Shown: positions 1-52,713 of the stretch, one piece after another
Position numbering within the stretch: position 1 is the first letter of the stretch
Layout: the number at the start of each line of letters is the position of its first letter
Assembly (NCBI GenBank): GCA_001772865.1
Contig: MEVD01000021.1
Location: 1 to 52,713, forward strand
Direction: 5' to 3'
DNA length: 52,713 nucleotides
DNA from: a candidate division WWE3 bacterium RIFCSPHIGHO2_02_FULL_38_14
GTDB taxonomy: Bacteria; Patescibacteriota; WWE3; UBA101185; UBA10185
The notes under the pieces: generated by a model
What the model saw: the letters and a program-made list of their open reading frames with translations, nothing else
Database searches by the model: none
Told to the model about the DNA's origin: nothing
Made by a program: the position numbers and the translations under genes

Positions 1-2
1 TC

Positions 3-128
3 AATAACCTGGAGCTACTGGAAAAAACAAAAACGGCCGCTCAGAAAATATTCTCCGAACTTGACAACTATCCTAAATTAAAGGATAAGTTACATGAATT
101 CCAAATCAGCCAGGTGGAAAAGAATTAA
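3..128 (+). CDS. C-terminal end of a probable RecG helicase (partial, starts outside window)
   Basis: An open frame enters from the left edge and stops with TAA at 126-128. The 41 visible residues end in a charged helix containing AQKIFSELDNYPKLKDKL, which resembles the extreme C-terminus of the branch-migration helicase RecG (pattern A..IL..DP.L..YP.LK). RecG followed by rsmD is a common bacterial gene order, and rsmD starts 17 nt downstream. No catalytic motif is inside the window, so the assignment rests on tail similarity plus synteny and remains tentative. Confidence 0.45.
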   Translation, partial: NNLELLEKTKTAAQKIFSELDNYPKLKDKLHEFQISQVEKN

Positions 129-145
129 ATCAGAAAAAAGCATTT

Positions 146-709
146 ATGAAACCAATTAGAGTAACCAGCGGAACCGCAAAAAATACTAAACTGAACACCC
201 CTCAAACCGAAGGATTTAGAGCGGTTCAGGACATAGTTAAACAATCAGTATTTTCCATTTTGGGAGATAAAGTTAAAGATGCCGTCTGTCTGGATCTTTA
301 TGCCGGCAGTGGAAGCCTGGGTATTGAAGCATTAAGTAGAGGAGCCAAGTGGTGTGATTTTGTCGACAAGGATTACGATGCTAAAAGAGTTATCCTGGAA
401 AATCTGGCCAAGTGCAAGTTTGAAGGCAATTATGAAGTGTTTATGAAAAGCGCTGTAAAATTTGTAGAAAAAGCAGCCGGTACGGATCGGCTCGCAAAAT
501 ATGATCTGGTATTTCTGGATCCGTTTTACGAAAACACCTATCACAAACACCTTATTAAACTTTCGGAAAATATATTAAACCGCGGTGGGTTAATTATATT
601 TATGCACGGCGAAAACCTGGATATGAAAAAACTACTCGCGGACACAAAAATTAAAATTATTACCCAAAGAAAATTCGGAAAAAGCTATTTTGATATTCTC
701 TCACTATAA
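146..709 (+). CDS. rsmD: 16S rRNA (guanine-N2)-methyltransferase RsmD
   Basis: This 187-aa Rossmann-fold methyltransferase is predicted to methylate G966 (E. coli numbering) of 16S rRNA in the 30S subunit using S-adenosylmethionine. The N-terminus has the RsmD signature RVTSGTAKNTKL, then motif I LDLYAGSGSLGIEALSRGA (about residues 49-67) for SAM binding, and the catalytic-loop motif LVFLDPFY near residue 125, where most homologues have DPPF or DPPY. The length is typical of the family. The gene follows a probable recG end by 17 nt and converges tightly on the molybdenum oxidoreductase, with only 2 nt between the two stop codons and no hairpin there. Confidence 0.93.
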   Translation: MKPIRVTSGTAKNTKLNTPQTEGFRAVQDIVKQSVFSILGDKVKDAVCLDLYAGSGSLGIEALSRGAKWCDFVDKDYDAKRVILENLAKCKFEGNYEVFMKSAVKFVEKAAGTDRLAKYDLVFLDPFYENTYHKHLIKLSENILNRGGLIIFMHGENLDMKKLLADTKIKIITQRKFGKSYFDILSL

Positions 710-711
710 TG

Positions 712-1368
712 CTAGCTATATCTTTCTTCCATCCACGGATCAGCATGATTATTATATCCTCTGACTTCCCAAAACCCCGGTTCGTCTTTAACAACAAATT
801 TAATTGCGTTTAAAAACTTCGCGGATTTCCAGCCGTAAAGCTGGGGAACTATCATCCTAACCGGCCCGCCGTGCATTAAATGTATTGGCTGACCTTCCAG
901 TTCATAAGCCACAATCACATCATCTTTTAGCGCTTCTTCCATTGTAATGTTCGTGGAATAGCCTTCCCTCGACTCAAAAATTACATGCATAACCCCTGCC
1001 TTCGGCTTTGCCAGAGATAATATTTCCTTAAAAGGCACCCCCTTCCAAGTTACATCGTATTTAGTCCACCTGGTAACGCAGTGAAAATCTCTCTTTATCT
1101 CCTGCGACGGCAACGATAAAAACTGCCGTGAATCAAGCACAGCAGGATTTTCAATTTCTCCGCTCAGTTTAAGATTAAAATCAGCCAGTTCCAAAGGCGG
1201 CCTAACACCTAAGTCCAGTATTGGAAACTGCTGGGTCAAATACTGCCCGGGCGGCAACCTGTCGTGAGAATCTGCGTCCTTTCTACCTGTTAAGCCGAAT
1301 TTCTTTGATGCCTGCTGAAGCTTTGCATTTAAATACCCTTGGTTGTAATTCTGACTTATAACATCCAT
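712..1368 (-). CDS. Sulfite-oxidase-family molybdopterin oxidoreductase (YedY/MsrP-like, cytosolic)
   Basis: A 218-aa molybdopterin-domain protein of the bacterial/archaeal sulfite oxidase-like family. The core motif FHCVTRWTKYDVTWKGV (about residues 95-111) carries the Cys that ligates molybdenum in the family. It is followed by the GYSTN strand, the HGGPVRMIVPQLYGWKSAKF cofactor-binding loop, and the terminal GFWE.RGY.....PW.EERY signature. No Tat signal or transmembrane segment is visible, unlike MsrP, so it is probably cytosolic. The substrate cannot be read from sequence. The gene stands alone on the minus strand between rsmD and a micro-gene. It is unusual for a reduced genome because the enzyme needs molybdopterin cofactor and no cofactor-synthesis gene lies in this window. 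Confidence 0.9.
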   Translation of the reverse strand: MDVISQNYNQGYLNAKLQQASKKFGLTGRKDADSHDRLPPGQYLTQQFPILDLGVRPPLELADFNLKLSGEIENPAVLDSRQFLSLPSQEIKRDFHCVTRWTKYDVTWKGVPFKEILSLAKPKAGVMHVIFESREGYSTNITMEEALKDDVIVAYELEGQPIHLMHGGPVRMIVPQLYGWKSAKFLNAIKFVVKDEPGFWEVRGYNNHADPWMEERYS

Positions 1369-1447
1369 ATAAAATATTTTAAATCAAAATTGCTGATTTA
1401 ACTAAAAATAACATCTATAATAAATACACTCAATCAAGGAGGGGACG

Positions 1448-1615
1448 ATGATCACAACAGTCTACATCATAACGCGGATTCTACCAACGCGTCGCCGGCT
1501 CGAGGCCGCAGGGGTGCAGCCAAACCCCTATTTGCTTCAGCAAGCAAAAATTGCTGCAGTGTTCGAATTACTTTTTGAAGTAGTTGGGGTCGCTTTTCTA
1601 TTTTTCGGATCTTAG
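1448..1615 (+). CDS. Small hypothetical protein (55 aa) with hydrophobic C-terminus
   Basis: A short frame starts with ATG three nucleotides after the very strong Shine-Dalgarno AAGGAGGGG (1436-1444) and ends with TAG. A TATAAT -10 box sits at 1416-1421 without a convincing -35. The predicted protein has a basic N-terminal half (ILPTRRRLEAAG) and a hydrophobic C-terminal helix (about residues 38-54, rich in F, L, V, A), so it may be a single-pass membrane peptide. A perfect 10-bp hairpin follows 17 nt after the stop. Promoter, SD, frame and terminator together look like a stand-alone micro-gene. I recognise no family and the function is unknown. Confidence 0.6.
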   Translation: MITTVYIITRILPTRRRLEAAGVQPNPYLLQQAKIAAVFELLFEVVGVAFLFFGS

Positions 1616-1632
1616 CATCCTCGCCTACTACA

Positions 1633-1671
1633 GCTCACGGTGTATACTTTCTTTCACCGTGAGCATTCTTT
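1633..1671 (+). terminator. Rho-independent terminator-like hairpin after the 55-aa gene
   Basis: A perfect 10-bp stem, GCTCACGGTG (1633-1642) with CACCGTGAGC (1655-1664), encloses a 12-nt loop and is followed by ATTCTTT. The T-tract is short, so termination may be partial. It separates the 55-aa micro-gene from the rpmF promoter. Confidence 0.65.
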
Positions 1672-1707
1672 AATGGCTCTTGATATTACAACTGTAAAGT
1701 TTCAAAT

Positions 1708-1737
1708 TTGACAAAACACCGGATAAACCCCTATATT
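1708..1737 (+). promoter_or_regulatory. Sigma70-type promoter for the rpmF-nusB-rnc-rpsP-trmD operon
   Basis: TTGACA (1708-1713) and TATATT (1732-1737) are separated by 18 bp. The roughly 100-nt leader before rpmF contains two inverted repeats: CGCTGTG with CATAGCG near 1753-1771, and AGTCAAAA with TTTTGACT near 1802-1823. The second could act as a translational or attenuation element for ribosomal-protein genes, but no T-tract proves a terminator. Confidence 0.6.
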
Positions 1738-1847
1738 ACCAAAGTGAAAAATCCGCTGTGCAAAGCATAGCGTCTTTTTCCTTTTAGACAAAATAGCCTA
1801 AAAGTCAAAACATTGCTTTTGACTAAATTTTAAGGATAATTATTTAT

Positions 1848-1994
1848 ATGGCAGTACCAAAAAGGCGTCACAGCAAAAGCAGAACCAGACAGAAAAGAAA
1901 TGCTCACTACAAAAAATCAGCCGTGATAGTAGTGAAAACAAAAGACGGTAAAGCATACAAAAGACCTCACGTTGACGAGAGGGTAGAACTTTAA
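1848..1994 (+). CDS. rpmF: 50S ribosomal protein bL32
   Basis: The 48-aa product begins MAVPKRRHSKSRTRQKRNAH, the classic bL32 N-terminus, followed by a short KKSAVIVVKTKDGKAY segment. The protein is strongly basic and lacks the zinc-binding Cys pairs found in many bL32 proteins, so this is the Cys-minus type. It is the first gene after the promoter at 1708-1737 and probably heads the operon that continues with nusB. An AAGGA-like SD sits about 10 nt upstream (TTTTAAGGATAATT). It is structural in the large subunit near the exit region. Confidence 0.93.
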   Translation: MAVPKRRHSKSRTRQKRNAHYKKSAVIVVKTKDGKAYKRPHVDERVEL

Positions 1995-2042
1995 ATCTAA
2001 ATCTTGCACTTTAATATATGGAAAGGAGATTAATTGTAGAAG

Positions 2043-2510
2043 ATGAAAGCAAAAACTGACCCAAGGCACGTTGCAAGAAAATTGGCTTTATGTTCGGTTT
2101 TCTGCTGGCTTTTTTCCGACCCCGACCACGAAGAATGCATGAGATTGTCAAGCAATTTGCTGGATCTTGAACCCGGTGATGCGGATCTGGATTTAACAAA
2201 CAAAATTGTTGAAGGAGTAACCAACAATTTAAAGGCAATTGACAGCATAATTCAAAAAGCCGCTCCTGAGTGGCCAATTGACAAAATCTCGAAAATTGAC
2301 TTAGTGGTATTAAGAATAGCGATATTCGAAATAGTTTTCGGAAAAAGCGTTCCCGAAAAAGTAGCAATAGATGAGGCAGTGGAACTGGCAAAAGAATTCG
2401 GAAACGATACTTCCAGCAAATTTGTAAACGGTGTGCTGGGAAGTGTAGTATCCACTCTCAAAGAGAGAGAAAAAGGATCCGAAAGCATAACAATCAATTC
2501 ATTAATTTAG
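2043..2510 (+). CDS. nusB: Transcription antitermination factor NusB
   Basis: The 155-aa all-helical protein matches NusB, which binds boxA RNA with S10 (NusE) during rRNA transcription. The diagnostic C-terminal part is visible: KIDLVVLRIAIFEIVF, then VPEKVAIDEAVELAKEFG and SSKFVNGVLGSVV. The N-terminal region also fits (ARKLALCSVFCWLF). The start is the only possible one in frame because a TAG lies two codons upstream. An AAAGGAG sits about 16 nt before the ATG, further away than ideal. The gene lies between rpmF and the ACP-like gene in one transcription unit. A short Ser/Ile-rich C-terminal tail is unusual but minor. Confidence 0.92.
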   Translation: MKAKTDPRHVARKLALCSVFCWLFSDPDHEECMRLSSNLLDLEPGDADLDLTNKIVEGVTNNLKAIDSIIQKAAPEWPIDKISKIDLVVLRIAIFEIVFGKSVPEKVAIDEAVELAKEFGNDTSSKFVNGVLGSVVSTLKEREKGSESITINSLI

Positions 2511-2533
2511 GGCAGCCCACTAAAATATAAAAA

Positions 2534-2767
2534 ATGACAAATTTTTTGAACAAAGTTAAAAAAATAATAGAAGAAAAAACCGGAATAGATCCGTCGGAAA
2601 TAACTTTAGAATCTTATTTTGAGGATGATTTGAATATAAGCGAAATGGAGCTAATGGAAATTCTGGAGGAACTGGATGAGTTATTTAATTTGGATTTAAC
2701 TTCGGAAAAAGAAAATTTAGAAACAGTAGGCGATTTAATCGAACTCCTGGAAGAACATCTTGATTAA
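2534..2767 (+). CDS. Acyl-carrier-protein-like protein with displaced or lost attachment serine
   Basis: The 77-aa, very acidic, all-helical protein has the size, charge and helix pattern of an acyl carrier protein and sits directly before rnc, the standard acpP-rnc order. Helix I (residues 3-16) and the loop TGIDPSEITLESYF match the family. At the phosphopantetheine site E. coli has DLGADSLDTVEL; here the segment reads DLNISEMELMEI. Aligning the following helix without gaps puts Glu37 at the modified Ser, with Ser36 one residue early. It is therefore unclear whether this protein can be 4'-phosphopantetheinylated. It may carry acyl groups through Ser36, or act as an unmodified ACP-fold protein. 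Confidence 0.75.
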   Translation: MTNFLNKVKKIIEEKTGIDPSEITLESYFEDDLNISEMELMEILEELDELFNLDLTSEKENLETVGDLIELLEEHLD

Positions 2768-2778
2768 ACGGGCGGCAT

Positions 2779-3474
2779 ATGGAATTTGATACCGATAAAT
2801 TAGAAAAAATTTTAAAAACAGCTATAAAAGACACTCTGCTTTTTATCACCGCTTTTACACACAGATCATATCTCAACGAACACCCGGACTACGAAAATAA
2901 TTCAAATGAAAGGCTGGAATTTTTGGGCGACGCTGTTTTGCAGCTACTTTCTTCCGAATTTTTATATAACAGATTTCCGGAATCACCTGAAGGCGATTTA
3001 ACAAACTACCGAGCTTCAATAGTATGCACACCGTCCCTCGCAGAAGAGTCCAAAAGACTAAAATACGGGGAATTCCTACTGTTATCCAATGGTGAAGAAG
3101 CTACGGGAGGAAGGAACAGGGAGTATATTCTGGCCAACACTTTTGAAGCAGTGCTTGGCGCGTTATATCTACAAAACGGGGTGGATTTTTGCAGAGAATT
3201 CGTAAACAGAGAGCTTTTGTACAAAGTCGATGATATAATCAAAAAAGAAGCATACAAAGATGCAAAATCCAAGTACCAGGAAATTGCTCAGGAAAAGTTC
3301 GGAATAACCCCCACGTATGAGGTAATTGATTCCTGGGGGCTGGATCATGATAAAACATTTAAAGTAGGGGTATATTTAGGAAAAGACCTGAAAGCTGTAG
3401 GAGAAGGGAGAAGCAAGCAGAAAGCGGAGCAAAATGCCGCAACCGCCGCATTGGACAACTTTAAAACCCTTTGA
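2779..3474 (+). CDS. rnc: Ribonuclease III
   Basis: The 231-aa double-strand-specific endoribonuclease processes rRNA precursors and structured mRNAs. The signature NERLEFLGDAVLQLL (about residues 43-57) gives the first acidic metal ligands, and NTFEAVLGALYLQNG (about 117-131) the second set. The C-terminal double-stranded RNA-binding domain (about 160-229) ends with GEGRSKQKAEQNAATAAL. The length is normal. The gene follows the ACP-like gene by 11 nt and ends 29 nt before the rpsP start, within the translation operon. Confidence 0.95.
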   Translation: MEFDTDKLEKILKTAIKDTLLFITAFTHRSYLNEHPDYENNSNERLEFLGDAVLQLLSSEFLYNRFPESPEGDLTNYRASIVCTPSLAEESKRLKYGEFLLLSNGEEATGGRNREYILANTFEAVLGALYLQNGVDFCREFVNRELLYKVDDIIKKEAYKDAKSKYQEIAQEKFGITPTYEVIDSWGLDHDKTFKVGVYLGKDLKAVGEGRSKQKAEQNAATAALDNFKTL

Positions 3475-3503
3475 TACAATGCCTTGCGCAAAGGTTTAAA
3501 TTT

Positions 3504-3794
3504 ATGTCAGTATCAATTAGATTAGCAAAATTCGGAAAAAAGAACGCTCCCACATACAAAGTTGTAGTTGCAAATACAAAAGATAAAAGGAACGGAAGAT
3601 TTATTGAAGTTTTGGGGTTTTACAATCCCCATCAAAAAACCGATTCCTTTTCGGTGAATAAACAAAAATATGAGGAATGGCAGAAAAAAGGAGCCCTTAC
3701 AACCCCGGCAGTAGAAAAACTCGTTTCCGGCAAATATAACTATACTAAATACAATCCCAAGGCAAAAAAAGTTGAAGCCTCCACAGAGGTTTAA
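3504..3794 (+). CDS. rpsP: 30S ribosomal protein bS16
   Basis: The 96-aa bS16 assembles early into the 30S 5' domain. It begins MSVSIRLAKFGKKNAPTYKV, the family N-terminus, and contains GRFIEVLGFYNP and the tract EEWQKKGALTTPAVEKL. An in-frame ATG 11 codons upstream at 3471 would overlap the rnc stop. The internal ATG at 3504 is chosen because it gives the canonical MSVSIRL start. bS16 followed by a KH protein and trmD is the conserved order (rpsP-khpA-trmD). Confidence 0.95.
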   Translation: MSVSIRLAKFGKKNAPTYKVVVANTKDKRNGRFIEVLGFYNPHQKTDSFSVNKQKYEEWQKKGALTTPAVEKLVSGKYNYTKYNPKAKKVEASTEV

Positions 3795-3821
3795 ACAGAA
3801 GATAAAATAAAAGAAATTAAA

Positions 3822-4067
3822 ATGAAAGAATTTATAGAATATTTAGTAAAACAGTTAGTTAATAAACCCGATGAAGTTGAAGTTGATGAAACCGCAGATA
3901 ACGGATCTTTTGCATACAAAATAAAAGTAGCCAACGAGGATATGGGTATAGTAATAGGCAAAGAAGGCAAGAACATAAAAAGCATCAGAAACCTGGCTAA
4001 ATCAAAAGCGATTAAAGAGAACATAAGAATAAACATAGAGCTGCTGGAAACGTCCGAAGTTATGTAA
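3822..4067 (+). CDS. khpA: KH-domain RNA-binding protein KhpA (YlqC family)
   Basis: The 81-aa single KH-domain protein has the GXXG loop as IGKEGKNIKSIRNLAKSKA (about residues 46-64), followed by the terminal strand INIELLE. In Firmicutes KhpA pairs with KhpB and acts as a small RNA-binding protein affecting division and mRNA levels. Whether KhpB exists in this organism cannot be seen here. It lies between rpsP and trmD, its usual place, and ends 24 nt before the probable trmD start. Confidence 0.9.
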   Translation: MKEFIEYLVKQLVNKPDEVEVDETADNGSFAYKIKVANEDMGIVIGKEGKNIKSIRNLAKSKAIKENIRINIELLETSEVM

Positions 4068-4091
4068 ATTTCCGCAGTGGCAGGCAAAAAA

Positions 4092-4781
4092 ATGCTCAAA
4101 TTCGAAATTATCACCCTTTTTCCCGAACTATTTAAAGAACATTTAAATAATATGCCTTTTAAAAGAGCGTTCAAAAAAAATCTGGCTGAAATTAAATTAC
4201 ATAACTTGCGCGATTATGCCATAGATAAAAGAGGTACAGTTGACGGAACCACATACGGTGGCGGAGTAGGTATGATTTTAATGGTCGAGCCTATTTATAA
4301 AGCTTTAAAAACAGTTATGAATTATACAGACGAGCAGATGAAAAACTTTAAGCAAAATGCTGGAGCGGAAAAAACACGTGTAATACTGCTTTCGCCGAAC
4401 GGTGTTAAATTCAACCAAAGCGTAGCCGAAAAATTAAGCGGATTATCTAAAATAGTTTTAATATGCGGCCGGTACGAAGGAGTAGACGCCCGGATTCAGG
4501 AATATTTCTGCACCGACACCGTATCAATAGGAGATTATGTACTTTCGGGCGGGGAAATTCCCGCACTGGCTATTATGGAGGCCGTTGTAAGGCTGATTCC
4601 CGGCACAATTTTAAAGGAAGAAGCCACAAAAATAGAATCATTTGCAGATGGAAAACTGGAATATCCTCAATATTCTAAACCCGAAAATTTTATGGGACTT
4701 AAAGTACCCGAAATATTGTTAACAGGCAACCATCGGAAAATAGAAGAGTGGAGAAGGGTGAATTCACGTAAAACCCAGTAA
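4092..4781 (+). CDS. trmD: tRNA (guanine-N1)-methyltransferase TrmD
   Basis: A SPOUT-class enzyme that methylates G37 next to the anticodon and prevents frameshifting. The trefoil-knot SAM site is clear: LICGRYEGVDARI (about residues 107-119) and SIGDYVLSGGEIPALAIME (about 128-146). The substrate-loop segment RGTVDGTTYGGGVGMIL is present near residue 50, and GNHRKIEEWR near the C-terminus. A GTG at 4077 could start the frame five codons earlier, but the ATG at 4092 gives the family-typical beginning MLKFEIITLFPE. It is the last gene of the operon and converges on pilO without an obvious terminator. Confidence 0.95.
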   Translation: MLKFEIITLFPELFKEHLNNMPFKRAFKKNLAEIKLHNLRDYAIDKRGTVDGTTYGGGVGMILMVEPIYKALKTVMNYTDEQMKNFKQNAGAEKTRVILLSPNGVKFNQSVAEKLSGLSKIVLICGRYEGVDARIQEYFCTDTVSIGDYVLSGGEIPALAIMEAVVRLIPGTILKEEATKIESFADGKLEYPQYSKPENFMGLKVPEILLTGNHRKIEEWRRVNSRKTQ

Positions 4782-4813
4782 CCTAAATATTTAAAAAATT
4801 TAATTGAGGGATA

Positions 4814-5602
4814 TTATTGAACCGGAGGGGTTTCTTCGGACGGGGTGCTTTCTTCTGCAACGGGCTTTGACAAGAATTTATTTATTTCTTCCAAAGTCGG
4901 TCTGTAAAATTTATATTTTTTAACTTCGCTCACAGTATTTAAAAACTCTTTATCGTTTATATCCAAATCCACCGGATCGTCCGTTACGGCGTTAGATTGA
5001 ACATACAAGTAAGGCGAGGTTATTACTATAGAAAATCCTAATGCTCCCAAGGTATCAGGATCCTGCGACTGTTCATACCTGAAGGTTTTGATCTGAACTA
5101 TTCTAGCGGCGTTTTCCAAGGACTTGAAAAAATTAATCAATTGGTCATGGCTTCCCAGAGCCGAAAGCACAACAGTAACATTTAACACCTTTTGAGTTTT
5201 GGCTGCCTCTTTGTTTTTCTCATCGCTTTCAGTTATTGAATAGCTGAGTTTATTTAATGTCAGGCCGTTCTCTCTGGCAATAATATCTATTTGTGTAAGC
5301 AGCTGTGGGACCTGAGGCTCCGAAACCAAAGTATCCGAAATCAGTTTTTCATCTTCATCTACCGCGCTTTTAAAATCCACCAGCTTCTTTAAATTTCTGA
5401 TTTTGGATTCAAGTTGAACGCTCAAGGTCTCTTTTCTCTGCAAATCATCTTTCAGCGTCGGTAATTCCGTATATGCGGGATAAATTATTGATACAAATAG
5501 AACTACAGTTATCCCCAAGCATATTATAGGCACTACAAAATTTACTAAAGCGTGCTTTAAGTTATTCAAATCACTTTTTATGTCTTTTTTATCGTCGCTC
5601 AT
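4814..5602 (-). CDS. pilO: Type IV pilus inner-membrane protein PilO
   Basis: The 262-aa bitopic protein has a cytoplasmic N-terminus, one transmembrane helix (about residues 18-42), a coiled coil (48-75, LKDDLQRKETLSVQLESKIR) and an extracytoplasmic ferredoxin-like domain (about 90-205, LLTQIDIIARENGLTL onward). These are the PilO features. The C-terminal tail (about 225-262) is acidic and Pro-rich. In the pilus machine PilO forms a heterodimer with PilN that links PilM to the pilin-assembly platform. It lies 2 nt after pilN and is the last gene of the minor-pilin/pilMNO operon. Confidence 0.85.
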   Translation of the reverse strand: MSDDKKDIKSDLNNLKHALVNFVVPIICLGITVVLFVSIIYPAYTELPTLKDDLQRKETLSVQLESKIRNLKKLVDFKSAVDEDEKLISDTLVSEPQVPQLLTQIDIIARENGLTLNKLSYSITESDEKNKEAAKTQKVLNVTVVLSALGSHDQLINFFKSLENAARIVQIKTFRYEQSQDPDTLGALGFSIVITSPYLYVQSNAVTDDPVDLDINDKEFLNTVSEVKKYKFYRPTLEEINKFLSKPVAEESTPSEETPPVQ

Positions 5603-5604
5603 AT

Positions 5605-6189
5605 TTATTTAACAGCCAGCTTATCCAATCTAAATGACACGTTCATAAAATACGATGCCCTGTTGGTTTTGCTCTCTAAATTAACTGAATTTAGGACCAC
5701 ATCACTGAAGAGATTTTCCAGTCCTTCATGTCCACCTTCAAAATTTTCATCGGTCAAATCATTAATAAATTGTGCAACTGCAAGGTAATTATCTCCCGAA
5801 CCCGAAATTGTTATTGAGCTGGTGGCTGTAATAGTCAAATCGTCAATTTTAATTGTAGAGGGAGTTCTGGTTCGCAGCTCCTCCAGCAAAAGCGAATAAT
5901 TAAATTTTGTATCAAAAATCGTATTTAAAGCTTTATATTTCGCAAACAAGTTTCTGGCTACAATTTCTATGTCAGACATTCTTTTAATCTGAGCTCTGCT
6001 GTCTTCAATCTCGGCTTCTTTAGTCGCAATACTTTTTTGCACTTCGGATTTTGAATTAAAAAAATACGCAGCTACAGCACCCGCAACCAAAAGCAGAAGT
6101 ACTGATAAAATCGTGCTGACTTTTACAAGCTTTTCTTTTTCCTGTTCCTGTTTTTCTTCGTGCGGTATAAGGTTGATGCTTTGGGCCAT
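5605..6189 (-). CDS. pilN: Type IV pilus assembly protein PilN
   Basis: The 194-aa protein starts MAQSINLIPHEEK. The INLIP motif is the PilN segment that docks into the groove of the actin-like PilM. A single transmembrane helix (about residues 25-45) is followed by a coiled coil (48-75) and a small extracytoplasmic domain with beta-strands (TIKIDDLTITATSSITISGS). The gene begins 1 nt after the pilM stop and ends 2 nt before pilO, so the three are almost certainly translationally coupled. Length and topology are normal for the family. Confidence 0.88.
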   Translation of the reverse strand: MAQSINLIPHEEKQEQEKEKLVKVSTILSVLLLLVAGAVAAYFFNSKSEVQKSIATKEAEIEDSRAQIKRMSDIEIVARNLFAKYKALNTIFDTKFNYSLLLEELRTRTPSTIKIDDLTITATSSITISGSGDNYLAVAQFINDLTDENFEGGHEGLENLFSDVVLNSVNLESKTNRASYFMNVSFRLDKLAVK

Positions 6190-6190
6190 A

Positions 6191-7222
6191 CTATACCTCT
6201 TTCATTGCCAGACCCACAGAAGTGGAAAAGATGGGGCCGTGCTCATATAAATAATCTTTTTTAGCTTCATATTTACTTGAAATCAGGATATTTCTCCACG
6301 GGTTGGCTAACTCAACTTCGGAGTCTAAATTAGTTGCCATGTAAAACAAAATTCCGGGCATAAGGGCAGTTCCTCCGCATAATATTACTCTATTTATATT
6401 AACGTTGGGGTTATGTGTTGTAAAGAATATTTTTGACCTTTTCACTTCCATTACAACGTTATCAAAGATAGGCTTAAGAATATTAAATATTTTGCCCTCT
6501 GCGTGGTTGGGATCCAAACCATAAGCTTTTTTATACTCTTCTGCCTGGTTGTAATCTAAGCTTAATGCTTGTTGAATAGACCTGGTAAGTACATCCCCAC
6601 CGAATGGAATGCTCCTGGTAAATCTTACAAAACCTCTATATGTAATTATAATAAGAGAACTACTGACTCCTATATCTATAATAATGCTTGCAGACGGCCT
6701 TTCTTCGCTGTCTCCCAAAACCCTACCTACCGAAAGCGCTTCGGGTTCCATTCCTTTAGGCATTAAATGAGCCATTTTTAATATTTCAACGTATTTCTCC
6801 AGAATAGACTTTTTTGCTGCCACTATCAAAACATTTATTTTGTTTTTGTCATCAAGATCGGGATCTATTTTTTGGTGCGACAGATTAACTTCTTTGAGAG
6901 GCATTGGAATATATTGTTCTGCTTCAAATCTAATGGAATTATCCAAATCTTTATCGCTCATCATAGGCATTTTAATTACTCTCATAAATACCTGATGTTC
7001 GGGTAGGGCAACAACTACGTTTTGAGTTGTAAATCCTGTTTCACTAAAAAACTCCTTAACCGCATTAGCGTAATTTGCCAAATCCTCTTTATTATCACCT
7101 TCAATATTTATTTTTGGATTTTCATATATCCCGAACCGCAATAAAGTAATTTTCCCTTTATTGTTCTCTAATTCCACCGCTCTAAAATTGTTTTTTCCAA
7201 GATCCAACCCTATTATAGGCAT
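6191..7222 (-). CDS. pilM: Type IV pilus assembly ATPase PilM (actin-like)
   Basis: The 343-aa cytoplasmic actin/FtsA-fold protein has phosphate loop 1 MPIIGLDLGKNNFRAVEL (residues 1-18), the PilM-typical VALPEHQVFMRVIKMP (about 70-85), IRFEAEQYIPMPL, phosphate loop 2 ASIIIDIGVSSSLIIIT (about 178-194) and the adenosine motif VILCGGTALMPG (about 279-290). PilM forms a cytoplasmic ring or filament that holds the N-terminal peptide of PilN. It lies 40 nt after the last minor pilin gene and directly before pilN. Confidence 0.93.
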   Translation of the reverse strand: MPIIGLDLGKNNFRAVELENNKGKITLLRFGIYENPKINIEGDNKEDLANYANAVKEFFSETGFTTQNVVVALPEHQVFMRVIKMPMMSDKDLDNSIRFEAEQYIPMPLKEVNLSHQKIDPDLDDKNKINVLIVAAKKSILEKYVEILKMAHLMPKGMEPEALSVGRVLGDSEERPSASIIIDIGVSSSLIIITYRGFVRFTRSIPFGGDVLTRSIQQALSLDYNQAEEYKKAYGLDPNHAEGKIFNILKPIFDNVVMEVKRSKIFFTTHNPNVNINRVILCGGTALMPGILFYMATNLDSEVELANPWRNILISSKYEAKKDYLYEHGPIFSTSVGLAMKEV

Positions 7223-7262
7223 GAATAAATGTTACCTTATTAATAAATTATTAACAACACGC

Positions 7263-8066
7263 TCAGTTAGATAACGCATCGGTGGCTGACTTTTGATAAA
7301 TAGCATAGTCAAACTGCGTGGGCATTTGGTATAAAGTTTTTAATACCTCGATTTTTCTTACCTGCTCTGAGACAGTACCTTCCGAAGATATTAATATACC
7401 CTGCGAAGGAATCGTCGCACCCAGATCCGGAACTATGCTTAAAGTAACATCGTTATAAATTGATTTCACTCTTAAAATATCCGGAGACACGTTGCCTGAC
7501 ACGTCAAAGCAGTTTTGATAACCCAGTTGTGCAGTCGCCTCGGAAAATCCGTTATCCGAATGTGAAGATCCTACGGAATTATAAGAATAAGCATCCCCGC
7601 TGTAGTTTCCGGAACTTCCGTAAACAAATAGTGCCGTCACTGAAGGCAGATCTCCTCCTAAACTATTCCAGCATACTGTGAGTGAAGTATTATCAGGATA
7701 TCCGCTCAAACTAACTTCACTGGTGTTATCTTTATTCAGGAACAAACTGTAATCGCTGCTGGAATTTCCAAGGTAGCTCAAAGTAACATTAGCCTCAGCA
7801 TTAACACCATCAGAACCGGTTATAAGCAGGTAACAATCTGAGCCGCAGTTTCCGGAATCTATATAATCTTCCAAAGTCTCGGTTGGGAGTAGTAGAATTC
7901 TTTCCACCGCTGCTTCAGCAACGGCAAGCGCTCTCGAAGAAGAGTCGGACTGAGTTATATTTCTCACATTCGTTACATATCTTAATGAAATTGTAACCCC
8001 AAAAATTAAAGCAGCAACAGCCAAAAACACCACTATCAGTAATGTCTGTCCTTTATCATTTAACAC
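7263..8066 (-). CDS. PilX/GspK-like pilus protein without Glu5
   Basis: The 267-aa protein has a short charged lead MLNDKGQ and one hydrophobic helix (about residues 8-29), then a long Ser-rich extracytoplasmic domain. The start KGQTLLIVVFLAVAALIF resembles the PilX_N type: a prepilin-peptidase-like Gly-Gln junction, with no Glu at the fifth mature position. GspK-like tip pilins also lack that residue. The ensuing RALAVAEAAVERIL is the conserved AEAA.E segment of PilX proteins. It is the last pilin-like gene before pilM and has an unlinked paralogue at 15502-16443. It is probably a minor pilin at the fibre tip. Confidence 0.7.
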   Translation of the reverse strand: MLNDKGQTLLIVVFLAVAALIFGVTISLRYVTNVRNITQSDSSSRALAVAEAAVERILLLPTETLEDYIDSGNCGSDCYLLITGSDGVNAEANVTLSYLGNSSSDYSLFLNKDNTSEVSLSGYPDNTSLTVCWNSLGGDLPSVTALFVYGSSGNYSGDAYSYNSVGSSHSDNGFSEATAQLGYQNCFDVSGNVSPDILRVKSIYNDVTLSIVPDLGATIPSQGILISSEGTVSEQVRKIEVLKTLYQMPTQFDYAIYQKSATDALSN

Positions 8067-8067
8067 G

Positions 8068-8682
8068 TTAATAAGACCCCCTCACAACCAATGTATTGTC
8101 TAAAACAACATTACCTGTTTGAGAAGCACCGCCTCCTCCTACCTGGGCAAATTCCAAATGAACTTTAACAACATCAGGACCACCTACTGCGCGGGTTATA
8201 GTAAAACAATAATTACCCGGAGCCAGCACATTGCACGTTACATTTACCCCTCCGATACTTGCTGAATTTGTTACCGCTGTATAATTTGAACAATCTAATG
8301 GAATTCCACCGCTAAGCGAAAACCAGCCTCTCTGAAGAACTCCCACTCCGCTAACGGTAACCAATCTATAACAAATTAATCTGGTAGAATCACTATTTAC
8401 AAACCGCAGAACAGTATTTCCTACTCCGTTAGCAACCGGAAATAAAGTATACGAAGCATTTCTAACTTCTTTTTCCAGCTTAAAAGTTACAAAATTAGCA
8501 TTTTGCTCAATTTCATTTTGAACCTGAGTTTTAGTGTAACTGCGAACTAGTGAAGCAATTACATCACCAGTAACCCCAACAGAAATAGCCAACAATGAAA
8601 CTACTAAAAGAAGCTCAATTAAAGTGAAACCATCGGCTTCTTTTTTATAAGGGCTCTTCTTTAAATATTTAAGTTTTATCAT
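8068..8682 (-). CDS. Minor pilin, PilW/GspJ-like
   Basis: The 204-aa class III-signal protein has a 17-residue positively charged leader ending KKEADG, cut before FTLIELLLVVSLLAISVGVT with Glu at mature position 5, the standard pilin helix. It continues with VRSYTKTQVQNEIEQNANFVTFKLEKEVRNAS, where the E..AN...F.LE.E.RNA pattern is typical of PilW/GspJ. The globular part has two Cys that could pair. It lies 1 nt before the PilX-like gene and 10 nt after the PilV-like gene, so it belongs to the same transcript. Confidence 0.8.
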   Translation of the reverse strand: MIKLKYLKKSPYKKEADGFTLIELLLVVSLLAISVGVTGDVIASLVRSYTKTQVQNEIEQNANFVTFKLEKEVRNASYTLFPVANGVGNTVLRFVNSDSTRLICYRLVTVSGVGVLQRGWFSLSGGIPLDCSNYTAVTNSASIGGVNVTCNVLAPGNYCFTITRAVGGPDVVKVHLEFAQVGGGGASQTGNVVLDNTLVVRGSY

Positions 8683-8692
8683 GTCAAAAAAA

Positions 8693-9190
8693 CTACCTCC
8701 AATTAGATAAATCAGTGTAAACGTTAGTCCGTTTTATAACTCCGCCTATCTCCCATCTTGCGGTGACGGAAATTCTAATCACATTATCTGTTGTTGTAAC
8801 AACATCCAGATTAACAGGATCTGAAATTGTTATCGACCTATACAAATTCTCTGCGGGGCGGGTGGCAAAATTAGGATTTGTCTGTTCTTCGCCGCTTGCC
8901 GGAGTCAGTGCAGAGGTTAAATAACATGATGTAGTACAATTAGCGGTTAAAAGACCGCCAACAAATTGAGCCCAGGTGGGGGAGTTATCTCTGTAAGCTC
9001 TTACCCTTTCCAACTCCTCATTCGCCAGTTTCGACCCTCTCAATAATAGTTTGCTTTGAAGAGAGTTTCTTAAGGTAAAAACAGAAAGAGACACTAACGA
9101 TGTAATCACAACAATAGAAATTCCCAAAGCTAATATAACTTCAACTAAACCTATGCCTTTCTCGTAATTTATATTTTTCAATATCTTCAT
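8693..9190 (-). CDS. Minor pilin, PilV/GspI-like
   Basis: The 165-aa pilin-like protein has the leader [12 protein letters not shown] followed by [20 protein letters not shown], with Glu at mature position 5. The [16 protein letters not shown] segment corresponds to the A.E.LE..R..R pattern of PilV/GspI proteins. The frame stays open to a more distant ATG at 9307, but that would overlap the upstream pilin gene by over 100 nt and bury the leader peptide. The ATG at 9190, 5 nt after the upstream stop, gives a normal pilin leader and is chosen. It is probably part of the priming tip complex. Confidence 0.8.
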
Positions 9191-9195
9191 GTATA

Positions 9196-9750
9196 TTAAT
9201 TGCCCGCAACTATCAGTCCGTTGGCATTCATGCCTACATATCTGCATGAAGTAGCTGAATCGCAAATATTTATACAGGTCATCCCGGTTAACTGACCCGC
9301 AGGACAAGCGGGGAGTCCTATAAAATTTGCATCCCCGTTTTCCATACTAAAAAAAAGACACCCCTGCGAACTATTTATTGTAATCGGACTGGTAAAGGGC
9401 TGGCTACTTCCCTGATTTGTATAAACTCCTCCGGGTGTGCAGCTTGTATTAAGTTCCGAAGAAAAATAAGTGTAAGAAGATGCGGGATTACTGGTAATAT
9501 TTATACCCCAGTAATTAGCTCCCGTACTGCTAGCTGTACCGGTTATTGCTTTATTCTGAACTCCTCTTAAATCGCTTAAAAGTATTTCCTGAGCCTGCCT
9601 TAAATTTTGATTTTTTATAAAACCGGAAAAACTTGGAATTAAAGCTCCCGTTAAAATAGAAACAATAACAACTACTATCAATAATTCTATAAGTGTAAAA
9701 CCATTAACTATATTTCTGTTATTTGCTGCAATTGGGGCAGAAATACTCAT
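9196..9750 (-). CDS. Minor pilin, FimT/GspH-like
   Basis: The 184-aa protein has a 17-residue leader ending NIVNG, then [20 protein letters not shown] with Glu at mature position 5. [23 protein letters not shown] matches the GspH/FimT pattern after the helix. The C-terminal region is Cys-rich ([21 protein letters not shown]), so disulfide stabilisation is likely. It starts 17 nt after the stop of the preceding pilin and precedes the PilV-like gene by 5 nt. Confidence 0.82.
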
Positions 9751-9767
9751 GGATAAATTTTAGCATA

Positions 9768-10283
9768 CTAAATAATATTTAAATTATTACCTATTTCATA
9801 AACTTCCGTGTCGTTGCCACCGTCATCAGTAGAATATTCCGTTAAAATTTCCAGCCTTACATTTAACTCATAACCGTTGTCGTTGTGCATAAATGAGTAG
9901 AAATATGAGCTGTCATTCAGTGGATCGATAGGTAATTTTGTTATATTTGCAGACAAATCAGCGTCAATCCACCCCTGCTGCGGATTTTCCAAAGGACCGG
10001 AATTACCAGCCGGTAGTGTAGTACTGGTTCTTAAGGTGTTTGCAGCACCAGGATAAACTCCGTTATTAAGAAGATATTCATTTATTGCTCTGTCCAAATG
10101 TTCAGCTTCCGCCAACCTTTTATTATCCCTGGCTTTGGCGTTTTGACCTGAAGGATTAAAATGACCGAGGATAAAACCCGAAAGCAATATAGCTATAGTG
10201 GCTACAATAATTAATTCAATTAATGTGACTCCCTTAGAATTATAATTTTGTGGAAATTCAAACTTTAAAACCGAAGTTTTCAT
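9768..10283 (-). CDS. Type IV pilin-like protein with DGGND C-terminal motif
   Basis: The 171-aa pilin has the leader MKTSVLKFEFPQNYNSKG before VTLIELIIVATIAILLSGFI (Glu at mature position 5). The ATG at 10283 overlaps the TGA of the preceding gene as ATGA, so translation is coupled. A more upstream ATG is rejected because it lies inside that gene and buries the leader. The tail reads TDDGGNDTEVYEIGNNLNII, closely resembling the tail of the pilin at 20379-20879 (TTDGGNDAAAYEVGTSLTII). No Cys pair is present in the globular part. Confidence 0.8.
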   Translation of the reverse strand: MKTSVLKFEFPQNYNSKGVTLIELIIVATIAILLSGFILGHFNPSGQNAKARDNKRLAEAEHLDRAINEYLLNNGVYPGAANTLRTSTTLPAGNSGPLENPQQGWIDADLSANITKLPIDPLNDSSYFYSFMHNDNGYELNVRLEILTEYSTDDGGNDTEVYEIGNNLNII

Positions 10284-10837
10284 GGATTTTGAACACCATA
10301 ACAATAAACAGTTGCAGGAATAGCTCCGCAGGTAACCGAACTCCAATTGCTCAACGTGCTGCACAAACTCTCATTATCCGAAGTATCTACCTGCATTCTA
10401 GCTGTTAAAACGTATCTCGAAGCCAGACAGGGAGTTCCCGAACAAGCCGTAGTTCTGTATGAGTAATAAGTATTAGTGTTGTTTACGCAAGGGTTAGTAC
10501 TAGTTACATCTCCCGAAGGATCCCTAGGCAATACACCAATATAGTTTGGTACTACCGCAGTTGATAAAACCGTACCAGTGGCGGTGGCATTTACCCATGT
10601 AGTTGTACCCGGATATCCCCGAAAATCTGTAAAATAATTTTCCAAAGCCAGTTGTATCTTTTTTAAATCTCCTTTTCTTGTACCATCGTTGGTTTTAGCT
10701 CTAATACCTTGAGGGTTTATAACCGTGATAGCAACACCTGCTAAAATTCCCATGATTACAATCACAATTAATAGTTCTACTAGAGTAAACCCTTTATTGT
10801 ATTGAATTAAAATGTATTTTTTATACAAATTTTGCAT
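10280..10837 (-). CDS. Type IV pilin-like protein (Cys-rich)
   Basis: The 185-aa protein has the leader MQNLYKKYILIQYNKG, then FTLVELLIVIVIMGILAGVA with Glu5, then INPQGIRAKTNDGTRKGDLKKIQLALENYF, as in GspG-type pseudopilins. At least seven Cys in the C-terminal half suggest disulfides. The ATG at 10837, 4 nt after the upstream stop, is preferred over one 30 nt earlier that would overlap it. It overlaps the next pilin gene by the ATGA tetranucleotide. Confidence 0.82.
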   Translation of the reverse strand: MQNLYKKYILIQYNKGFTLVELLIVIVIMGILAGVAITVINPQGIRAKTNDGTRKGDLKKIQLALENYFTDFRGYPGTTTWVNATATGTVLSTAVVPNYIGVLPRDPSGDVTSTNPCVNNTNTYYSYRTTACSGTPCLASRYVLTARMQVDTSDNESLCSTLSNWSSVTCGAIPATVYCYGVQNP

Positions 10838-10841
10838 AACA

Positions 10842-11426
10842 CTACAGAATACAATCTGTTTCGTCAATTTGAACGCATTCCGTCAAATCATTTCCCCAAA
10901 ATGCAGGATCACACGGAAACATGCAATTCTTAACAACCTTACCCGTGCAAATCGGATCTCCGCCAACATAACCAGGGTGGTGCGGATTAATATATTTTAA
11001 ATATTTGCTGGAATTTGTAGCCATATTAATTGATACACAACTAACAGTCACTGTTCCCTCTGTAATTGGATAATATAAATACGTGCCGTAAAACTCGGTA
11101 TTCTGAACCGGCCAAACACCAACATAATTTAGTAACGTAGTTCTATTAGGTCCCGGGGATACTCCGGTTCCCAAAGGATTACCGGACGGATAAACCGATC
11201 CTGGATAAAAACCTTCGGCAACATAAAAAGCGTCTATAATCTGCCCCAATTTTGAGACAGTAGCTTGTCTGACGGAATCCTCCGCTCTGGCTTTCTGTTG
11301 ACGTGTATTCATAATACTCATAGTAAACGCCGCCAAAATACCAAGAATGCTTATAACAATCAATAGTTCAACTAATGTGAATCCCTTTTTAAAAGCTATT
11401 AAATTATTTCCAATTGAAAATTCCAT
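10842..11426 (-). CDS. Type IV pilin-like protein (Cys-rich)
   Basis: The 194-aa protein has the leader MEFSIGNNLIAFKKG followed by FTLVELLIVISILGILAAFT (Glu5) and RQQKARAEDSVRQATVSKLGQIIDAFYVAEGFYPG. The C-terminal part contains a run of Cys residues (CTGKVVKNCMFPCDPAFW and a terminal CIL). A GTG two codons upstream could also start it; the ATG at 11426 is the plainer choice. It is the second gene of the cluster, after a hairpin that may reduce read-through from the first pilin. Confidence 0.82.
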   Translation of the reverse strand: MEFSIGNNLIAFKKGFTLVELLIVISILGILAAFTMSIMNTRQQKARAEDSVRQATVSKLGQIIDAFYVAEGFYPGSVYPSGNPLGTGVSPGPNRTTLLNYVGVWPVQNTEFYGTYLYYPITEGTVTVSCVSINMATNSSKYLKYINPHHPGYVGGDPICTGKVVKNCMFPCDPAFWGNDLTECVQIDETDCIL

Positions 11427-11483
11427 ATTCACTATTTTAATTCAAACGAAGCAGTTTCACCTGGAATCAATATTATTTTAAAT

Positions 11484-11512
11484 GTGGCCTTTTCCCCTCA
11501 GAATAAGGCCAC
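11484..11512 (-). terminator. Hairpin between the first cluster pilin and the downstream minor pilins
   Basis: A perfect 8-bp stem, GTGGCCTT (11484-11491) with AAGGCCAC (11505-11512), has a 13-nt loop. Read on the minus strand it follows the stop of the 207-aa pilin by about 20 nt and is followed by AT-rich sequence without a clean T-run. It could be a leaky terminator or an mRNA 3'-end stabiliser that makes the first pilin more abundant than the minor pilins. Confidence 0.5.
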
Positions 11513-11532
11513 CTGATTATCAAGTAAGAACT

Positions 11533-12156
11533 TTAAACCCGATCACACGTAGGGGAGCTCGGACTCGTTGCAATAGCAAAGGTTGTTGGGCATGCCCAAA
11601 ATCCTTCAATTATTGCGCCTGTTGCTGACTCTTCAAAAGAATATACAAATAATCTTTCGGGAGTTGCAAATCCTCTGACTCCAATTCGGAATAGAGTGGG
11701 CGATTTGTAATAAACAAAACTACATTGAGCACCAGGTGCTGCTACTCCATTATAATTTGTTGCATCACAGTTTGTAGGAGTATCCAGCGCTGTAACTCTA
11801 AATAAACAAGATCCTGTTACTCCAGGTCCACCGACATTATCATCACAATCGCTATTTGCTACATCAAGGGTACCAACCGAACCCGCAAACTCCTGATATG
11901 TAGGAGCTCTTTGAGTATTTCTTGGGGATGACACAAAGAGTGATTTACCTGCTAAAGCTGCCTTGCTGATAGCAGACCTTAATGTACCATCTCTGGCTCT
12001 ATTTTGCTGCTGTACAGGATTTAATACACCAATAACTACACCAGCAAGAATACCTATAATAACTATAACGATTAAAAGTTCCACAAGTGTGAAACCACCG
12101 TCATTGGGACCCAAAAAAGTCCTCATTTTTCTCAATGATTTCATTGAATTAAACAT
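11533..12156 (-). CDS. Type IV pilin, probable abundant pilin of the cluster
   Basis: The 207-aa pilin has the leader MFNSMKSLRKMRTFLGPNDG before GFTLVELLIVIVIIGILAGV; cleavage is expected between the two Gly residues. VLNPVQQQNRARDGTLRSAISKAAL follows. The strong SD AGGAGGTG, about 8 nt upstream, decides the start at 12156 rather than an ATG 57 nt earlier. It has its own promoter at 12263-12291 and is followed by a hairpin. Strong SD, own promoter and 3' hairpin suggest high expression, like the pilin at 20379. Four Cys in the C-terminal half may form disulfides. Confidence 0.85.
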   Translation of the reverse strand: MFNSMKSLRKMRTFLGPNDGGFTLVELLIVIVIIGILAGVVIGVLNPVQQQNRARDGTLRSAISKAALAGKSLFVSSPRNTQRAPTYQEFAGSVGTLDVANSDCDDNVGGPGVTGSCLFRVTALDTPTNCDATNYNGVAAPGAQCSFVYYKSPTLFRIGVRGFATPERLFVYSFEESATGAIIEGFWACPTTFAIATSPSSPTCDRV

Positions 12157-12262
12157 AGTCTGCACCTCCTTTCTAGTTATATTTTTTAATTTACTTTTAT
12201 GATTTTCTACCATGATACTATGGGCAGATACTGATATGTATCATGCAAAACTTCCTTTATTA

Positions 12263-12291
12263 AGTATGAGTTTATCTAAACTTTGTGTCAA
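12263..12291 (-). promoter_or_regulatory. Promoter for the pilin cluster and pilMNO
   Basis: On the minus strand TTGACA (12291-12286) and CATACT (12268-12263) are separated by 17 bp, about 110 nt before the pilin start. Between them and the gene lies the interrupted palindrome GATAC-6 nt-GTATC (near 12228-12243), a possible operator. Confidence 0.5.
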
Positions 12292-12308
12292 GATTGTAAA
12301 ATAGTTTA

Positions 12309-14669
12309 TTAATTCAGCCACTCCCAATTTATATCAACAATTGATATGCCCGTATAATTTGGCACATCCATACTTGACCTCTCCTGCCTGGTAAGTCTGT
12401 ATATGTATTGGCTGTTATATACATGTACGTTTGTAGGATAAATTTCACTATTGACGTTTCCTATATTTCTTTGCATATCTACCCTTTTGGTAATTACCGG
12501 TCCTTCAACCACAACAGAAATATCAGTTGAGCCGTTAGTTAAATACTTAATTACATTATTTGCTCCAGGCGCAGTGGTTATTAATCCCGCTTGTATATGG
12601 GGTAGGGTACCGGTAGTCGGAGCTCCGATCCCTATAGATGGTGATATTTCAATAGGAGCGGCCGTACTTACAATATAAATCCTTTCATCTGCCGCCGAAG
12701 ATGTTATCCTTCCGTTAATTTTTAATGGAGTTGTTTCTGTGTAATACAAAACTGCAGTACCTGGACCTGATAAATTATATGTGGTTCCAGCCGAATCAAA
12801 TAAGTCGGACTTCATTATTCTATAAACCCTAACCGAACCCGGATTTATTGAGTTCAAGGAACTTTTATCATTTATTTGCGTAACCAACCCATGCGAGGGT
12901 AATCTTAAACTTAAATATTCCGAAGGCCACATTTTATCGGCTGCAAAAGGCATTCTCATTGCAAATCCTCCTTTGGTTTCCGAAGGCAGTCCGCTCATTT
13001 GTTTGTATATTCTGCCTGATCTTCCTACCGCATTTATATTTAACGATCCGTTCATCGCTGTAAACGCATAACTCATTTCACCGTTAGCCGATACAGCCGC
13101 CCAATCACCTAAATATCCGGCAAAAGTGCTGGGGGAAAGCGGGGGAGCGGGAACTGACTGTATTATTCCGTTTCCGCCATAAACATCGCTGTACAATGAA
13201 GTAAACCAGGGATTCTGAGCTACCAGGCGTAGGCCGACATGTGAAGTTTTATTCGAGGTCATGTTTAATGAATTTGATAACTGATAGCATCCTACCCAAG
13301 GGTAGGCATTTTCGCCGTTCACACATGATAATCTATATTCACCTGTGGGTGGGGGATTAATTGAAACACACATGTCTAATATAATAGTGCCATAAGGAAT
13401 TCCTTTTATAGCGAAATTTCCGTCAGCTTGAACACTGCCATAATAAAATGCACCGCTGTTAGATCTGGCGCTTACTGTAGCGTTGCTGTTTAAAATTGCA
13501 GGAGAATTTGCAGAACAGACACCAACATTAGGTGCGTTATATAGTACTCCGCTGATAGAAAGTGTGGGTCTGACGTAGACTATAATTGTTGCTGACCCTC
13601 CCGTTGCACCCGCCTGATCAACTGCTTCAGAACTAAAATATAAATTCCGTCCTGTTCCTCCGCTAAGTCCGTTTGTATTAAAATCGATATTAGAAAGACT
13701 TAATGAGGAACACAATCCGGAGCAAGTTGTGCTTCTAATAGTCGTAATCGGAATAGACGGACTTCCATCCCCAAAATACCGCAAATGCAGAGAACTCAAA
13801 TTGCTATTAGCGTCTGACGCCGTCGAGTTAAATCTTAATAAGTCACCGTCATTTATGTAATTCATACCAGGGGTTACTAATACAACATTTGGAGGAGGAG
13901 AGACCTTTTGTCCATTTATTGTAGCTGTAGGAGCCACATTGGGGTTTGTGCAATTAATTATTTTAGAAGTAGAACCGCAGTTCCCTCCACTGCCGCAAAG
14001 TTCAGCATTGCCGCTTCCTACAACCGCACCTGTCGAATTTATATTAATGCCATAGGCTCTGATTTCATGGTTATTACCGTCCTTCAAACTTAATGGAGTG
14101 GGAAACCCGTTAAATCTATGAAAACATTGGGGGTAAGTGGATTGATCAAGAGGTGTTGATCCATCACCGCAAACCGAACAACTGGCGCTTGAACCACAAA
14201 CTCCCGCTTCACTCCTTGTATTCGCATTTGTCCCGCCAACAAAAACCCCATCGGCGTAGAAGTGTACATCAATAGGAACATTTATATTATCATCATCTCT
14301 CGCCCAGCCATAAAAAGCATTACAATCAACAGGGTCCAGCCAGCCTACAGGAGAGCTCCCCGAAGGAACTGGGTCTCCGCACGGCTGACAGCTACCCCAG
14401 GCATGACTGCCGCCGCAGTCGTCATCACTATCACATGCTGTGCCTCCGCAATTACAATAACCGCGCCCTGTATCACAATAATTGTCATAATTGTTATTGC
14501 ATAAGAAGCAGTATCCTTCCTGTGCACAAGTACGACTGGGACATTCATTGTTGCAGAACTGTTCTGCATAAACATAATTGCCTTCAAAAACGTTATATAC
14601 AAAATAAAAAGACAACGAAAAAACAATTACCAGTAATGATTTATAAATAAATTTCCCGCTCATTTTCAT
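12309..14669 (-). CDS. Large secreted Cys-rich pilus-locus protein (module B)
   Basis: The 786-aa protein has an N-terminal signal peptide or anchor (about residues 8-28, ending YAEQ) and a Cys-rich segment with over ten Cys in residues 38-95. A domain with the pattern GWLDP.DC.AFYGWARDDD...V.FYADG (about 105-160) follows, then one Ig/PKD-like domain ending in NLYFSSEAVDQAG and VYVRP (about 300-370). The last 300 residues are shared with the paralogue at 16459-18729 (LYSDVYGGNGI, YLGDWAAVSANGE, GFAMRMPFAADKMWPS, SGRIYKQMSG). I recognise no named family for that part. Its position inside a type IV pilus locus suggests an exported adhesin or tip protein, in the role PilY1 plays elsewhere, but this is inference. 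Confidence 0.7.
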   Translation of the reverse strand: MKMSGKFIYKSLLVIVFSLSFYFVYNVFEGNYVYAEQFCNNECPSRTCAQEGYCFLCNNNYDNYCDTGRGYCNCGGTACDSDDDCGGSHAWGSCQPCGDPVPSGSSPVGWLDPVDCNAFYGWARDDDNINVPIDVHFYADGVFVGGTNANTRSEAGVCGSSASCSVCGDGSTPLDQSTYPQCFHRFNGFPTPLSLKDGNNHEIRAYGININSTGAVVGSGNAELCGSGGNCGSTSKIINCTNPNVAPTATINGQKVSPPPNVVLVTPGMNYINDGDLLRFNSTASDANSNLSSLHLRYFGDGSPSIPITTIRSTTCSGLCSSLSLSNIDFNTNGLSGGTGRNLYFSSEAVDQAGATGGSATIIVYVRPTLSISGVLYNAPNVGVCSANSPAILNSNATVSARSNSGAFYYGSVQADGNFAIKGIPYGTIILDMCVSINPPPTGEYRLSCVNGENAYPWVGCYQLSNSLNMTSNKTSHVGLRLVAQNPWFTSLYSDVYGGNGIIQSVPAPPLSPSTFAGYLGDWAAVSANGEMSYAFTAMNGSLNINAVGRSGRIYKQMSGLPSETKGGFAMRMPFAADKMWPSEYLSLRLPSHGLVTQINDKSSLNSINPGSVRVYRIMKSDLFDSAGTTYNLSGPGTAVLYYTETTPLKINGRITSSAADERIYIVSTAAPIEISPSIGIGAPTTGTLPHIQAGLITTAPGANNVIKYLTNGSTDISVVVEGPVITKRVDMQRNIGNVNSEIYPTNVHVYNSQYIYRLTRQERSSMDVPNYTGISIVDINWEWLN

Positions 14670-14682
14670 ATTAATTATATAT

Positions 14683-15450
14683 TTAATTCCCGTTCACAAC
14701 CAAAATAAACTTAATATCCAATGGATTATGATAAGAAGGGACAGATTCTCCTTTAAAATTTATCGGATTTTTTTTGGCAGATCTGTCAATTACATAATTT
14801 ACAGAGTCTCCGATATTTACATCTTTTAGATATATCGGAGTTAATAATTTGTTCTGATCATATTTAAATAATGAGATTTTTCTCGGATAATACAATATTC
14901 CAAATTCCTCACCAGTATCATCCGACAAAAGCAAAAAATCTGTTTCTTCATTAATCGGACCTAAATCCATCACTATGGCTTTTTCAAATTCCAATACTCC
15001 GGAAAAAAGCGCTGAACCTTTGCATTCTTCGAAACCGGCATAATATGTTTTACTTATTTCAAATCTACCAGAAAGAGGCTTGAAATTGAAAAAATCCGGT
15101 ATAAACGCTGTTTCGCCATTAACAGTAATTTTCCAAAGATTATTTTCTTTTGTTGGTGAACCGGTAATTTTAAATAAATAATCCGAATATTTGCAATTAT
15201 CATTATCTACTTTTCTTAGGGCAATCTTTTGGTCTTCAAACTTCCCCCTAAATTCCTGGGTAGAATTTAAAATTTCTCCGGTTGTCAAATCTTCAAAAAC
15301 ACTGCCTTCTGCATCTTCAACGCTTTTATCATTAAATTTATTTTCAAGACCGTACTTTCCGGGATTTAAATACAGATACAAAACACCAAATAATATTAGA
15401 GGAACAAACAAAACAATTAAAATTATTGAAATTGGGCGGAATTTAACCAT
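14683..15450 (-). CDS. Single-pass membrane protein of module B, unknown function
   Basis: The 255-aa protein has one transmembrane helix near the N-terminus (about residues 8-30) and an otherwise hydrophilic extracytoplasmic part. Its C-terminal portion (PRKISLFKYDQ...DVNIGDSVNYVIDRS...IKFILVV) resembles the end of the 167-aa protein at 18736-19239. Both sit immediately upstream of a large Cys-rich protein, so they look like paired partners. The spacing to the next gene is 13 nt. I do not recognise a family. A periplasmic-type chaperone or anchor for the large protein is a guess. Confidence 0.65.
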   Translation of the reverse strand: MVKFRPISIILIVLFVPLILFGVLYLYLNPGKYGLENKFNDKSVEDAEGSVFEDLTTGEILNSTQEFRGKFEDQKIALRKVDNDNCKYSDYLFKITGSPTKENNLWKITVNGETAFIPDFFNFKPLSGRFEISKTYYAGFEECKGSALFSGVLEFEKAIVMDLGPINEETDFLLLSDDTGEEFGILYYPRKISLFKYDQNKLLTPIYLKDVNIGDSVNYVIDRSAKKNPINFKGESVPSYHNPLDIKFILVVNGN

Positions 15451-15501
15451 AGTAACTTACCATTTGATCAATCAATTCCTTTAATAACTCTTAATTAACA
15501 T

Positions 15502-16443
15502 TTATAACGCTGCTTCGGAATACAAACCAAAATCAAACACAACCGGTAAATAGGGGAGTGATCTGTATGCCAGAACTTGCGCAGTAGCTGTAACAGAAAC
15601 ATCACTTATGGATGACAACATACCGGTAGAATCTATTTTGTAACCTTGGATCGGAAACAAGGATACATTTGTTGTCGGCATAACTCTCATTTTTACATTT
15701 GTATTTAAAGATCTAATTCTTAAACCGTAAGGAGTTCTACCCAGGCTGGTATCAAGTGTAACAGTTCTTGTAAAACGATATCCCAACGCTGAACAGTTTG
15801 CTGGGGCACTGCTGGCATCCACAAAAGTCAGTGATTCCACATATGTCCCACTTCGAGTGCCTGCTCTCACACCTTGTTTAACATAAACACCTTGTGCGCC
15901 GTAATCTATATAATACAAGTCAACCGGAGTATTCCCGCCGTTATCTGGATCGGCTCTCCAGCATAATTGAAGAGACATAGCTCCCGCACCCTCAGTATTT
16001 ATTTCTCTTACTTCACCTGAGGGAATTACTGTTTCAAAAGCAAGATTATCGGCACTGTTATATTTAAATGTGGAAACTCTCACAATTGCTTCAGCTCTGA
16101 TATTATCTCCGGTGGTCGGGTTAAAAGCTACTTTGCAACCGTCCTTTCCGCCGGCTTGAGTGTCATCATAAAACGTTGTATTCGGCGGGCAGTCGGTATT
16201 TGAAAGAGGAGCGCTTGCTCTTTCCAATTGGGCTCTGGATAAAGTCAGAAATCTTTCAGCCCCTCCTTCGGCAGCGCCTAAAACTCTGGAAGAAGTATCG
16301 GTTCGGGATACCCTTGAAGAAGATGTTAATTCTCTCAGCGAAACTCCTACACCTAAAGCCAGTGCTATGGTCAAAGCAACCACCACAAAAAGAAGCGCCT
16401 GACCTTTTTGATTTAAATTATGAAGCAACTCTATTTTCAACAT
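15502..16443 (-). CDS. PilX-like pilus protein of module B without Glu5
   Basis: The 313-aa protein has the leader MLKIELLHNLNQKGQ, then the hydrophobic helix ALLFVVVALTIALALGVGVS and RVLGAAEGGAERFLTL. These correspond to the KGQ-helix-AEAA.ER pattern of the PilX-like protein at 7263-8066. Neither has the Glu at mature position 5 that ordinary pilins need to enter the fibre efficiently. The rest is a beta-rich domain with four Cys. It lies 58 nt after the first large protein (16459) and 51 nt before the 255-aa gene. Confidence 0.68.
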   Translation of the reverse strand: MLKIELLHNLNQKGQALLFVVVALTIALALGVGVSLRELTSSSRVSRTDTSSRVLGAAEGGAERFLTLSRAQLERASAPLSNTDCPPNTTFYDDTQAGGKDGCKVAFNPTTGDNIRAEAIVRVSTFKYNSADNLAFETVIPSGEVREINTEGAGAMSLQLCWRADPDNGGNTPVDLYYIDYGAQGVYVKQGVRAGTRSGTYVESLTFVDASSAPANCSALGYRFTRTVTLDTSLGRTPYGLRIRSLNTNVKMRVMPTTNVSLFPIQGYKIDSTGMLSSISDVSVTATAQVLAYRSLPYLPVVFDFGLYSEAAL

Positions 16444-16458
16444 TTTAATTATCTATAT

Positions 16459-18729
16459 TTATTGTACGACACCGTAACTAACATCTACAACACTTAATCC
16501 GGTATAATTCGGTACATCTCCGCTGTTCCTCTCCATTTGGGTCAGCCTGTACAAATAATTATAGTTATATAAATGTACATTTACGGGATATTGCTGATTT
16601 CTCAAAGTTCCTAAATTTCTTCTCATTTCAACTGTTTTTGATACAACCGGTCCTTCAGCTATTATTGATAAATCATTAGAGGCGTTAGTTGATAAGTATG
16701 AAATTCTATTATTTCCCCCCGAGGCAGTTGTTATCATTCCTGCCTGAATGTAAGCTGCCAGACCATTTGATGGAGAAATAGTGCCTACGGAGGATGCTAT
16801 CTCAATTGGTGCAGAAGTGCTGACTATAAACAACCTTTCGTTTGTAGCACCAGTAGTGTGTCTTACTAATCCGTTAATAGTTAAAGTTGATGACCCAGTA
16901 TAATATAAAACCGCCACTCCGGTACCGGTTAAGTCATATGATGTCCCCGCTGCGTCAAAAAAATTGGAATTTGAAAACCTGTAAACCCTCACAGTACCGG
17001 GATTAATTGAATTCAATTCAGACTTACTAGTTAACGTAGTAACCAAACCGTGGGTAGGTACAGCTAAACCTACATATGTAGACGGCCACATCTTATCAAC
17101 AGCGATCGGCATTCTCATCGCAAATCCACCTCGGGTCTCTAAAGCTGTTCCGCTCATTAGTCTGTATACCCTTCCTGATCTTCCCACCGCATTTATATTC
17201 AATGTTCCATTCAACGAAGTGAATGCGTAACTCCTTTCGCCATTTGCTGATGCTGCTGCCCAGTCTCCCAAATACCCCGTAAATGTAGTGGGTTGTACAG
17301 GGGGATTGGGAACTGTCTCGCTTATTCCGTTCCCTCCGTATATATCCGAATAAAGAGAGGTGAACCATGGCTCTTGAGTTTCGATCTTCAATCCTACATT
17401 TAACGTCCTGTTCGATGTCATGTTGGTAATTTGAGTGTTTAACGTATGGCACGACGGACTGGGATAAGCATTCTCCGTACCTCCATTGACTACACAATTC
17501 AACCTATAGACACCCGTCGGAGGGGCTGGAGGATTTACACAGATTGTTTTAACATTGCTCCCATACCTTAAACTAAAAGAATAATTTCCACCGCCGTCAG
17601 TATTTGTAGAAGGATATGCTTGATTCAACTCGTTATATATAGTAACTGTTGCATTTCCAATAAGTGAAGTAGCAGAACACGAACCTATCAGCGGGGCTTC
17701 ATATATTACTCCGCTTAAAATTACTTTCGGTCTTACATAAACTTGTATAACGCCGCTGGCAGCTGTTAAACCGGCCTGATCGGTAGCATATGAATAAAAA
17801 TAAAGATTTTTACCCCCATAAGAATTAGTATTAAAGTCGTAAGAACCGTTCAATGAACCGCACACTCCTGTACAGCTTCGCGCAGGAACTATTAGATCTC
17901 TCGCGGCTACCCCGTCACCCCAGTTAATTAAACGCAAATTAGATAAATTGTTATTTGAATCGGTTGCCCCGACTCCAAATCTTAACATGTCGCCTTCGTA
18001 TACAGTAGTTAATGTATTTTGCGGAAGATTTAGAGCAGGAGAACTTGAAATGTCAGTTCCGGTTATGTAAGCGACAGGCGGATTATTTACTGGAGCACAA
18101 GTTATTGTTTTTGGTGTTCCGTTTAATTGCTGATTCCTACCAGTTCGACCAGAGTCTGTTTCCGTATTGTTATTTCTTATATTATAAGCCCATACAGTTA
18201 TTGAGTGAGACGCACCATTTTTGAGATACTCCGGTACAGAAAAATAAAATCCGTGCAAACACCCCGCGGCAGAACTTGGACATGTGTAACAATTGTTACC
18301 AGCTACAGCGTCACACACAGCTTGCTCCCTTGGACGATTTGCAAGTATTTTACTTCCTGGTATTAAAACATTATCGGCATAAAATTCTACATTAATTTGC
18401 GAATCACCAGTATCTTGATCACCAGCCCAACCTTGGAAGGCCGTACAGTTAGCTACATCTAACCATCCGGTCGGAAGCCAATTATCTTTTGCTCCTCCAC
18501 CACAGAAATTATAACTCAAGCACCTATAAGTACCCGAAGGCCCGTCGCACCCGATTTTCCCAGGCTGTTGATCGCAGTAACAGCAGTTAACACCATTAGC
18601 ACAGCACTGCCCATCCGGAGTATAACAACCTGTTGGATCACCTCCGCATTGCGCATACAAATTTTTAGCACCACTCAAAATTATAAGTGAAAAAAACAAT
18701 ACATAAATGTAGACAGTTATTTTACGCAT
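16459..18729 (-). CDS. Large secreted Cys-rich pilus-locus protein (module A)
   Basis: The 756-aa paralogue of the 786-aa protein has a signal peptide (about residues 5-26, cleavage likely after YAQ) and a Cys-rich N-terminal segment (CGGDPTGCYTPDGQCCANG). It also has the GWLDVANCTAFQGWAGDQD domain, an Ig/PKD-like domain (NLYFYSYATDQAG, VYVRP), a short carboxypeptidase-regulatory-like segment (SGVIYEAPLIGSC ... VTIYNELNQAYPSTNTDGGG) and the shared 300-residue C-terminal region (YLGDWAAASANGERSYAFTS, GGFAMRMPIAVDKMWPS, RNLGTLRNQQYPVNVHLYN). It starts 6 nt after the 167-aa membrane protein gene. Exported and probably disulfide-stabilised; function unknown, adhesin-like by context. Confidence 0.7.
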   Translation of the reverse strand: MRKITVYIYVLFFSLIILSGAKNLYAQCGGDPTGCYTPDGQCCANGVNCCYCDQQPGKIGCDGPSGTYRCLSYNFCGGGAKDNWLPTGWLDVANCTAFQGWAGDQDTGDSQINVEFYADNVLIPGSKILANRPREQAVCDAVAGNNCYTCPSSAAGCLHGFYFSVPEYLKNGASHSITVWAYNIRNNNTETDSGRTGRNQQLNGTPKTITCAPVNNPPVAYITGTDISSSPALNLPQNTLTTVYEGDMLRFGVGATDSNNNLSNLRLINWGDGVAARDLIVPARSCTGVCGSLNGSYDFNTNSYGGKNLYFYSYATDQAGLTAASGVIQVYVRPKVILSGVIYEAPLIGSCSATSLIGNATVTIYNELNQAYPSTNTDGGGNYSFSLRYGSNVKTICVNPPAPPTGVYRLNCVVNGGTENAYPSPSCHTLNTQITNMTSNRTLNVGLKIETQEPWFTSLYSDIYGGNGISETVPNPPVQPTTFTGYLGDWAAASANGERSYAFTSLNGTLNINAVGRSGRVYRLMSGTALETRGGFAMRMPIAVDKMWPSTYVGLAVPTHGLVTTLTSKSELNSINPGTVRVYRFSNSNFFDAAGTSYDLTGTGVAVLYYTGSSTLTINGLVRHTTGATNERLFIVSTSAPIEIASSVGTISPSNGLAAYIQAGMITTASGGNNRISYLSTNASNDLSIIAEGPVVSKTVEMRRNLGTLRNQQYPVNVHLYNYNYLYRLTQMERNSGDVPNYTGLSVVDVSYGVVQ

Positions 18730-18735
18730 TACAAA

Positions 18736-19239
18736 TTATTCTAAAATCCTGAAAACCACTTTATTATCATTACTATTATAATCAAAAAAAACTGTAACCG
18801 TCATGTCTTTTTTAATTTCTGAAAAATCTGCTATTTCCAACGGATCGTTCAAATCCTTTTTATACTTATAAAAACTGAAATTTATAGAAGTATCAACAAT
18901 CAAAGGTGATTCATTTTTCATTTTCAGTGAAATCGATTTTCCCTGAATATCCAAAACCGTAGAAGTAATAGCCGATAATACCTGGTTTCCATCCTTGTCC
19001 TTAGTGTATGAAGTAAAATATTTATAATCTACTATTTCCGGACTTTTTTCTTTTACATTTCCAAAAACCGAATCATCTTTTTCATTCTTTTCCGGGGTTT
19101 GCTTGGTAACTACTTTATTGGTATTTTGCAAATATAAAAGCAATGCAAATAGAACTACAGATATAGGAATAAGAAGAAGAAAAAACTTTAATTTCCTTCT
19201 TCCGTTGGAAAGGTTGAGGCTAGTTATACTTTCATCCAT
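18736..19239 (-). CDS. Single-pass membrane protein of module A, unknown function
   Basis: The 167-aa protein has one transmembrane helix (about residues 17-36), a charged linker and a small C-terminal beta-rich domain with NFSFYKYKKD...ADFSEIKKDMTVTVFFDY...VVFRIL. The pattern of a strand, then D..EI..GD.V.V, recurs in the 255-aa protein of module B. It probably shares a transcript with the large protein 6 nt downstream. No family is recognised. Confidence 0.65.
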   Translation of the reverse strand: MDESITSLNLSNGRRKLKFFLLLIPISVVLFALLLYLQNTNKVVTKQTPEKNEKDDSVFGNVKEKSPEIVDYKYFTSYTKDKDGNQVLSAITSTVLDIQGKSISLKMKNESPLIVDTSINFSFYKYKKDLNDPLEIADFSEIKKDMTVTVFFDYNSNDNKVVFRILE

Positions 19240-19326
19240 ACAGTTTTCTCTTCGAGATCAATTCTAAACTTTATGCTTTTCAAGTCAATAGAACACATTA
19301 TTTAAAAATGGTGTCAATATTGCCGG

Positions 19327-20211
19327 TTATTTAATAACTGCGAAATACCAGTCCAAAACAGCTGTTCCGTAAACATATGCCACAATACTTCCTAAAATCA
19401 AAAAAGGCCCGAACGGTATGGTATCTTTTATAGTTTTTATTTTAATTAACACCAACACAACGCTCACTACCGCGCCTATAATAAAACCCAAAAAAATTGC
19501 CAGTATATTATTAGGAAAACCGTTTACCATTCCTATCAAAAATCCCAGGGTTACATCTCCGCCTCCCATACCTCTGCCTTTTGTAATAAAAATCAGAAAC
19601 AGAAAGAACAAGCTAATAGCAAAGGAGCTGACAATATTAAAACCAAAATCTCGGAGCAAATATAAAACCTGGTTGTCAAAGTATCCAGCTTTATATAAAT
19701 ACACTCCGAAAGTATCACTTAATAAACCCGATCTTAATACCATTAAATTAAAAACCGACACTGCAAGTTGGAATAAAATTACAAAAACAATTCCTGTATA
19801 AACGATTTTGTTAGGCACAAGCCTGAACTTCAGATCCGTCAGAAACAAAGTTACATAAAAACAATAAATAGCCGATAAATATAAAAAATTCAAAATATTT
19901 TCAATCGAAAAATTATCAAATAATTTTGTCCAGTACGCTATGCCGATAAATCCCAAACCTGTAAACAATTCACTTATAAAATAAATATGGGACAATTTGG
20001 TTTTACAACTCAAACATTTTCCTTTTATAAAAATATAGCTTAATAGGGGAACCAGTTCTTTGGGAGAAAGCAGCTTGGAACATGACTCGCACTTAGACCT
20101 ACCTTTTAAAAAAGGTTTTTCAAACGGAAGTCTGTCGGATACCAAATTTAAAAATGATCCGAAAATCGCGCCTACAAAAAAAATTAAAATATAATAAACA
20201 GCGTAAAGCAT
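19327..20211 (-). CDS. pilD: Prepilin peptidase PilD
   Basis: The 294-aa polytopic membrane aspartic protease (A24 family) cleaves prepilin leaders and often N-methylates the new N-terminus. The N-terminal domain GSFLNLVSDRLP leads to the zinc-binding double CxxC (CESC at about residue 40, CLSC near 70), as in bifunctional enzymes. The catalytic aspartates lie in LTDLKFRLVPN (about 130) and in the GxGD-type motif GRGMGGGDVTLG (about 214). The FGPFLILGSI end is also typical. About seven to eight transmembrane helices are expected. It lies in the pilus locus upstream of the module A genes. Confidence 0.93.
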   Translation of the reverse strand: MLYAVYYILIFFVGAIFGSFLNLVSDRLPFEKPFLKGRSKCESCSKLLSPKELVPLLSYIFIKGKCLSCKTKLSHIYFISELFTGLGFIGIAYWTKLFDNFSIENILNFLYLSAIYCFYVTLFLTDLKFRLVPNKIVYTGIVFVILFQLAVSVFNLMVLRSGLLSDTFGVYLYKAGYFDNQVLYLLRDFGFNIVSSFAISLFFLFLIFITKGRGMGGGDVTLGFLIGMVNGFPNNILAIFLGFIIGAVVSVVLVLIKIKTIKDTIPFGPFLILGSIVAYVYGTAVLDWYFAVIK

Positions 20212-20322
20212 GCCCTAAAGTGTATCAGTGGGATGGGAACACTACAACATTTTTATTAATAGGCTTGCGTAAATACCAAACTAATAAACTGAGTACCGTC
20301 CAAAATATAATATCAAACACAG

Positions 20323-20366
20323 TAAAAACAGCAAAAACTGAAGAAGACCCCAGAATTCTGGGGTCT
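20323..20366 (-). terminator. Terminator after the 166-aa pilin gene
   Basis: A perfect 22-bp palindrome AGACCCC-AGAATTCT-GGGGTCT (20345-20366) lies 13 nt after the pilin stop on the minus strand. T-rich runs (TTTTTGCTGTTTTT) follow it at lower coordinates. It separates the strongly expressed pilin from pilD. Confidence 0.7.
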
Positions 20367-20378
20367 CCACAAAGCAAA

Positions 20379-20879
20379 TCAGATTATAGTTAATGATGTT
20401 CCGACTTCATAGGCAGCTGCGTCATTTCCTCCGTCTGTAGTCATTTTTGTAGCGTTGTCGGTAGATTCCATTACTGCATTGATTTCGTATCCTGTTATAG
20501 TTGACGCGAAAGTATACACATAAATTGTGGTGTTAGTTGGGTCAACTGGTACAGCAGGTAGGTACTTAGCTAAACCTGTTTTAGTTGCAGGAATCGTAAA
20601 TTTAATCCATCCATTTGTGCCGTCAACGGCTTGTGTGCCGGAGGCACTGGTACATGTAGTACAACCGCTGGTATCCGTTAAAACTATTTCCTGTTCGGTT
20701 AATGCAACTGTTAAAGCACTTTGCAATGTGTCCATTTCTCTCAGTCTCTTTGAATCTCTACCTTTAGCTAACATTTGAGCCGGGTTAATAACCAAAGCTA
20801 AAACACCAGCGAGCAATGCGATGATTGCGATAACAACAATAAGTTCAACCAGTGTGAAACCTTTTTCTTTTCTTATCAT
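20379..20879 (-). CDS. pilA: Type IV major pilin candidate
   Basis: The 166-aa pilin has the short leader MIRKEKG followed by FTLVELIVVIAIIALLAGVL (Glu5), then INPAQMLAKGRDSKRLREMDTLQSAL. The leader length and the adjacent Cys pair (CTTC) fit a major pilin. The SD AAGGAGGTGA is nearly perfect but about 13 nt from the ATG. A TATAAT -10 box precedes it and a terminator follows. It sits directly downstream of pilB-pilT-pilC. The C-terminal TTDGGNDAAAYEVGTSLTII recurs in the cluster pilin at 9768-10283, so the two may be structurally interchangeable in the fibre. Confidence 0.87.
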   Translation of the reverse strand: MIRKEKGFTLVELIVVIAIIALLAGVLALVINPAQMLAKGRDSKRLREMDTLQSALTVALTEQEIVLTDTSGCTTCTSASGTQAVDGTNGWIKFTIPATKTGLAKYLPAVPVDPTNTTIYVYTFASTITGYEINAVMESTDNATKMTTDGGNDAAAYEVGTSLTII

Positions 20880-20908
20880 ATGATTATAAATTTCACCTCC
20901 TTCTATTT

Positions 20909-20914
20909 ATTATA
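20909..20914 (-). promoter_or_regulatory. -10 box of the major pilin gene
   Basis: A perfect TATAAT on the minus strand, inside the run ATTATATATAAT, lies 30 nt before the pilin ATG. The best -35 at 17-bp spacing (GTGTTG) is weak. It would allow pilin transcription independent of pilBTC. Confidence 0.5.
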
Positions 20915-20963
20915 TATAATTTGCAGTTTTACAACACTTCCTCAAAGCAAAATAATACTTTCT

Positions 20964-22166
20964 CTAAAGCGAAGCTGTTATCTTGTATATCGGAGTAATT
21001 ATAGAAATAATTAAAACACCTACCATACTTCCTAGCAAGATTAAAATTATAGGTTCAAGGGCTGCTGACATTCCTTTTACAGCATGATCAACCTCTCCGG
21101 CAAAATAATCCGCAACTTTTTCAAGAGACTGATCAAGCTGACCTGTTTCTTCTCCAACGGATGCCATTTGACCTAACAAAGGCGGAAGGTTTTTATTAGC
21201 TTTAAAATATTCCGAAAGGGGGCTTCCTTTCTCAACTCGTCTCGCTGCTTCAAGGCATATTTCTTTATATACTCTGTTTTTCACCACATCCGAAACTATT
21301 TTCAGTGACTCAACTATAGGAACCGCAGAAGCTATGAGAAGACTAAGAGTGCTCGTCATTTGTGTAATATCAGTTTGTCTGTTTATATTCCCGAATACGG
21401 GAAGTTTAAAGGATATATACGACATAAAACTTTTACCTGTATCTGATTTTGAAAACCTCGACCACCCGAAAATTCCTCCTGCTGCCAAACCGAAAATTAT
21501 ATAAACCTTTTCGGTAAACAGCTTGGAAAACGCAATCATTATCTTCGTCATGAGCGGAAGCTCTATATTTAAGCTCTCATACATAGTTGCCAGTTTAGGT
21601 ATTACAAAAACCATCATTATCACAAAAACGCCGATCATAGCCAAAAATACAATTGCAGGATAAATCATGGCCGCTTTAAATTTTGCATTTAATTCCCGGT
21701 TAGCCTCCATGGTGGCAGCAAGTTTGTTAAGAATTTCATCCAACTTTCCTGATGATTCTCCTGCCCTTATCAATGCCTGGTAGGTATTTTTAAAAACTTT
21801 TGGATATCTGGACATAGCCATGGATAATGAAGAACCTCCTTCAACGTCTCTTAATATATCTCCCAGGATTTTTCTCATTTTTCTATTAGTTGTTTGTTCG
21901 GCTAATATTTCCAAAGCTCTGGATATAGGCAGCCCGGCAGATATCATAGTTGAAAACTGCCTCGTAAAATTGACCACCTCATTTTCGGGAACACCGCGGA
22001 GTTCTATCAGAAATTCGAATAAATTAGCTTTCTTTTCCGTAAGGCTTAGAACAAACATTCCCTGATTTTTTAGCAGGGAAATTGCAAGTTCTTCAGTGCG
22101 CGCGTCGACCGTACCTACGCGTCTGACACCTAAGTTGTCAGTTGCTACATAATTATAAATAGCCAT
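20964..22166 (-). CDS. pilC: Type IV pilus platform protein PilC
   Basis: The 400-aa inner-membrane platform protein of the GspF family has an N-terminal domain (MAIYNYVATDNLGVRRVGTV), then two copies of the GspF repeat. The first starts at VNFTRQFSTMISAGLPISRA (about residue 64) and the second at TDITQMTSTLSLLIASAVPI (about 267). Three to four transmembrane helices are visible (about 168-190, 217-236, 370-395). It couples the PilB and PilT motors to pilin subunits. It starts 15 nt after the pilT stop. Confidence 0.94.
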   Translation of the reverse strand: MAIYNYVATDNLGVRRVGTVDARTEELAISLLKNQGMFVLSLTEKKANLFEFLIELRGVPENEVVNFTRQFSTMISAGLPISRALEILAEQTTNRKMRKILGDILRDVEGGSSLSMAMSRYPKVFKNTYQALIRAGESSGKLDEILNKLAATMEANRELNAKFKAAMIYPAIVFLAMIGVFVIMMVFVIPKLATMYESLNIELPLMTKIMIAFSKLFTEKVYIIFGLAAGGIFGWSRFSKSDTGKSFMSYISFKLPVFGNINRQTDITQMTSTLSLLIASAVPIVESLKIVSDVVKNRVYKEICLEAARRVEKGSPLSEYFKANKNLPPLLGQMASVGEETGQLDQSLEKVADYFAGEVDHAVKGMSAALEPIILILLGSMVGVLIISIITPIYKITASL

Positions 22167-22181
22167 GTATTATTTCGTTCT

Positions 22182-23261
22182 TTATTTAGACGCTACCTTA
22201 GTTTCTTTAATAATTCTTCTTAATTCATCAGGGCGCGGGCTGAATTTTAAGGCTTCGTTTACATCTACTTCTCCATCATTCACTAAAGTTGCCAAACTCC
22301 TATCCAGTGGGCACATTCCCATACTTATACTGTTGCCGATCATGTTATCTATCAAATGTGTTTTTCCCTCTCGAATAAGGTTTCTAATTGCGTCACTCGC
22401 CAGCATCAGCTCAACTGCAGGAACCATTCCTTTAGAGTCAGACGGTAGAAGTCTTATTGAAACTATTACCTCAAGAACCTGTGAAAACTGAAGTCTTACT
22501 TCGGCCCTTTTTTCCTCAGGATAGGAACTGATAATCCTGTCCACCGACTGAGCGGCCGAATTAGTGTGAAGAGTTGTAAAAACTAAATGACCGGTTTCTG
22601 CTATTTGAAGGGCGGTACTTATTGTTTCTGTGTCTCTCATTTCTCCGATCATTACCACGTTAGGATCCTGCCTTAAAACAGATTTCAGAGAAATTTCCCA
22701 CGAATGCGTATCCAAAAACATTTCTCTTTGTTCAATCAGCGACAGTTTATTAGTGAAAATATATTCAATAGGGTCTTCAACAGTAATAACGTGTTCGGAT
22801 CTGGTTTCATTTATCCTTTGAATCATTGCTGCAATAGTTGTGGACTTTCCGTGTCCGGTAGGTCCTACTACCATTACCAGCCCCTGTCTTAACTCGCACA
22901 AATTGCTAATTGACTTTGGAAGATTAAGTGATTCTAAAGAAGGGGGATGGGGCGGAATAAGCCTTAACGCCACTGAAGGATAACCCTTCTGATAAAATGC
23001 ATTCACCCTAAATCTCGCTTTATTTCCAAGCGACACTGAAAAATCCAATTCTCTGTTTACTTCAAATAAATCTTTCTGCTCTTTTTCCATCAATTGGGAT
23101 AGAAAGTATTCAATATCTCCGACCATCAAAAGAGCCCCTTCTTCAAGAGGAGACAGTCTCCTGTTTACCCTGACCATCGGATTAGCCCCTACGGACAAAT
23201 GTAAATCCGATGCATTAAGTGAAAGTACTTTTTCCAACATCTGCGACGCTGTAAGTTTCAT
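22182..23261 (-). CDS. pilT: Pilus retraction ATPase PilT
   Basis: The hexameric ATPase drives pilus retraction. Visible features are the N-terminal ASDLHLSVGANPMVRV, Walker A GPTGHGKSTT (usually GPTGSGKST; the His is unusual), the Asp box EDPIEYIF, Walker B IGEMRDTETI, the His box TGHLVFTTLHTNSAAQSVDR and the PilT-specific AIRNLIREGKTHLIDN. The ATG at 23261 (MKLTASQMLEK) is preferred over a TTG at 23276 that overlaps the pilB stop. The length of about 359 aa is normal. It is likely co-transcribed with pilB and pilC. Confidence 0.95.
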   Translation of the reverse strand: MKLTASQMLEKVLSLNASDLHLSVGANPMVRVNRRLSPLEEGALLMVGDIEYFLSQLMEKEQKDLFEVNRELDFSVSLGNKARFRVNAFYQKGYPSVALRLIPPHPPSLESLNLPKSISNLCELRQGLVMVVGPTGHGKSTTIAAMIQRINETRSEHVITVEDPIEYIFTNKLSLIEQREMFLDTHSWEISLKSVLRQDPNVVMIGEMRDTETISTALQIAETGHLVFTTLHTNSAAQSVDRIISSYPEEKRAEVRLQFSQVLEVIVSIRLLPSDSKGMVPAVELMLASDAIRNLIREGKTHLIDNMIGNSISMGMCPLDRSLATLVNDGEVDVNEALKFSPRPDELRRIIKETKVASK

Positions 23262-23265
23262 AATT

Positions 23266-25026
23266 TTATTTGGCAACTCTCATAACTTCTGATAGAGTAG
23301 TTACTCCTTCTACAACCCGTAAATAACCATCCTGCATTAAATTTAACATTCCTTCTTCCATAGCAACATCCTGAATTTGCTGGGCTGTGCTGCTTTCAAG
23401 GGTTAATCGGCCGATTCTGTCCGACATTTCCAGAACTTCAAATATTCCGATTCGTCCTTTGTATCCGGTATTTGCGCATTTATCGCAACCTTTACCTTTA
23501 TACAATTTAATAGGACCTTCACTTGATTTTTTAATTATCTTCACAACTTCCGGATCTTTAAGCATAATAGTTTTATTTCTTTCTATGGAAGACAATATAG
23601 TTTTCATTTCCTGTAAAACCTCCGCGGGTGTATCATGTTCTTCCTTGCAGTTGGTGCAGATTTTTCTTACAAGCCTTTGCGCTAAAATAACATTTACTGT
23701 TGACGCAAGTAGGAAATTTTCGATCCCCATATCTAAAAGTCTGGGCAAGGCGCCGGAGGCAGAATTAGTGTGCAAAGTAGACAGTACCAAGTGACCGGTT
23801 AAAGCGGCGTGTACTCCCAGCTCAGCGGTCTCGCCGTCCCTTATTTCACCTACCATAATAATGTTCGGATCCTGCCTTAAAAACGCTCTTAATCCGTTGG
23901 CAAATGTCAGTCCTGCCTGAGGATTTATCTGAACCTGATTTACTCCGGGAACTCTTATTTCAACAGGATCTTCAATAGTAACTATATTCACTCTCACAGT
24001 ATTTAACTTTGCAAGCGCAGACGCCAAAGTTACGGTTTTTCCCGAGCCGGTAGGACCTGTAACCAATACCATTCCGACTGGCTTTAATATCTGCTCCTCG
24101 AACCTTTTTAAAGACAACCCGCGCAGTCCCAAATCTTTGAATGTAAATACCGCACCTTCTTCTTTAAGCAACCTGATAACTACTTTTTCTCCATAAATTG
24201 TAGGAAGAGTTGAGACTCTCAAGTCGGTTTGAGTGTTACCTACCTGAACCTTAAATCTTCCGTCAAGAGGAATTCTTTTTTCGTCAATTTTCATTTTGGC
24301 CAATATTTTAATACGGGCAATTATAGAATCGTGCATTTCTTTAGGTATGATTCTTTTTTCTTCTAAAACTCCGTCTATTCTATATCTCAGCCTGGATCCC
24401 TTTTCACCCGGCTCCAAATGAATATCTGAAGCCAGAGTTTTAACTGCGGTCTCCAAAATCATTCCCACTATTCTCGCTATAGGAGCATCCCTTATAGTGG
24501 CATCTGTTAATTCGCCGCCTGTTTCATCGATTTTTAAAGTAGTCTGGCTGATTTCTTCAAGAGCTGCACTTATTTCCTCTCCGATGGCTTTGCCTTTTTG
24601 CTCGTCTAAAATACGGTCTACATCTTTTTGAGAAGTAATAAATGGAATAACTGTATAACTGGTTTTTCTTTCTATAAATTCAATGGTTTGTAGATCCAGG
24701 GGATCGACCATAGCAACCGAAAGCTTGTCACCATCAAGTAAATAGGGTACTATATTGTATTTTTTTGCCACTGAAAGGGGGACTAATTCAACTAATTCAG
24801 CAGGTATTTGCTTTCCTGTAAGATTTACATATTCAATACCGTACACTTCGCCAAATGCCTTAACAAAATCCTCATCACTCACAAAACCTCGTTCTTTAAC
24901 AATTTGAGTTAAATCTTTGCCGGTATTTACGTGTTCAAATTTAATTGCAGAAAGCTGGTCCGAGTTAATGAGCTTTCTATCGTAAAGCAAATCTTCTATT
25001 GACTTAGTAGTATCAAACTTCAACAT
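23266..25026 (-). CDS. pilB: Pilus extension ATPase PilB
   Basis: The 586-aa extension motor has an N-terminal MshEN-like domain (residues 5-140, IEDLLYDRKLINSDQLSAI) and the GspE ATPase core: Walker A GPTGSGKTVTLASAL (about 336), EDPVEIRVPGVNQVQINP, Walker B MVGEIRDGETAELG, and the His box TGHLVLSTLHTNSA. A C-terminal tetracysteine zinc finger is present (CTNC near residue 455 and CDKCANTGYKGRIGIFEV near 530). It is the first gene of the minus-strand pilus locus and is divergent from holB. Confidence 0.95.
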   Translation of the reverse strand: MLKFDTTKSIEDLLYDRKLINSDQLSAIKFEHVNTGKDLTQIVKERGFVSDEDFVKAFGEVYGIEYVNLTGKQIPAELVELVPLSVAKKYNIVPYLLDGDKLSVAMVDPLDLQTIEFIERKTSYTVIPFITSQKDVDRILDEQKGKAIGEEISAALEEISQTTLKIDETGGELTDATIRDAPIARIVGMILETAVKTLASDIHLEPGEKGSRLRYRIDGVLEEKRIIPKEMHDSIIARIKILAKMKIDEKRIPLDGRFKVQVGNTQTDLRVSTLPTIYGEKVVIRLLKEEGAVFTFKDLGLRGLSLKRFEEQILKPVGMVLVTGPTGSGKTVTLASALAKLNTVRVNIVTIEDPVEIRVPGVNQVQINPQAGLTFANGLRAFLRQDPNIIMVGEIRDGETAELGVHAALTGHLVLSTLHTNSASGALPRLLDMGIENFLLASTVNVILAQRLVRKICTNCKEEHDTPAEVLQEMKTILSSIERNKTIMLKDPEVVKIIKKSSEGPIKLYKGKGCDKCANTGYKGRIGIFEVLEMSDRIGRLTLESSTAQQIQDVAMEEGMLNLMQDGYLRVVEGVTTLSEVMRVAK

Positions 25027-25175
25027 AGGCAGTTTTCAGGTTTTGTAGTCCGCGTGCATTGCATTAAGTACCGCACGGCACTTAATAAAATGATAGCAAT
25101 TAATATGTATATTGGAAAGATAAAAGTATTTTTCTTTTTACCGCAATGTAAAACTATAATCCACAAATAATGATA

Positions 25176-25181
25176 TATAAT
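25176..25181 (+). promoter_or_regulatory. -10 box predicting a leaderless holB-like transcript
   Basis: TATAAT ends 7 nt before the ATG at 25189, preceded by TGATA, and no SD is present. Transcription would start at or beside the ATG. The -35 region is not convincing. Confidence 0.5.
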
Positions 25182-25188
25182 AAAAACC

Positions 25189-25896
25189 ATGAACGGTTCA
25201 ATTATAATTTTCGGATCCAGCCAGGATTCCCGCGAGAAAAAATGTTTTGAAATTGCCCAAAGTCTGGAACTTGCGAACAGCGAAAACAATCCCGACCTGA
25301 AAATTTTAAAAACTATTGATGACAAAAAAAGCATAGGAATAGACGATATAAGGGAAGCTGTTAAATTTCTTTCGAATAAGCCTTTCTCGCATAAGTATAA
25401 GTTACTGGTTATTTCCGAATCCCACTACATGACTAGAGAAGCTCAAAATGCCCTTTTGAAAACTTTAGAAGAGCCTCCCGCGTACGCAACCTTGATCTTG
25501 CTAGCTAAAACTGAAGAATCGGTACTGCCGACTGTTTTATCAAGATGTCGAAAAATTTCTTTAAACAAAAGCATGAAAAGCGACTCCACAAGTGAAACTG
25601 AAAATGTTTTTTTTACAGAACTACTTAATCAAAGCACAGGTGACAGATTAGAATGGGCGGCCGAAACTTCAAAGAAAGACAAAAAAGAGATAATTGATAA
25701 TCTGGAAATACTAATGTTGGAAGGAAGATCATACTTAAAAGAGCAGACTGGAGGCGGTGCTGTAACTTTGCTCAACAATTTAAATAAAGTGAAATCTGAC
25801 TTAGAAAATACCAACTTAAGTGCAAAGATAGCCTTGGAATTTATAGCTACAAATACCCGAAATCCGTCACATACTAATTTAAAGCATTCCAATTAA
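25189..25896 (+). CDS. holB: DNA polymerase III delta-prime subunit-like protein
   Basis: The 235-aa clamp-loader AAA+ protein has AQNALLKTLEEPPAYATLIL (about residues 86-105), the sensor-like region, and VLPTVLSRCRKISL with the SRC arginine-finger motif. The P-loop position near the N-terminus (IIIFGSSQDSREKK) lacks GKT/S, as expected of non-hydrolysing delta-prime. The protein is shorter than E. coli HolB (334 aa), with a reduced C-terminal collar domain. It is divergent from pilB and upstream of gyrB. The role is loading the sliding clamp together with DnaX. Confidence 0.85.
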   Translation: MNGSIIIFGSSQDSREKKCFEIAQSLELANSENNPDLKILKTIDDKKSIGIDDIREAVKFLSNKPFSHKYKLLVISESHYMTREAQNALLKTLEEPPAYATLILLAKTEESVLPTVLSRCRKISLNKSMKSDSTSETENVFFTELLNQSTGDRLEWAAETSKKDKKEIIDNLEILMLEGRSYLKEQTGGGAVTLLNNLNKVKSDLENTNLSAKIALEFIATNTRNPSHTNLKHSN

Positions 25897-25923
25897 TGCT
25901 TTAGAAACAACCAAAACTGCAGG

Positions 25924-25952
25924 TTGAAACCACATCCAACTTCGGCTAAAAT
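25924..25952 (+). promoter_or_regulatory. gyrB promoter, leaderless type
   Basis: TTGAAA (25924-25929), 17 bp, TAAAAT (25947-25952), then only 9 nt to the gyrB ATG. No SD lies in the gap. The predicted transcript begins at or within two or three nucleotides of the start codon. Confidence 0.65.
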
Positions 25953-25958
25953 CATTAA

Positions 25959-27947
<1,989 letters not shown>

Positions 27948-28019
27948 AAGTTTCAATGCTTCATTATAGGATTTAAAACCACTTCATTCTATACAAAGTC
28001 TTATGATAAACTATCAGTT

Positions 28020-28964
28020 ATGAAAATATACGTAATAGGACACAAGCCTTCGGATCTGGATTCAGTTGCCTCCGCCGTGGAATATACTGAATTCCTTCAA
28101 AGATCAAATAAATACAAAGATTCCGAATTAGTGGCGGCAGTGGCCGGCCCTCCGAATAAAGAAACTCAATTTGTCTTCCAAAAATTTAATGTAGACCTTC
28201 CGGTAAATATTGATGATGTAACCATTGGTCCGGACGACCACTTTATTTTGGTAGACCACAATGAATTTGACCAGAGATCCGAAAAAGTAGATAACGAAAA
28301 AATCCTGGGGATTGTTGACCACCACAAAATGAAAGTGGATTTTAAAAGAGCAATAAAAATTGATTTAAGACCTTTGGGATCAACCAGCACCATAATCTAT
28401 GAAGAGTTTGAATCTGCCGGAATTAAACCGACCAATAAAACCCTGGCTCTAATTTTATCCTCAATACTTTCCGACTGCGTAGGTCTTAAATCAAGCTTAA
28501 CAACAGGTTTGGATTCGGAAATAGCCAACAAAATAGCCAAAGAACTATATATAGATCTTGAAAAGCTAACTTTTGAAATATTCAAAGCCAAGTCGGATAT
28601 CGAAGGTCTTTCCCCCGAACAAATCGTAAAAAAAGATTTTAAAATATTCGATTTCGGAGGTAAAAAAGTATTTATAGGACAGGCAGAAACAGTTGAATCA
28701 GAAGCACTTCTGAACCAAAAAGATGTACTCATTAACGCTCTTAAAGAAGTAAAATCAAAAGAAGATGTTCAGTATGGGTTTTTATTTATCACCGATATCC
28801 TGAAAATAAATTCCCAGGCACTTTATACCAACGAAGATGAAAAAAAGGTTCTTGAGCAGGCTTTTACTACTCAAGGACACGACAGAATTGCCGATGTGGG
28901 TCCTAGAATGAGCAGAAAAAAGGATTTAGCCCCGGAAATTGAGAAGATTATAACTTCTAAATAA
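28020..28964 (+). CDS. ppaC: Manganese-dependent (family II) inorganic pyrophosphatase
   Basis: The 314-aa DHH-superfamily enzyme hydrolyses pyrophosphate to phosphate, pulling nucleic-acid synthesis forward. Metal-binding motifs are complete: GHKPSDLDSVASA (His8, Asp12, Asp14), DHNEFDQ, VDHHKM (DHH) and ILSDCVGLKSSLTT. The C-terminal DHHA2 domain ends in RMSRKKDLAPEIEKI with the substrate-binding SRKK. The length is normal and there is no CBS insertion. It is located between gyrB and a small membrane gene, with an AT-rich TATGATAAACT stretch just before the ATG and no SD. Confidence 0.94.
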   Translation: MKIYVIGHKPSDLDSVASAVEYTEFLQRSNKYKDSELVAAVAGPPNKETQFVFQKFNVDLPVNIDDVTIGPDDHFILVDHNEFDQRSEKVDNEKILGIVDHHKMKVDFKRAIKIDLRPLGSTSTIIYEEFESAGIKPTNKTLALILSSILSDCVGLKSSLTTGLDSEIANKIAKELYIDLEKLTFEIFKAKSDIEGLSPEQIVKKDFKIFDFGGKKVFIGQAETVESEALLNQKDVLINALKEVKSKEDVQYGFLFITDILKINSQALYTNEDEKKVLEQAFTTQGHDRIADVGPRMSRKKDLAPEIEKIITSK

Positions 28965-29049
28965 TCAAATCATTTTTTCATATTATTTTTAATTTCAAAA
29001 GACTTGTCCTATGTTGTTAATTTGCTAATTAAAGTTCTTTTATACAAAC

Positions 29050-29078
29050 TTTACAACACAAACCCTGTAGTATATAAC
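29050..29078 (+). promoter_or_regulatory. Promoter of the 68-aa membrane protein gene
   Basis: TTTACA (29050-29055) and TATAAC (29073-29078) with 17-bp spacing lie 37 nt upstream of the start codon. Unlike the leaderless promoters in this window, it leaves room for a leader carrying an SD. Confidence 0.65.
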
Positions 29079-29115
29079 TACTGTACAAATAAAGAGACGA
29101 AAGGAGATTTGCAAA

Positions 29116-29322
29116 ATGGGAAATGACCCTCAAATCCCACTTTCTGCGCTTGCGTTAATATTTCTCGCCTTTTTGACAGTCATTTTGGTAATTACTTTTG
29201 CTATGACAAGGTCAGGAGCTGTACTAATTGTCCTGATCGTAGTTGTAGTTCTCCTGATATTGGCACTTCAGGAGTTCCAAAATGACTTCAATGAATGGCT
29301 GAAAGGACTCCTTCCACCATAA
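29116..29322 (+). CDS. Small two-helix membrane protein (68 aa), unknown function
   Basis: An ATG preceded by the SD AAAGGAGA at about 8-nt spacing starts a 68-aa protein that is almost entirely hydrophobic: helix 1 about residues 9-30, a short TRSG turn, helix 2 about 34-52, then an amphipathic tail QEFQNDFNEWLKGLLPP. It has its own promoter and is followed by a perfect 11-bp hairpin, so it forms an isolated transcription unit between ppaC and gyrA. No family is recognised. Size and topology would fit a holin-like or small regulatory membrane protein, but nothing proves either. Confidence 0.72.
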   Translation: MGNDPQIPLSALALIFLAFLTVILVITFAMTRSGAVLIVLIVVVVLLILALQEFQNDFNEWLKGLLPP

Positions 29323-29352
29323 AAACGTCATACGCACAGCCAGCGCCTATTT

Positions 29353-29389
29353 GAACCGGCACCAAACCACCCCTACAAGGTGCCGGTTC
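29353..29389 (+). terminator. Hairpin after the 68-aa membrane protein gene
   Basis: GAACCGGCACC (29353-29363) pairs perfectly with GGTGCCGGTTC (29379-29389) around a 15-nt loop. No T-tract follows (GTCCACAAC), so it is either a 3'-end stabiliser or a non-canonical terminator. Confidence 0.5.
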
Positions 29390-29416
29390 GTCCACAACAA
29401 ATCCCCGTTGTCAAGA

Positions 29417-29445
29417 TTGAAACCCCCTTTCAAAACTGATACACT
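29417..29445 (+). promoter_or_regulatory. gyrA promoter, leaderless type
   Basis: TTGAAA (29417-29422), 17 bp, TACACT (29440-29445), then 9 nt to the gyrA ATG at 29455. The geometry is the same as at gyrB, again without an SD. Confidence 0.6.
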
Positions 29446-29454
29446 TATTCAGTT

Positions 29455-32085
29455 ATGCCCTCTAAGAAAACAAATAGTCCAAAAACCGATAATTATGATT
29501 TGGAAAAAATAAAAGAAAAGCAGTCCGCCAACAATCCAAGTTCAAGTGATTCAAGTATTATTAAATCCGATATTACAGACGAAGTCCAAAGAGCTTATCT
29601 TGACTACGCCATGAGCGTAATAGTTTCGCGAGCTCTTCCGGATGTAAGAGACGGTTTAAAACCAGTTCACAGAAGAATAATTTACGCAATGTATGACCAG
29701 AAAATAACTTTCAGCGGTAAATACCACAAATCGGCGGCAGTAGTAGGAGAAGTTTTAAAAAATTACCACCCTCACGGTGACGTAGCGGTCTACGATTCAA
29801 TGGTAAGAATGGGGCAGGGTTTTTCTCTCAGATATCCTCTTATTGCCCCCCAGGGAAACTTCGGAAACATTGACGGAGATCCTCCGGCTGCAATGAGGTA
29901 CACCGAAGCAAAACTCTCACAAATCGCAGAATTTTTATACACGGACATCGACAAAAACACCGTCGATTTCAACCTAAATGATTTACAGAATATGGAACCG
30001 GCATATCTTCCTTCATTGCTTCCAAATCTGCTTATTAACGGTGCTGCCGGCATTGCCGTAGGAATGGCTACAAACATCCCTCCGCATAATTTGGGCGAAG
30101 TACTCGACGGAATCCAATTTTTAATTGAAAAGGCTGACAATATAGGAATTCCTCCTAAAAAAGATGATAAAGAGCAGGTTGCCTTGGTAGATTTTTCCTC
30201 AGACGCAAATGTTGAAGACTTGGTCCAGTTTATTAAAGGACCAGATTTTCCGACAGGCGGCACTATTTACGATCAAAAAGAAATTATTCAAATGTATGCA
30301 ACCGGAAAGGGTAGGGTAGTGACACGCGCGAAGTTAAACATAGAGGAAAAAGCCGGCAGAACAAGAATTATTGTCACCGAAATACCGTACCAAGTGAACA
30401 AATCAACGCTTGTTGCCAAAATTGCGGATCTGGTAAAAGACAAAAGGATTGAGGGGATTTCGGATTTAAGGGATGAATCCAACTACCGGGAGGGTCTACG
30501 AATAGTTATAGAGCTTAAAAAAGAGGCTGTCCCAAAAAAACTTGAAAATCAGCTTTACAAATATACTCAGCTTCAAAGCACATTCAACGCCAATATACTT
30601 GCGCTTTTAGAAAATGAGCCCAAACTTATGACTTTAAAAATGATCCTGGAAGAGTTTGTGAAGCATCGACAGAAAGTGGTAGTGCGAAGAACCATATATT
30701 TGCTCGGCAAATACAAAGAAAGAGAACACATTTTACTCGGGCTTAAAATAGCTCTGGACAATTTAGACGCGGTCATAAAGCTTATTAGATCTTCAAAAGA
30801 CGTGGACACAGCTAAAAAAGGATTAATGGAAAAGTTTGGCTTGTCCGAGATTCAGGCGCAGGCAATTTTGGATATGCAGCTTAGAAGGCTGGCGGCGCTT
30901 GAAAGGCTTAAAATTGAGGAAGAACTCAAAGAAATCCAGGCGGCTATAAAGGATTTTGAGGCAATTTTAGCTTCGCCGAAAAAGATAATAGAGATAGTTA
31001 AAAAAGAGTTGCTAGAAATCAGGGAAAAGTTCGGCGATGAAAGAAAAACCAAAGTCATAAAAGGAAAAGTTGGGGAGTTAACCGACGAAGACCTTGTGAT
31101 CCAGGAAAACTGTATAATCACTATTTCGGAAAATGGCTATATAAAACGATTGAAAGAAGATGCATACAGAAAACAAGCCAGAGGAGGTAAGGGAGTAACC
31201 GGACAATCATTAAAAGAAGAAGACCAGGTTTCGACCATAAGGATATGCAATACACATGATTATGCGTTTTTCTTTACCAACAAAGGACGCGTCTACAAAA
31301 TGAGAATCTGGGATATTCCTGAATCCAGCAGAGTTGCCAAAGGAACTGCGCTGGTCAACTTTTTAAATATAGGACAGGAAGAGAATATGCATACGTTTCT
31401 TGCATTGTCTTCTGAGGCATTAGAGAGCGGTAAAGGGTACTTGGTATTCTGTACTGAACAAGGATCTGTTAAAAAGACCTCATTGGAAGAATTTGCCAAC
31501 ATTAGATCGTCCGGAATTCTTGCCATAAATTTGCCTGATGGGGATTATTTAACCAGAGTTTCGCTCTCAAACGGAGATGACGACATTTTGCTTACCACTT
31601 CACAAGGTCAGTCAATAAGATTCAGCGAAAAAGATGTCAGATCTATGGGCAGGGCAGCTAGTGGCGTGACCGGTATTAAATTGACCAAGAAACAAGACGA
31701 TTACGTTGTAGGAATGGTAGTAATATCCAAAGAGAGTAAAAAAGATAATCTGATTGTTGTTACTGAAGGCGGTTACGGTAAAAGAACCCCGCTAGACGAA
31801 TATAAAGTACAAGGCAGGGGAGGCACCGGAATACTAACCTATAAGATTACAGAAAAAACCGGAAAATTAATTGCCGCACAAGCCATGCCTAAAAAAGCGG
31901 AAACGGATATACTTATAGCCACATTGAGTGGAAAGGTTATTAGGCTTTCCACTGACCAAATTCCTACCTTGGGAAGAGCTACACAAGGTGTAAGGCTGAT
32001 TAGACTTGAAACAGGTGATAAAGTAACCTCGGTGGCGTTTTTGGATGATGAGCCTGAAGTGGAAGAAAACAGGGCAGGAGAATAA
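29455..32085 (+). CDS. gyrA: DNA gyrase subunit A
   Basis: The 876-aa DNA-cleaving subunit has an N-terminal low-complexity lead (about 35 residues), then SDITDEVQRAYLDYAMSVIVSRALPD (shown in family form, YLDYAMSVI visible). The winged-helix region has HPHGDVAVYDSMVRM, and the catalytic tyrosine lies in AAMRYTEAKLS (about residue 150). The breakage-reunion and coiled-coil parts run to about 530. The C-terminal beta-pinwheel starts with the GyrA box QARGGKGVTG (about 578-587), diagnostic of gyrase. It negatively supercoils DNA with GyrB. The start is decided by the leaderless promoter 9 nt upstream. Confidence 0.97.
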   Translation: MPSKKTNSPKTDNYDLEKIKEKQSANNPSSSDSSIIKSDITDEVQRAYLDYAMSVIVSRALPDVRDGLKPVHRRIIYAMYDQKITFSGKYHKSAAVVGEVLKNYHPHGDVAVYDSMVRMGQGFSLRYPLIAPQGNFGNIDGDPPAAMRYTEAKLSQIAEFLYTDIDKNTVDFNLNDLQNMEPAYLPSLLPNLLINGAAGIAVGMATNIPPHNLGEVLDGIQFLIEKADNIGIPPKKDDKEQVALVDFSSDANVEDLVQFIKGPDFPTGGTIYDQKEIIQMYATGKGRVVTRAKLNIEEKAGRTRIIVTEIPYQVNKSTLVAKIADLVKDKRIEGISDLRDESNYREGLRIVIELKKEAVPKKLENQLYKYTQLQSTFNANILALLENEPKLMTLKMILEEFVKHRQKVVVRRTIYLLGKYKEREHILLGLKIALDNLDAVIKLIRSSKDVDTAKKGLMEKFGLSEIQAQAILDMQLRRLAALERLKIEEELKEIQAAIKDFEAILASPKKIIEIVKKELLEIREKFGDERKTKVIKGKVGELTDEDLVIQENCIITISENGYIKRLKEDAYRKQARGGKGVTGQSLKEEDQVSTIRICNTHDYAFFFTNKGRVYKMRIWDIPESSRVAKGTALVNFLNIGQEENMHTFLALSSEALESGKGYLVFCTEQGSVKKTSLEEFANIRSSGILAINLPDGDYLTRVSLSNGDDDILLTTSQGQSIRFSEKDVRSMGRAASGVTGIKLTKKQDDYVVGMVVISKESKKDNLIVVTEGGYGKRTPLDEYKVQGRGGTGILTYKITEKTGKLIAAQAMPKKAETDILIATLSGKVIRLSTDQIPTLGRATQGVRLIRLETGDKVTSVAFLDDEPEVEENRAGE

Positions 32086-32182
32086 TTTTACAGCTGTAAT
32101 CATATTTATAAAGATACCTTATAATTGGTATTTTTCCTTGCGTTAATATGATAAAAGTAATAAACTTGCCTAGTTATTCAAA

Positions 32183-33202
32183 ATGGAAGCACAAAAGATT
32201 AATAACACGGCACAAGAAATAATTGAAGCTATAAAAAACAGCAAACGGGTGGTAACTTGTATGGATGCACGTTTTGACTACGATTCGTACTGCGCAATCG
32301 CAGTTATGCGAACAGCACTTAAAAGCTTTGGATTAGAATATGAAGCATATTTTGATGGTATTATTCCAAATGTCGCTAAAGAACTCGTAAAAGAGTATGA
32401 AATTAAAGAAAACTTTAACCCATCATCAGTGGACTTTTCACAGTATGACCTCATGATCTTTCTTGACACAAGCACATCCAACCATATTAATAAAGAGTTC
32501 ACTTTTGTCCTGCCGGAAAACATTAAAAAAATCAATATTGATCATCATTTTTCAAATTCTTACTATGGTAATTTAAATTATGTATATAGCGATGAATCCA
32601 GTACTTGTACTGTCCTTGTTAAGCTATTTAAAGAAGCCGGAATAATAATAAACGGAGAACAAGAATACAACATTTTAATCGCCATGCTTTTAGATACTAA
32701 CTTTTTTCAGCACAACACAACAACACCGCAGGATTTGCGTTTAACAGCCGATATGTGGGATAGGGGATTAAACTATATTGATTTGATTAGAACACTAACA
32801 TTCAATGACACACTAAAAAATATGAAAATGAGGGCAATTGTATTTAATAACTTAAGAGTAGACTATGACAATAAATTTGCCTATTCCTTTATTACTCAGG
32901 GGGAATTATTTAAACATGATTTAAAATGGGAAGATATAACTGCACCACCAGCCGACGAACTGAAAAGATTAAGCGGAGTAAACTTTGTTTTTGTCGTTAC
33001 TGAGCTCAAAACACCGGGTATATATAATTTAAGCATGCGTTCGCACGAATACTCTTACAGTGTGTCGCCTATTGCAGAAAAATTTGGAGGTGGAGGCCAC
33101 AGAATCGCCGCTGGAGCTAATATAAAGGCAAACAATATAGAAGAAGCAATTAACACAGTTATATCTATGGCCAGGCAGGTGGAAAATGAAACAAAAAAAT
33201 AA
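32183..33202 (+). CDS. DHH/DHHA1 phosphoesterase, NrnA-like with variant first motif
   Basis: The 339-aa protein has the DHH fold: MIFLDTSTSNH, INIDHHFSNS (the DHH motif, about residues 115-124), AMLLDTNFF, and the C-terminal DHHA1 motif GGGGHRIAAGA (about 302-312). NrnA-type proteins degrade nanoRNA and pAp or cyclic-dinucleotide products. Motif I, usually GH..PD.D..GS, reads CMDARFDYDSYCA. The His is replaced by Asp and the Pro-Asp by Phe-Asp. The fragment behind this gene keeps the same variant (IDGRFDFDALCA), so it is a subfamily trait rather than a mutation. Exact substrate unknown. Confidence 0.82.
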   Translation: MEAQKINNTAQEIIEAIKNSKRVVTCMDARFDYDSYCAIAVMRTALKSFGLEYEAYFDGIIPNVAKELVKEYEIKENFNPSSVDFSQYDLMIFLDTSTSNHINKEFTFVLPENIKKINIDHHFSNSYYGNLNYVYSDESSTCTVLVKLFKEAGIIINGEQEYNILIAMLLDTNFFQHNTTTPQDLRLTADMWDRGLNYIDLIRTLTFNDTLKNMKMRAIVFNNLRVDYDNKFAYSFITQGELFKHDLKWEDITAPPADELKRLSGVNFVFVVTELKTPGIYNLSMRSHEYSYSVSPIAEKFGGGGHRIAAGANIKANNIEEAINTVISMARQVENETKK

Positions 33203-33276
33203 TTACATTTATAGATGGCAGGTTCGACTTTGACGCCCTTTGCGCCGCCGTTTCTATGCAGCAAGTTGAAAAATAA
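33190..33276 (+). pseudogene. Remnant of a second DHH phosphoesterase gene
   Basis: In a different frame from the gene it follows, translation gives NKKIITFIDGRFDFDALCAA then VSMQQVEK and stop. It matches residues about 18-43 of the upstream DHH protein (SKRVVTCMDARFDYDSYCAI), with roughly half the residues identical or similar. The rest of the gene is missing. It looks like the surviving 5' end of a tandem paralogue, overlapping the stop of the intact gene, and it has no start codon of its own. Confidence 0.65.
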
Positions 33277-33315
33277 GTACCACCATTCCCAAAAATAAAG
33301 TAGTAAAATGTAATT

Positions 33316-34071
33316 ATGAGAAATACCCCTGCCTGGATTATAAATCCTTCTAAAAGTCATCTTATGATTTATGAGTCTAATCTACTAAAAAAGGGAATTG
33401 AGTACATTGCCGGAGTTGATGAAGTGGGTAGGGGAGCATTAGCCGGTCCAATGGTAGTAGCTTCAGTAATTTTAAATCCAATTCATTTAAAATTATTGGC
33501 TGACATATTCGTGGGCAGAGAAATACACACAAATAACGACATTGTGTCTGGAATTCTTGAAAAATACAACCAGATACGCGACTCTAAGCTTTTATTATCA
33601 GCAAAAAGAGAAGAACTAAGCATATTTATTAAAAACAACGCTGTCGCATATTCAATAGAAATAGTTGATAATACAACAATAGATGATATAGGGGTATCAA
33701 AGTGTACTCAAATTGGCTTTTTTAACGCGATTTCAAAATTATCGGTAAAAGCAGAACACATATTAACCGATTTATTTCCCATAAAAGTAATAAAAAAGAT
33801 GATACAGACAAACATAGTTAAAGGCGATAACAAAAGCATTTCCATCGCATCTGCTTCTATCATTGCCAAGGTATTCAGAGATGATTTAATTACAAAAATG
33901 TATGAAAGCAGAGAAGAGTACAAACCTTACTTATTTAATAAGAATAAGGCGTACGGAACACAAGAACACTTAAAGGCACTTTATAAATTCGGACCTTGCG
34001 ATATTCACAGAAAAAGTTTTGAACCGGTAAAATCTATGGTAGGAATTAAGCGGGATAAAAAATCAATGTGA
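33316..34071 (+). CDS. rnhB: Ribonuclease HII
   Basis: The 251-aa enzyme removes ribonucleotides from DNA and RNA primers from hybrids. The active-site GVDEVGRGALAGPMVVASVI (about residues 34-53) supplies Asp and Glu. RDSKLLLSAKREEL matches the family RDSK motif. The later part IVKGDNKSISIASASIIAKV then RDD (about 170-195) has the GD..S..IA.ASI.AKV.RD signature. A roughly 25-residue N-terminal extension and an inserted segment make it slightly longer than usual. The stop overlaps the converging guaB stop by 9 bp. TAAAAT lies 6 nt before the ATG. Confidence 0.93.
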   Translation: MRNTPAWIINPSKSHLMIYESNLLKKGIEYIAGVDEVGRGALAGPMVVASVILNPIHLKLLADIFVGREIHTNNDIVSGILEKYNQIRDSKLLLSAKREELSIFIKNNAVAYSIEIVDNTTIDDIGVSKCTQIGFFNAISKLSVKAEHILTDLFPIKVIKKMIQTNIVKGDNKSISIASASIIAKVFRDDLITKMYESREEYKPYLFNKNKAYGTQEHLKALYKFGPCDIHRKSFEPVKSMVGIKRDKKSM

Positions 34072-35526
34072 TCTTGCAAAATTGACATCGTGAAAGCTGC
34101 TTTCCTTAACTCCTGTAGGTGTAACCATTATAAATCGGGCATTTTTATGCAGATCCTGAATGGTATGGGCTCCGCAATAGCTAAAACCTGAAGTTATACC
34201 ACCAAGCGTTCTATAAATCATTTTGTCTACAAAACCTTTGTAGGGGACTAATGCTTCTGCACCTTCAACGTAATTTAATTGATGTTTGGCTAATTTACTA
34301 AAATCTCCATTCTTATTTCTGTTTTTTGCAGTCTCCGATGTAGACGAGCCGTGGTAAACTTTGTAAGTTTTACTCTCTATAACAATTTTTTGTCCTGGTG
34401 CCTCTTCTGTTCCGGCAAACATATTTCCGGACATTACCACATCGGCGCCTGCTGCCAAAGCTTTAACTATATCACCGGGGGTTTTTGCTCCGCCGTCTGC
34501 GACAACAGGAATTCCAACTTTTGAACATTCCACTGAAACTTCATGCACTGCGGAAAGTTGGGGAACCCCGACACCGGACATAGTTCTGGTTGTACATACC
34601 GAACCAGGACCGATTCCTACCTTAACCGAATCAACTCCGGCTTTTATCATATCTTTAGCAGCTGCAGCGGTAGCAATATTCCCGCCCATCAACTGAACAT
34701 TAGGAAACTTCTTCTTTAAAACTTTAATCGCGTCAATAGTATGATCCGCATGACCATGGGCTACATCCACCAAAAGTAGATCAACTTCAGCTTTAACCAG
34801 TTCTGAAGCCCTTTCCATATAATCGCCGACAACACCTACAGAAGCTCCTACCATCAGCCTGCCTTCTTTATCTCTTAGAGCATTCGGCTTGGACTCAAAA
34901 TAAATAATATCTTTCGCAGTATACAAACCTGCCAAAGTTCCGTCCTTATAAACCAAAGGAAGCTTTTCCAGTCTTTTTTCGCTCAGTATTTTTTTTGCCT
35001 GCTCCAAAGTCGTGTTATATGTTGCTGTAATCAACCTTTCCACAGGTGTCATCATTTTGCTTACTTTTGTACTCAGGTTCTTTTCAAACTGATAATCTCT
35101 GCTGGTCAATATTCCTAATAGTTTATTTTTCTCGTCTACAACAAGAAAAGATCTTGTATCGTACCTGTCAATTTGAAATAGCACATCTGCGAGTGTATGG
35201 TTTGGAAACAAGGTGACGGGATGATACAAAACTAAATCTTCTACTCGTTTTACTTTTTTAACTTCTTCCACTTCACGCTCTATGCTGTGGAAACGGTGGA
35301 TTATCCCAAGACTGCCCTCATGTGCAACCGCAATTGCCATGGAACTCTCGGTTACGGTATCCATATTGGCCGGTATAAACGGGATTTTTAATTTTATTTT
35401 TTTAGTGAGATTTGTTTTTACATCAACATCCGACCTCGATTTAACAGGGGAGCGGACCGGAACAAGCAATACATCGTCAAAAGTTACGCCCAAAGGCAGG
35501 GTTTTGAATATGGTCCTTTCGTTCAT
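34063..35526 (-). CDS. guaB: Inosine-5'-monophosphate dehydrogenase
   Basis: The 487-aa enzyme oxidises IMP to XMP with NAD, the committed step to guanine nucleotides. The TIM-barrel start is TFDDVLLVP; a CBS pair sits at about residues 95-205 (MTPVERLITATYNTTLEQAK), and the catalytic Cys is in GPGSVCTTRTMSGVGVPQ (about 300-317). VADGGAKTPGDIVKALAAGAD, the mobile flap and the terminal SGFSYCGAHTIQDL follow. Full length for the family. Its ATG overlaps the TGA of the upstream phosphoribosyltransferase gene (ATGA), so the two are coupled in a purine-nucleotide unit. Confidence 0.96.
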   Translation of the reverse strand: MNERTIFKTLPLGVTFDDVLLVPVRSPVKSRSDVDVKTNLTKKIKLKIPFIPANMDTVTESSMAIAVAHEGSLGIIHRFHSIEREVEEVKKVKRVEDLVLYHPVTLFPNHTLADVLFQIDRYDTRSFLVVDEKNKLLGILTSRDYQFEKNLSTKVSKMMTPVERLITATYNTTLEQAKKILSEKRLEKLPLVYKDGTLAGLYTAKDIIYFESKPNALRDKEGRLMVGASVGVVGDYMERASELVKAEVDLLLVDVAHGHADHTIDAIKVLKKKFPNVQLMGGNIATAAAAKDMIKAGVDSVKVGIGPGSVCTTRTMSGVGVPQLSAVHEVSVECSKVGIPVVADGGAKTPGDIVKALAAGADVVMSGNMFAGTEEAPGQKIVIESKTYKVYHGSSTSETAKNRNKNGDFSKLAKHQLNYVEGAEALVPYKGFVDKMIYRTLGGITSGFSYCGAHTIQDLHKNARFIMVTPTGVKESSFHDVNFARSH

Positions 35527-36113
35527 AAAATAACTTGTGTATAACCCTCAACAATTTTATATTTTAAAAGTGATAAAGGTTTAACACCTATAAAATTTTC
35601 TATTTTTTGGAAACCGTCATAATTAATATTTTCAGCGGCACTGACAATGGTTTTTATTTCCGCACCGGCTTTAATTACCGCATGGGCTAAAGCAATAGTA
35701 CTTCCTCCGGTAGAGATTAGATCATAAATAATTCCAACCTTTGAATCATTATTTATATCATTAATACATATAAATCCTGGGCCGGACGCACTGCCCGCAT
35801 TTTCTACCACAAGATGCCCCCGGCTTTCCCGCGGATACCAGTTGGCAAGAGAGAACGGCAAACCAAGTCTTTTAGCTACTGCAAATGTCAGAGGACCGCC
35901 GCCTCGGTCGGCCTGGCTGACCAAAATATTTACTTTTTTGAAGTCAACTTTTTCTACAATTAAATCGGCAATATCCTCAATTAAATCAGGTAAAACCGGG
36001 GGATTGTAGTCGGTAAGGGAAAATAAAACGTACGGGTATTTATCCTTGTCTCCAATAGATTGTAGTCCGTCAAAATATTTGGCTACCTTATTTAATTTAT
36101 TTTCCAGGTTCAT
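35523..36113 (-). CDS. Phosphoribosyltransferase, adenine-PRT-like (purine salvage)
   Basis: The 196-aa type I PRTase has the PRPP-binding loop VGIIYDLISTGGSTIALAHA (about residues 126-145; family pattern DD..STGGT). The upstream ILVSQADRGGGPLTFAVAKR matches the adenine/xanthine PRT pattern in which a substrate-side ADRGG or SRG loop precedes the hood. It has SLANWYPRES where Apt has a VRK-like segment. It overlaps guaB by 4 nt, which points to purine salvage (adenine, hypoxanthine or xanthine) rather than orotate. The base specificity cannot be read with confidence. Confidence 0.75.
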   Translation of the reverse strand: MNLENKLNKVAKYFDGLQSIGDKDKYPYVLFSLTDYNPPVLPDLIEDIADLIVEKVDFKKVNILVSQADRGGGPLTFAVAKRLGLPFSLANWYPRESRGHLVVENAGSASGPGFICINDINNDSKVGIIYDLISTGGSTIALAHAVIKAGAEIKTIVSAAENINYDGFQKIENFIGVKPLSLLKYKIVEGYTQVIL

Positions 36114-36123
36114 GCAATAGAAA

Positions 36124-36150
36124 CAAAAAAAACTTCCTATTGGAGGAAGT
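36124..36150 (-). terminator. Intrinsic terminator of the xer gene
   Basis: On the minus strand ACTTCC-7 nt-GGAAGT (36150-36132) is followed immediately by a run of eight T (36131-36124). The hairpin lies about 40 nt after the xer stop and about 10 nt before the phosphoribosyltransferase ATG, so it insulates that gene from xer. Confidence 0.85.
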
Positions 36151-36190
36151 CCCTTGAGTAATATTTACATTAATAGGTTATATTGTCAAA

Positions 36191-37177
36191 TTATTGCTGA
36201 TCCGGTAAGGGCGTTTCCACATCTTTATGAAATTTTTTATGTACTTCCTTTAGCTGTCTATTTGTGACATGTGTATAAATTTGGGTAGTTGACACGTTAG
36301 AATGCCCAAGAAGTTCTTGTACTGACCTTAAATCTGCTCCTTCTTTAAGCAGCCCTGTAGCAAAAGTGTGTCGAAGTGTGTGGGGAGTGGCATCAATTGC
36401 AATACCCGCCCTGGTGGCATATTTTTTCACCAGCCTCTGGACACTTCTAACAGTTAAACGTAAAGATTCACCTTCAAAGTCATCCGGTATCATTCTTTTT
36501 CCGCTGTAGCGCAGGAAAAGGGGACTAAAAGAATCATGTCTTGTCGCTAAATATCTTTTCAACCATTCTCTGGCAGAAGGGCTTAAATAAACTATACGAA
36601 CTTTCCTGCCTTTTCCTAACACACTGAATTCTCCGGTATTTAAATTAATATCGCCGATATCAAGCATTACAAGTTCGCTTACCCGCAAACCCGTGCTAAA
36701 CAGCGTTTCTAATATTGCGCGGTCCCGCATTCCCGACCTTTTATTTAAATCCTGAACTTCAAAAAGCTTCTTCAGTTGATCGTCATTTAAAACTTTAGGT
36801 ATGCGTTCTTCAGCTTTTCCAAGAATAATCTGGTCGGGAGACATAAGCTCTAAGTCTTCTTCCACAACCAGAAACTTTAAAAATGACCTTAAAGCCACCA
36901 AAAAAGTCTTCTGAGTGGATCTTTTAAATTCCTGGTTTGATTTATAACTTATTCGTCTGTTCAATTCCAGCCGGTACTTTTTAATTAAATCGTAATCTAT
37001 TGCAGACAGTAAAATTTCTTCCTTTTTTAAAAATGATTTTGTCCAGTCAAGAAAATCCATAAGATAAAAATGGTACATTTTAATAGTGTTTTGAGAAAGA
37101 TTTCTTTCAATTTCACAATATTCCAAATATTTAAGTATTGCTTCTTCTAAATTTGAATTCAAAGTAAGTTTATTCAT
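36191..37177 (-). CDS. Tyrosine recombinase XerC/XerD family
   Basis: The 328-aa tyrosine recombinase probably resolves chromosome dimers at dif. It has a SAM-like N-terminal DNA-binding domain (residues 8-105, YLEYCEIERNLSQNTIKMY). The catalytic domain has Arg in TLFSTGLRVSELVMLDIGDI (about 185), HTLRHTFATGLLKEGADLRS (HxxR, about 270), LLGHSNVSTTQIYTHVTNRQ with the nucleophilic Tyr at about 303, and the final His. The gene is followed by a strong terminator and lies 115 nt from the orphan Gre-like gene and about 370 nt from a gene-free region with a dif-shaped repeat. TAGAAT ends 8 nt before the ATG. Confidence 0.92.
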   Translation of the reverse strand: MNKLTLNSNLEEAILKYLEYCEIERNLSQNTIKMYHFYLMDFLDWTKSFLKKEEILLSAIDYDLIKKYRLELNRRISYKSNQEFKRSTQKTFLVALRSFLKFLVVEEDLELMSPDQIILGKAEERIPKVLNDDQLKKLFEVQDLNKRSGMRDRAILETLFSTGLRVSELVMLDIGDINLNTGEFSVLGKGRKVRIVYLSPSAREWLKRYLATRHDSFSPLFLRYSGKRMIPDDFEGESLRLTVRSVQRLVKKYATRAGIAIDATPHTLRHTFATGLLKEGADLRSVQELLGHSNVSTTQIYTHVTNRQLKEVHKKFHKDVETPLPDQQ

Positions 37178-37185
37178 CCAAGCAC

Positions 37186-37191
37186 ATTCTA
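37186..37191 (-). promoter_or_regulatory. -10 box predicting a leaderless xer transcript
   Basis: TAGAAT on the minus strand ends 8 nt before the xer ATG; TTGGAT lies 18 bp further upstream as a weak -35. No SD is present. Confidence 0.45.
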
Positions 37192-37291
37192 CATCATGTT
37201 GAGCAAGTTATCCAAAGCGGCTCGGGGTTTATTCTAAAACAGTCTTTACATTCAACCATACAAAATACCTGATTCTAAATAAAAATCGATT

Positions 37292-37546
37292 CTAGGGCAA
37301 TTTAGGGGCATGGCTTCTTTTTTTCTTTTTACTGCGGGGTATTTTAGGACCCAGTTCTTCGATTTCTTTTAAAATGTTATATATTTTAGCCGTAACTACA
37401 AACTCACGCTCCACCCAATAGTCATATGCAAAGTTTTCCCTTAAATCAGTATTATCACGGGCGGCTAAACCTTTCTCCAAAGTTACTTTTTCTCTTTCTT
37501 TTTGCAGTTTTATCAGTTTATTTCTTAATAAATCTATTACAGACAT
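37292..37546 (-). CDS. Orphan GreA-type N-terminal coiled-coil protein
   Basis: The 84-aa helical protein contains ARDNTDLRENFAYDYWVERE (residues 29-48), which aligns with the tip-and-turn segment of the GreA/GreB coiled coil (family pattern GDL.EN.EY..A.E). It keeps the Asp and Glu that line the RNA polymerase active site. Flanking helices have heptad character. The FKBP-like C-terminal domain that anchors Gre factors to polymerase is missing; instead there is a basic, Pro-rich tail PRSKKKKRSHAPKLP. It could be a minimal secondary-channel factor or a regulator competing with GreA. The assignment rests on the motif and needs structural support. Confidence 0.6.
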   Translation of the reverse strand: MSVIDLLRNKLIKLQKEREKVTLEKGLAARDNTDLRENFAYDYWVEREFVVTAKIYNILKEIEELGPKIPRSKKKKRSHAPKLP

Positions 37547-37993
37547 AGGGGATTATTGGCACTATAACACAAAATAACCGAAGATCTAAGCGGAAGTCTA
37601 AAATGAGATATATATGTAAAATAAAAGGGGATTAAAAAAGAAAATAATATTTTTATTATCTTTTATTTTTAATCTATTTAAAATATTTTATTTAAATCTC
37701 AAAATAACAAACGTTATCAATGAAAGGGAAGAAGGCATTTTCGGTCACATGAGACGACGTATAATGTATGTTTAACGACTTCTTATGAGTACAAATCTTG
37801 TAGAGCCAGAAAATGACATATTTAATCTAAAATAGGGAGCCGGATAATTATAAAACTAAAAAAATAAAATAAAAAACTTTTATTTAAATAAATAATTAAG
37901 TATGAATTACTAATTAATTATAAATATAAAAATTAATTACATGAGCCACCAATCTAATGGAAGAAATATTAAATTATTTATTGCAGGGCTTAC

Positions 37994-38002
37994 TTATCCA
38001 CA
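37994..38002 (+). other. Perfect DnaA box TTATCCACA
   Basis: TTATCCACA matches the high-affinity DnaA box exactly. A weaker copy, TTATCCCCT, lies at about 38069-38077, and TTATCCAAA at 37208-37216. One perfect box with scattered weak ones is less than a typical oriC cluster; it may titrate DnaA or be chance. Confidence 0.5.
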
Positions 38003-38150
38003 CATATACCCCCCACCCCACTAAATGTATGACAATCTTCCTGAAAATTAACATATGATAATGTTACATTATCCCCTTGTGACAATAATATAACGGCTTA
38101 TTATACCTAGTGTTTATAATTTTATTTTCAAAATAAATCAACATCGGTTG

Positions 38151-38178
38151 GTATATTATAACGTACATTGTAATAATA
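38151..38178 (+). other. Candidate dif-like site (11-6-11 geometry)
   Basis: GTATATTATAA-CGTACA-TTGTAATAATA has the dif arrangement: two 11-bp arms ending AA and starting TT around a 6-bp spacer. The inner 8 bp of each arm (TATTATAA and TTGTAATA) are complementary at 7 of 8 positions. It is about 1 kb from the only Xer gene in the window. The outer arms match known dif consensus sequences only weakly. Confidence 0.3.
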
Positions 38179-38335
38179 AACCCTATAGCTCAAACATACC
38201 AGTCCTATGCCATTATCACCTATAACCCTATAGTGCGAATCCCCGCTTTACAATCCTAAAACTAATTGTATTTAGGATTTCTTCATCCCCCGTTCCCCTA
38301 CGTTACTAACAAGAAAAATTCTCAAATAGACTTAT

Positions 38336-39136
38336 TTAAGGTTTATATATTAATATTATTAAAAAGAAAATAACTGAAAGTATAAAGTATTCTGCTATTA
38401 GTTTAAAAGTTAGGGTGTTTTTTAAGTGCCCCTGTAGGTAATTTACTCCGAAAATAAGAAAAGTAGACACAAATAATGCCCTTAAAAATGACTCCGTAGG
38501 TATAAATGAGACCGTTATACTGTATATAAAGCCCAAAAATGTCATAAATATAATCAACATCCACTTCTCCCCTATACGCAACTGCTTCACTTCCCTATCC
38601 AACTGAAGAGCCCAAAGGTGGTGCGAAAATAAAAAGAAAATAGAAAGAGTAACAACCAATCCTTGAATAAAAGCATTGAGAGGCATTTTAAATACTCCCG
38701 CCAAATAAGGTATTGCTACTACAACCAGAAGGATCTGGTTCCACGTAACCGCCGCCCTGTATAAGGGAATAATTTCCTTTTTCTCCTCCACAACCATAAA
38801 TACATTATTAATAAGAAGCACAACGTAGAATACAAACGAAAATACCAGCGCCGCCGTTATTTTCAAAAGATCCCCTAAATTCGGAAAATAAATTATAGAC
38901 AACATCATCCCTACCATTAGATGCATTGGAATTAAAAGGTTGTAATAAACATTTCTGATCTCAATATTGGGATATTGTGAAATTAAGGTTCCTACCGAAA
39001 CTACCACTAAAGAGATCATAAAAATACTAATTTTGTTATCGTCCGAAGAAAAAGAAAACCAAAAAAATACAGCTCCCACCAGTAAAGAGTGAATAAGATA
39101 TTTGTGTTTTTTTTCTAATTTAAAAGGCAAAGTCAT
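38336..39136 (-). CDS. Polytopic membrane protein, unknown function
   Basis: The 266-aa, very hydrophobic protein has about eight predicted transmembrane helices (roughly residues 13-31, 34-52, 63-85, 89-112, 132-150, 155-178, 190-212 and 218-262 including two helices) and short loops. VVEEKKEIIPLYRAAVTWNQ is the longest polar segment. There are no catalytic motifs that I recognise. The stop is the last gene boundary before the gene-free region, and the ATG overlaps the ruvC TGA/TAA region by 4 nt, so it is co-transcribed with ruvC. Confidence 0.65.
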   Translation of the reverse strand: MTLPFKLEKKHKYLIHSLLVGAVFFWFSFSSDDNKISIFMISLVVVSVGTLISQYPNIEIRNVYYNLLIPMHLMVGMMLSIIYFPNLGDLLKITAALVFSFVFYVVLLINNVFMVVEEKKEIIPLYRAAVTWNQILLVVVAIPYLAGVFKMPLNAFIQGLVVTLSIFFLFSHHLWALQLDREVKQLRIGEKWMLIIFMTFLGFIYSITVSFIPTESFLRALFVSTFLIFGVNYLQGHLKNTLTFKLIAEYFILSVIFFLIILIYKP

Positions 39137-39606
39137 TTAAATTTTAAGATATGGCATAATGAAATTGCTACGGCGTCATTCGCATCGTCGGATTTAATTA
39201 TTTCCTTAAGCTTTAAATATTTTCTTACAGCCTCCTGAACTTCTTTTTTATCTGATCTTCCGTACCCAGTTAAAACAAATTTAGCCTCCAAAGCTGTATA
39301 CTCAAATACACGCATTTTTCTGTTAGCGGCGATTAATAAAGACACACCTCTCGCCTGCCCCACGTTTATAGCTGTTTTCGCGTTAGTGTTAAAAAACAGC
39401 TTTTCTATTACCATAATGCTAGGTGAATGCTTTTTAGCTATAGAATCGAGCTCACTAAATAACATTTTCAGTCTTTTGTGCATTTCAGTTTCGGGAGGGG
39501 TTTGGATAACTGCGTGATCTATCAAGTTTGGACTCTTATTTTCATTTAAATCTATTATTGAATACCCTGTTCTCGCCGTTCCCGGATCTATACCTAAAAT
39601 AATCAT
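39133..39606 (-). CDS. ruvC: Holliday junction endonuclease RuvC
   Basis: The 157-aa RNase H-fold resolvase has the first catalytic Asp in MIILGIDPGTARTGYSII (Asp7). MVIEKLFFNTNAKTAINVGQ gives the second acidic residue (Glu, about 67). YTALEAKFVLTGYGRSDKKEV and the terminal IIKSDDANDAVAISLCHIL give the DD..DA.A motif. The length is standard. It cuts Holliday junctions with RuvAB, which are not in the window. The gene overlaps the downstream membrane-protein gene by 4 nt and follows yebC by 17 nt; yebC-ruvC is a widespread pair. Confidence 0.93.
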   Translation of the reverse strand: MIILGIDPGTARTGYSIIDLNENKSPNLIDHAVIQTPPETEMHKRLKMLFSELDSIAKKHSPSIMVIEKLFFNTNAKTAINVGQARGVSLLIAANRKMRVFEYTALEAKFVLTGYGRSDKKEVQEAVRKYLKLKEIIKSDDANDAVAISLCHILKFK

Positions 39607-39623
39607 AATTCATTTTAACATGG

Positions 39624-40169
39624 CTAATTATTAACCGGTTTAAAGTTATAAAATACCTCTTGTACATCATCGCTCTCGTTGAATTCCGAAATCATCTGCT
39701 CCAGTTTATCTTTAGCTGCCGGATTTAAAATTTCAATATAAAAGCTCGGATTCTTGGGATCAGGAGAAAATATGTAAGAAGTTGAACCGACCCCGCCCAA
39801 TGACCCTCCGTACCTAGTAAATATATTTCTCATTTCGCTCGCTGTCCTGTTCCTGTTATCCGTAAGCACTTTAACCATAAAGGCCACTCCTTCCGGACCG
39901 AATCCTTCATAAGTAATTTCCTCATAACTTCCCGATTCCAGCTTCCCCAGTCCTTTGTCTATGGCTTTCTGAATATTTTCTTTGGGCATCCTGGCTTCTC
40001 TGGCTTTCTCTATTGCCAGACGTAATGAAGGATTGGAATCCGGATCTCCACCGCCCTGTTTAGCCGCAACCGATAATAATCTGCTGACTTTGGTAAAAGC
40101 AGCGCTTTTTTTAGCATCTTCTGACGCTTTATCTCTTTTTGTAGTCGCCCAATGGGAATGTCCGCTCAT
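39624..40169 (-). CDS. YebC/PmpR family protein, shortened
   Basis: The 181-aa protein starts MSGHSHWATTKRDKASEDAK, the YebC domain I signature (usually SGHSKW..I...K...D..R). SNPSLRLAIEKAREARMPKENI and YEGFGPEGVAFMVKVLTDNR follow, then GGSLGGVGSTSYIF. Typical members have about 240 residues; here the segment after SYIF is shortened by about 60, removing much of domain II and III. Family members act as transcription regulators or as translation factors relieving ribosome stalls. The ATG at 40169 is chosen over one 45 codons upstream because the canonical N-terminus begins here and a promoter ends 9 nt before it. Confidence 0.85.
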   Translation of the reverse strand: MSGHSHWATTKRDKASEDAKKSAAFTKVSRLLSVAAKQGGGDPDSNPSLRLAIEKAREARMPKENIQKAIDKGLGKLESGSYEEITYEGFGPEGVAFMVKVLTDNRNRTASEMRNIFTRYGGSLGGVGSTSYIFSPDPKNPSFYIEILNPAAKDKLEQMISEFNESDDVQEVFYNFKPVNN

Positions 40170-40178
40170 ACGCTGACT

Positions 40179-40207
40179 ATCATAACAGTTTGATTGTCGG
40201 GGTTCAA
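40179..40207 (-). promoter_or_regulatory. yebC-ruvC promoter, leaderless type
   Basis: On the minus strand TTGAAC (40207-40202), 17 bp, TATGAT (40184-40179), then 9 nt to the yebC ATG. No SD is present. Confidence 0.6.
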
Positions 40208-40298
40208 CATGACCGTTTTTTGTTCCTTTAACCACGTCATTTTGCCGAAAATAATTATAAATATTGACATTCACTCTAAAACTGATATCCTCACCATC

Positions 40299-40982
40299 AT
40301 GCAAAATGGTTTGCCCTTCTTAACAAAGAAGGCTATAGACGCCGCCCTGAACTCAAAGTGGAAAGAAGCTGTAAGCTTAAATCTTCAAATTTTAACTAGA
40401 GACCCCTCAAGTACAGACGCAAAAATACGCTTGGGAAGAGCGTACATTCAAACAGGCGAATTTAACAAGGCCAAGAGAATATTTAAAGAAGTATTAGAAA
40501 GCGATCCCATAAATCCTGTGGCTTTAAAGAACTATTCATTGGCTTCACAAAAAAAAAGCGAAAAAAACCACATTACTTTGGCAGATCCTAAATCTCTTTT
40601 AAAAGAACCCGGCACAACAGCAGAAACAACCGTAGAAATTACAGCCAAAAGAATTACCGCCTCTGATTTTTCACCCGGCGAACCTCTCCTTCTAAAAATC
40701 GACAAAAAAACAATAAGTATAATAAAAACGAAGAGAGAGGAAAAAATAGCAATCGGTACCTTGAATAAAGATTTTGTAATTAAATTAAACGGGGCAAAGC
40801 AAAAAGGTGCTGAAGCAAACGCAAATTTTGTCAACGGCACGGGCAAAAACATAAAAATACTTATAAAGTGCAGCCTCCCTATTTTTAAAGCAGAAAGACA
40901 AGATGTCAGGCCATATATTAAAAAAGGATCTATAGATGAACCTGAATTGGAAATGGCCGAAACCACAGAAGAAATTGTTTAA
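40299..40982 (+). CDS. TPR-containing protein, unknown function
   Basis: The 227-aa protein has an N-terminal pair of tetratricopeptide-like repeats (residues 10-80: AIDAALNSKWKEAVSLNLQI and LGRAYIQTGEFNKAKRIFKE). A C-terminal beta-rich region follows, with ITLADPKSLLKEPGTTAE and TLNKDFVIKLNGAKQKGAEA, and an acidic tail. The ATG at 40299 is preferred because the 35 residues before it carry no TPR signal and TTGACA-16-TATCCT (40264-40291) would make the transcript start 7 nt before this ATG. It is the only plus-strand gene between 38 and 50 kb and is divergent from yebC. Probably a protein-interaction module. Confidence 0.7.
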   Translation: MQNGLPFLTKKAIDAALNSKWKEAVSLNLQILTRDPSSTDAKIRLGRAYIQTGEFNKAKRIFKEVLESDPINPVALKNYSLASQKKSEKNHITLADPKSLLKEPGTTAETTVEITAKRITASDFSPGEPLLLKIDKKTISIIKTKREEKIAIGTLNKDFVIKLNGAKQKGAEANANFVNGTGKNIKILIKCSLPIFKAERQDVRPYIKKGSIDEPELEMAETTEEIV

Positions 40983-40990
40983 TAATTGAC

Positions 40991-41752
40991 TTATCTCAAA
41001 TCCTCATCGTCGCTAAGGTTGTATGTTGGGCTTTCGGCATTTGGCTGAAGTTTCTGTTCCTGAACGGGTTTAGATTCTTTTGGTTTTAAAGCCTGCTGGT
41101 TTACCTGCACTTCCTGCCGTCCCGCTGAATCTTTAAGTACTTGTGAAACTTGAGATTTACCTCCGCTTTTTTGTTTCCTGCTTTTGCCGCGCCCAGGTTT
41201 TTCTTCTCTTTTTTCTTCAGGCCTTTTCTCTGTAAAACGATCGACTTGAAGAGCTGACTTTTGAGTAAGTATTTTATCCAGGGCAGCAAAAGGAACTTCT
41301 ATGACGCCCTCCGGAATAAAGGCGACTACTTCGTCATTTACCTCTGCCCTGTTAAATTCAGCTGCATTGTCCGAAATTCTGTACGAGCCAGAATCAGTTA
41401 ATATATACCAGCTACCTTCTTTTTTATTCAAAATTCCTTCGATCTTTTTTCTCGGAGCTTTCTCTATCTGCTTAAACATTGTTTTCCCGTCTTCTTCCAC
41501 CATTTTTAAAAGATCACCGTATACCAGGCGTGATTTTGCCGCATAATTAGAAGGAACTTCATACCTTTGCCCTTCCTGAGTAACCAAAAATTCTCCGTCA
41601 AAAACGCCTTCTATTCCGGGAAGCTGCTTATAAGATTCTGATTTAATTTCTTCAATCTGTCTTATAATTCTTCTGGCATCACGTAATTCCCTATCGGCGT
41701 TGTCTAAACGGTCGAGCAGCTGTGCAATTATTTGCTGACTAATATCTGCCAT
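40991..41752 (-). CDS. Coiled-coil and beta-domain protein with basic disordered tail, unknown function
   Basis: The 253-aa protein has an N-terminal coiled coil (residues 5-42, LLDRLDNADRELRDARRIIR). Two similar-looking beta segments follow (GVFDGEFLVTQEGQRYEVPS and GILNKKEGSWYILTDSGSYR, about 47-145), then a long disordered Lys/Arg/Glu/Gln-rich tail (about 170-253). The start is supported by the SD AAAGGAGG about 6 nt upstream. It lies 21 nt after the VirD4-like ATPase gene, so it is probably its operon partner. The basic tail suggests nucleic-acid binding. I recognise no named family. Confidence 0.65.
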   Translation of the reverse strand: MADISQQIIAQLLDRLDNADRELRDARRIIRQIEEIKSESYKQLPGIEGVFDGEFLVTQEGQRYEVPSNYAAKSRLVYGDLLKMVEEDGKTMFKQIEKAPRKKIEGILNKKEGSWYILTDSGSYRISDNAAEFNRAEVNDEVVAFIPEGVIEVPFAALDKILTQKSALQVDRFTEKRPEEKREEKPGRGKSRKQKSGGKSQVSQVLKDSAGRQEVQVNQQALKPKESKPVQEQKLQPNAESPTYNLSDDEDLR

Positions 41753-41773
41753 ATATCCTCCTTTTTCTGCATT

Positions 41774-44314
41774 TTAACTTAATGGAGCCTGATAAATCTG
41801 ATCGGGAATACCGGCTCCTGCCTTTTTGTCTTTTATCTCCTGAGCTATCGCCAAACCCTTATCAAACTTGGTTTCCACCCATTTATTTATTTTTGACTCT
41901 ACCACTTCCCTATCCACTCCATACGTTTGACGGCTATATTCTATCACCCTTTGTTTATTTTCAGAAAATTTCGGCGAAACTCCGGATTCAGGATCCCACG
42001 GCAACAATATTTTAGCCGAAAACGGAAGCGAAGTCATACCGTCAACCATAAGTTTAATATAAATATGAAATCTCTCAAGCGAGATTATATCTTCTTCGTC
42101 AAAATACGGAGCAAACTCGCTGGCCAGCATCCTTGCGTCCGGAGCACCCAATGAAAATGTAGCTATTGTTCCTACATTCCCGTAAACTGCTTTCAAAAGC
42201 TCTTCCGGCAGCTGAGCCGTAAACTGATGAGTTAAATACAGGCCAAGTTTGTATTTTCTTGATTCGGACAAAATCTCTTCAAAGCTTCCTGTAGCAAAAT
42301 TCTGAAACTCATCCACATACAAATAAAACGGTCTTCTTTGCTCGTAAGGTATTTTCGCTCTTTGTAATGCCATAAATTGTATTCTGGAAACCATTAAAGC
42401 TCCCAGCAGATTGGCATTATCCGCGCCTATTTTTCCTTTAGACAAGTTCATAAGCAGAATTTTCCCGTTATTCATTGCGTCGGAAATGTTTAAAGTGGAT
42501 TTGCGCTGACCTAATATATTTCTAATTGTAGTAGAAGCTAAAAATCTATTTACTTTATTTTGAATCGGCGCAATAGCCTCGGTAACAAGTTTTTGATTTC
42601 CCTTCATATCCTTATATTCGCTTTCCCAAAACCTTACCGTTACCGGATCCTTTACCGAATGAAGAATGTATTTTCTGTAGTTATCATCTTCTAAAAGTCT
42701 GGTTATACCAAGCATGGAAGTCCCCGGAACTTCCAGAAGAGTCAAAATACAATAATTCAGTAAATACTCTAATCTCGGACCCCACGAATAATCAAAGTGC
42801 TGCCTGATGGCTGAAACCAAAGCTGAAGCCATAAGGTTTTTCTGCGACATATCTTCCATTTCAAGTAAATTCAGCCCAACAGGTCTTTCTACATCCGACG
42901 GATCAAAATAAATCACATCTTTAATTCTATGCTCCGGAATATACTCCAGAACCCTGTCTATTGTTTCCCCGTGCGGATCCAATACCCCTACTCCGTATCC
43001 TTTAGCTATATCCTGCGAAATCATAGTTTCAAATAAGGTTGACTTGCCGGTCCCGGATTTTCCTATCAGGTACATATGTCTCAGCCTGTCGTCTCCGTTT
43101 TTTACTCCAAACCGCATTTTGTAACTCCTGAAAATAGTTTCCCCTATAAAGTTGCAGTCTTTAGTGGGAAGGTTAGGCGGAGGTTCGGATTTTTTAGAAT
43201 AAATCCAGGAAATATTCGGTGTTTCCATGCTTGAAGAGGGAAAATGCATAACAGTCGCCAGCTCTTCGATATTGCATACAAAGCTTTTAGACTCATCCAG
43301 CGCCCTTTCCTTGAACGCAATTAACGATTCTTCTTTGTTCGGTTCGCTATGAGAGGTAAAACTATTAGAATTGGCTGTAGCGTATTGTTTTACCGAGGCA
43401 GCCATTGACCGCATGTTTACTAACACTCTATCTCTTGTAGACGCAATGCATACTGTACGGATCTGAGTCAAATAACCCATTTTTGATAATTTATTTTCTA
43501 TAGATTTCAGTTCAAGTTCCTGTACCGGTGAAAGTTTAGGAAGCGCCGGTTTTAAAGCAGTGGTACTTGCGGGAGCTTTTGCAGCTGTAGGGCTCCTAAA
43601 TATCTGCTCCAGCATGGTGTACCCGATTAGCATTAGTTCGTTCCCAATAGCATGTAAAATCGAACCTAACCCAAGACTGGGGCGTTTAACTAAAGTTCCC
43701 TCCCTTAAAGCATTTACGTAATCGTATCCTTCTTTCTGCCACACATCAGGCAGCGGCTTAAACAAAACCTGAAACCATATTTCCTCACCTTTCTGTATTT
43801 CCGACATAGTTGAAGTTATCACCGACAGAGTCTCGGTTTCGTAATCTCTGAATGTACGGATCGGAAAAAACTGTTCTTTTGTGAAAGCCAGAGTACTTAC
43901 TTCATATTCCATGCCATCCGGCTGGAATGTAGCATAATCTTCAGCGCGGGAAATGCTCGCCAACGGATACTGGGCATAAATCTGGCTCTCGACAAATTTT
44001 AAAATTGTTTTAGGAATAACCGCGAAAAATCTTAATCCCTTCGGCCCGGAATATATTTCAAAAGACAAATGCTCCTGAAGATCAGGATCTTCGTGCAGCA
44101 ATCCGTGCAGTGATGCATACATACTTTCTGCAGCCAGCGACGCCTGCTGTACACTGGTAACTTCCAGATTTTTAGGCACTTGAATTTCTAAAACTTCAAT
44201 ATTTTCGTTTTTTCTAATGGCATATCTTTTTTTTAAAAGTTTAAACCTTAAGAAAACAATAAACAGTACTATAAAAAGTACAATTAGAGGTAGAAAAAGA
44301 TAAATTTCGCTCAT
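41774..44314 (-). CDS. VirD4/TraG-like membrane-anchored DNA-pumping ATPase
   Basis: The 846-aa protein has an N-terminal transmembrane helix (residues 4-25), a roughly 350-residue N-terminal domain and an HerA/FtsK-superfamily motor: Walker A YLIGKSGTGKSTLFETM (about residue 420), VGVLDPHGETIDRVLEYIP, and Walker B FYLYVDEFQNFATG (about 665). The later arginine/sensor part is LGLYLTHQFTAQLPEELLKA. The DPHGE and DEFQNF motifs match type IV coupling proteins with the TraM-recognition domain. No relaxase, VirB4 or conjugation pilus genes are nearby. It may move DNA during uptake or transfer, possibly with the type IV pilus, but this is inference. Confidence 0.85.
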   Translation of the reverse strand: MSEIYLFLPLIVLFIVLFIVFLRFKLLKKRYAIRKNENIEVLEIQVPKNLEVTSVQQASLAAESMYASLHGLLHEDPDLQEHLSFEIYSGPKGLRFFAVIPKTILKFVESQIYAQYPLASISRAEDYATFQPDGMEYEVSTLAFTKEQFFPIRTFRDYETETLSVITSTMSEIQKGEEIWFQVLFKPLPDVWQKEGYDYVNALREGTLVKRPSLGLGSILHAIGNELMLIGYTMLEQIFRSPTAAKAPASTTALKPALPKLSPVQELELKSIENKLSKMGYLTQIRTVCIASTRDRVLVNMRSMAASVKQYATANSNSFTSHSEPNKEESLIAFKERALDESKSFVCNIEELATVMHFPSSSMETPNISWIYSKKSEPPPNLPTKDCNFIGETIFRSYKMRFGVKNGDDRLRHMYLIGKSGTGKSTLFETMISQDIAKGYGVGVLDPHGETIDRVLEYIPEHRIKDVIYFDPSDVERPVGLNLLEMEDMSQKNLMASALVSAIRQHFDYSWGPRLEYLLNYCILTLLEVPGTSMLGITRLLEDDNYRKYILHSVKDPVTVRFWESEYKDMKGNQKLVTEAIAPIQNKVNRFLASTTIRNILGQRKSTLNISDAMNNGKILLMNLSKGKIGADNANLLGALMVSRIQFMALQRAKIPYEQRRPFYLYVDEFQNFATGSFEEILSESRKYKLGLYLTHQFTAQLPEELLKAVYGNVGTIATFSLGAPDARMLASEFAPYFDEEDIISLERFHIYIKLMVDGMTSLPFSAKILLPWDPESGVSPKFSENKQRVIEYSRQTYGVDREVVESKINKWVETKFDKGLAIAQEIKDKKAGAGIPDQIYQAPLS

Positions 44315-44327
44315 AAAAACATCAAAA

Positions 44328-44352
44328 CCCCCGCCCTAATTTGGGGCGAGGG
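44328..44352 (-). terminator. GC-rich hairpin just before the VirD4-like gene
   Basis: On the minus strand CCCTCGCCC pairs with GGGCGGGGG (one G-U pair) around a short AT loop, followed by TTTTGATGTTTTT. The hairpin ends 13 nt before the ATG at 44314. It can terminate transcripts from the LCP-like gene or act as an attenuator or leader for the ATPase gene. Confidence 0.6.
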
Positions 44353-44385
44353 TGAAGAAAGGAGAGAGACAATGAATTTATATTA

Positions 44386-45429
44386 TTACAGTGTATCGGC
44401 AATGTCAAATCCTAAAATTAAAGTTATATCAGAACGGGCTATTTCATTTTCCAAAATATCCAGTGCCTGGTTCTTCATAACCACATTTTTAAACCCGAAA
44501 TATTCTGAAATATACTTGGCAGTCTCCGATGACAAATCATCAACTATCAACATACTTTCCTCATACTGGCGCTGTGCATTAGAAGTGGATAAAACATGAC
44601 CGCTGACGTTTTCGATTATTCTGGAGCCGTAAGTGGCTATTCCCACAACAGATGATCCGTTTAAAATGGAAACACCTTTCTTTTCTCCTGCAATAGAAGA
44701 GTCAAAAGTTAATTCTCTGGTCATTTTATCCAGGTTTTCAATATTCATATCATCCGACAAGTCAACTGAAATTCTTGAAACTTCCGATTTTGATTCTGCA
44801 GATGTATTAAATATTTCATACATATCCGGCAAAGACACATTAGTAGAATACGAATTTATCCCCGATGACTTTGATAATTTTATTACTGAAGGATACGGAT
44901 CATTTTCGATCAGATTTTTAAAATTTAGATAGTCGTTTGGCTCCATGATCATATAACGGTCAATGTTTATTCCCAATACCTTATTTATACTTTTAATTAG
45001 TAATTTTTCTCCTTCATTCTCACCGTTTTCTGACAAATCTCCCAAAGCAAATACTTTCGAAAGTGTTTCTACTCCGTATTTACCGGGAATGTCCAATAAA
45101 TTATCGGTGGAAATTTCATATATAAGAGTCTTTTTACCTGTACTGTTAAATAAAAATACCTGTATGTTTTTAATATAAACCGGACTGTCTTCAGATACTG
45201 TTGCTTCCGAAATAAGTAAGCTTGTCAGGTTTTTGTCCTGCAGAGGATATGATGAAGCGGAATCGGCTGATGCCCACTTTTGGCTGATACTTCTGTAAAA
45301 ACCTACTCCGGACAAAAATAGAATTGAGACTAAAAACAAAAGTATTAGGGACATCGCTTTGCGGTAGTTTTTTTTCGGTACAACAGCTTTTCTTCTAAGC
45401 TTTTTTCTTTGGGCAGGATATATTTTCAT
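44386..45429 (-). CDS. LCP-like protein with LytR C-terminal domain, catalytic residues absent
   Basis: The 347-aa protein has a basic cytoplasmic N-terminus (KKLRRKAVVPKKNYRK), one transmembrane helix (about residues 26-46), a central LytR-CpsA-Psr-like domain and a C-terminal LytR_C domain (VSILNGSSVVGIATYGSRII, about 250-335). In the LCP part IPGKYGVETLSKVFALGD and SINKVLGINIDRYMIM align with IPG.G..KIN.A...G and .LLGI.ID.Y. The phosphate-binding S(I/L)PRD is EISTDN. Canonical LCP enzymes attach polymers to peptidoglycan; without those residues this one may be structural. A GC-rich hairpin follows the gene. Confidence 0.7.
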   Translation of the reverse strand: MKIYPAQRKKLRRKAVVPKKNYRKAMSLILLFLVSILFLSGVGFYRSISQKWASADSASSYPLQDKNLTSLLISEATVSEDSPVYIKNIQVFLFNSTGKKTLIYEISTDNLLDIPGKYGVETLSKVFALGDLSENGENEGEKLLIKSINKVLGINIDRYMIMEPNDYLNFKNLIENDPYPSVIKLSKSSGINSYSTNVSLPDMYEIFNTSAESKSEVSRISVDLSDDMNIENLDKMTRELTFDSSIAGEKKGVSILNGSSVVGIATYGSRIIENVSGHVLSTSNAQRQYEESMLIVDDLSSETAKYISEYFGFKNVVMKNQALDILENEIARSDITLILGFDIADTL

Positions 45430-45495
45430 AAAACTTATATTTCCAGAATATTACAACTTATTTAGGTATTATAAAAGGCTTTAGATTTTTAATTA

Positions 45496-46227
45496 CTAAA
45501 TATGGCAAATTTGAAATGTATCGGGTAAATTGGCAGTAAATTCCATTATTTTGTACTCTTTAGGGTGCAATATAGATATTTTATGAGCATGTAGCATCAT
45601 TCTGTTGAAATCAGTTGCAGATAACTCTAAATGCTTTTTAGGAGCATACAAAACGTCTCCTACTACTGCGTGGTGAATAGCACTTAAATGGACTCTAATT
45701 TGATGAGTTCTGCCGGTTTTAGGCTCGATTTTTAGGCAGGTATACATATTATTACCTTTATTTACATTTTTTATGGTGTAAAATGTCGTAATTGCATCTT
45801 TACCGCTATCCGACACGGAATACTTCATCCTGTTTTTTATATCTCTTTTTATAGGGGCGTTAATTTCAAAAACTTTTTCATCGATCTTCCCATAAACAAC
45901 TGCCCTATATTCTTTATAAACTTCTCTGCTTTTAAATTGTTTTTGAAGAAAATTAAAGGAATCTTCATCTTTAGCTATTAAAATAACTCCCGAAGTTTCT
46001 TTATCAAGCCTGTGCACTATTCCCTTCCTTAAATAATATTCTGAGTCAGAATCAGAATTCGTAAAATCTATTAATTGTTCAATAGATTCCTGAAGGGTTG
46101 TGCCCTTAACTGTAAGGGATTTATTGACCACAACTCCCTCGGGTTTATCCACTATCAGAAGGCACTCATCTTCATATATTACTTTTAGTCTGGAATTATG
46201 CACTTTAATTAACCTTTTATATACCAT
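45496..46227 (-). CDS. RluA/RluD-family rRNA pseudouridine synthase
   Basis: The 243-aa pseudouridine synthase has LKVIYEDECLLIVDKPEGVV at the start of the catalytic domain, the catalytic-Asp motif GIVHRLDKETSGVILIAKDE (about residues 68-87), YKEYRAVVYGKI, and GRTHQIRVHLSAIHHAVVGD (about 165-184). The N-terminal S4 RNA-binding domain of RluD is missing, as in RluA-type and compact members. It overlaps the LspA-like gene by 19 nt. The lspA-rluD order is common in bacteria. The modified uridine (23S or tRNA) is not determinable here. Confidence 0.92.
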   Translation of the reverse strand: MVYKRLIKVHNSRLKVIYEDECLLIVDKPEGVVVNKSLTVKGTTLQESIEQLIDFTNSDSDSEYYLRKGIVHRLDKETSGVILIAKDEDSFNFLQKQFKSREVYKEYRAVVYGKIDEKVFEINAPIKRDIKNRMKYSVSDSGKDAITTFYTIKNVNKGNNMYTCLKIEPKTGRTHQIRVHLSAIHHAVVGDVLYAPKKHLELSATDFNRMMLHAHKISILHPKEYKIMEFTANLPDTFQICHI

Positions 46228-46541
46228 TCATACTTAATAAACACTAGCAACAAACCCGATACAACCAGTAAATCCCAAATATTATATTTAAATAAACCAA
46301 AAAATGATAGATCGTCGTAAACGCAGCCATAAAAAAACCTCTGAAAAAGGTTTACGGATCCCCCTAATGCGATCAAAACCAGAGGCACGATATAAATTCT
46401 TTTTTTCTTCAGATTTTTAAAGTTTATCTTATTACGCAAAAAAACCAGCACTAATGCTAAAAATAAAAGAATCAATATTACTTGTCCCTGGGGGCTTATA
46501 TTAGCGGATAAAAAGGAGCAGTTATAAAATGGATCATTCAT
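46209..46541 (-). CDS. LspA-like (signal peptidase II family) protein lacking the first helix
   Basis: The 110-aa membrane protein has the conserved parts of lipoprotein signal peptidase: Asn7 in FYNCSF (family NxGaAF), GGSVNLFQRFFYGCVYDDLS (residues 60-79; family GGA.GN..DR...G.V.DF) and KYNIWD (85-90; family FN.AD). The two catalytic aspartates would be Asp76 (or 77) and Asp90. About 45 N-terminal residues with the first transmembrane helix of normal LspA are absent. TAATG overlap with the preceding gene decides the start at 46541; a start nine codons earlier is possible. It is followed by the pseudouridine synthase, as lspA usually is. Confidence 0.62.
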   Translation of the reverse strand: MNDPFYNCSFLSANISPQGQVILILLFLALVLVFLRNKINFKNLKKKRIYIVPLVLIALGGSVNLFQRFFYGCVYDDLSFFGLFKYNIWDLLVVSGLLLVFIKYEWYIKG

Positions 46542-47536
46542 TATTCCTTGTCCATATGTTCTGTACAAGTTGTTGCTTCAGGATAAATTCTAAGTCTGGC
46601 TTCTTCGATTGGATTGCCGCATACTTCGCAGATTCCATATCTGCCGATTTTCATTCTGGCTAATGCTTTTCTTACCAATTGTTGCATGTTATCTGCGCTG
46701 GTTCTTCTTAAGTCTACTATTTCCTTGCTTGTATCTTCAAGTACTGCCTCATCTATAGGATCGGCGTTATCTATATCTCTGTCGGTATCATTTGCGGGGT
46801 CGATCTGATCCAAAATTCTCTGTTCTTTCCTAAGCTGTTTTCCTTTGGATAAAAGTACGTTTTTCAATGAATTCAATAGATTTTGAGGTAAAGGCGATTT
46901 TTCAGTCATATCTTTCCGCTCTCTGAAAATTAAATTGACTAAACTCATTGTAATCAATAACAAGATAAATATCAAACTCCTAAATTCCCCGTACAATAGA
47001 GATAAAATGAAGACAGTAATAACTAGCATATATGAAAATGTATAACCCGATTTAAGTTTATAATTTCTGAATCTTGATAAAATTAAATACTGAACTAAAA
47101 ACAAAATCGAGGCATATAAACCGTTTATATTTTTATAAATTAAATAGCTTGAAAGTATACTAAAAGATATAAAAGCTGAAACCGAGAGGGAAAACACATC
47201 CAGAAGCCTGTAAACAGACCATTTCCAGGTTCTTGCCAGAATCAATAAACAAATAACGAGTCCCAGCACCGCACCCGGTACACTTACACTGCCTATTACT
47301 AAATCAATGGCTTTCAAAATATTTGAATCCAGGCTAAATTTAAAAAGTAATTTTGAAAAAATGTAGGCGGATAAAGCTCCTAAAAAAGCGGCGTCAAACA
47401 GCTTTTCAATGTCAAAACCGTCTTTTCTGCCTTCAAACCACACCACAAACAAATATAAAATAAATGAAGCAAATACAAAGACTGTCCAAAACGGGAGTTG
47501 AAATTGATTTATATTAATAAATTCAGGAATATACAT
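46541..47536 (-). CDS. Fusion: Lgt-like membrane domain plus DksA/TraR zinc finger
   Basis: The 331-aa protein has about seven transmembrane helices in residues 12-206. The order resembles prolipoprotein diacylglyceryl transferase: FASFILYLFVVWFEGRKDGF, DAAFLGALSAYIFSKLLF, and SVSVPGAVLGLVICLLIL where Lgt has GG.S.HGG..G. The essential His/Gly/Gly are not conserved. A charged coil (210-270) follows. The C-terminus is a DksA/TraR-type finger, KIGRYGICEVCGNPIEEARL with Cys303, Cys306, Cys324 and His327, i.e. CxxC-17-CxxH. Its TAA overlaps the LspA-like ATG. Membrane tethering of a secondary-channel-factor-like domain would be unusual. Zinc-finger call firm, Lgt relation moderate. Confidence 0.68.
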   Translation of the reverse strand: MYIPEFININQFQLPFWTVFVFASFILYLFVVWFEGRKDGFDIEKLFDAAFLGALSAYIFSKLLFKFSLDSNILKAIDLVIGSVSVPGAVLGLVICLLILARTWKWSVYRLLDVFSLSVSAFISFSILSSYLIYKNINGLYASILFLVQYLILSRFRNYKLKSGYTFSYMLVITVFILSLLYGEFRSLIFILLLITMSLVNLIFRERKDMTEKSPLPQNLLNSLKNVLLSKGKQLRKEQRILDQIDPANDTDRDIDNADPIDEAVLEDTSKEIVDLRRTSADNMQQLVRKALARMKIGRYGICEVCGNPIEEARLRIYPEATTCTEHMDKE

Positions 47537-47577
47537 ATGAGCACTAAATCAATAAAAATAAGTGTGTAACAACAAAA

Positions 47578-48129
47578 TTACGCTTTTGCCAGGTATCCGC
47601 CTGTTCTTGAATCTATTTTAACTTTATCTCCGATTTTTATAAAGGTAGGTACTTTGATCACAGTACCGTTATCTAAAGTGGCTTCCTTTAATACATTAGA
47701 CACTGTATTTCCTTTAAACCCAGGCTCAGTATATGTAACTTCAAAAATTAAAGATATTGGCAGATCAACCGAAATCGGATTACCCTCAAAATACTGGACG
47801 ATAACTTTTTCCCCTTCTTTCAAAAACTTTACGCTCTCCCCCATAAGATCGGCATTAATGCTAAATTGTTCAAAAGTTTCGGGATCCATGAACACATAAC
47901 CGCTGTCTTTATACAAATACTGGGCGTTTTTTCTCATCACATCCGCATCTTCTACCCTTTCATTAGAACCCCAGCTCTTTTCCAATACCTGCGATGTTAT
48001 AAGGTTACGAGCTTTTACCCTTACTGTTGCCCCTCCCCTTGCAGTCTTTACGTGCTCATATTTGACTACTGTAAATGGAAAGTCGTTTTCTTTAAATATT
48101 GTTCCGTTTTTTAAATCAGTTACCAGCAT
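47578..48129 (-). CDS. efp: Elongation factor P, arginine-tip type
   Basis: The 183-aa three-domain OB/KOW protein relieves ribosome stalling at polyproline. Domain I runs LKNGTIFKENDFPFTVVKYE to the tip VKTARGGATVRVKARN. The GYVFMDPETFEQFSI strand and the C-terminal GNTVSNVLKEATLDNGTVIK then VPTFIKIGDKVKID...GGYL are diagnostic. The modified tip residue, Lys34 in E. coli (KPGKG), is Arg31 here (KTARG). In the EarP-type system Arg is rhamnosylated; no earP is visible in this window. TAAAAT ends 9 nt before the ATG, so a leaderless mRNA is likely. Confidence 0.94.
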   Translation of the reverse strand: MLVTDLKNGTIFKENDFPFTVVKYEHVKTARGGATVRVKARNLITSQVLEKSWGSNERVEDADVMRKNAQYLYKDSGYVFMDPETFEQFSINADLMGESVKFLKEGEKVIVQYFEGNPISVDLPISLIFEVTYTEPGFKGNTVSNVLKEATLDNGTVIKVPTFIKIGDKVKIDSRTGGYLAKA

Positions 48130-48138
48130 AGCTAGGGA

Positions 48139-48167
48139 ATTTTAGAGGTTTCGTCGCATTTATGCAA
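48139..48167 (-). promoter_or_regulatory. efp promoter, leaderless type
   Basis: On the minus strand TTGCAT (48167-48162), 17 bp, TAAAAT (48144-48139), then 9 nt to the efp ATG. No SD lies in that gap. Confidence 0.5.
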
Positions 48168-48217
48168 GAAAACAAAACAGAAGAATGGTTGTTAATTTCC
48201 AATTCCTTGCCTTTATT

Positions 48218-48304
48218 TGGTGCCGTGGGTGAGAGTCGAACTCACACGGGCTTGAGGCCCAGTAGTTTTTGAGACTACCGCGTATACCATTCCGCCACCA
48301 CGGC
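48218..48304 (-). tRNA. tRNA-Leu (anticodon CAA)
   Basis: The 87-nt class II tRNA folds fully: acceptor GCCGTGG with CCACGGC, discriminator A and encoded CCA; D-arm GGCGGAATGGTATACGC; anticodon stem GTAGT with ACTAC around CTCAAAA, giving CAA (reads UUG); a long variable arm GGGCCTCAAGCCC; and T-arm GTGAG-TTCGACT-CTCAC. All stems pair without mismatch. It lies between efp and dnaB on the same strand. Confidence 0.95.
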
Positions 48305-48347
48305 ATGTTTTATCAAACTTTTGTGATTATAACACTGGATAAGGAAA

Positions 48348-49688
48348 TTATTCGCCCCGCTGCGCTTCTACCTCAAAAAACTTAGTGCGGTCGGCTTTAA
48401 AGAACAACGAAATCTCGCCTGTAGGTCCGTTTCTGTGTTTTGCCAGGAGCAATTTATAATTTTCCCTGTCCTCATCATTCGGCCTGTATAAAAACATCAC
48501 AACATCGGCATCCTGCTCTATTGAACCCGAATCTCTCAAATCGGAAAGCTGCGGCCTTTTTTCACCGCCTCTTTGTTCCACTGCTCTTGACAATTGCGAA
48601 ACCGCTAAAACCGGAATTTTCAACTCTCTCGCCAGATTTTTTAATGCCTGGGATATTTCGGACACTTCCTGTACCCTGCTTTCCAGATTACGCCCCCGTA
48701 TCAACTGCAAATAATCTACTATAATCAGACCTAAATCGTGTTCAAGTTGGAGTCTTCGGGCTTTAGTTCTCATTTCCATTACCCCTATTCCCGGCGTATC
48801 GTCTATAAATATAGGTGCTTCCGAAAGTTCGCCGGCTGCAATGCCGTATTTTTCAAAATCTTCTTGTTCCAGATTACCTGTGGTAATTCTCCAGTTATCA
48901 ATATCGCCTTGAACAGAAATCATTCTATCTACAATAGACTCCCTTCCCATTTCGAGAGAAAAAATCCCGACACTAACTTTATGCGATACGGCTGCAAATT
49001 GAGCTATATTAATAGCAAAAGACGACTTCCCAACAGATGGTCGTGCAGCTAATATAACCAGGTTTTCTCTTTGCAGGCCGGAGAGCATTTTGTCCAGACC
49101 GGCCAAACCCGTGGGTACTCCTCTCAACGCTCCGCGTGTTTTACTCAGCTCGTCAAGTCTCTCAAAAGTAATACCCAATGTTTCTTTTACCGGTACAAAG
49201 TCCTGATGTACTCTTTGCTGGGAAACTGAGAACAATAATTGCTCGGATTGATCCAAAAGCTCATCAACATTAGATTCTTTATAAACCAATTCGGATATTT
49301 CCGACGCCGCTTTCATAACAGAACGCTTCACATAGTCTTCAGAAACCATTCGGGCATAAAATTCGACATTCGCGGCAGTGGGAACCGAGTTTACTAGCTC
49401 AGTTAAATAAGTTACCCCGCCCGAGCTCTCTAACTCCCCCATTCTTTTCAGCTCAGCTGGAACTGTAATTAAGTCAATCGGCTCGCGTTTTTCATATAAA
49501 GTCAACATGGCATCATAAATTTTTTCATGTGATGATTTATAAAAATGTGAAGACCTCAAAGTTTCCACTACTTTGACTATGGCATCTTTATCCAAAAGCA
49601 ATGCTCCGAGAATCGATTTCTCGGCTTCAAGATCGTGCGGCGGTATTCCCACACTTGGTGTGCGGTCTTTAGCAGTGTATGCAGGCAT
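48348..49688 (-). CDS. dnaB: Replicative DNA helicase DnaB
   Basis: The 446-aa hexameric helicase has an N-terminal primase-interacting domain (PPHDLEAEKSILGALLLDKD, about residues 16-110), a linker, and the RecA-fold ATPase. Walker A is ILAARPSVGKSSFAINIAQF (about 214), then FSLEMGRESIVDRM, Walker B LIIVDYLQLIRG, and the DnaB motif 4 LSDLRDSGSIEQDADVVMFL. The C-terminal KHRNGPTGEISLFF is standard. There is no intein. The ATG at 49688 (MPAYTAKDR) is chosen over a GTG six codons earlier; neither has an SD. It is in line with tRNA-Leu, 43 nt upstream of it. Confidence 0.96.
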   Translation of the reverse strand: MPAYTAKDRTPSVGIPPHDLEAEKSILGALLLDKDAIVKVVETLRSSHFYKSSHEKIYDAMLTLYEKREPIDLITVPAELKRMGELESSGGVTYLTELVNSVPTAANVEFYARMVSEDYVKRSVMKAASEISELVYKESNVDELLDQSEQLLFSVSQQRVHQDFVPVKETLGITFERLDELSKTRGALRGVPTGLAGLDKMLSGLQRENLVILAARPSVGKSSFAINIAQFAAVSHKVSVGIFSLEMGRESIVDRMISVQGDIDNWRITTGNLEQEDFEKYGIAAGELSEAPIFIDDTPGIGVMEMRTKARRLQLEHDLGLIIVDYLQLIRGRNLESRVQEVSEISQALKNLARELKIPVLAVSQLSRAVEQRGGEKRPQLSDLRDSGSIEQDADVVMFLYRPNDEDRENYKLLLAKHRNGPTGEISLFFKADRTKFFEVEAQRGE

Positions 49689-49763
49689 TATTACGTTAGT
49701 AATCACTTTACGTAAGCTAAATAATTTTATTAAAAATTACTTCGCGTCGGCAAAATAATCAAA

Positions 49764-50417
49764 TTAATGTTGTGGAGTGAGAATAACTATCTCTGTATCC
49801 TCAGGCAGGTCGCTTTTACCGGAAATCTTCAGCTTTTCCTCTTTTTTAATATTATTCTCGACTCCCATCTCGTCCAAAAATTTATCGAGTTTCTGCAGTT
49901 CTTCCTTAAAACTTAAATCCTGAGTCGAATAATGCATCGGTATAACTACCGAAGGCTCTATTGAAGAAATAACTTCCACCGCTGTTTCAGCGTCAATAGT
50001 ATACTTGCCTCCTACCGGTATTAAGAGCACATCCACATCGGGAATTTTCTCCAGAGTTTCTTTAGAAAGCTCATGACCCAAATCCCCCAAATGCAATACG
50101 CTTACACCATCCATTTCAACTAGATATATTGTGTTTTTACCCCTTTCGGCGCCTTCTTTATTATCATGAAATGTGGGAATGCCGTGAATAAAAACCTCGT
50201 GGGTTTCATATTCGCCAGGTCCGTCTACCAGCAGTTTATACCCGGTAACACCCTGAACATAATCATGGTCAAAATGGTGATGGGACAACAAAAGCGCATC
50301 AGCTTCCAACTTAGGAAGTTTATACCCTACTTTTGCGGGATCATAGGGATCAATAACCACAGTTAAGTTTTTCCCTTTCAGTTTAAAACATGAGTGTCCT
50401 ATGTATGTAATTTCCAT
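49764..50417 (-). CDS. Metallo-beta-lactamase-fold hydrolase (UlaG-like)
   Basis: The 217-aa single-domain metallohydrolase has YIGHSCFKLKGKNLTVVIDP at its N-terminus and the zinc motif LLLSHHHFDHDYVQGV (His-x-His-x-Asp-His, about residues 43-58). VLHLGDLGH supplies the later Asp and VVIPMHYS the final His. This pattern fits the UPF0173/UlaG-like group, whose natural substrates are mostly unknown. The SD GGAG 8 nt before the ATG at 50417 decides the start over ATGs at 50423 and 50447. It is divergent from the micro-gene region. Confidence 0.85.
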   Translation of the reverse strand: MEITYIGHSCFKLKGKNLTVVIDPYDPAKVGYKLPKLEADALLLSHHHFDHDYVQGVTGYKLLVDGPGEYETHEVFIHGIPTFHDNKEGAERGKNTIYLVEMDGVSVLHLGDLGHELSKETLEKIPDVDVLLIPVGGKYTIDAETAVEVISSIEPSVVIPMHYSTQDLSFKEELQKLDKFLDEMGVENNIKKEEKLKISGKSDLPEDTEIVILTPQH

Positions 50418-50499
50418 ATTCATTTCTCCGTGAAGATATATTACCACATGTTTTTAGGTGTGGAAGGAAAAAAATAAAATTTTAAGCAAACTATTAGCG

Positions 50500-50528
50500 T
50501 TGACAGATATGAATAAAAAATAGATTAT
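50500..50528 (+). promoter_or_regulatory. Promoter upstream of the 54-codon frame
   Basis: TTGACA (50500-50505), 17 bp, GATTAT (50523-50528). The -10 is imperfect (4 of 6). An SD-led start codon follows 32 nt downstream. Confidence 0.45.
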
Positions 50529-50560
50529 GAAAATAGCTTATGTGAAAGGAGAAGTTTAAC

Positions 50561-50725
50561 ATGACCCGATTCGCCAAAATCCCGGACAATGTAACCCACC
50601 GGTCTGGGTCCGCCTGCGAGGCGGGAACAAAGTGGGCGGACAGACGGGTTAAATCTATCTCTTTACCAACTCGTCTGTCCGTTTCCTCAATAAATTATCT
50701 CTCTTTCGTGGTTTCTAAAAAATAA
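50561..50725 (+). CDS. Possible small protein (54 aa) overlapping a structured RNA
   Basis: An ATG with the SD AAAGGAG at 9-nt spacing opens a 54-codon frame ending TAA. The product is basic and polar (MTRFAKIPDNVTHRSGSACE onward) with no recognisable domain. The frame runs straight through the GC-rich repeated stems at 50593-50679, whose base pairing constrains the codons, so the frame may be incidental or may be a leader peptide for the RNA element. I see no homologue of it among the other micro-genes here. Confidence 0.35.
   Translation: MTRFAKIPDNVTHRSGSACEAGTKWADRRVKSISLPTRLSVSSINYLSFVVSKK
50593..50679 (+). ncRNA. Structured RNA with mutually exclusive helices (switch-like or palindromic repeat)
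   Basis: Segment 50635-50650 (GGCGGACAGACGGGTT) can pair in two ways. Upstream, AACCC (50593-97), GTCTG (50602-06) and TCCGCC (50609-14) form a three-part stem with it. Downstream, AACTCGTCTGTC (50668-79) forms a 12-bp stem with GACAGACGGGTT (50639-50), including one G-U pair. A smaller hairpin CCGCC-TGCGA-GGCGG (50610-24) competes with the first. The block is far more GC-rich than its surroundings. It could be a regulatory RNA or a dispersed palindromic repeat. No T-tract marks a terminator. Confidence 0.5.
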
Positions 50726-50862
50726 TTAAATGACATTAGGAAGTTCAGGAAGATAGGTTTCCATATCAGTTTTCAAGTAAAAAGAACCAATTAATACCCT
50801 GCCTGAAATTTCAACCAAACTTGAATCATTGTGAACTTGAAACGAAGTTACATCCCCGAAAA

Positions 50863-50890
50863 TTGACAATTCTATGATTGTTATTATAAT
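50863..50890 (+). promoter_or_regulatory. Consensus promoter of the 30-aa acidic peptide gene
   Basis: TTGACA (50863-50868) and TATAAT (50885-50890), both perfect, with 16-bp spacing. It is the strongest match to the sigma70 consensus that I found in the window. Confidence 0.75.
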
Positions 50891-50926
50891 CCACATATGT
50901 CAACTAAATCTGAGAAGGAAAATGTC

Positions 50927-51019
50927 ATGTTCAGCTATAATTCCATTGGTTACACCGGCCCTGACGACGATGACGACCAAGATAACGGCGACGACAAAGT
51001 TACAAGCAAGGTAGCCTGA
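50927..51019 (+). CDS. Acidic micropeptide 1 (30 aa)
   Basis: An ATG preceded by AAGGAA at 6-nt spacing starts a 30-codon frame beginning MFSYNSIGYTGPDDDDDQ and ending TGA. The C-terminal half is rich in Asp. An in-frame ATG at 50897 would give a 40-aa version, starting 6 nt after the -10 box, so a leaderless longer form is possible. A second peptide at 51553-51627 shares S-[YF]-N-[ST]-x-G-Y-x-x-P-D-D-D. At the identical residues nearly all codons differ (AGC/TCC, AAT/AAC, TAC/TAT, CCT/CCC, GAC/GAT). That pattern indicates selection on the peptide. Function unknown. Confidence 0.7.
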   Translation: MFSYNSIGYTGPDDDDDQDNGDDKVTSKVA

Positions 51020-51161
51020 GTAGATTTACTCCTAAACAGCAACATTTGATGAATTCAGTCATTACCGTAATCTCTCACATCTTTCAATAAATAGCTTAAA
51101 CCTTTGAAATTGTTAATATCATAATTAATATGGAATTATATGTTTGAAAATATAAAGAGTT

Positions 51162-51189
51162 TTGTCTGATTGACAATATCTGATACAAT
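51162..51189 (+). promoter_or_regulatory. Promoter of the His leader/attenuator
   Basis: TTGTCT (51162-51167), 16 bp, TACAAT (51184-51189), then 9 nt to the leader ATG at 51199, the same geometry as the leaderless gyrB, gyrA, yebC and efp promoters. Confidence 0.55.
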
Positions 51190-51198
51190 ATCTCCATC

Positions 51199-51264
51199 AT
51201 GTACAAAGGGACAAGCAGAAATCATCATAGATGGAGCACAAACCACCTAACGGCGGTTATCTAG
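51199..51264 (+). CDS. Histidine-rich leader peptide upstream of hisS (21 aa)
   Basis: The frame reads MYKGTSRNHHRWSTNHLTAV plus Ile and ends TAG. Three of 21 codons are His: codons 9 and 10 in tandem (51223-51228) and codon 16 (51244-51246). There is no SD; the ATG lies 9 nt after the -10 box, so it should be translated from a leaderless mRNA. The frame ends inside the antiterminator arm (51252-51269). A ribosome stalled at the His pair leaves that arm free, while one reaching the stop masks it. This is the logic of the enterobacterial his leader, here upstream of hisS. Confidence 0.6.
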   Translation: MYKGTSRNHHRWSTNHLTAVI

Positions 51265-51335
51265 TCTGTTGCATGAGTCCCTTATAAAATATTTTTGATT
51301 TTTCACAGACTGAGCCGCCGAAAGGCGGTTTTTTT
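51206..51335 (+). promoter_or_regulatory. Ribosome-mediated attenuator (alternative RNA helices) before hisS
   Basis: Four helices can form. AAGGGAC (51206-12) pairs with GTCCCTT (51277-83). The antiterminator pairs GGCGG (51252-56) with CCGCC (51315-19) and AGTCTGT (51263-69) with ACAGACT (51305-11). The terminator pairs the same CCGCC (51315-19) with GGCGG (51324-28). Antiterminator and terminator are mutually exclusive because they share CCGCC. No T-box sequence (TGGNACC) or known riboswitch core was recognised. The regulated genes would be the 24-aa peptide and hisS. Confidence 0.6.
51314..51335 (+). terminator. Intrinsic terminator of the His leader
   Basis: The CCGCC-GAAA-GGCGG tetraloop hairpin is followed by seven T (51329-51335), a textbook rho-independent terminator. 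Confidence 0.88.
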
Positions 51336-51552
51336 GTTGGTTGAAATCGTAAGTCTACGGGGAGAGTTTTAAAGTAGATTGAAAACTAAAAAATAATGAG
51401 AAGAATCCAAATAAACACTTTTTATCTAAAAAGTACTTCTTTGGGCTTTTCTCTATAGGTCAATAGTATTTCAAGAGAAAGCAACCAGCCAAGCTGCAAA
51501 CCACTCTGCCGGTTTGACAAATGGCCACCTCAAAATGAAGGAGGTGACAAAC

Positions 51553-51627
51553 GTGTCCTTCAACACCAAGGGTTATCGCGACCCCGATGATGACGAGGAA
51601 GAGAATGACCGCGAGTGGCGCCACTAA
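51553..51627 (+). CDS. Acidic micropeptide 2 (24 aa), paralogue of micropeptide 1
   Basis: A GTG start 6 nt after the near-perfect SD AAGGAGGTG (51538-51546) opens a 24-codon frame starting MSFNTKGYRDPDDDEEEN (GTG read as Met) and ending TAA. An in-frame ATG at 51535 could give six more residues but lies on the SD. It shares S-F-N-T-x-G-Y-x-x-P-D-D-D with micropeptide 1. It lies between the attenuator terminator and hisS, so read-through would co-express it with hisS. A hydrophobic 87-codon frame on the opposite strand covers it; the codon-divergence argument favours this strand. Function unknown. Confidence 0.68.
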   Translation: MSFNTKGYRDPDDDEEENDREWRH

Positions 51628-51681
51628 AAGCTGACCGGTTTGAGACTGGAGAGCTAAGGTGAGCCAGTAAAGGCAGAGCAT

Positions 51682-51734
51682 AGAAGGGGAAGATTGCAAA
51701 ATCAGCTTGGAGCGATCGAGCATCTTCCCCTTCT
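51682..51734 (+). other. Perfect 13-bp stem in the hisS leader
   Basis: AGAAGGGGAAGAT (51682-51694) pairs perfectly with ATCTTCCCCTTCT (51722-51734) around a 27-nt loop. No T-tract follows, so it is more likely an mRNA-stabilising or regulatory structure, or an RNase III site, than an intrinsic terminator. Confidence 0.5.
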
Positions 51735-51745
51735 AGGACGATTGT

Positions 51746-51764
51746 AGCATACAAATTGTATGCT
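51746..51764 (+). promoter_or_regulatory. 19-bp palindrome upstream of hisS (possible operator)
   Basis: AGCATACAA-A-TTGTATGCT is a perfect palindrome around one central base, 53 nt before the hisS ATG. The one-base centre suits a DNA-binding dimer better than an RNA hairpin. No regulator gene is adjacent. Confidence 0.45.
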
Positions 51765-51817
51765 CAATTTTAAAGAATTGGAGCATTATTTATTTAATTA
51801 AGTGGTAATATTTTTAT

Positions 51818-52713
51818 ATGGAGCAAAAAAACAAAAAACTAAGTACACAATCATATAAAGGCGCGAGGGATTTTTATCCTGAAGACATGCGTGCCAGAAA
51901 TTATATTTTTGAAACCTGGAAGAAGGTCTGCAGAAAGTACGGTTTTGACGAATACGACTTCCCCATTTTAGAACCTTACGAAATATTTGCCGCCAAAACC
52001 GGAGAAGAAATTGTGAAAGACCAGCTATACTCTTTTGAAGACAAAGGCGGCAGAAAGCTGGCAATAAGACCAGAGTTAACTCCCGGAACCGTAAGAATGA
52101 TCGCGCAGAAATACAAAGAGCTGGTTCAGCCGATTAAGTGGTTCATGATCGGAAATAACTGGCGGTTCGAGAAACCCCAGCTGGGAAGAGGCAGGGAGTT
52201 TTATCAGCTGGAAGTAAATATCTTCGGAGAAAAAAGTGTTGCCGCGGACTTTGAGATCTTCTCGATTATTATTGATGTAATGACTGCTTTCGGCGCCAAA
52301 AAAGAGCAGTTCGCTCTTTTATTAAGCGACAGAAGATTAATCAGCGCATTACTTAGCAACGCGCTTAAATTAAGTGAGGAAATGCAGGCAAAAGTCAGAA
52401 GGCTGATGGACAAAAGAAGCAAAATGGAAAAAGAAGAATTTTTAGCTTCGTTAAAAGAGCTTGGTATAAACCCGGAACAATGCAGAAAAGTAGAAGCCTT
52501 TATGAATTGCAGTTTAGAATCCATAAGCAGTATAATTCCCCCCGAAATTTTAAATGAAAATGACGGCTATAAATCAATCAAGGAGCTTTTTGAAATGCTA
52601 AATGCTTCGGGCTTAGGAGATTACTGCCGATTTGATCCTTCTATTATAAGAGGATTTGACTACAGCGACGGTTTAGTTTATGAAGTATTCGACAAAAATC
52701 CCAAAAACAGCCG
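51818..52713 (+). CDS. hisS: Histidyl-tRNA synthetase (partial, runs off the window)
   Basis: The 298 visible residues are the N-terminal catalytic core of class II HisRS. GARDFYPEDMRARNYIFETW opens it (the family has KG.RD..P). Motif 1 is around FDEYDFPILEPYE, motif 2 is FMIGNNWRFEKPQLGRGREF with the ATP-binding Arg, and SIIRGFDYSDGLVYEVFD is the HisRS-specific histidine A-like motif (family RGLDYY.G..FE). The ATG at 51818 has no SD; TAATAT lies 6 nt upstream, so an internal leaderless start is possible besides read-through from the attenuated promoter at 51162. The C-terminal anticodon-binding domain is outside the window. Confidence 0.95.
   Translation, partial: MEQKNKKLSTQSYKGARDFYPEDMRARNYIFETWKKVCRKYGFDEYDFPILEPYEIFAAKTGEEIVKDQLYSFEDKGGRKLAIRPELTPGTVRMIAQKYKELVQPIKWFMIGNNWRFEKPQLGRGREFYQLEVNIFGEKSVAADFEIFSIIIDVMTAFGAKKEQFALLLSDRRLISALLSNALKLSEEMQAKVRRLMDKRSKMEKEEFLASLKELGINPEQCRKVEAFMNCSLESISSIIPPEILNENDGYKSIKELFEMLNASGLGDYCRFDPSIIRGFDYSDGLVYEVFDKNPKNS

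Follow-up and report, generated by a model that had tools for sequence, protein, structure and literature searches.

A putative His-codon leader-peptide attenuator upstream of hisS in a WWE3 bacterium, with two siblings elsewhere in the genome

The window analysed here is a 52,713-nt stretch of DNA from a candidate division WWE3 bacterium, which we take to be an ultra-small, uncultured relative of WWE3 (Katanobacteria) in the Candidate Phyla Radiation (CPR). A preliminary description of this DNA had named the last gene of the window as hisS, and the family profiles agreed: TIGR00442 was the best match, making the product a histidine--tRNA ligase. This gene and a metal-dependent hydrolase gene form a pair that is divergent in several relatives; the start-to-start gap is 54–498 nt in most such relatives, 1.7–1.9 kb in two, and 1.37 kb here. 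hisS carries no ribosome-binding site and has an extended -10 element of its own (Table 1). A leaderless pattern is common among the genes of the window, where a simple scan found few ribosome-binding sites. Among 28 hisS upstream regions, 13 have a -10 element with at least 5/6 matches located 4–10 nt before an ATG, against 2.2 expected; the element of the hisS of the window scores 4/6 plus TG.

The element of interest lies upstream of hisS and ends in an intrinsic terminator, 482 nt before the hisS start. Between this terminator and hisS we found a short frame (ORF2), a 14-bp hairpin (51681–51735) and a weak terminator-like hairpin (51746–51771). Of the ribosome-binding sites in the region, AAGGAGGTG before ORF2 is the strongest. 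The 14-bp hairpin is perfect and is located inside a stretch around ORF2 (51480–51760, 281 nt) that folds well beyond its shuffles (z -4.4) and has no Rfam match. On the other side lies a unit with a perfect promoter and a leaderless acidic frame (ORF1); the terminator at 51312 could end a transcript from this promoter too. Two short acidic peptides flank the element, GPDDDDDQDNGDD (50897–51019) and DPDDDEEENDRE (51553–51627), and their mutual similarity is weak.

Table 1. Features of the region upstream of hisS and of the two sibling elements
Feature	Position in window	Strand	Sequence or basis
Neighbouring ORF1 unit: acidic 40-aa frame (leaderless, start 50897) behind a perfect TTGACA-16-TATAAT promoter	50863..51019	+	sequence, promoter scan
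Leader promoter	51162..51189	+	TTGTCT (51162–51167), 16 nt, TGA+TACAAT (51184–51189); extended -10
Leader frame, 21 codons	51199..51264	+	MYKGTSRNHHRWSTNHLTAVI*; sequence, sibling frames
His9-His10 codons	51223..51228	+	CAT CAT; inside permissive stall zone, codons ≤14 (masked folding)
Arm A, able to pair with arm B or terminator 3' arm	51241..51247	+	AACCACC; folds, word also in C15 sibling
Antiterminator 5' side	51251..51269	+	CGGCGGTT plus TAGTCTGT; folds, CGGCGGTTA recurs in C15 sibling
Antiterminator 3' side, overlaps terminator 5' arm	51305..51320	+	fold
Intrinsic terminator	51312..51335	+	GAGCCGCC-GAAA-GGCGGTTT (51312–51331), T run to 51335; terminator scan
ORF2, possible first target	51538..51627	+	AAGGAGGTG, then GTG at 51553, MSFNTKGYRDPDDDEEENDREWRH (24 aa)
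hisS own extended -10	51803..51811	+	TGG TAATAT (TGGTAATAT); sequence, 6 nt before ATG
hisS, histidyl-tRNA synthetase	51818..52713	+	incomplete, runs off contig end
C15 sibling			CTCCATCATG opening 23-codon frame MGRISITTNNYFSYFYFSALYGG; words AACCACC, ACGGCGGTTA; AACCGCCGGAAGGCGGTTTTTTT
C23 sibling			TTGACA promoter, frame MNSSTLNKFKFFFGFNTAKVG, UAG stop, same stem, then AAGGAG and GAPDH-II-like gene

The leader promoter was located by a consensus scan, with 9/12 matches plus TG, and the ATG at 51199 lies 9 nt past the -10 element, so that the frame is leaderless or nearly so. Direct reading of the sequence gave the 21-codon frame with His9-His10 and a third His, His16. The UAG stop (51262–51264) falls within the antiterminator. 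When the RNA was folded up to 51321, positions 51251–51258 paired with 51313–51320 and 51262–51269 with 51305–51312, at -24.4 kcal/mol; the terminator alone folded at -13.5 kcal/mol, and the antiterminator ties up its 5' arm. Promoter, near-leaderless start, His codons and an antiterminator overlapping the terminator arm had all been proposed in the preliminary description, and each is present in the sequence at the stated coordinates. Read in another frame, 51206–51247 gives KGQAEIIIDGAQTT, a cupin-like motif.

We estimated how often such features arise by chance. Among open 20-codon frames, 0.4–0.5% have an HH pair and at least three His in all; when intergenic regions of 1370 nt were shuffled, 5% had this combination at some point. 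Of 500 shuffles, 33 equalled the antiterminator fold up to 51321, and 65 equalled the gain that the terminator 5' arm brings; the alternative pairing is therefore only mildly unusual when taken alone (7–13% of shuffles). The leader anatomy is real and, by itself, statistically modest.

Support beyond chance came from the same genome, because two sibling elements were found there. Self-comparison of the stretch located the terminator twice more, at C15 and C23. Intrinsic terminators are rare in this organism: only 15 were found in the approximately 455 kb of its own sequence that was scanned (72 kb of this sample is N, in the 20 stretches checked), and the one of the leader is strong. Several of these 15 sit close before genes, not only after them, and the genome may contain more siblings that end in a different terminator. 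In 377 kb of own sequence, the terminator stem CCGCCGnnAGGCGG was found nowhere but in the three leaders, once in each, and the leader start CTCCATCATG at only two sites, in the window and C15 leaders. Likewise, the pattern GGCGGTTN{28,58}CCGCCNNNNGGCGGTTTT has only 2 sites in 45 genomes of the class, those of the window and C15. The leaders were compared by shared words and folds, as a global alignment of the three misaligns them.

The sibling frames are 21–23 codons long and close behind a promoter, and both elements lie about 50–60 nt ahead of genes. In the case of C15, a PEP mutase/isocitrate lyase-like gene starts 58 nt past the element, and a class IV aminotransferase gene comes next (L151, 1922–3681). 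No full-length relative of the PEP mutase-like gene was found among the 44 other genomes of the class, which suggests that it was acquired, perhaps along with its leader. All three frames stay open up to the antiterminator arm and end there with a UAG stop, and a nested A:D/B:C fold plus a competing terminator is common to all three leaders. Runs of one residue type are located in the stalling zones (HH, YFSYFYF and FKFFFGF); AT-rich DNA can be expected to encode F/Y runs, and the residues of the sibling leaders (Phe/Tyr for C15, Phe for C23) have no obvious match to the functions of their genes.

Folding was then repeated with a ribosome footprint masked. The terminator 5' arm was hidden when the stall lay no further than codon 14, 17 and 16 (one permissive limit per leader among the three siblings) and was freed later. 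His9-His10 falls within the permissive codons 1–14, which agrees with the stalling logic of the preliminary description; His16 is located where a stall would favour termination. The computed anatomy, sibling elements and folds are compatible with the following switch, for which we infer that the leader frame is translated, that the response depends on His, and what the target is. RNA polymerase would start near 51196 and a ribosome would initiate on the AUG, near the 5' end of the transcript. Stalling at codons up to 14, chiefly at His9-His10, would leave CGGCGGUU free for the terminator 5' arm, and transcription would continue. If all 21 codons were read, the ribosome would cover CGGCGGUU and the terminator would form. 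The continuing transcript would enter ORF2 and could reach hisS, supplementing the leaderless promoter of this gene.

We searched for the same arrangement in relatives, all belonging to other genera of WWE3 (Katanobacteria) or Dojkabacteria. About 30 hisS genes of these relatives were covered, and the leader element was absent from all of them. Upstream of other hisS genes no His-rich frame plus terminator was found; His-rich frames were few and had no terminator. In genomes of the class, the leader part of the 1.37-kb stretch gave only short matches; the search there covered the 3' part of the stretch, and short matches were what it looked for and returned. The stretch gave one short match against phages and none against plasmids. 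A match in G028 corresponds to AT-rich DNA and was judged to be due to chance. Across the phylum, 380 genomes were compared with the 81-nt leader as sole query. The RF00514 covariance model gave no match at the locus up to E=1 or E=10, and no other Rfam family was credible there.

Several genomes of the class use another device at this gene. T-box matches were found in 25 of the 45 class genomes, five of them above the cut-off. T-boxes are located upstream of hisS in five genomes (G006, G007, G025, G032 and G034) and, in G021, upstream of a tRNA-His gene near hisS. In alignments of the hisS and tRNA-His T-boxes, CAC follows GAA or AA of the specifier loop. These predictions point to repeated use of tRNA-His sensing at hisS within the class. 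The G021 T-box (L145 157–525, G021:C5) has a CAC specifier and lies directly before the tRNA-His gene (anticodon GTG), and from its sequence context this riboswitch looks as if it controls the tRNA-His gene itself. Some T-boxes of the class lie 0.4 to well over 1 kb ahead of hisS, so that distance alone leaves control of hisS possible in the window. In the genome studied here, T-boxes were found only before glyS and proS (G000:C6:70936-71123 and G000:C22:18016-18227; L142, L143), with scores under Rfam's curated score and E about 1e-6 per genome. No T-box was found at the hisS locus: RF00230 matched nothing in 50440–51830, even at E up to 10.

Since the same layout was found three times in the genome, we interpret 51190–51335 as a probable, if far from certain, attenuator of transcription that operates through a leader peptide, whatever its target; the siblings are also the reason for preferring an attenuator over chance plus an ordinary terminator. 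The claim on hisS has to be graded apart because of the own promoter of this gene, the 482-nt gap, ORF2 and the lack of an obvious match between amino acids and genes in the siblings. The doubled His codon beside hisS is suggestive of this gene as the target, and histidine control of hisS through the attenuator is a tentative reading that we hold as possible. Attenuation of hisS, as put forward in the preliminary description, is thus supported for its mutually exclusive leader-peptide design, found again in two siblings, and weakened for hisS as the target by the -10 element of the gene, its distance, the intervening ORF2 and the absence of the element from the relatives searched.

The element could also be an ordinary small unit, in which the terminator closes either ORF1 or a gene of 21 codons for a small protein or small RNA; hisS would then be transcribed solely from its own leaderless promoter, and the His codons and the pairing would be incidental. 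The -10 element of hisS and the tendency of its homologues to be leaderless fit this explanation, as do the perfect promoter and ORF1 upstream and the 7–13% of shuffles that equal the antiterminator. So does the 1.37-kb stretch, specific to this genome where the gene pair of relatives is mostly 54–498 nt apart. Nevertheless, two siblings of the same layout stand directly before genes in the genome, and we consider an ordinary unit somewhat unlikely. A working leader-peptide attenuator might instead be aimed at ORF2, or at a gene since lost, rather than at hisS. In favour of this are the ribosome-binding site of ORF2, unsurpassed in the region, and the one (AAGGAG) with which the gene of the C23 sibling likewise opens; the uniqueness of the stretch to this genome is also compatible with such a target. 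On the other hand, ORF2 has just 24 codons and is without known relatives outside the region, and the HH pair beside hisS would then be a coincidence, which makes this variant unlikely.

Two further origins of the leader were weighed. Its body could derive from part of a cupin gene that was captured or has decayed and is now read in another frame, with His codons reflecting old Ile codons (GQAEIIIDGAQT). Over 38 nt it is 87% identical to a cupin gene that is intact in G042 and was the sole match in the 380 phylum genomes, and the cupin is present in 31 of the 45 class genomes and absent from this one. Yet the match ends at both sides, the cupins of nearer relatives share at most 26/42 bases there as compared to 33/42 for G042, and the start, arms and terminator shared by the siblings are left unexplained; we regard this origin as improbable. 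That the leader is a degenerate T-box of hisS is more improbable by far: several relatives do have T-boxes before hisS or tRNA-His, and the genome has its own before glyS and proS, but nothing T-box-like was matched here and the UGGN-ACCGCG motif was not seen.

Returning to the leader-peptide attenuator, its broadest form would be that a CPR bacterium controls hisS by a leaderless His leader peptide, replacing the His T-box of some relatives, with sibling attenuators before other genes. We put this forward as a conjecture that is more doubtful than probable. If true, coupled transcription-translation attenuation would reach the Candidate Phyla Radiation, a leader peptide would be able to work from a leaderless start in a much reduced genome, and hisS would offer an example of exchange between T-box and leader peptide. 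The organism is uncultured, and the three siblings make attenuation testable with short synthetic templates. The class of mechanism is already known, and the element would be at most a new occurrence in a new bacterial branch.

Ribosome-mediated attenuation is classical for his operons. The leader of the enterobacterial his operon (RF00514) resembles the present element in its short His frame, its mutually exclusive antiterminator and terminator, and a stop near the switching arm. It differs in its long His run, where the window has only HH and one further His, a leaderless start and no match to any Rfam model; the closest large gene in the window, 482 nt off, encodes a synthetase and is not a biosynthesis operon. 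The hisS T-boxes (RF00230) of related WWE3 genomes bind tRNA directly, without a translated leader, and none is present at this hisS locus; they share with our proposal a terminator-based control, in their case of hisS or tRNA-His, by tRNA-His charging. Classical attenuators are known or proposed for pheST in gamma-proteobacteria and for trpS and leuS in Streptomyces (PMC1262725). These are likewise cases of ribosome-mediated attenuation of an aminoacyl-tRNA synthetase gene, for other amino acids and upstream of the synthetase, as opposed to the 482 nt and own promoter signal found here.

The preliminary description knew of no such attenuation for hisS in this kind of bacterium. Among the papers searched, we found no report combining CPR with leader-peptide attenuation. 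The statement on hisS has to be qualified for bacilli, in which His leader peptides have been predicted upstream of hisZ and of a hisS paralogue and an exchange between T-box and leader peptide has been proposed (Naville and Gautheret 2010, PMC2965389). His leader attenuators were also described in further Firmicutes (PMC9413887). The element of the window belongs to another phylum than the bacilli prediction and lies far from its gene; the likeness between them is one of layout, in that a His-codon frame and a terminator accompany a gene of the hisS family, in lineages otherwise using T-boxes for hisS.
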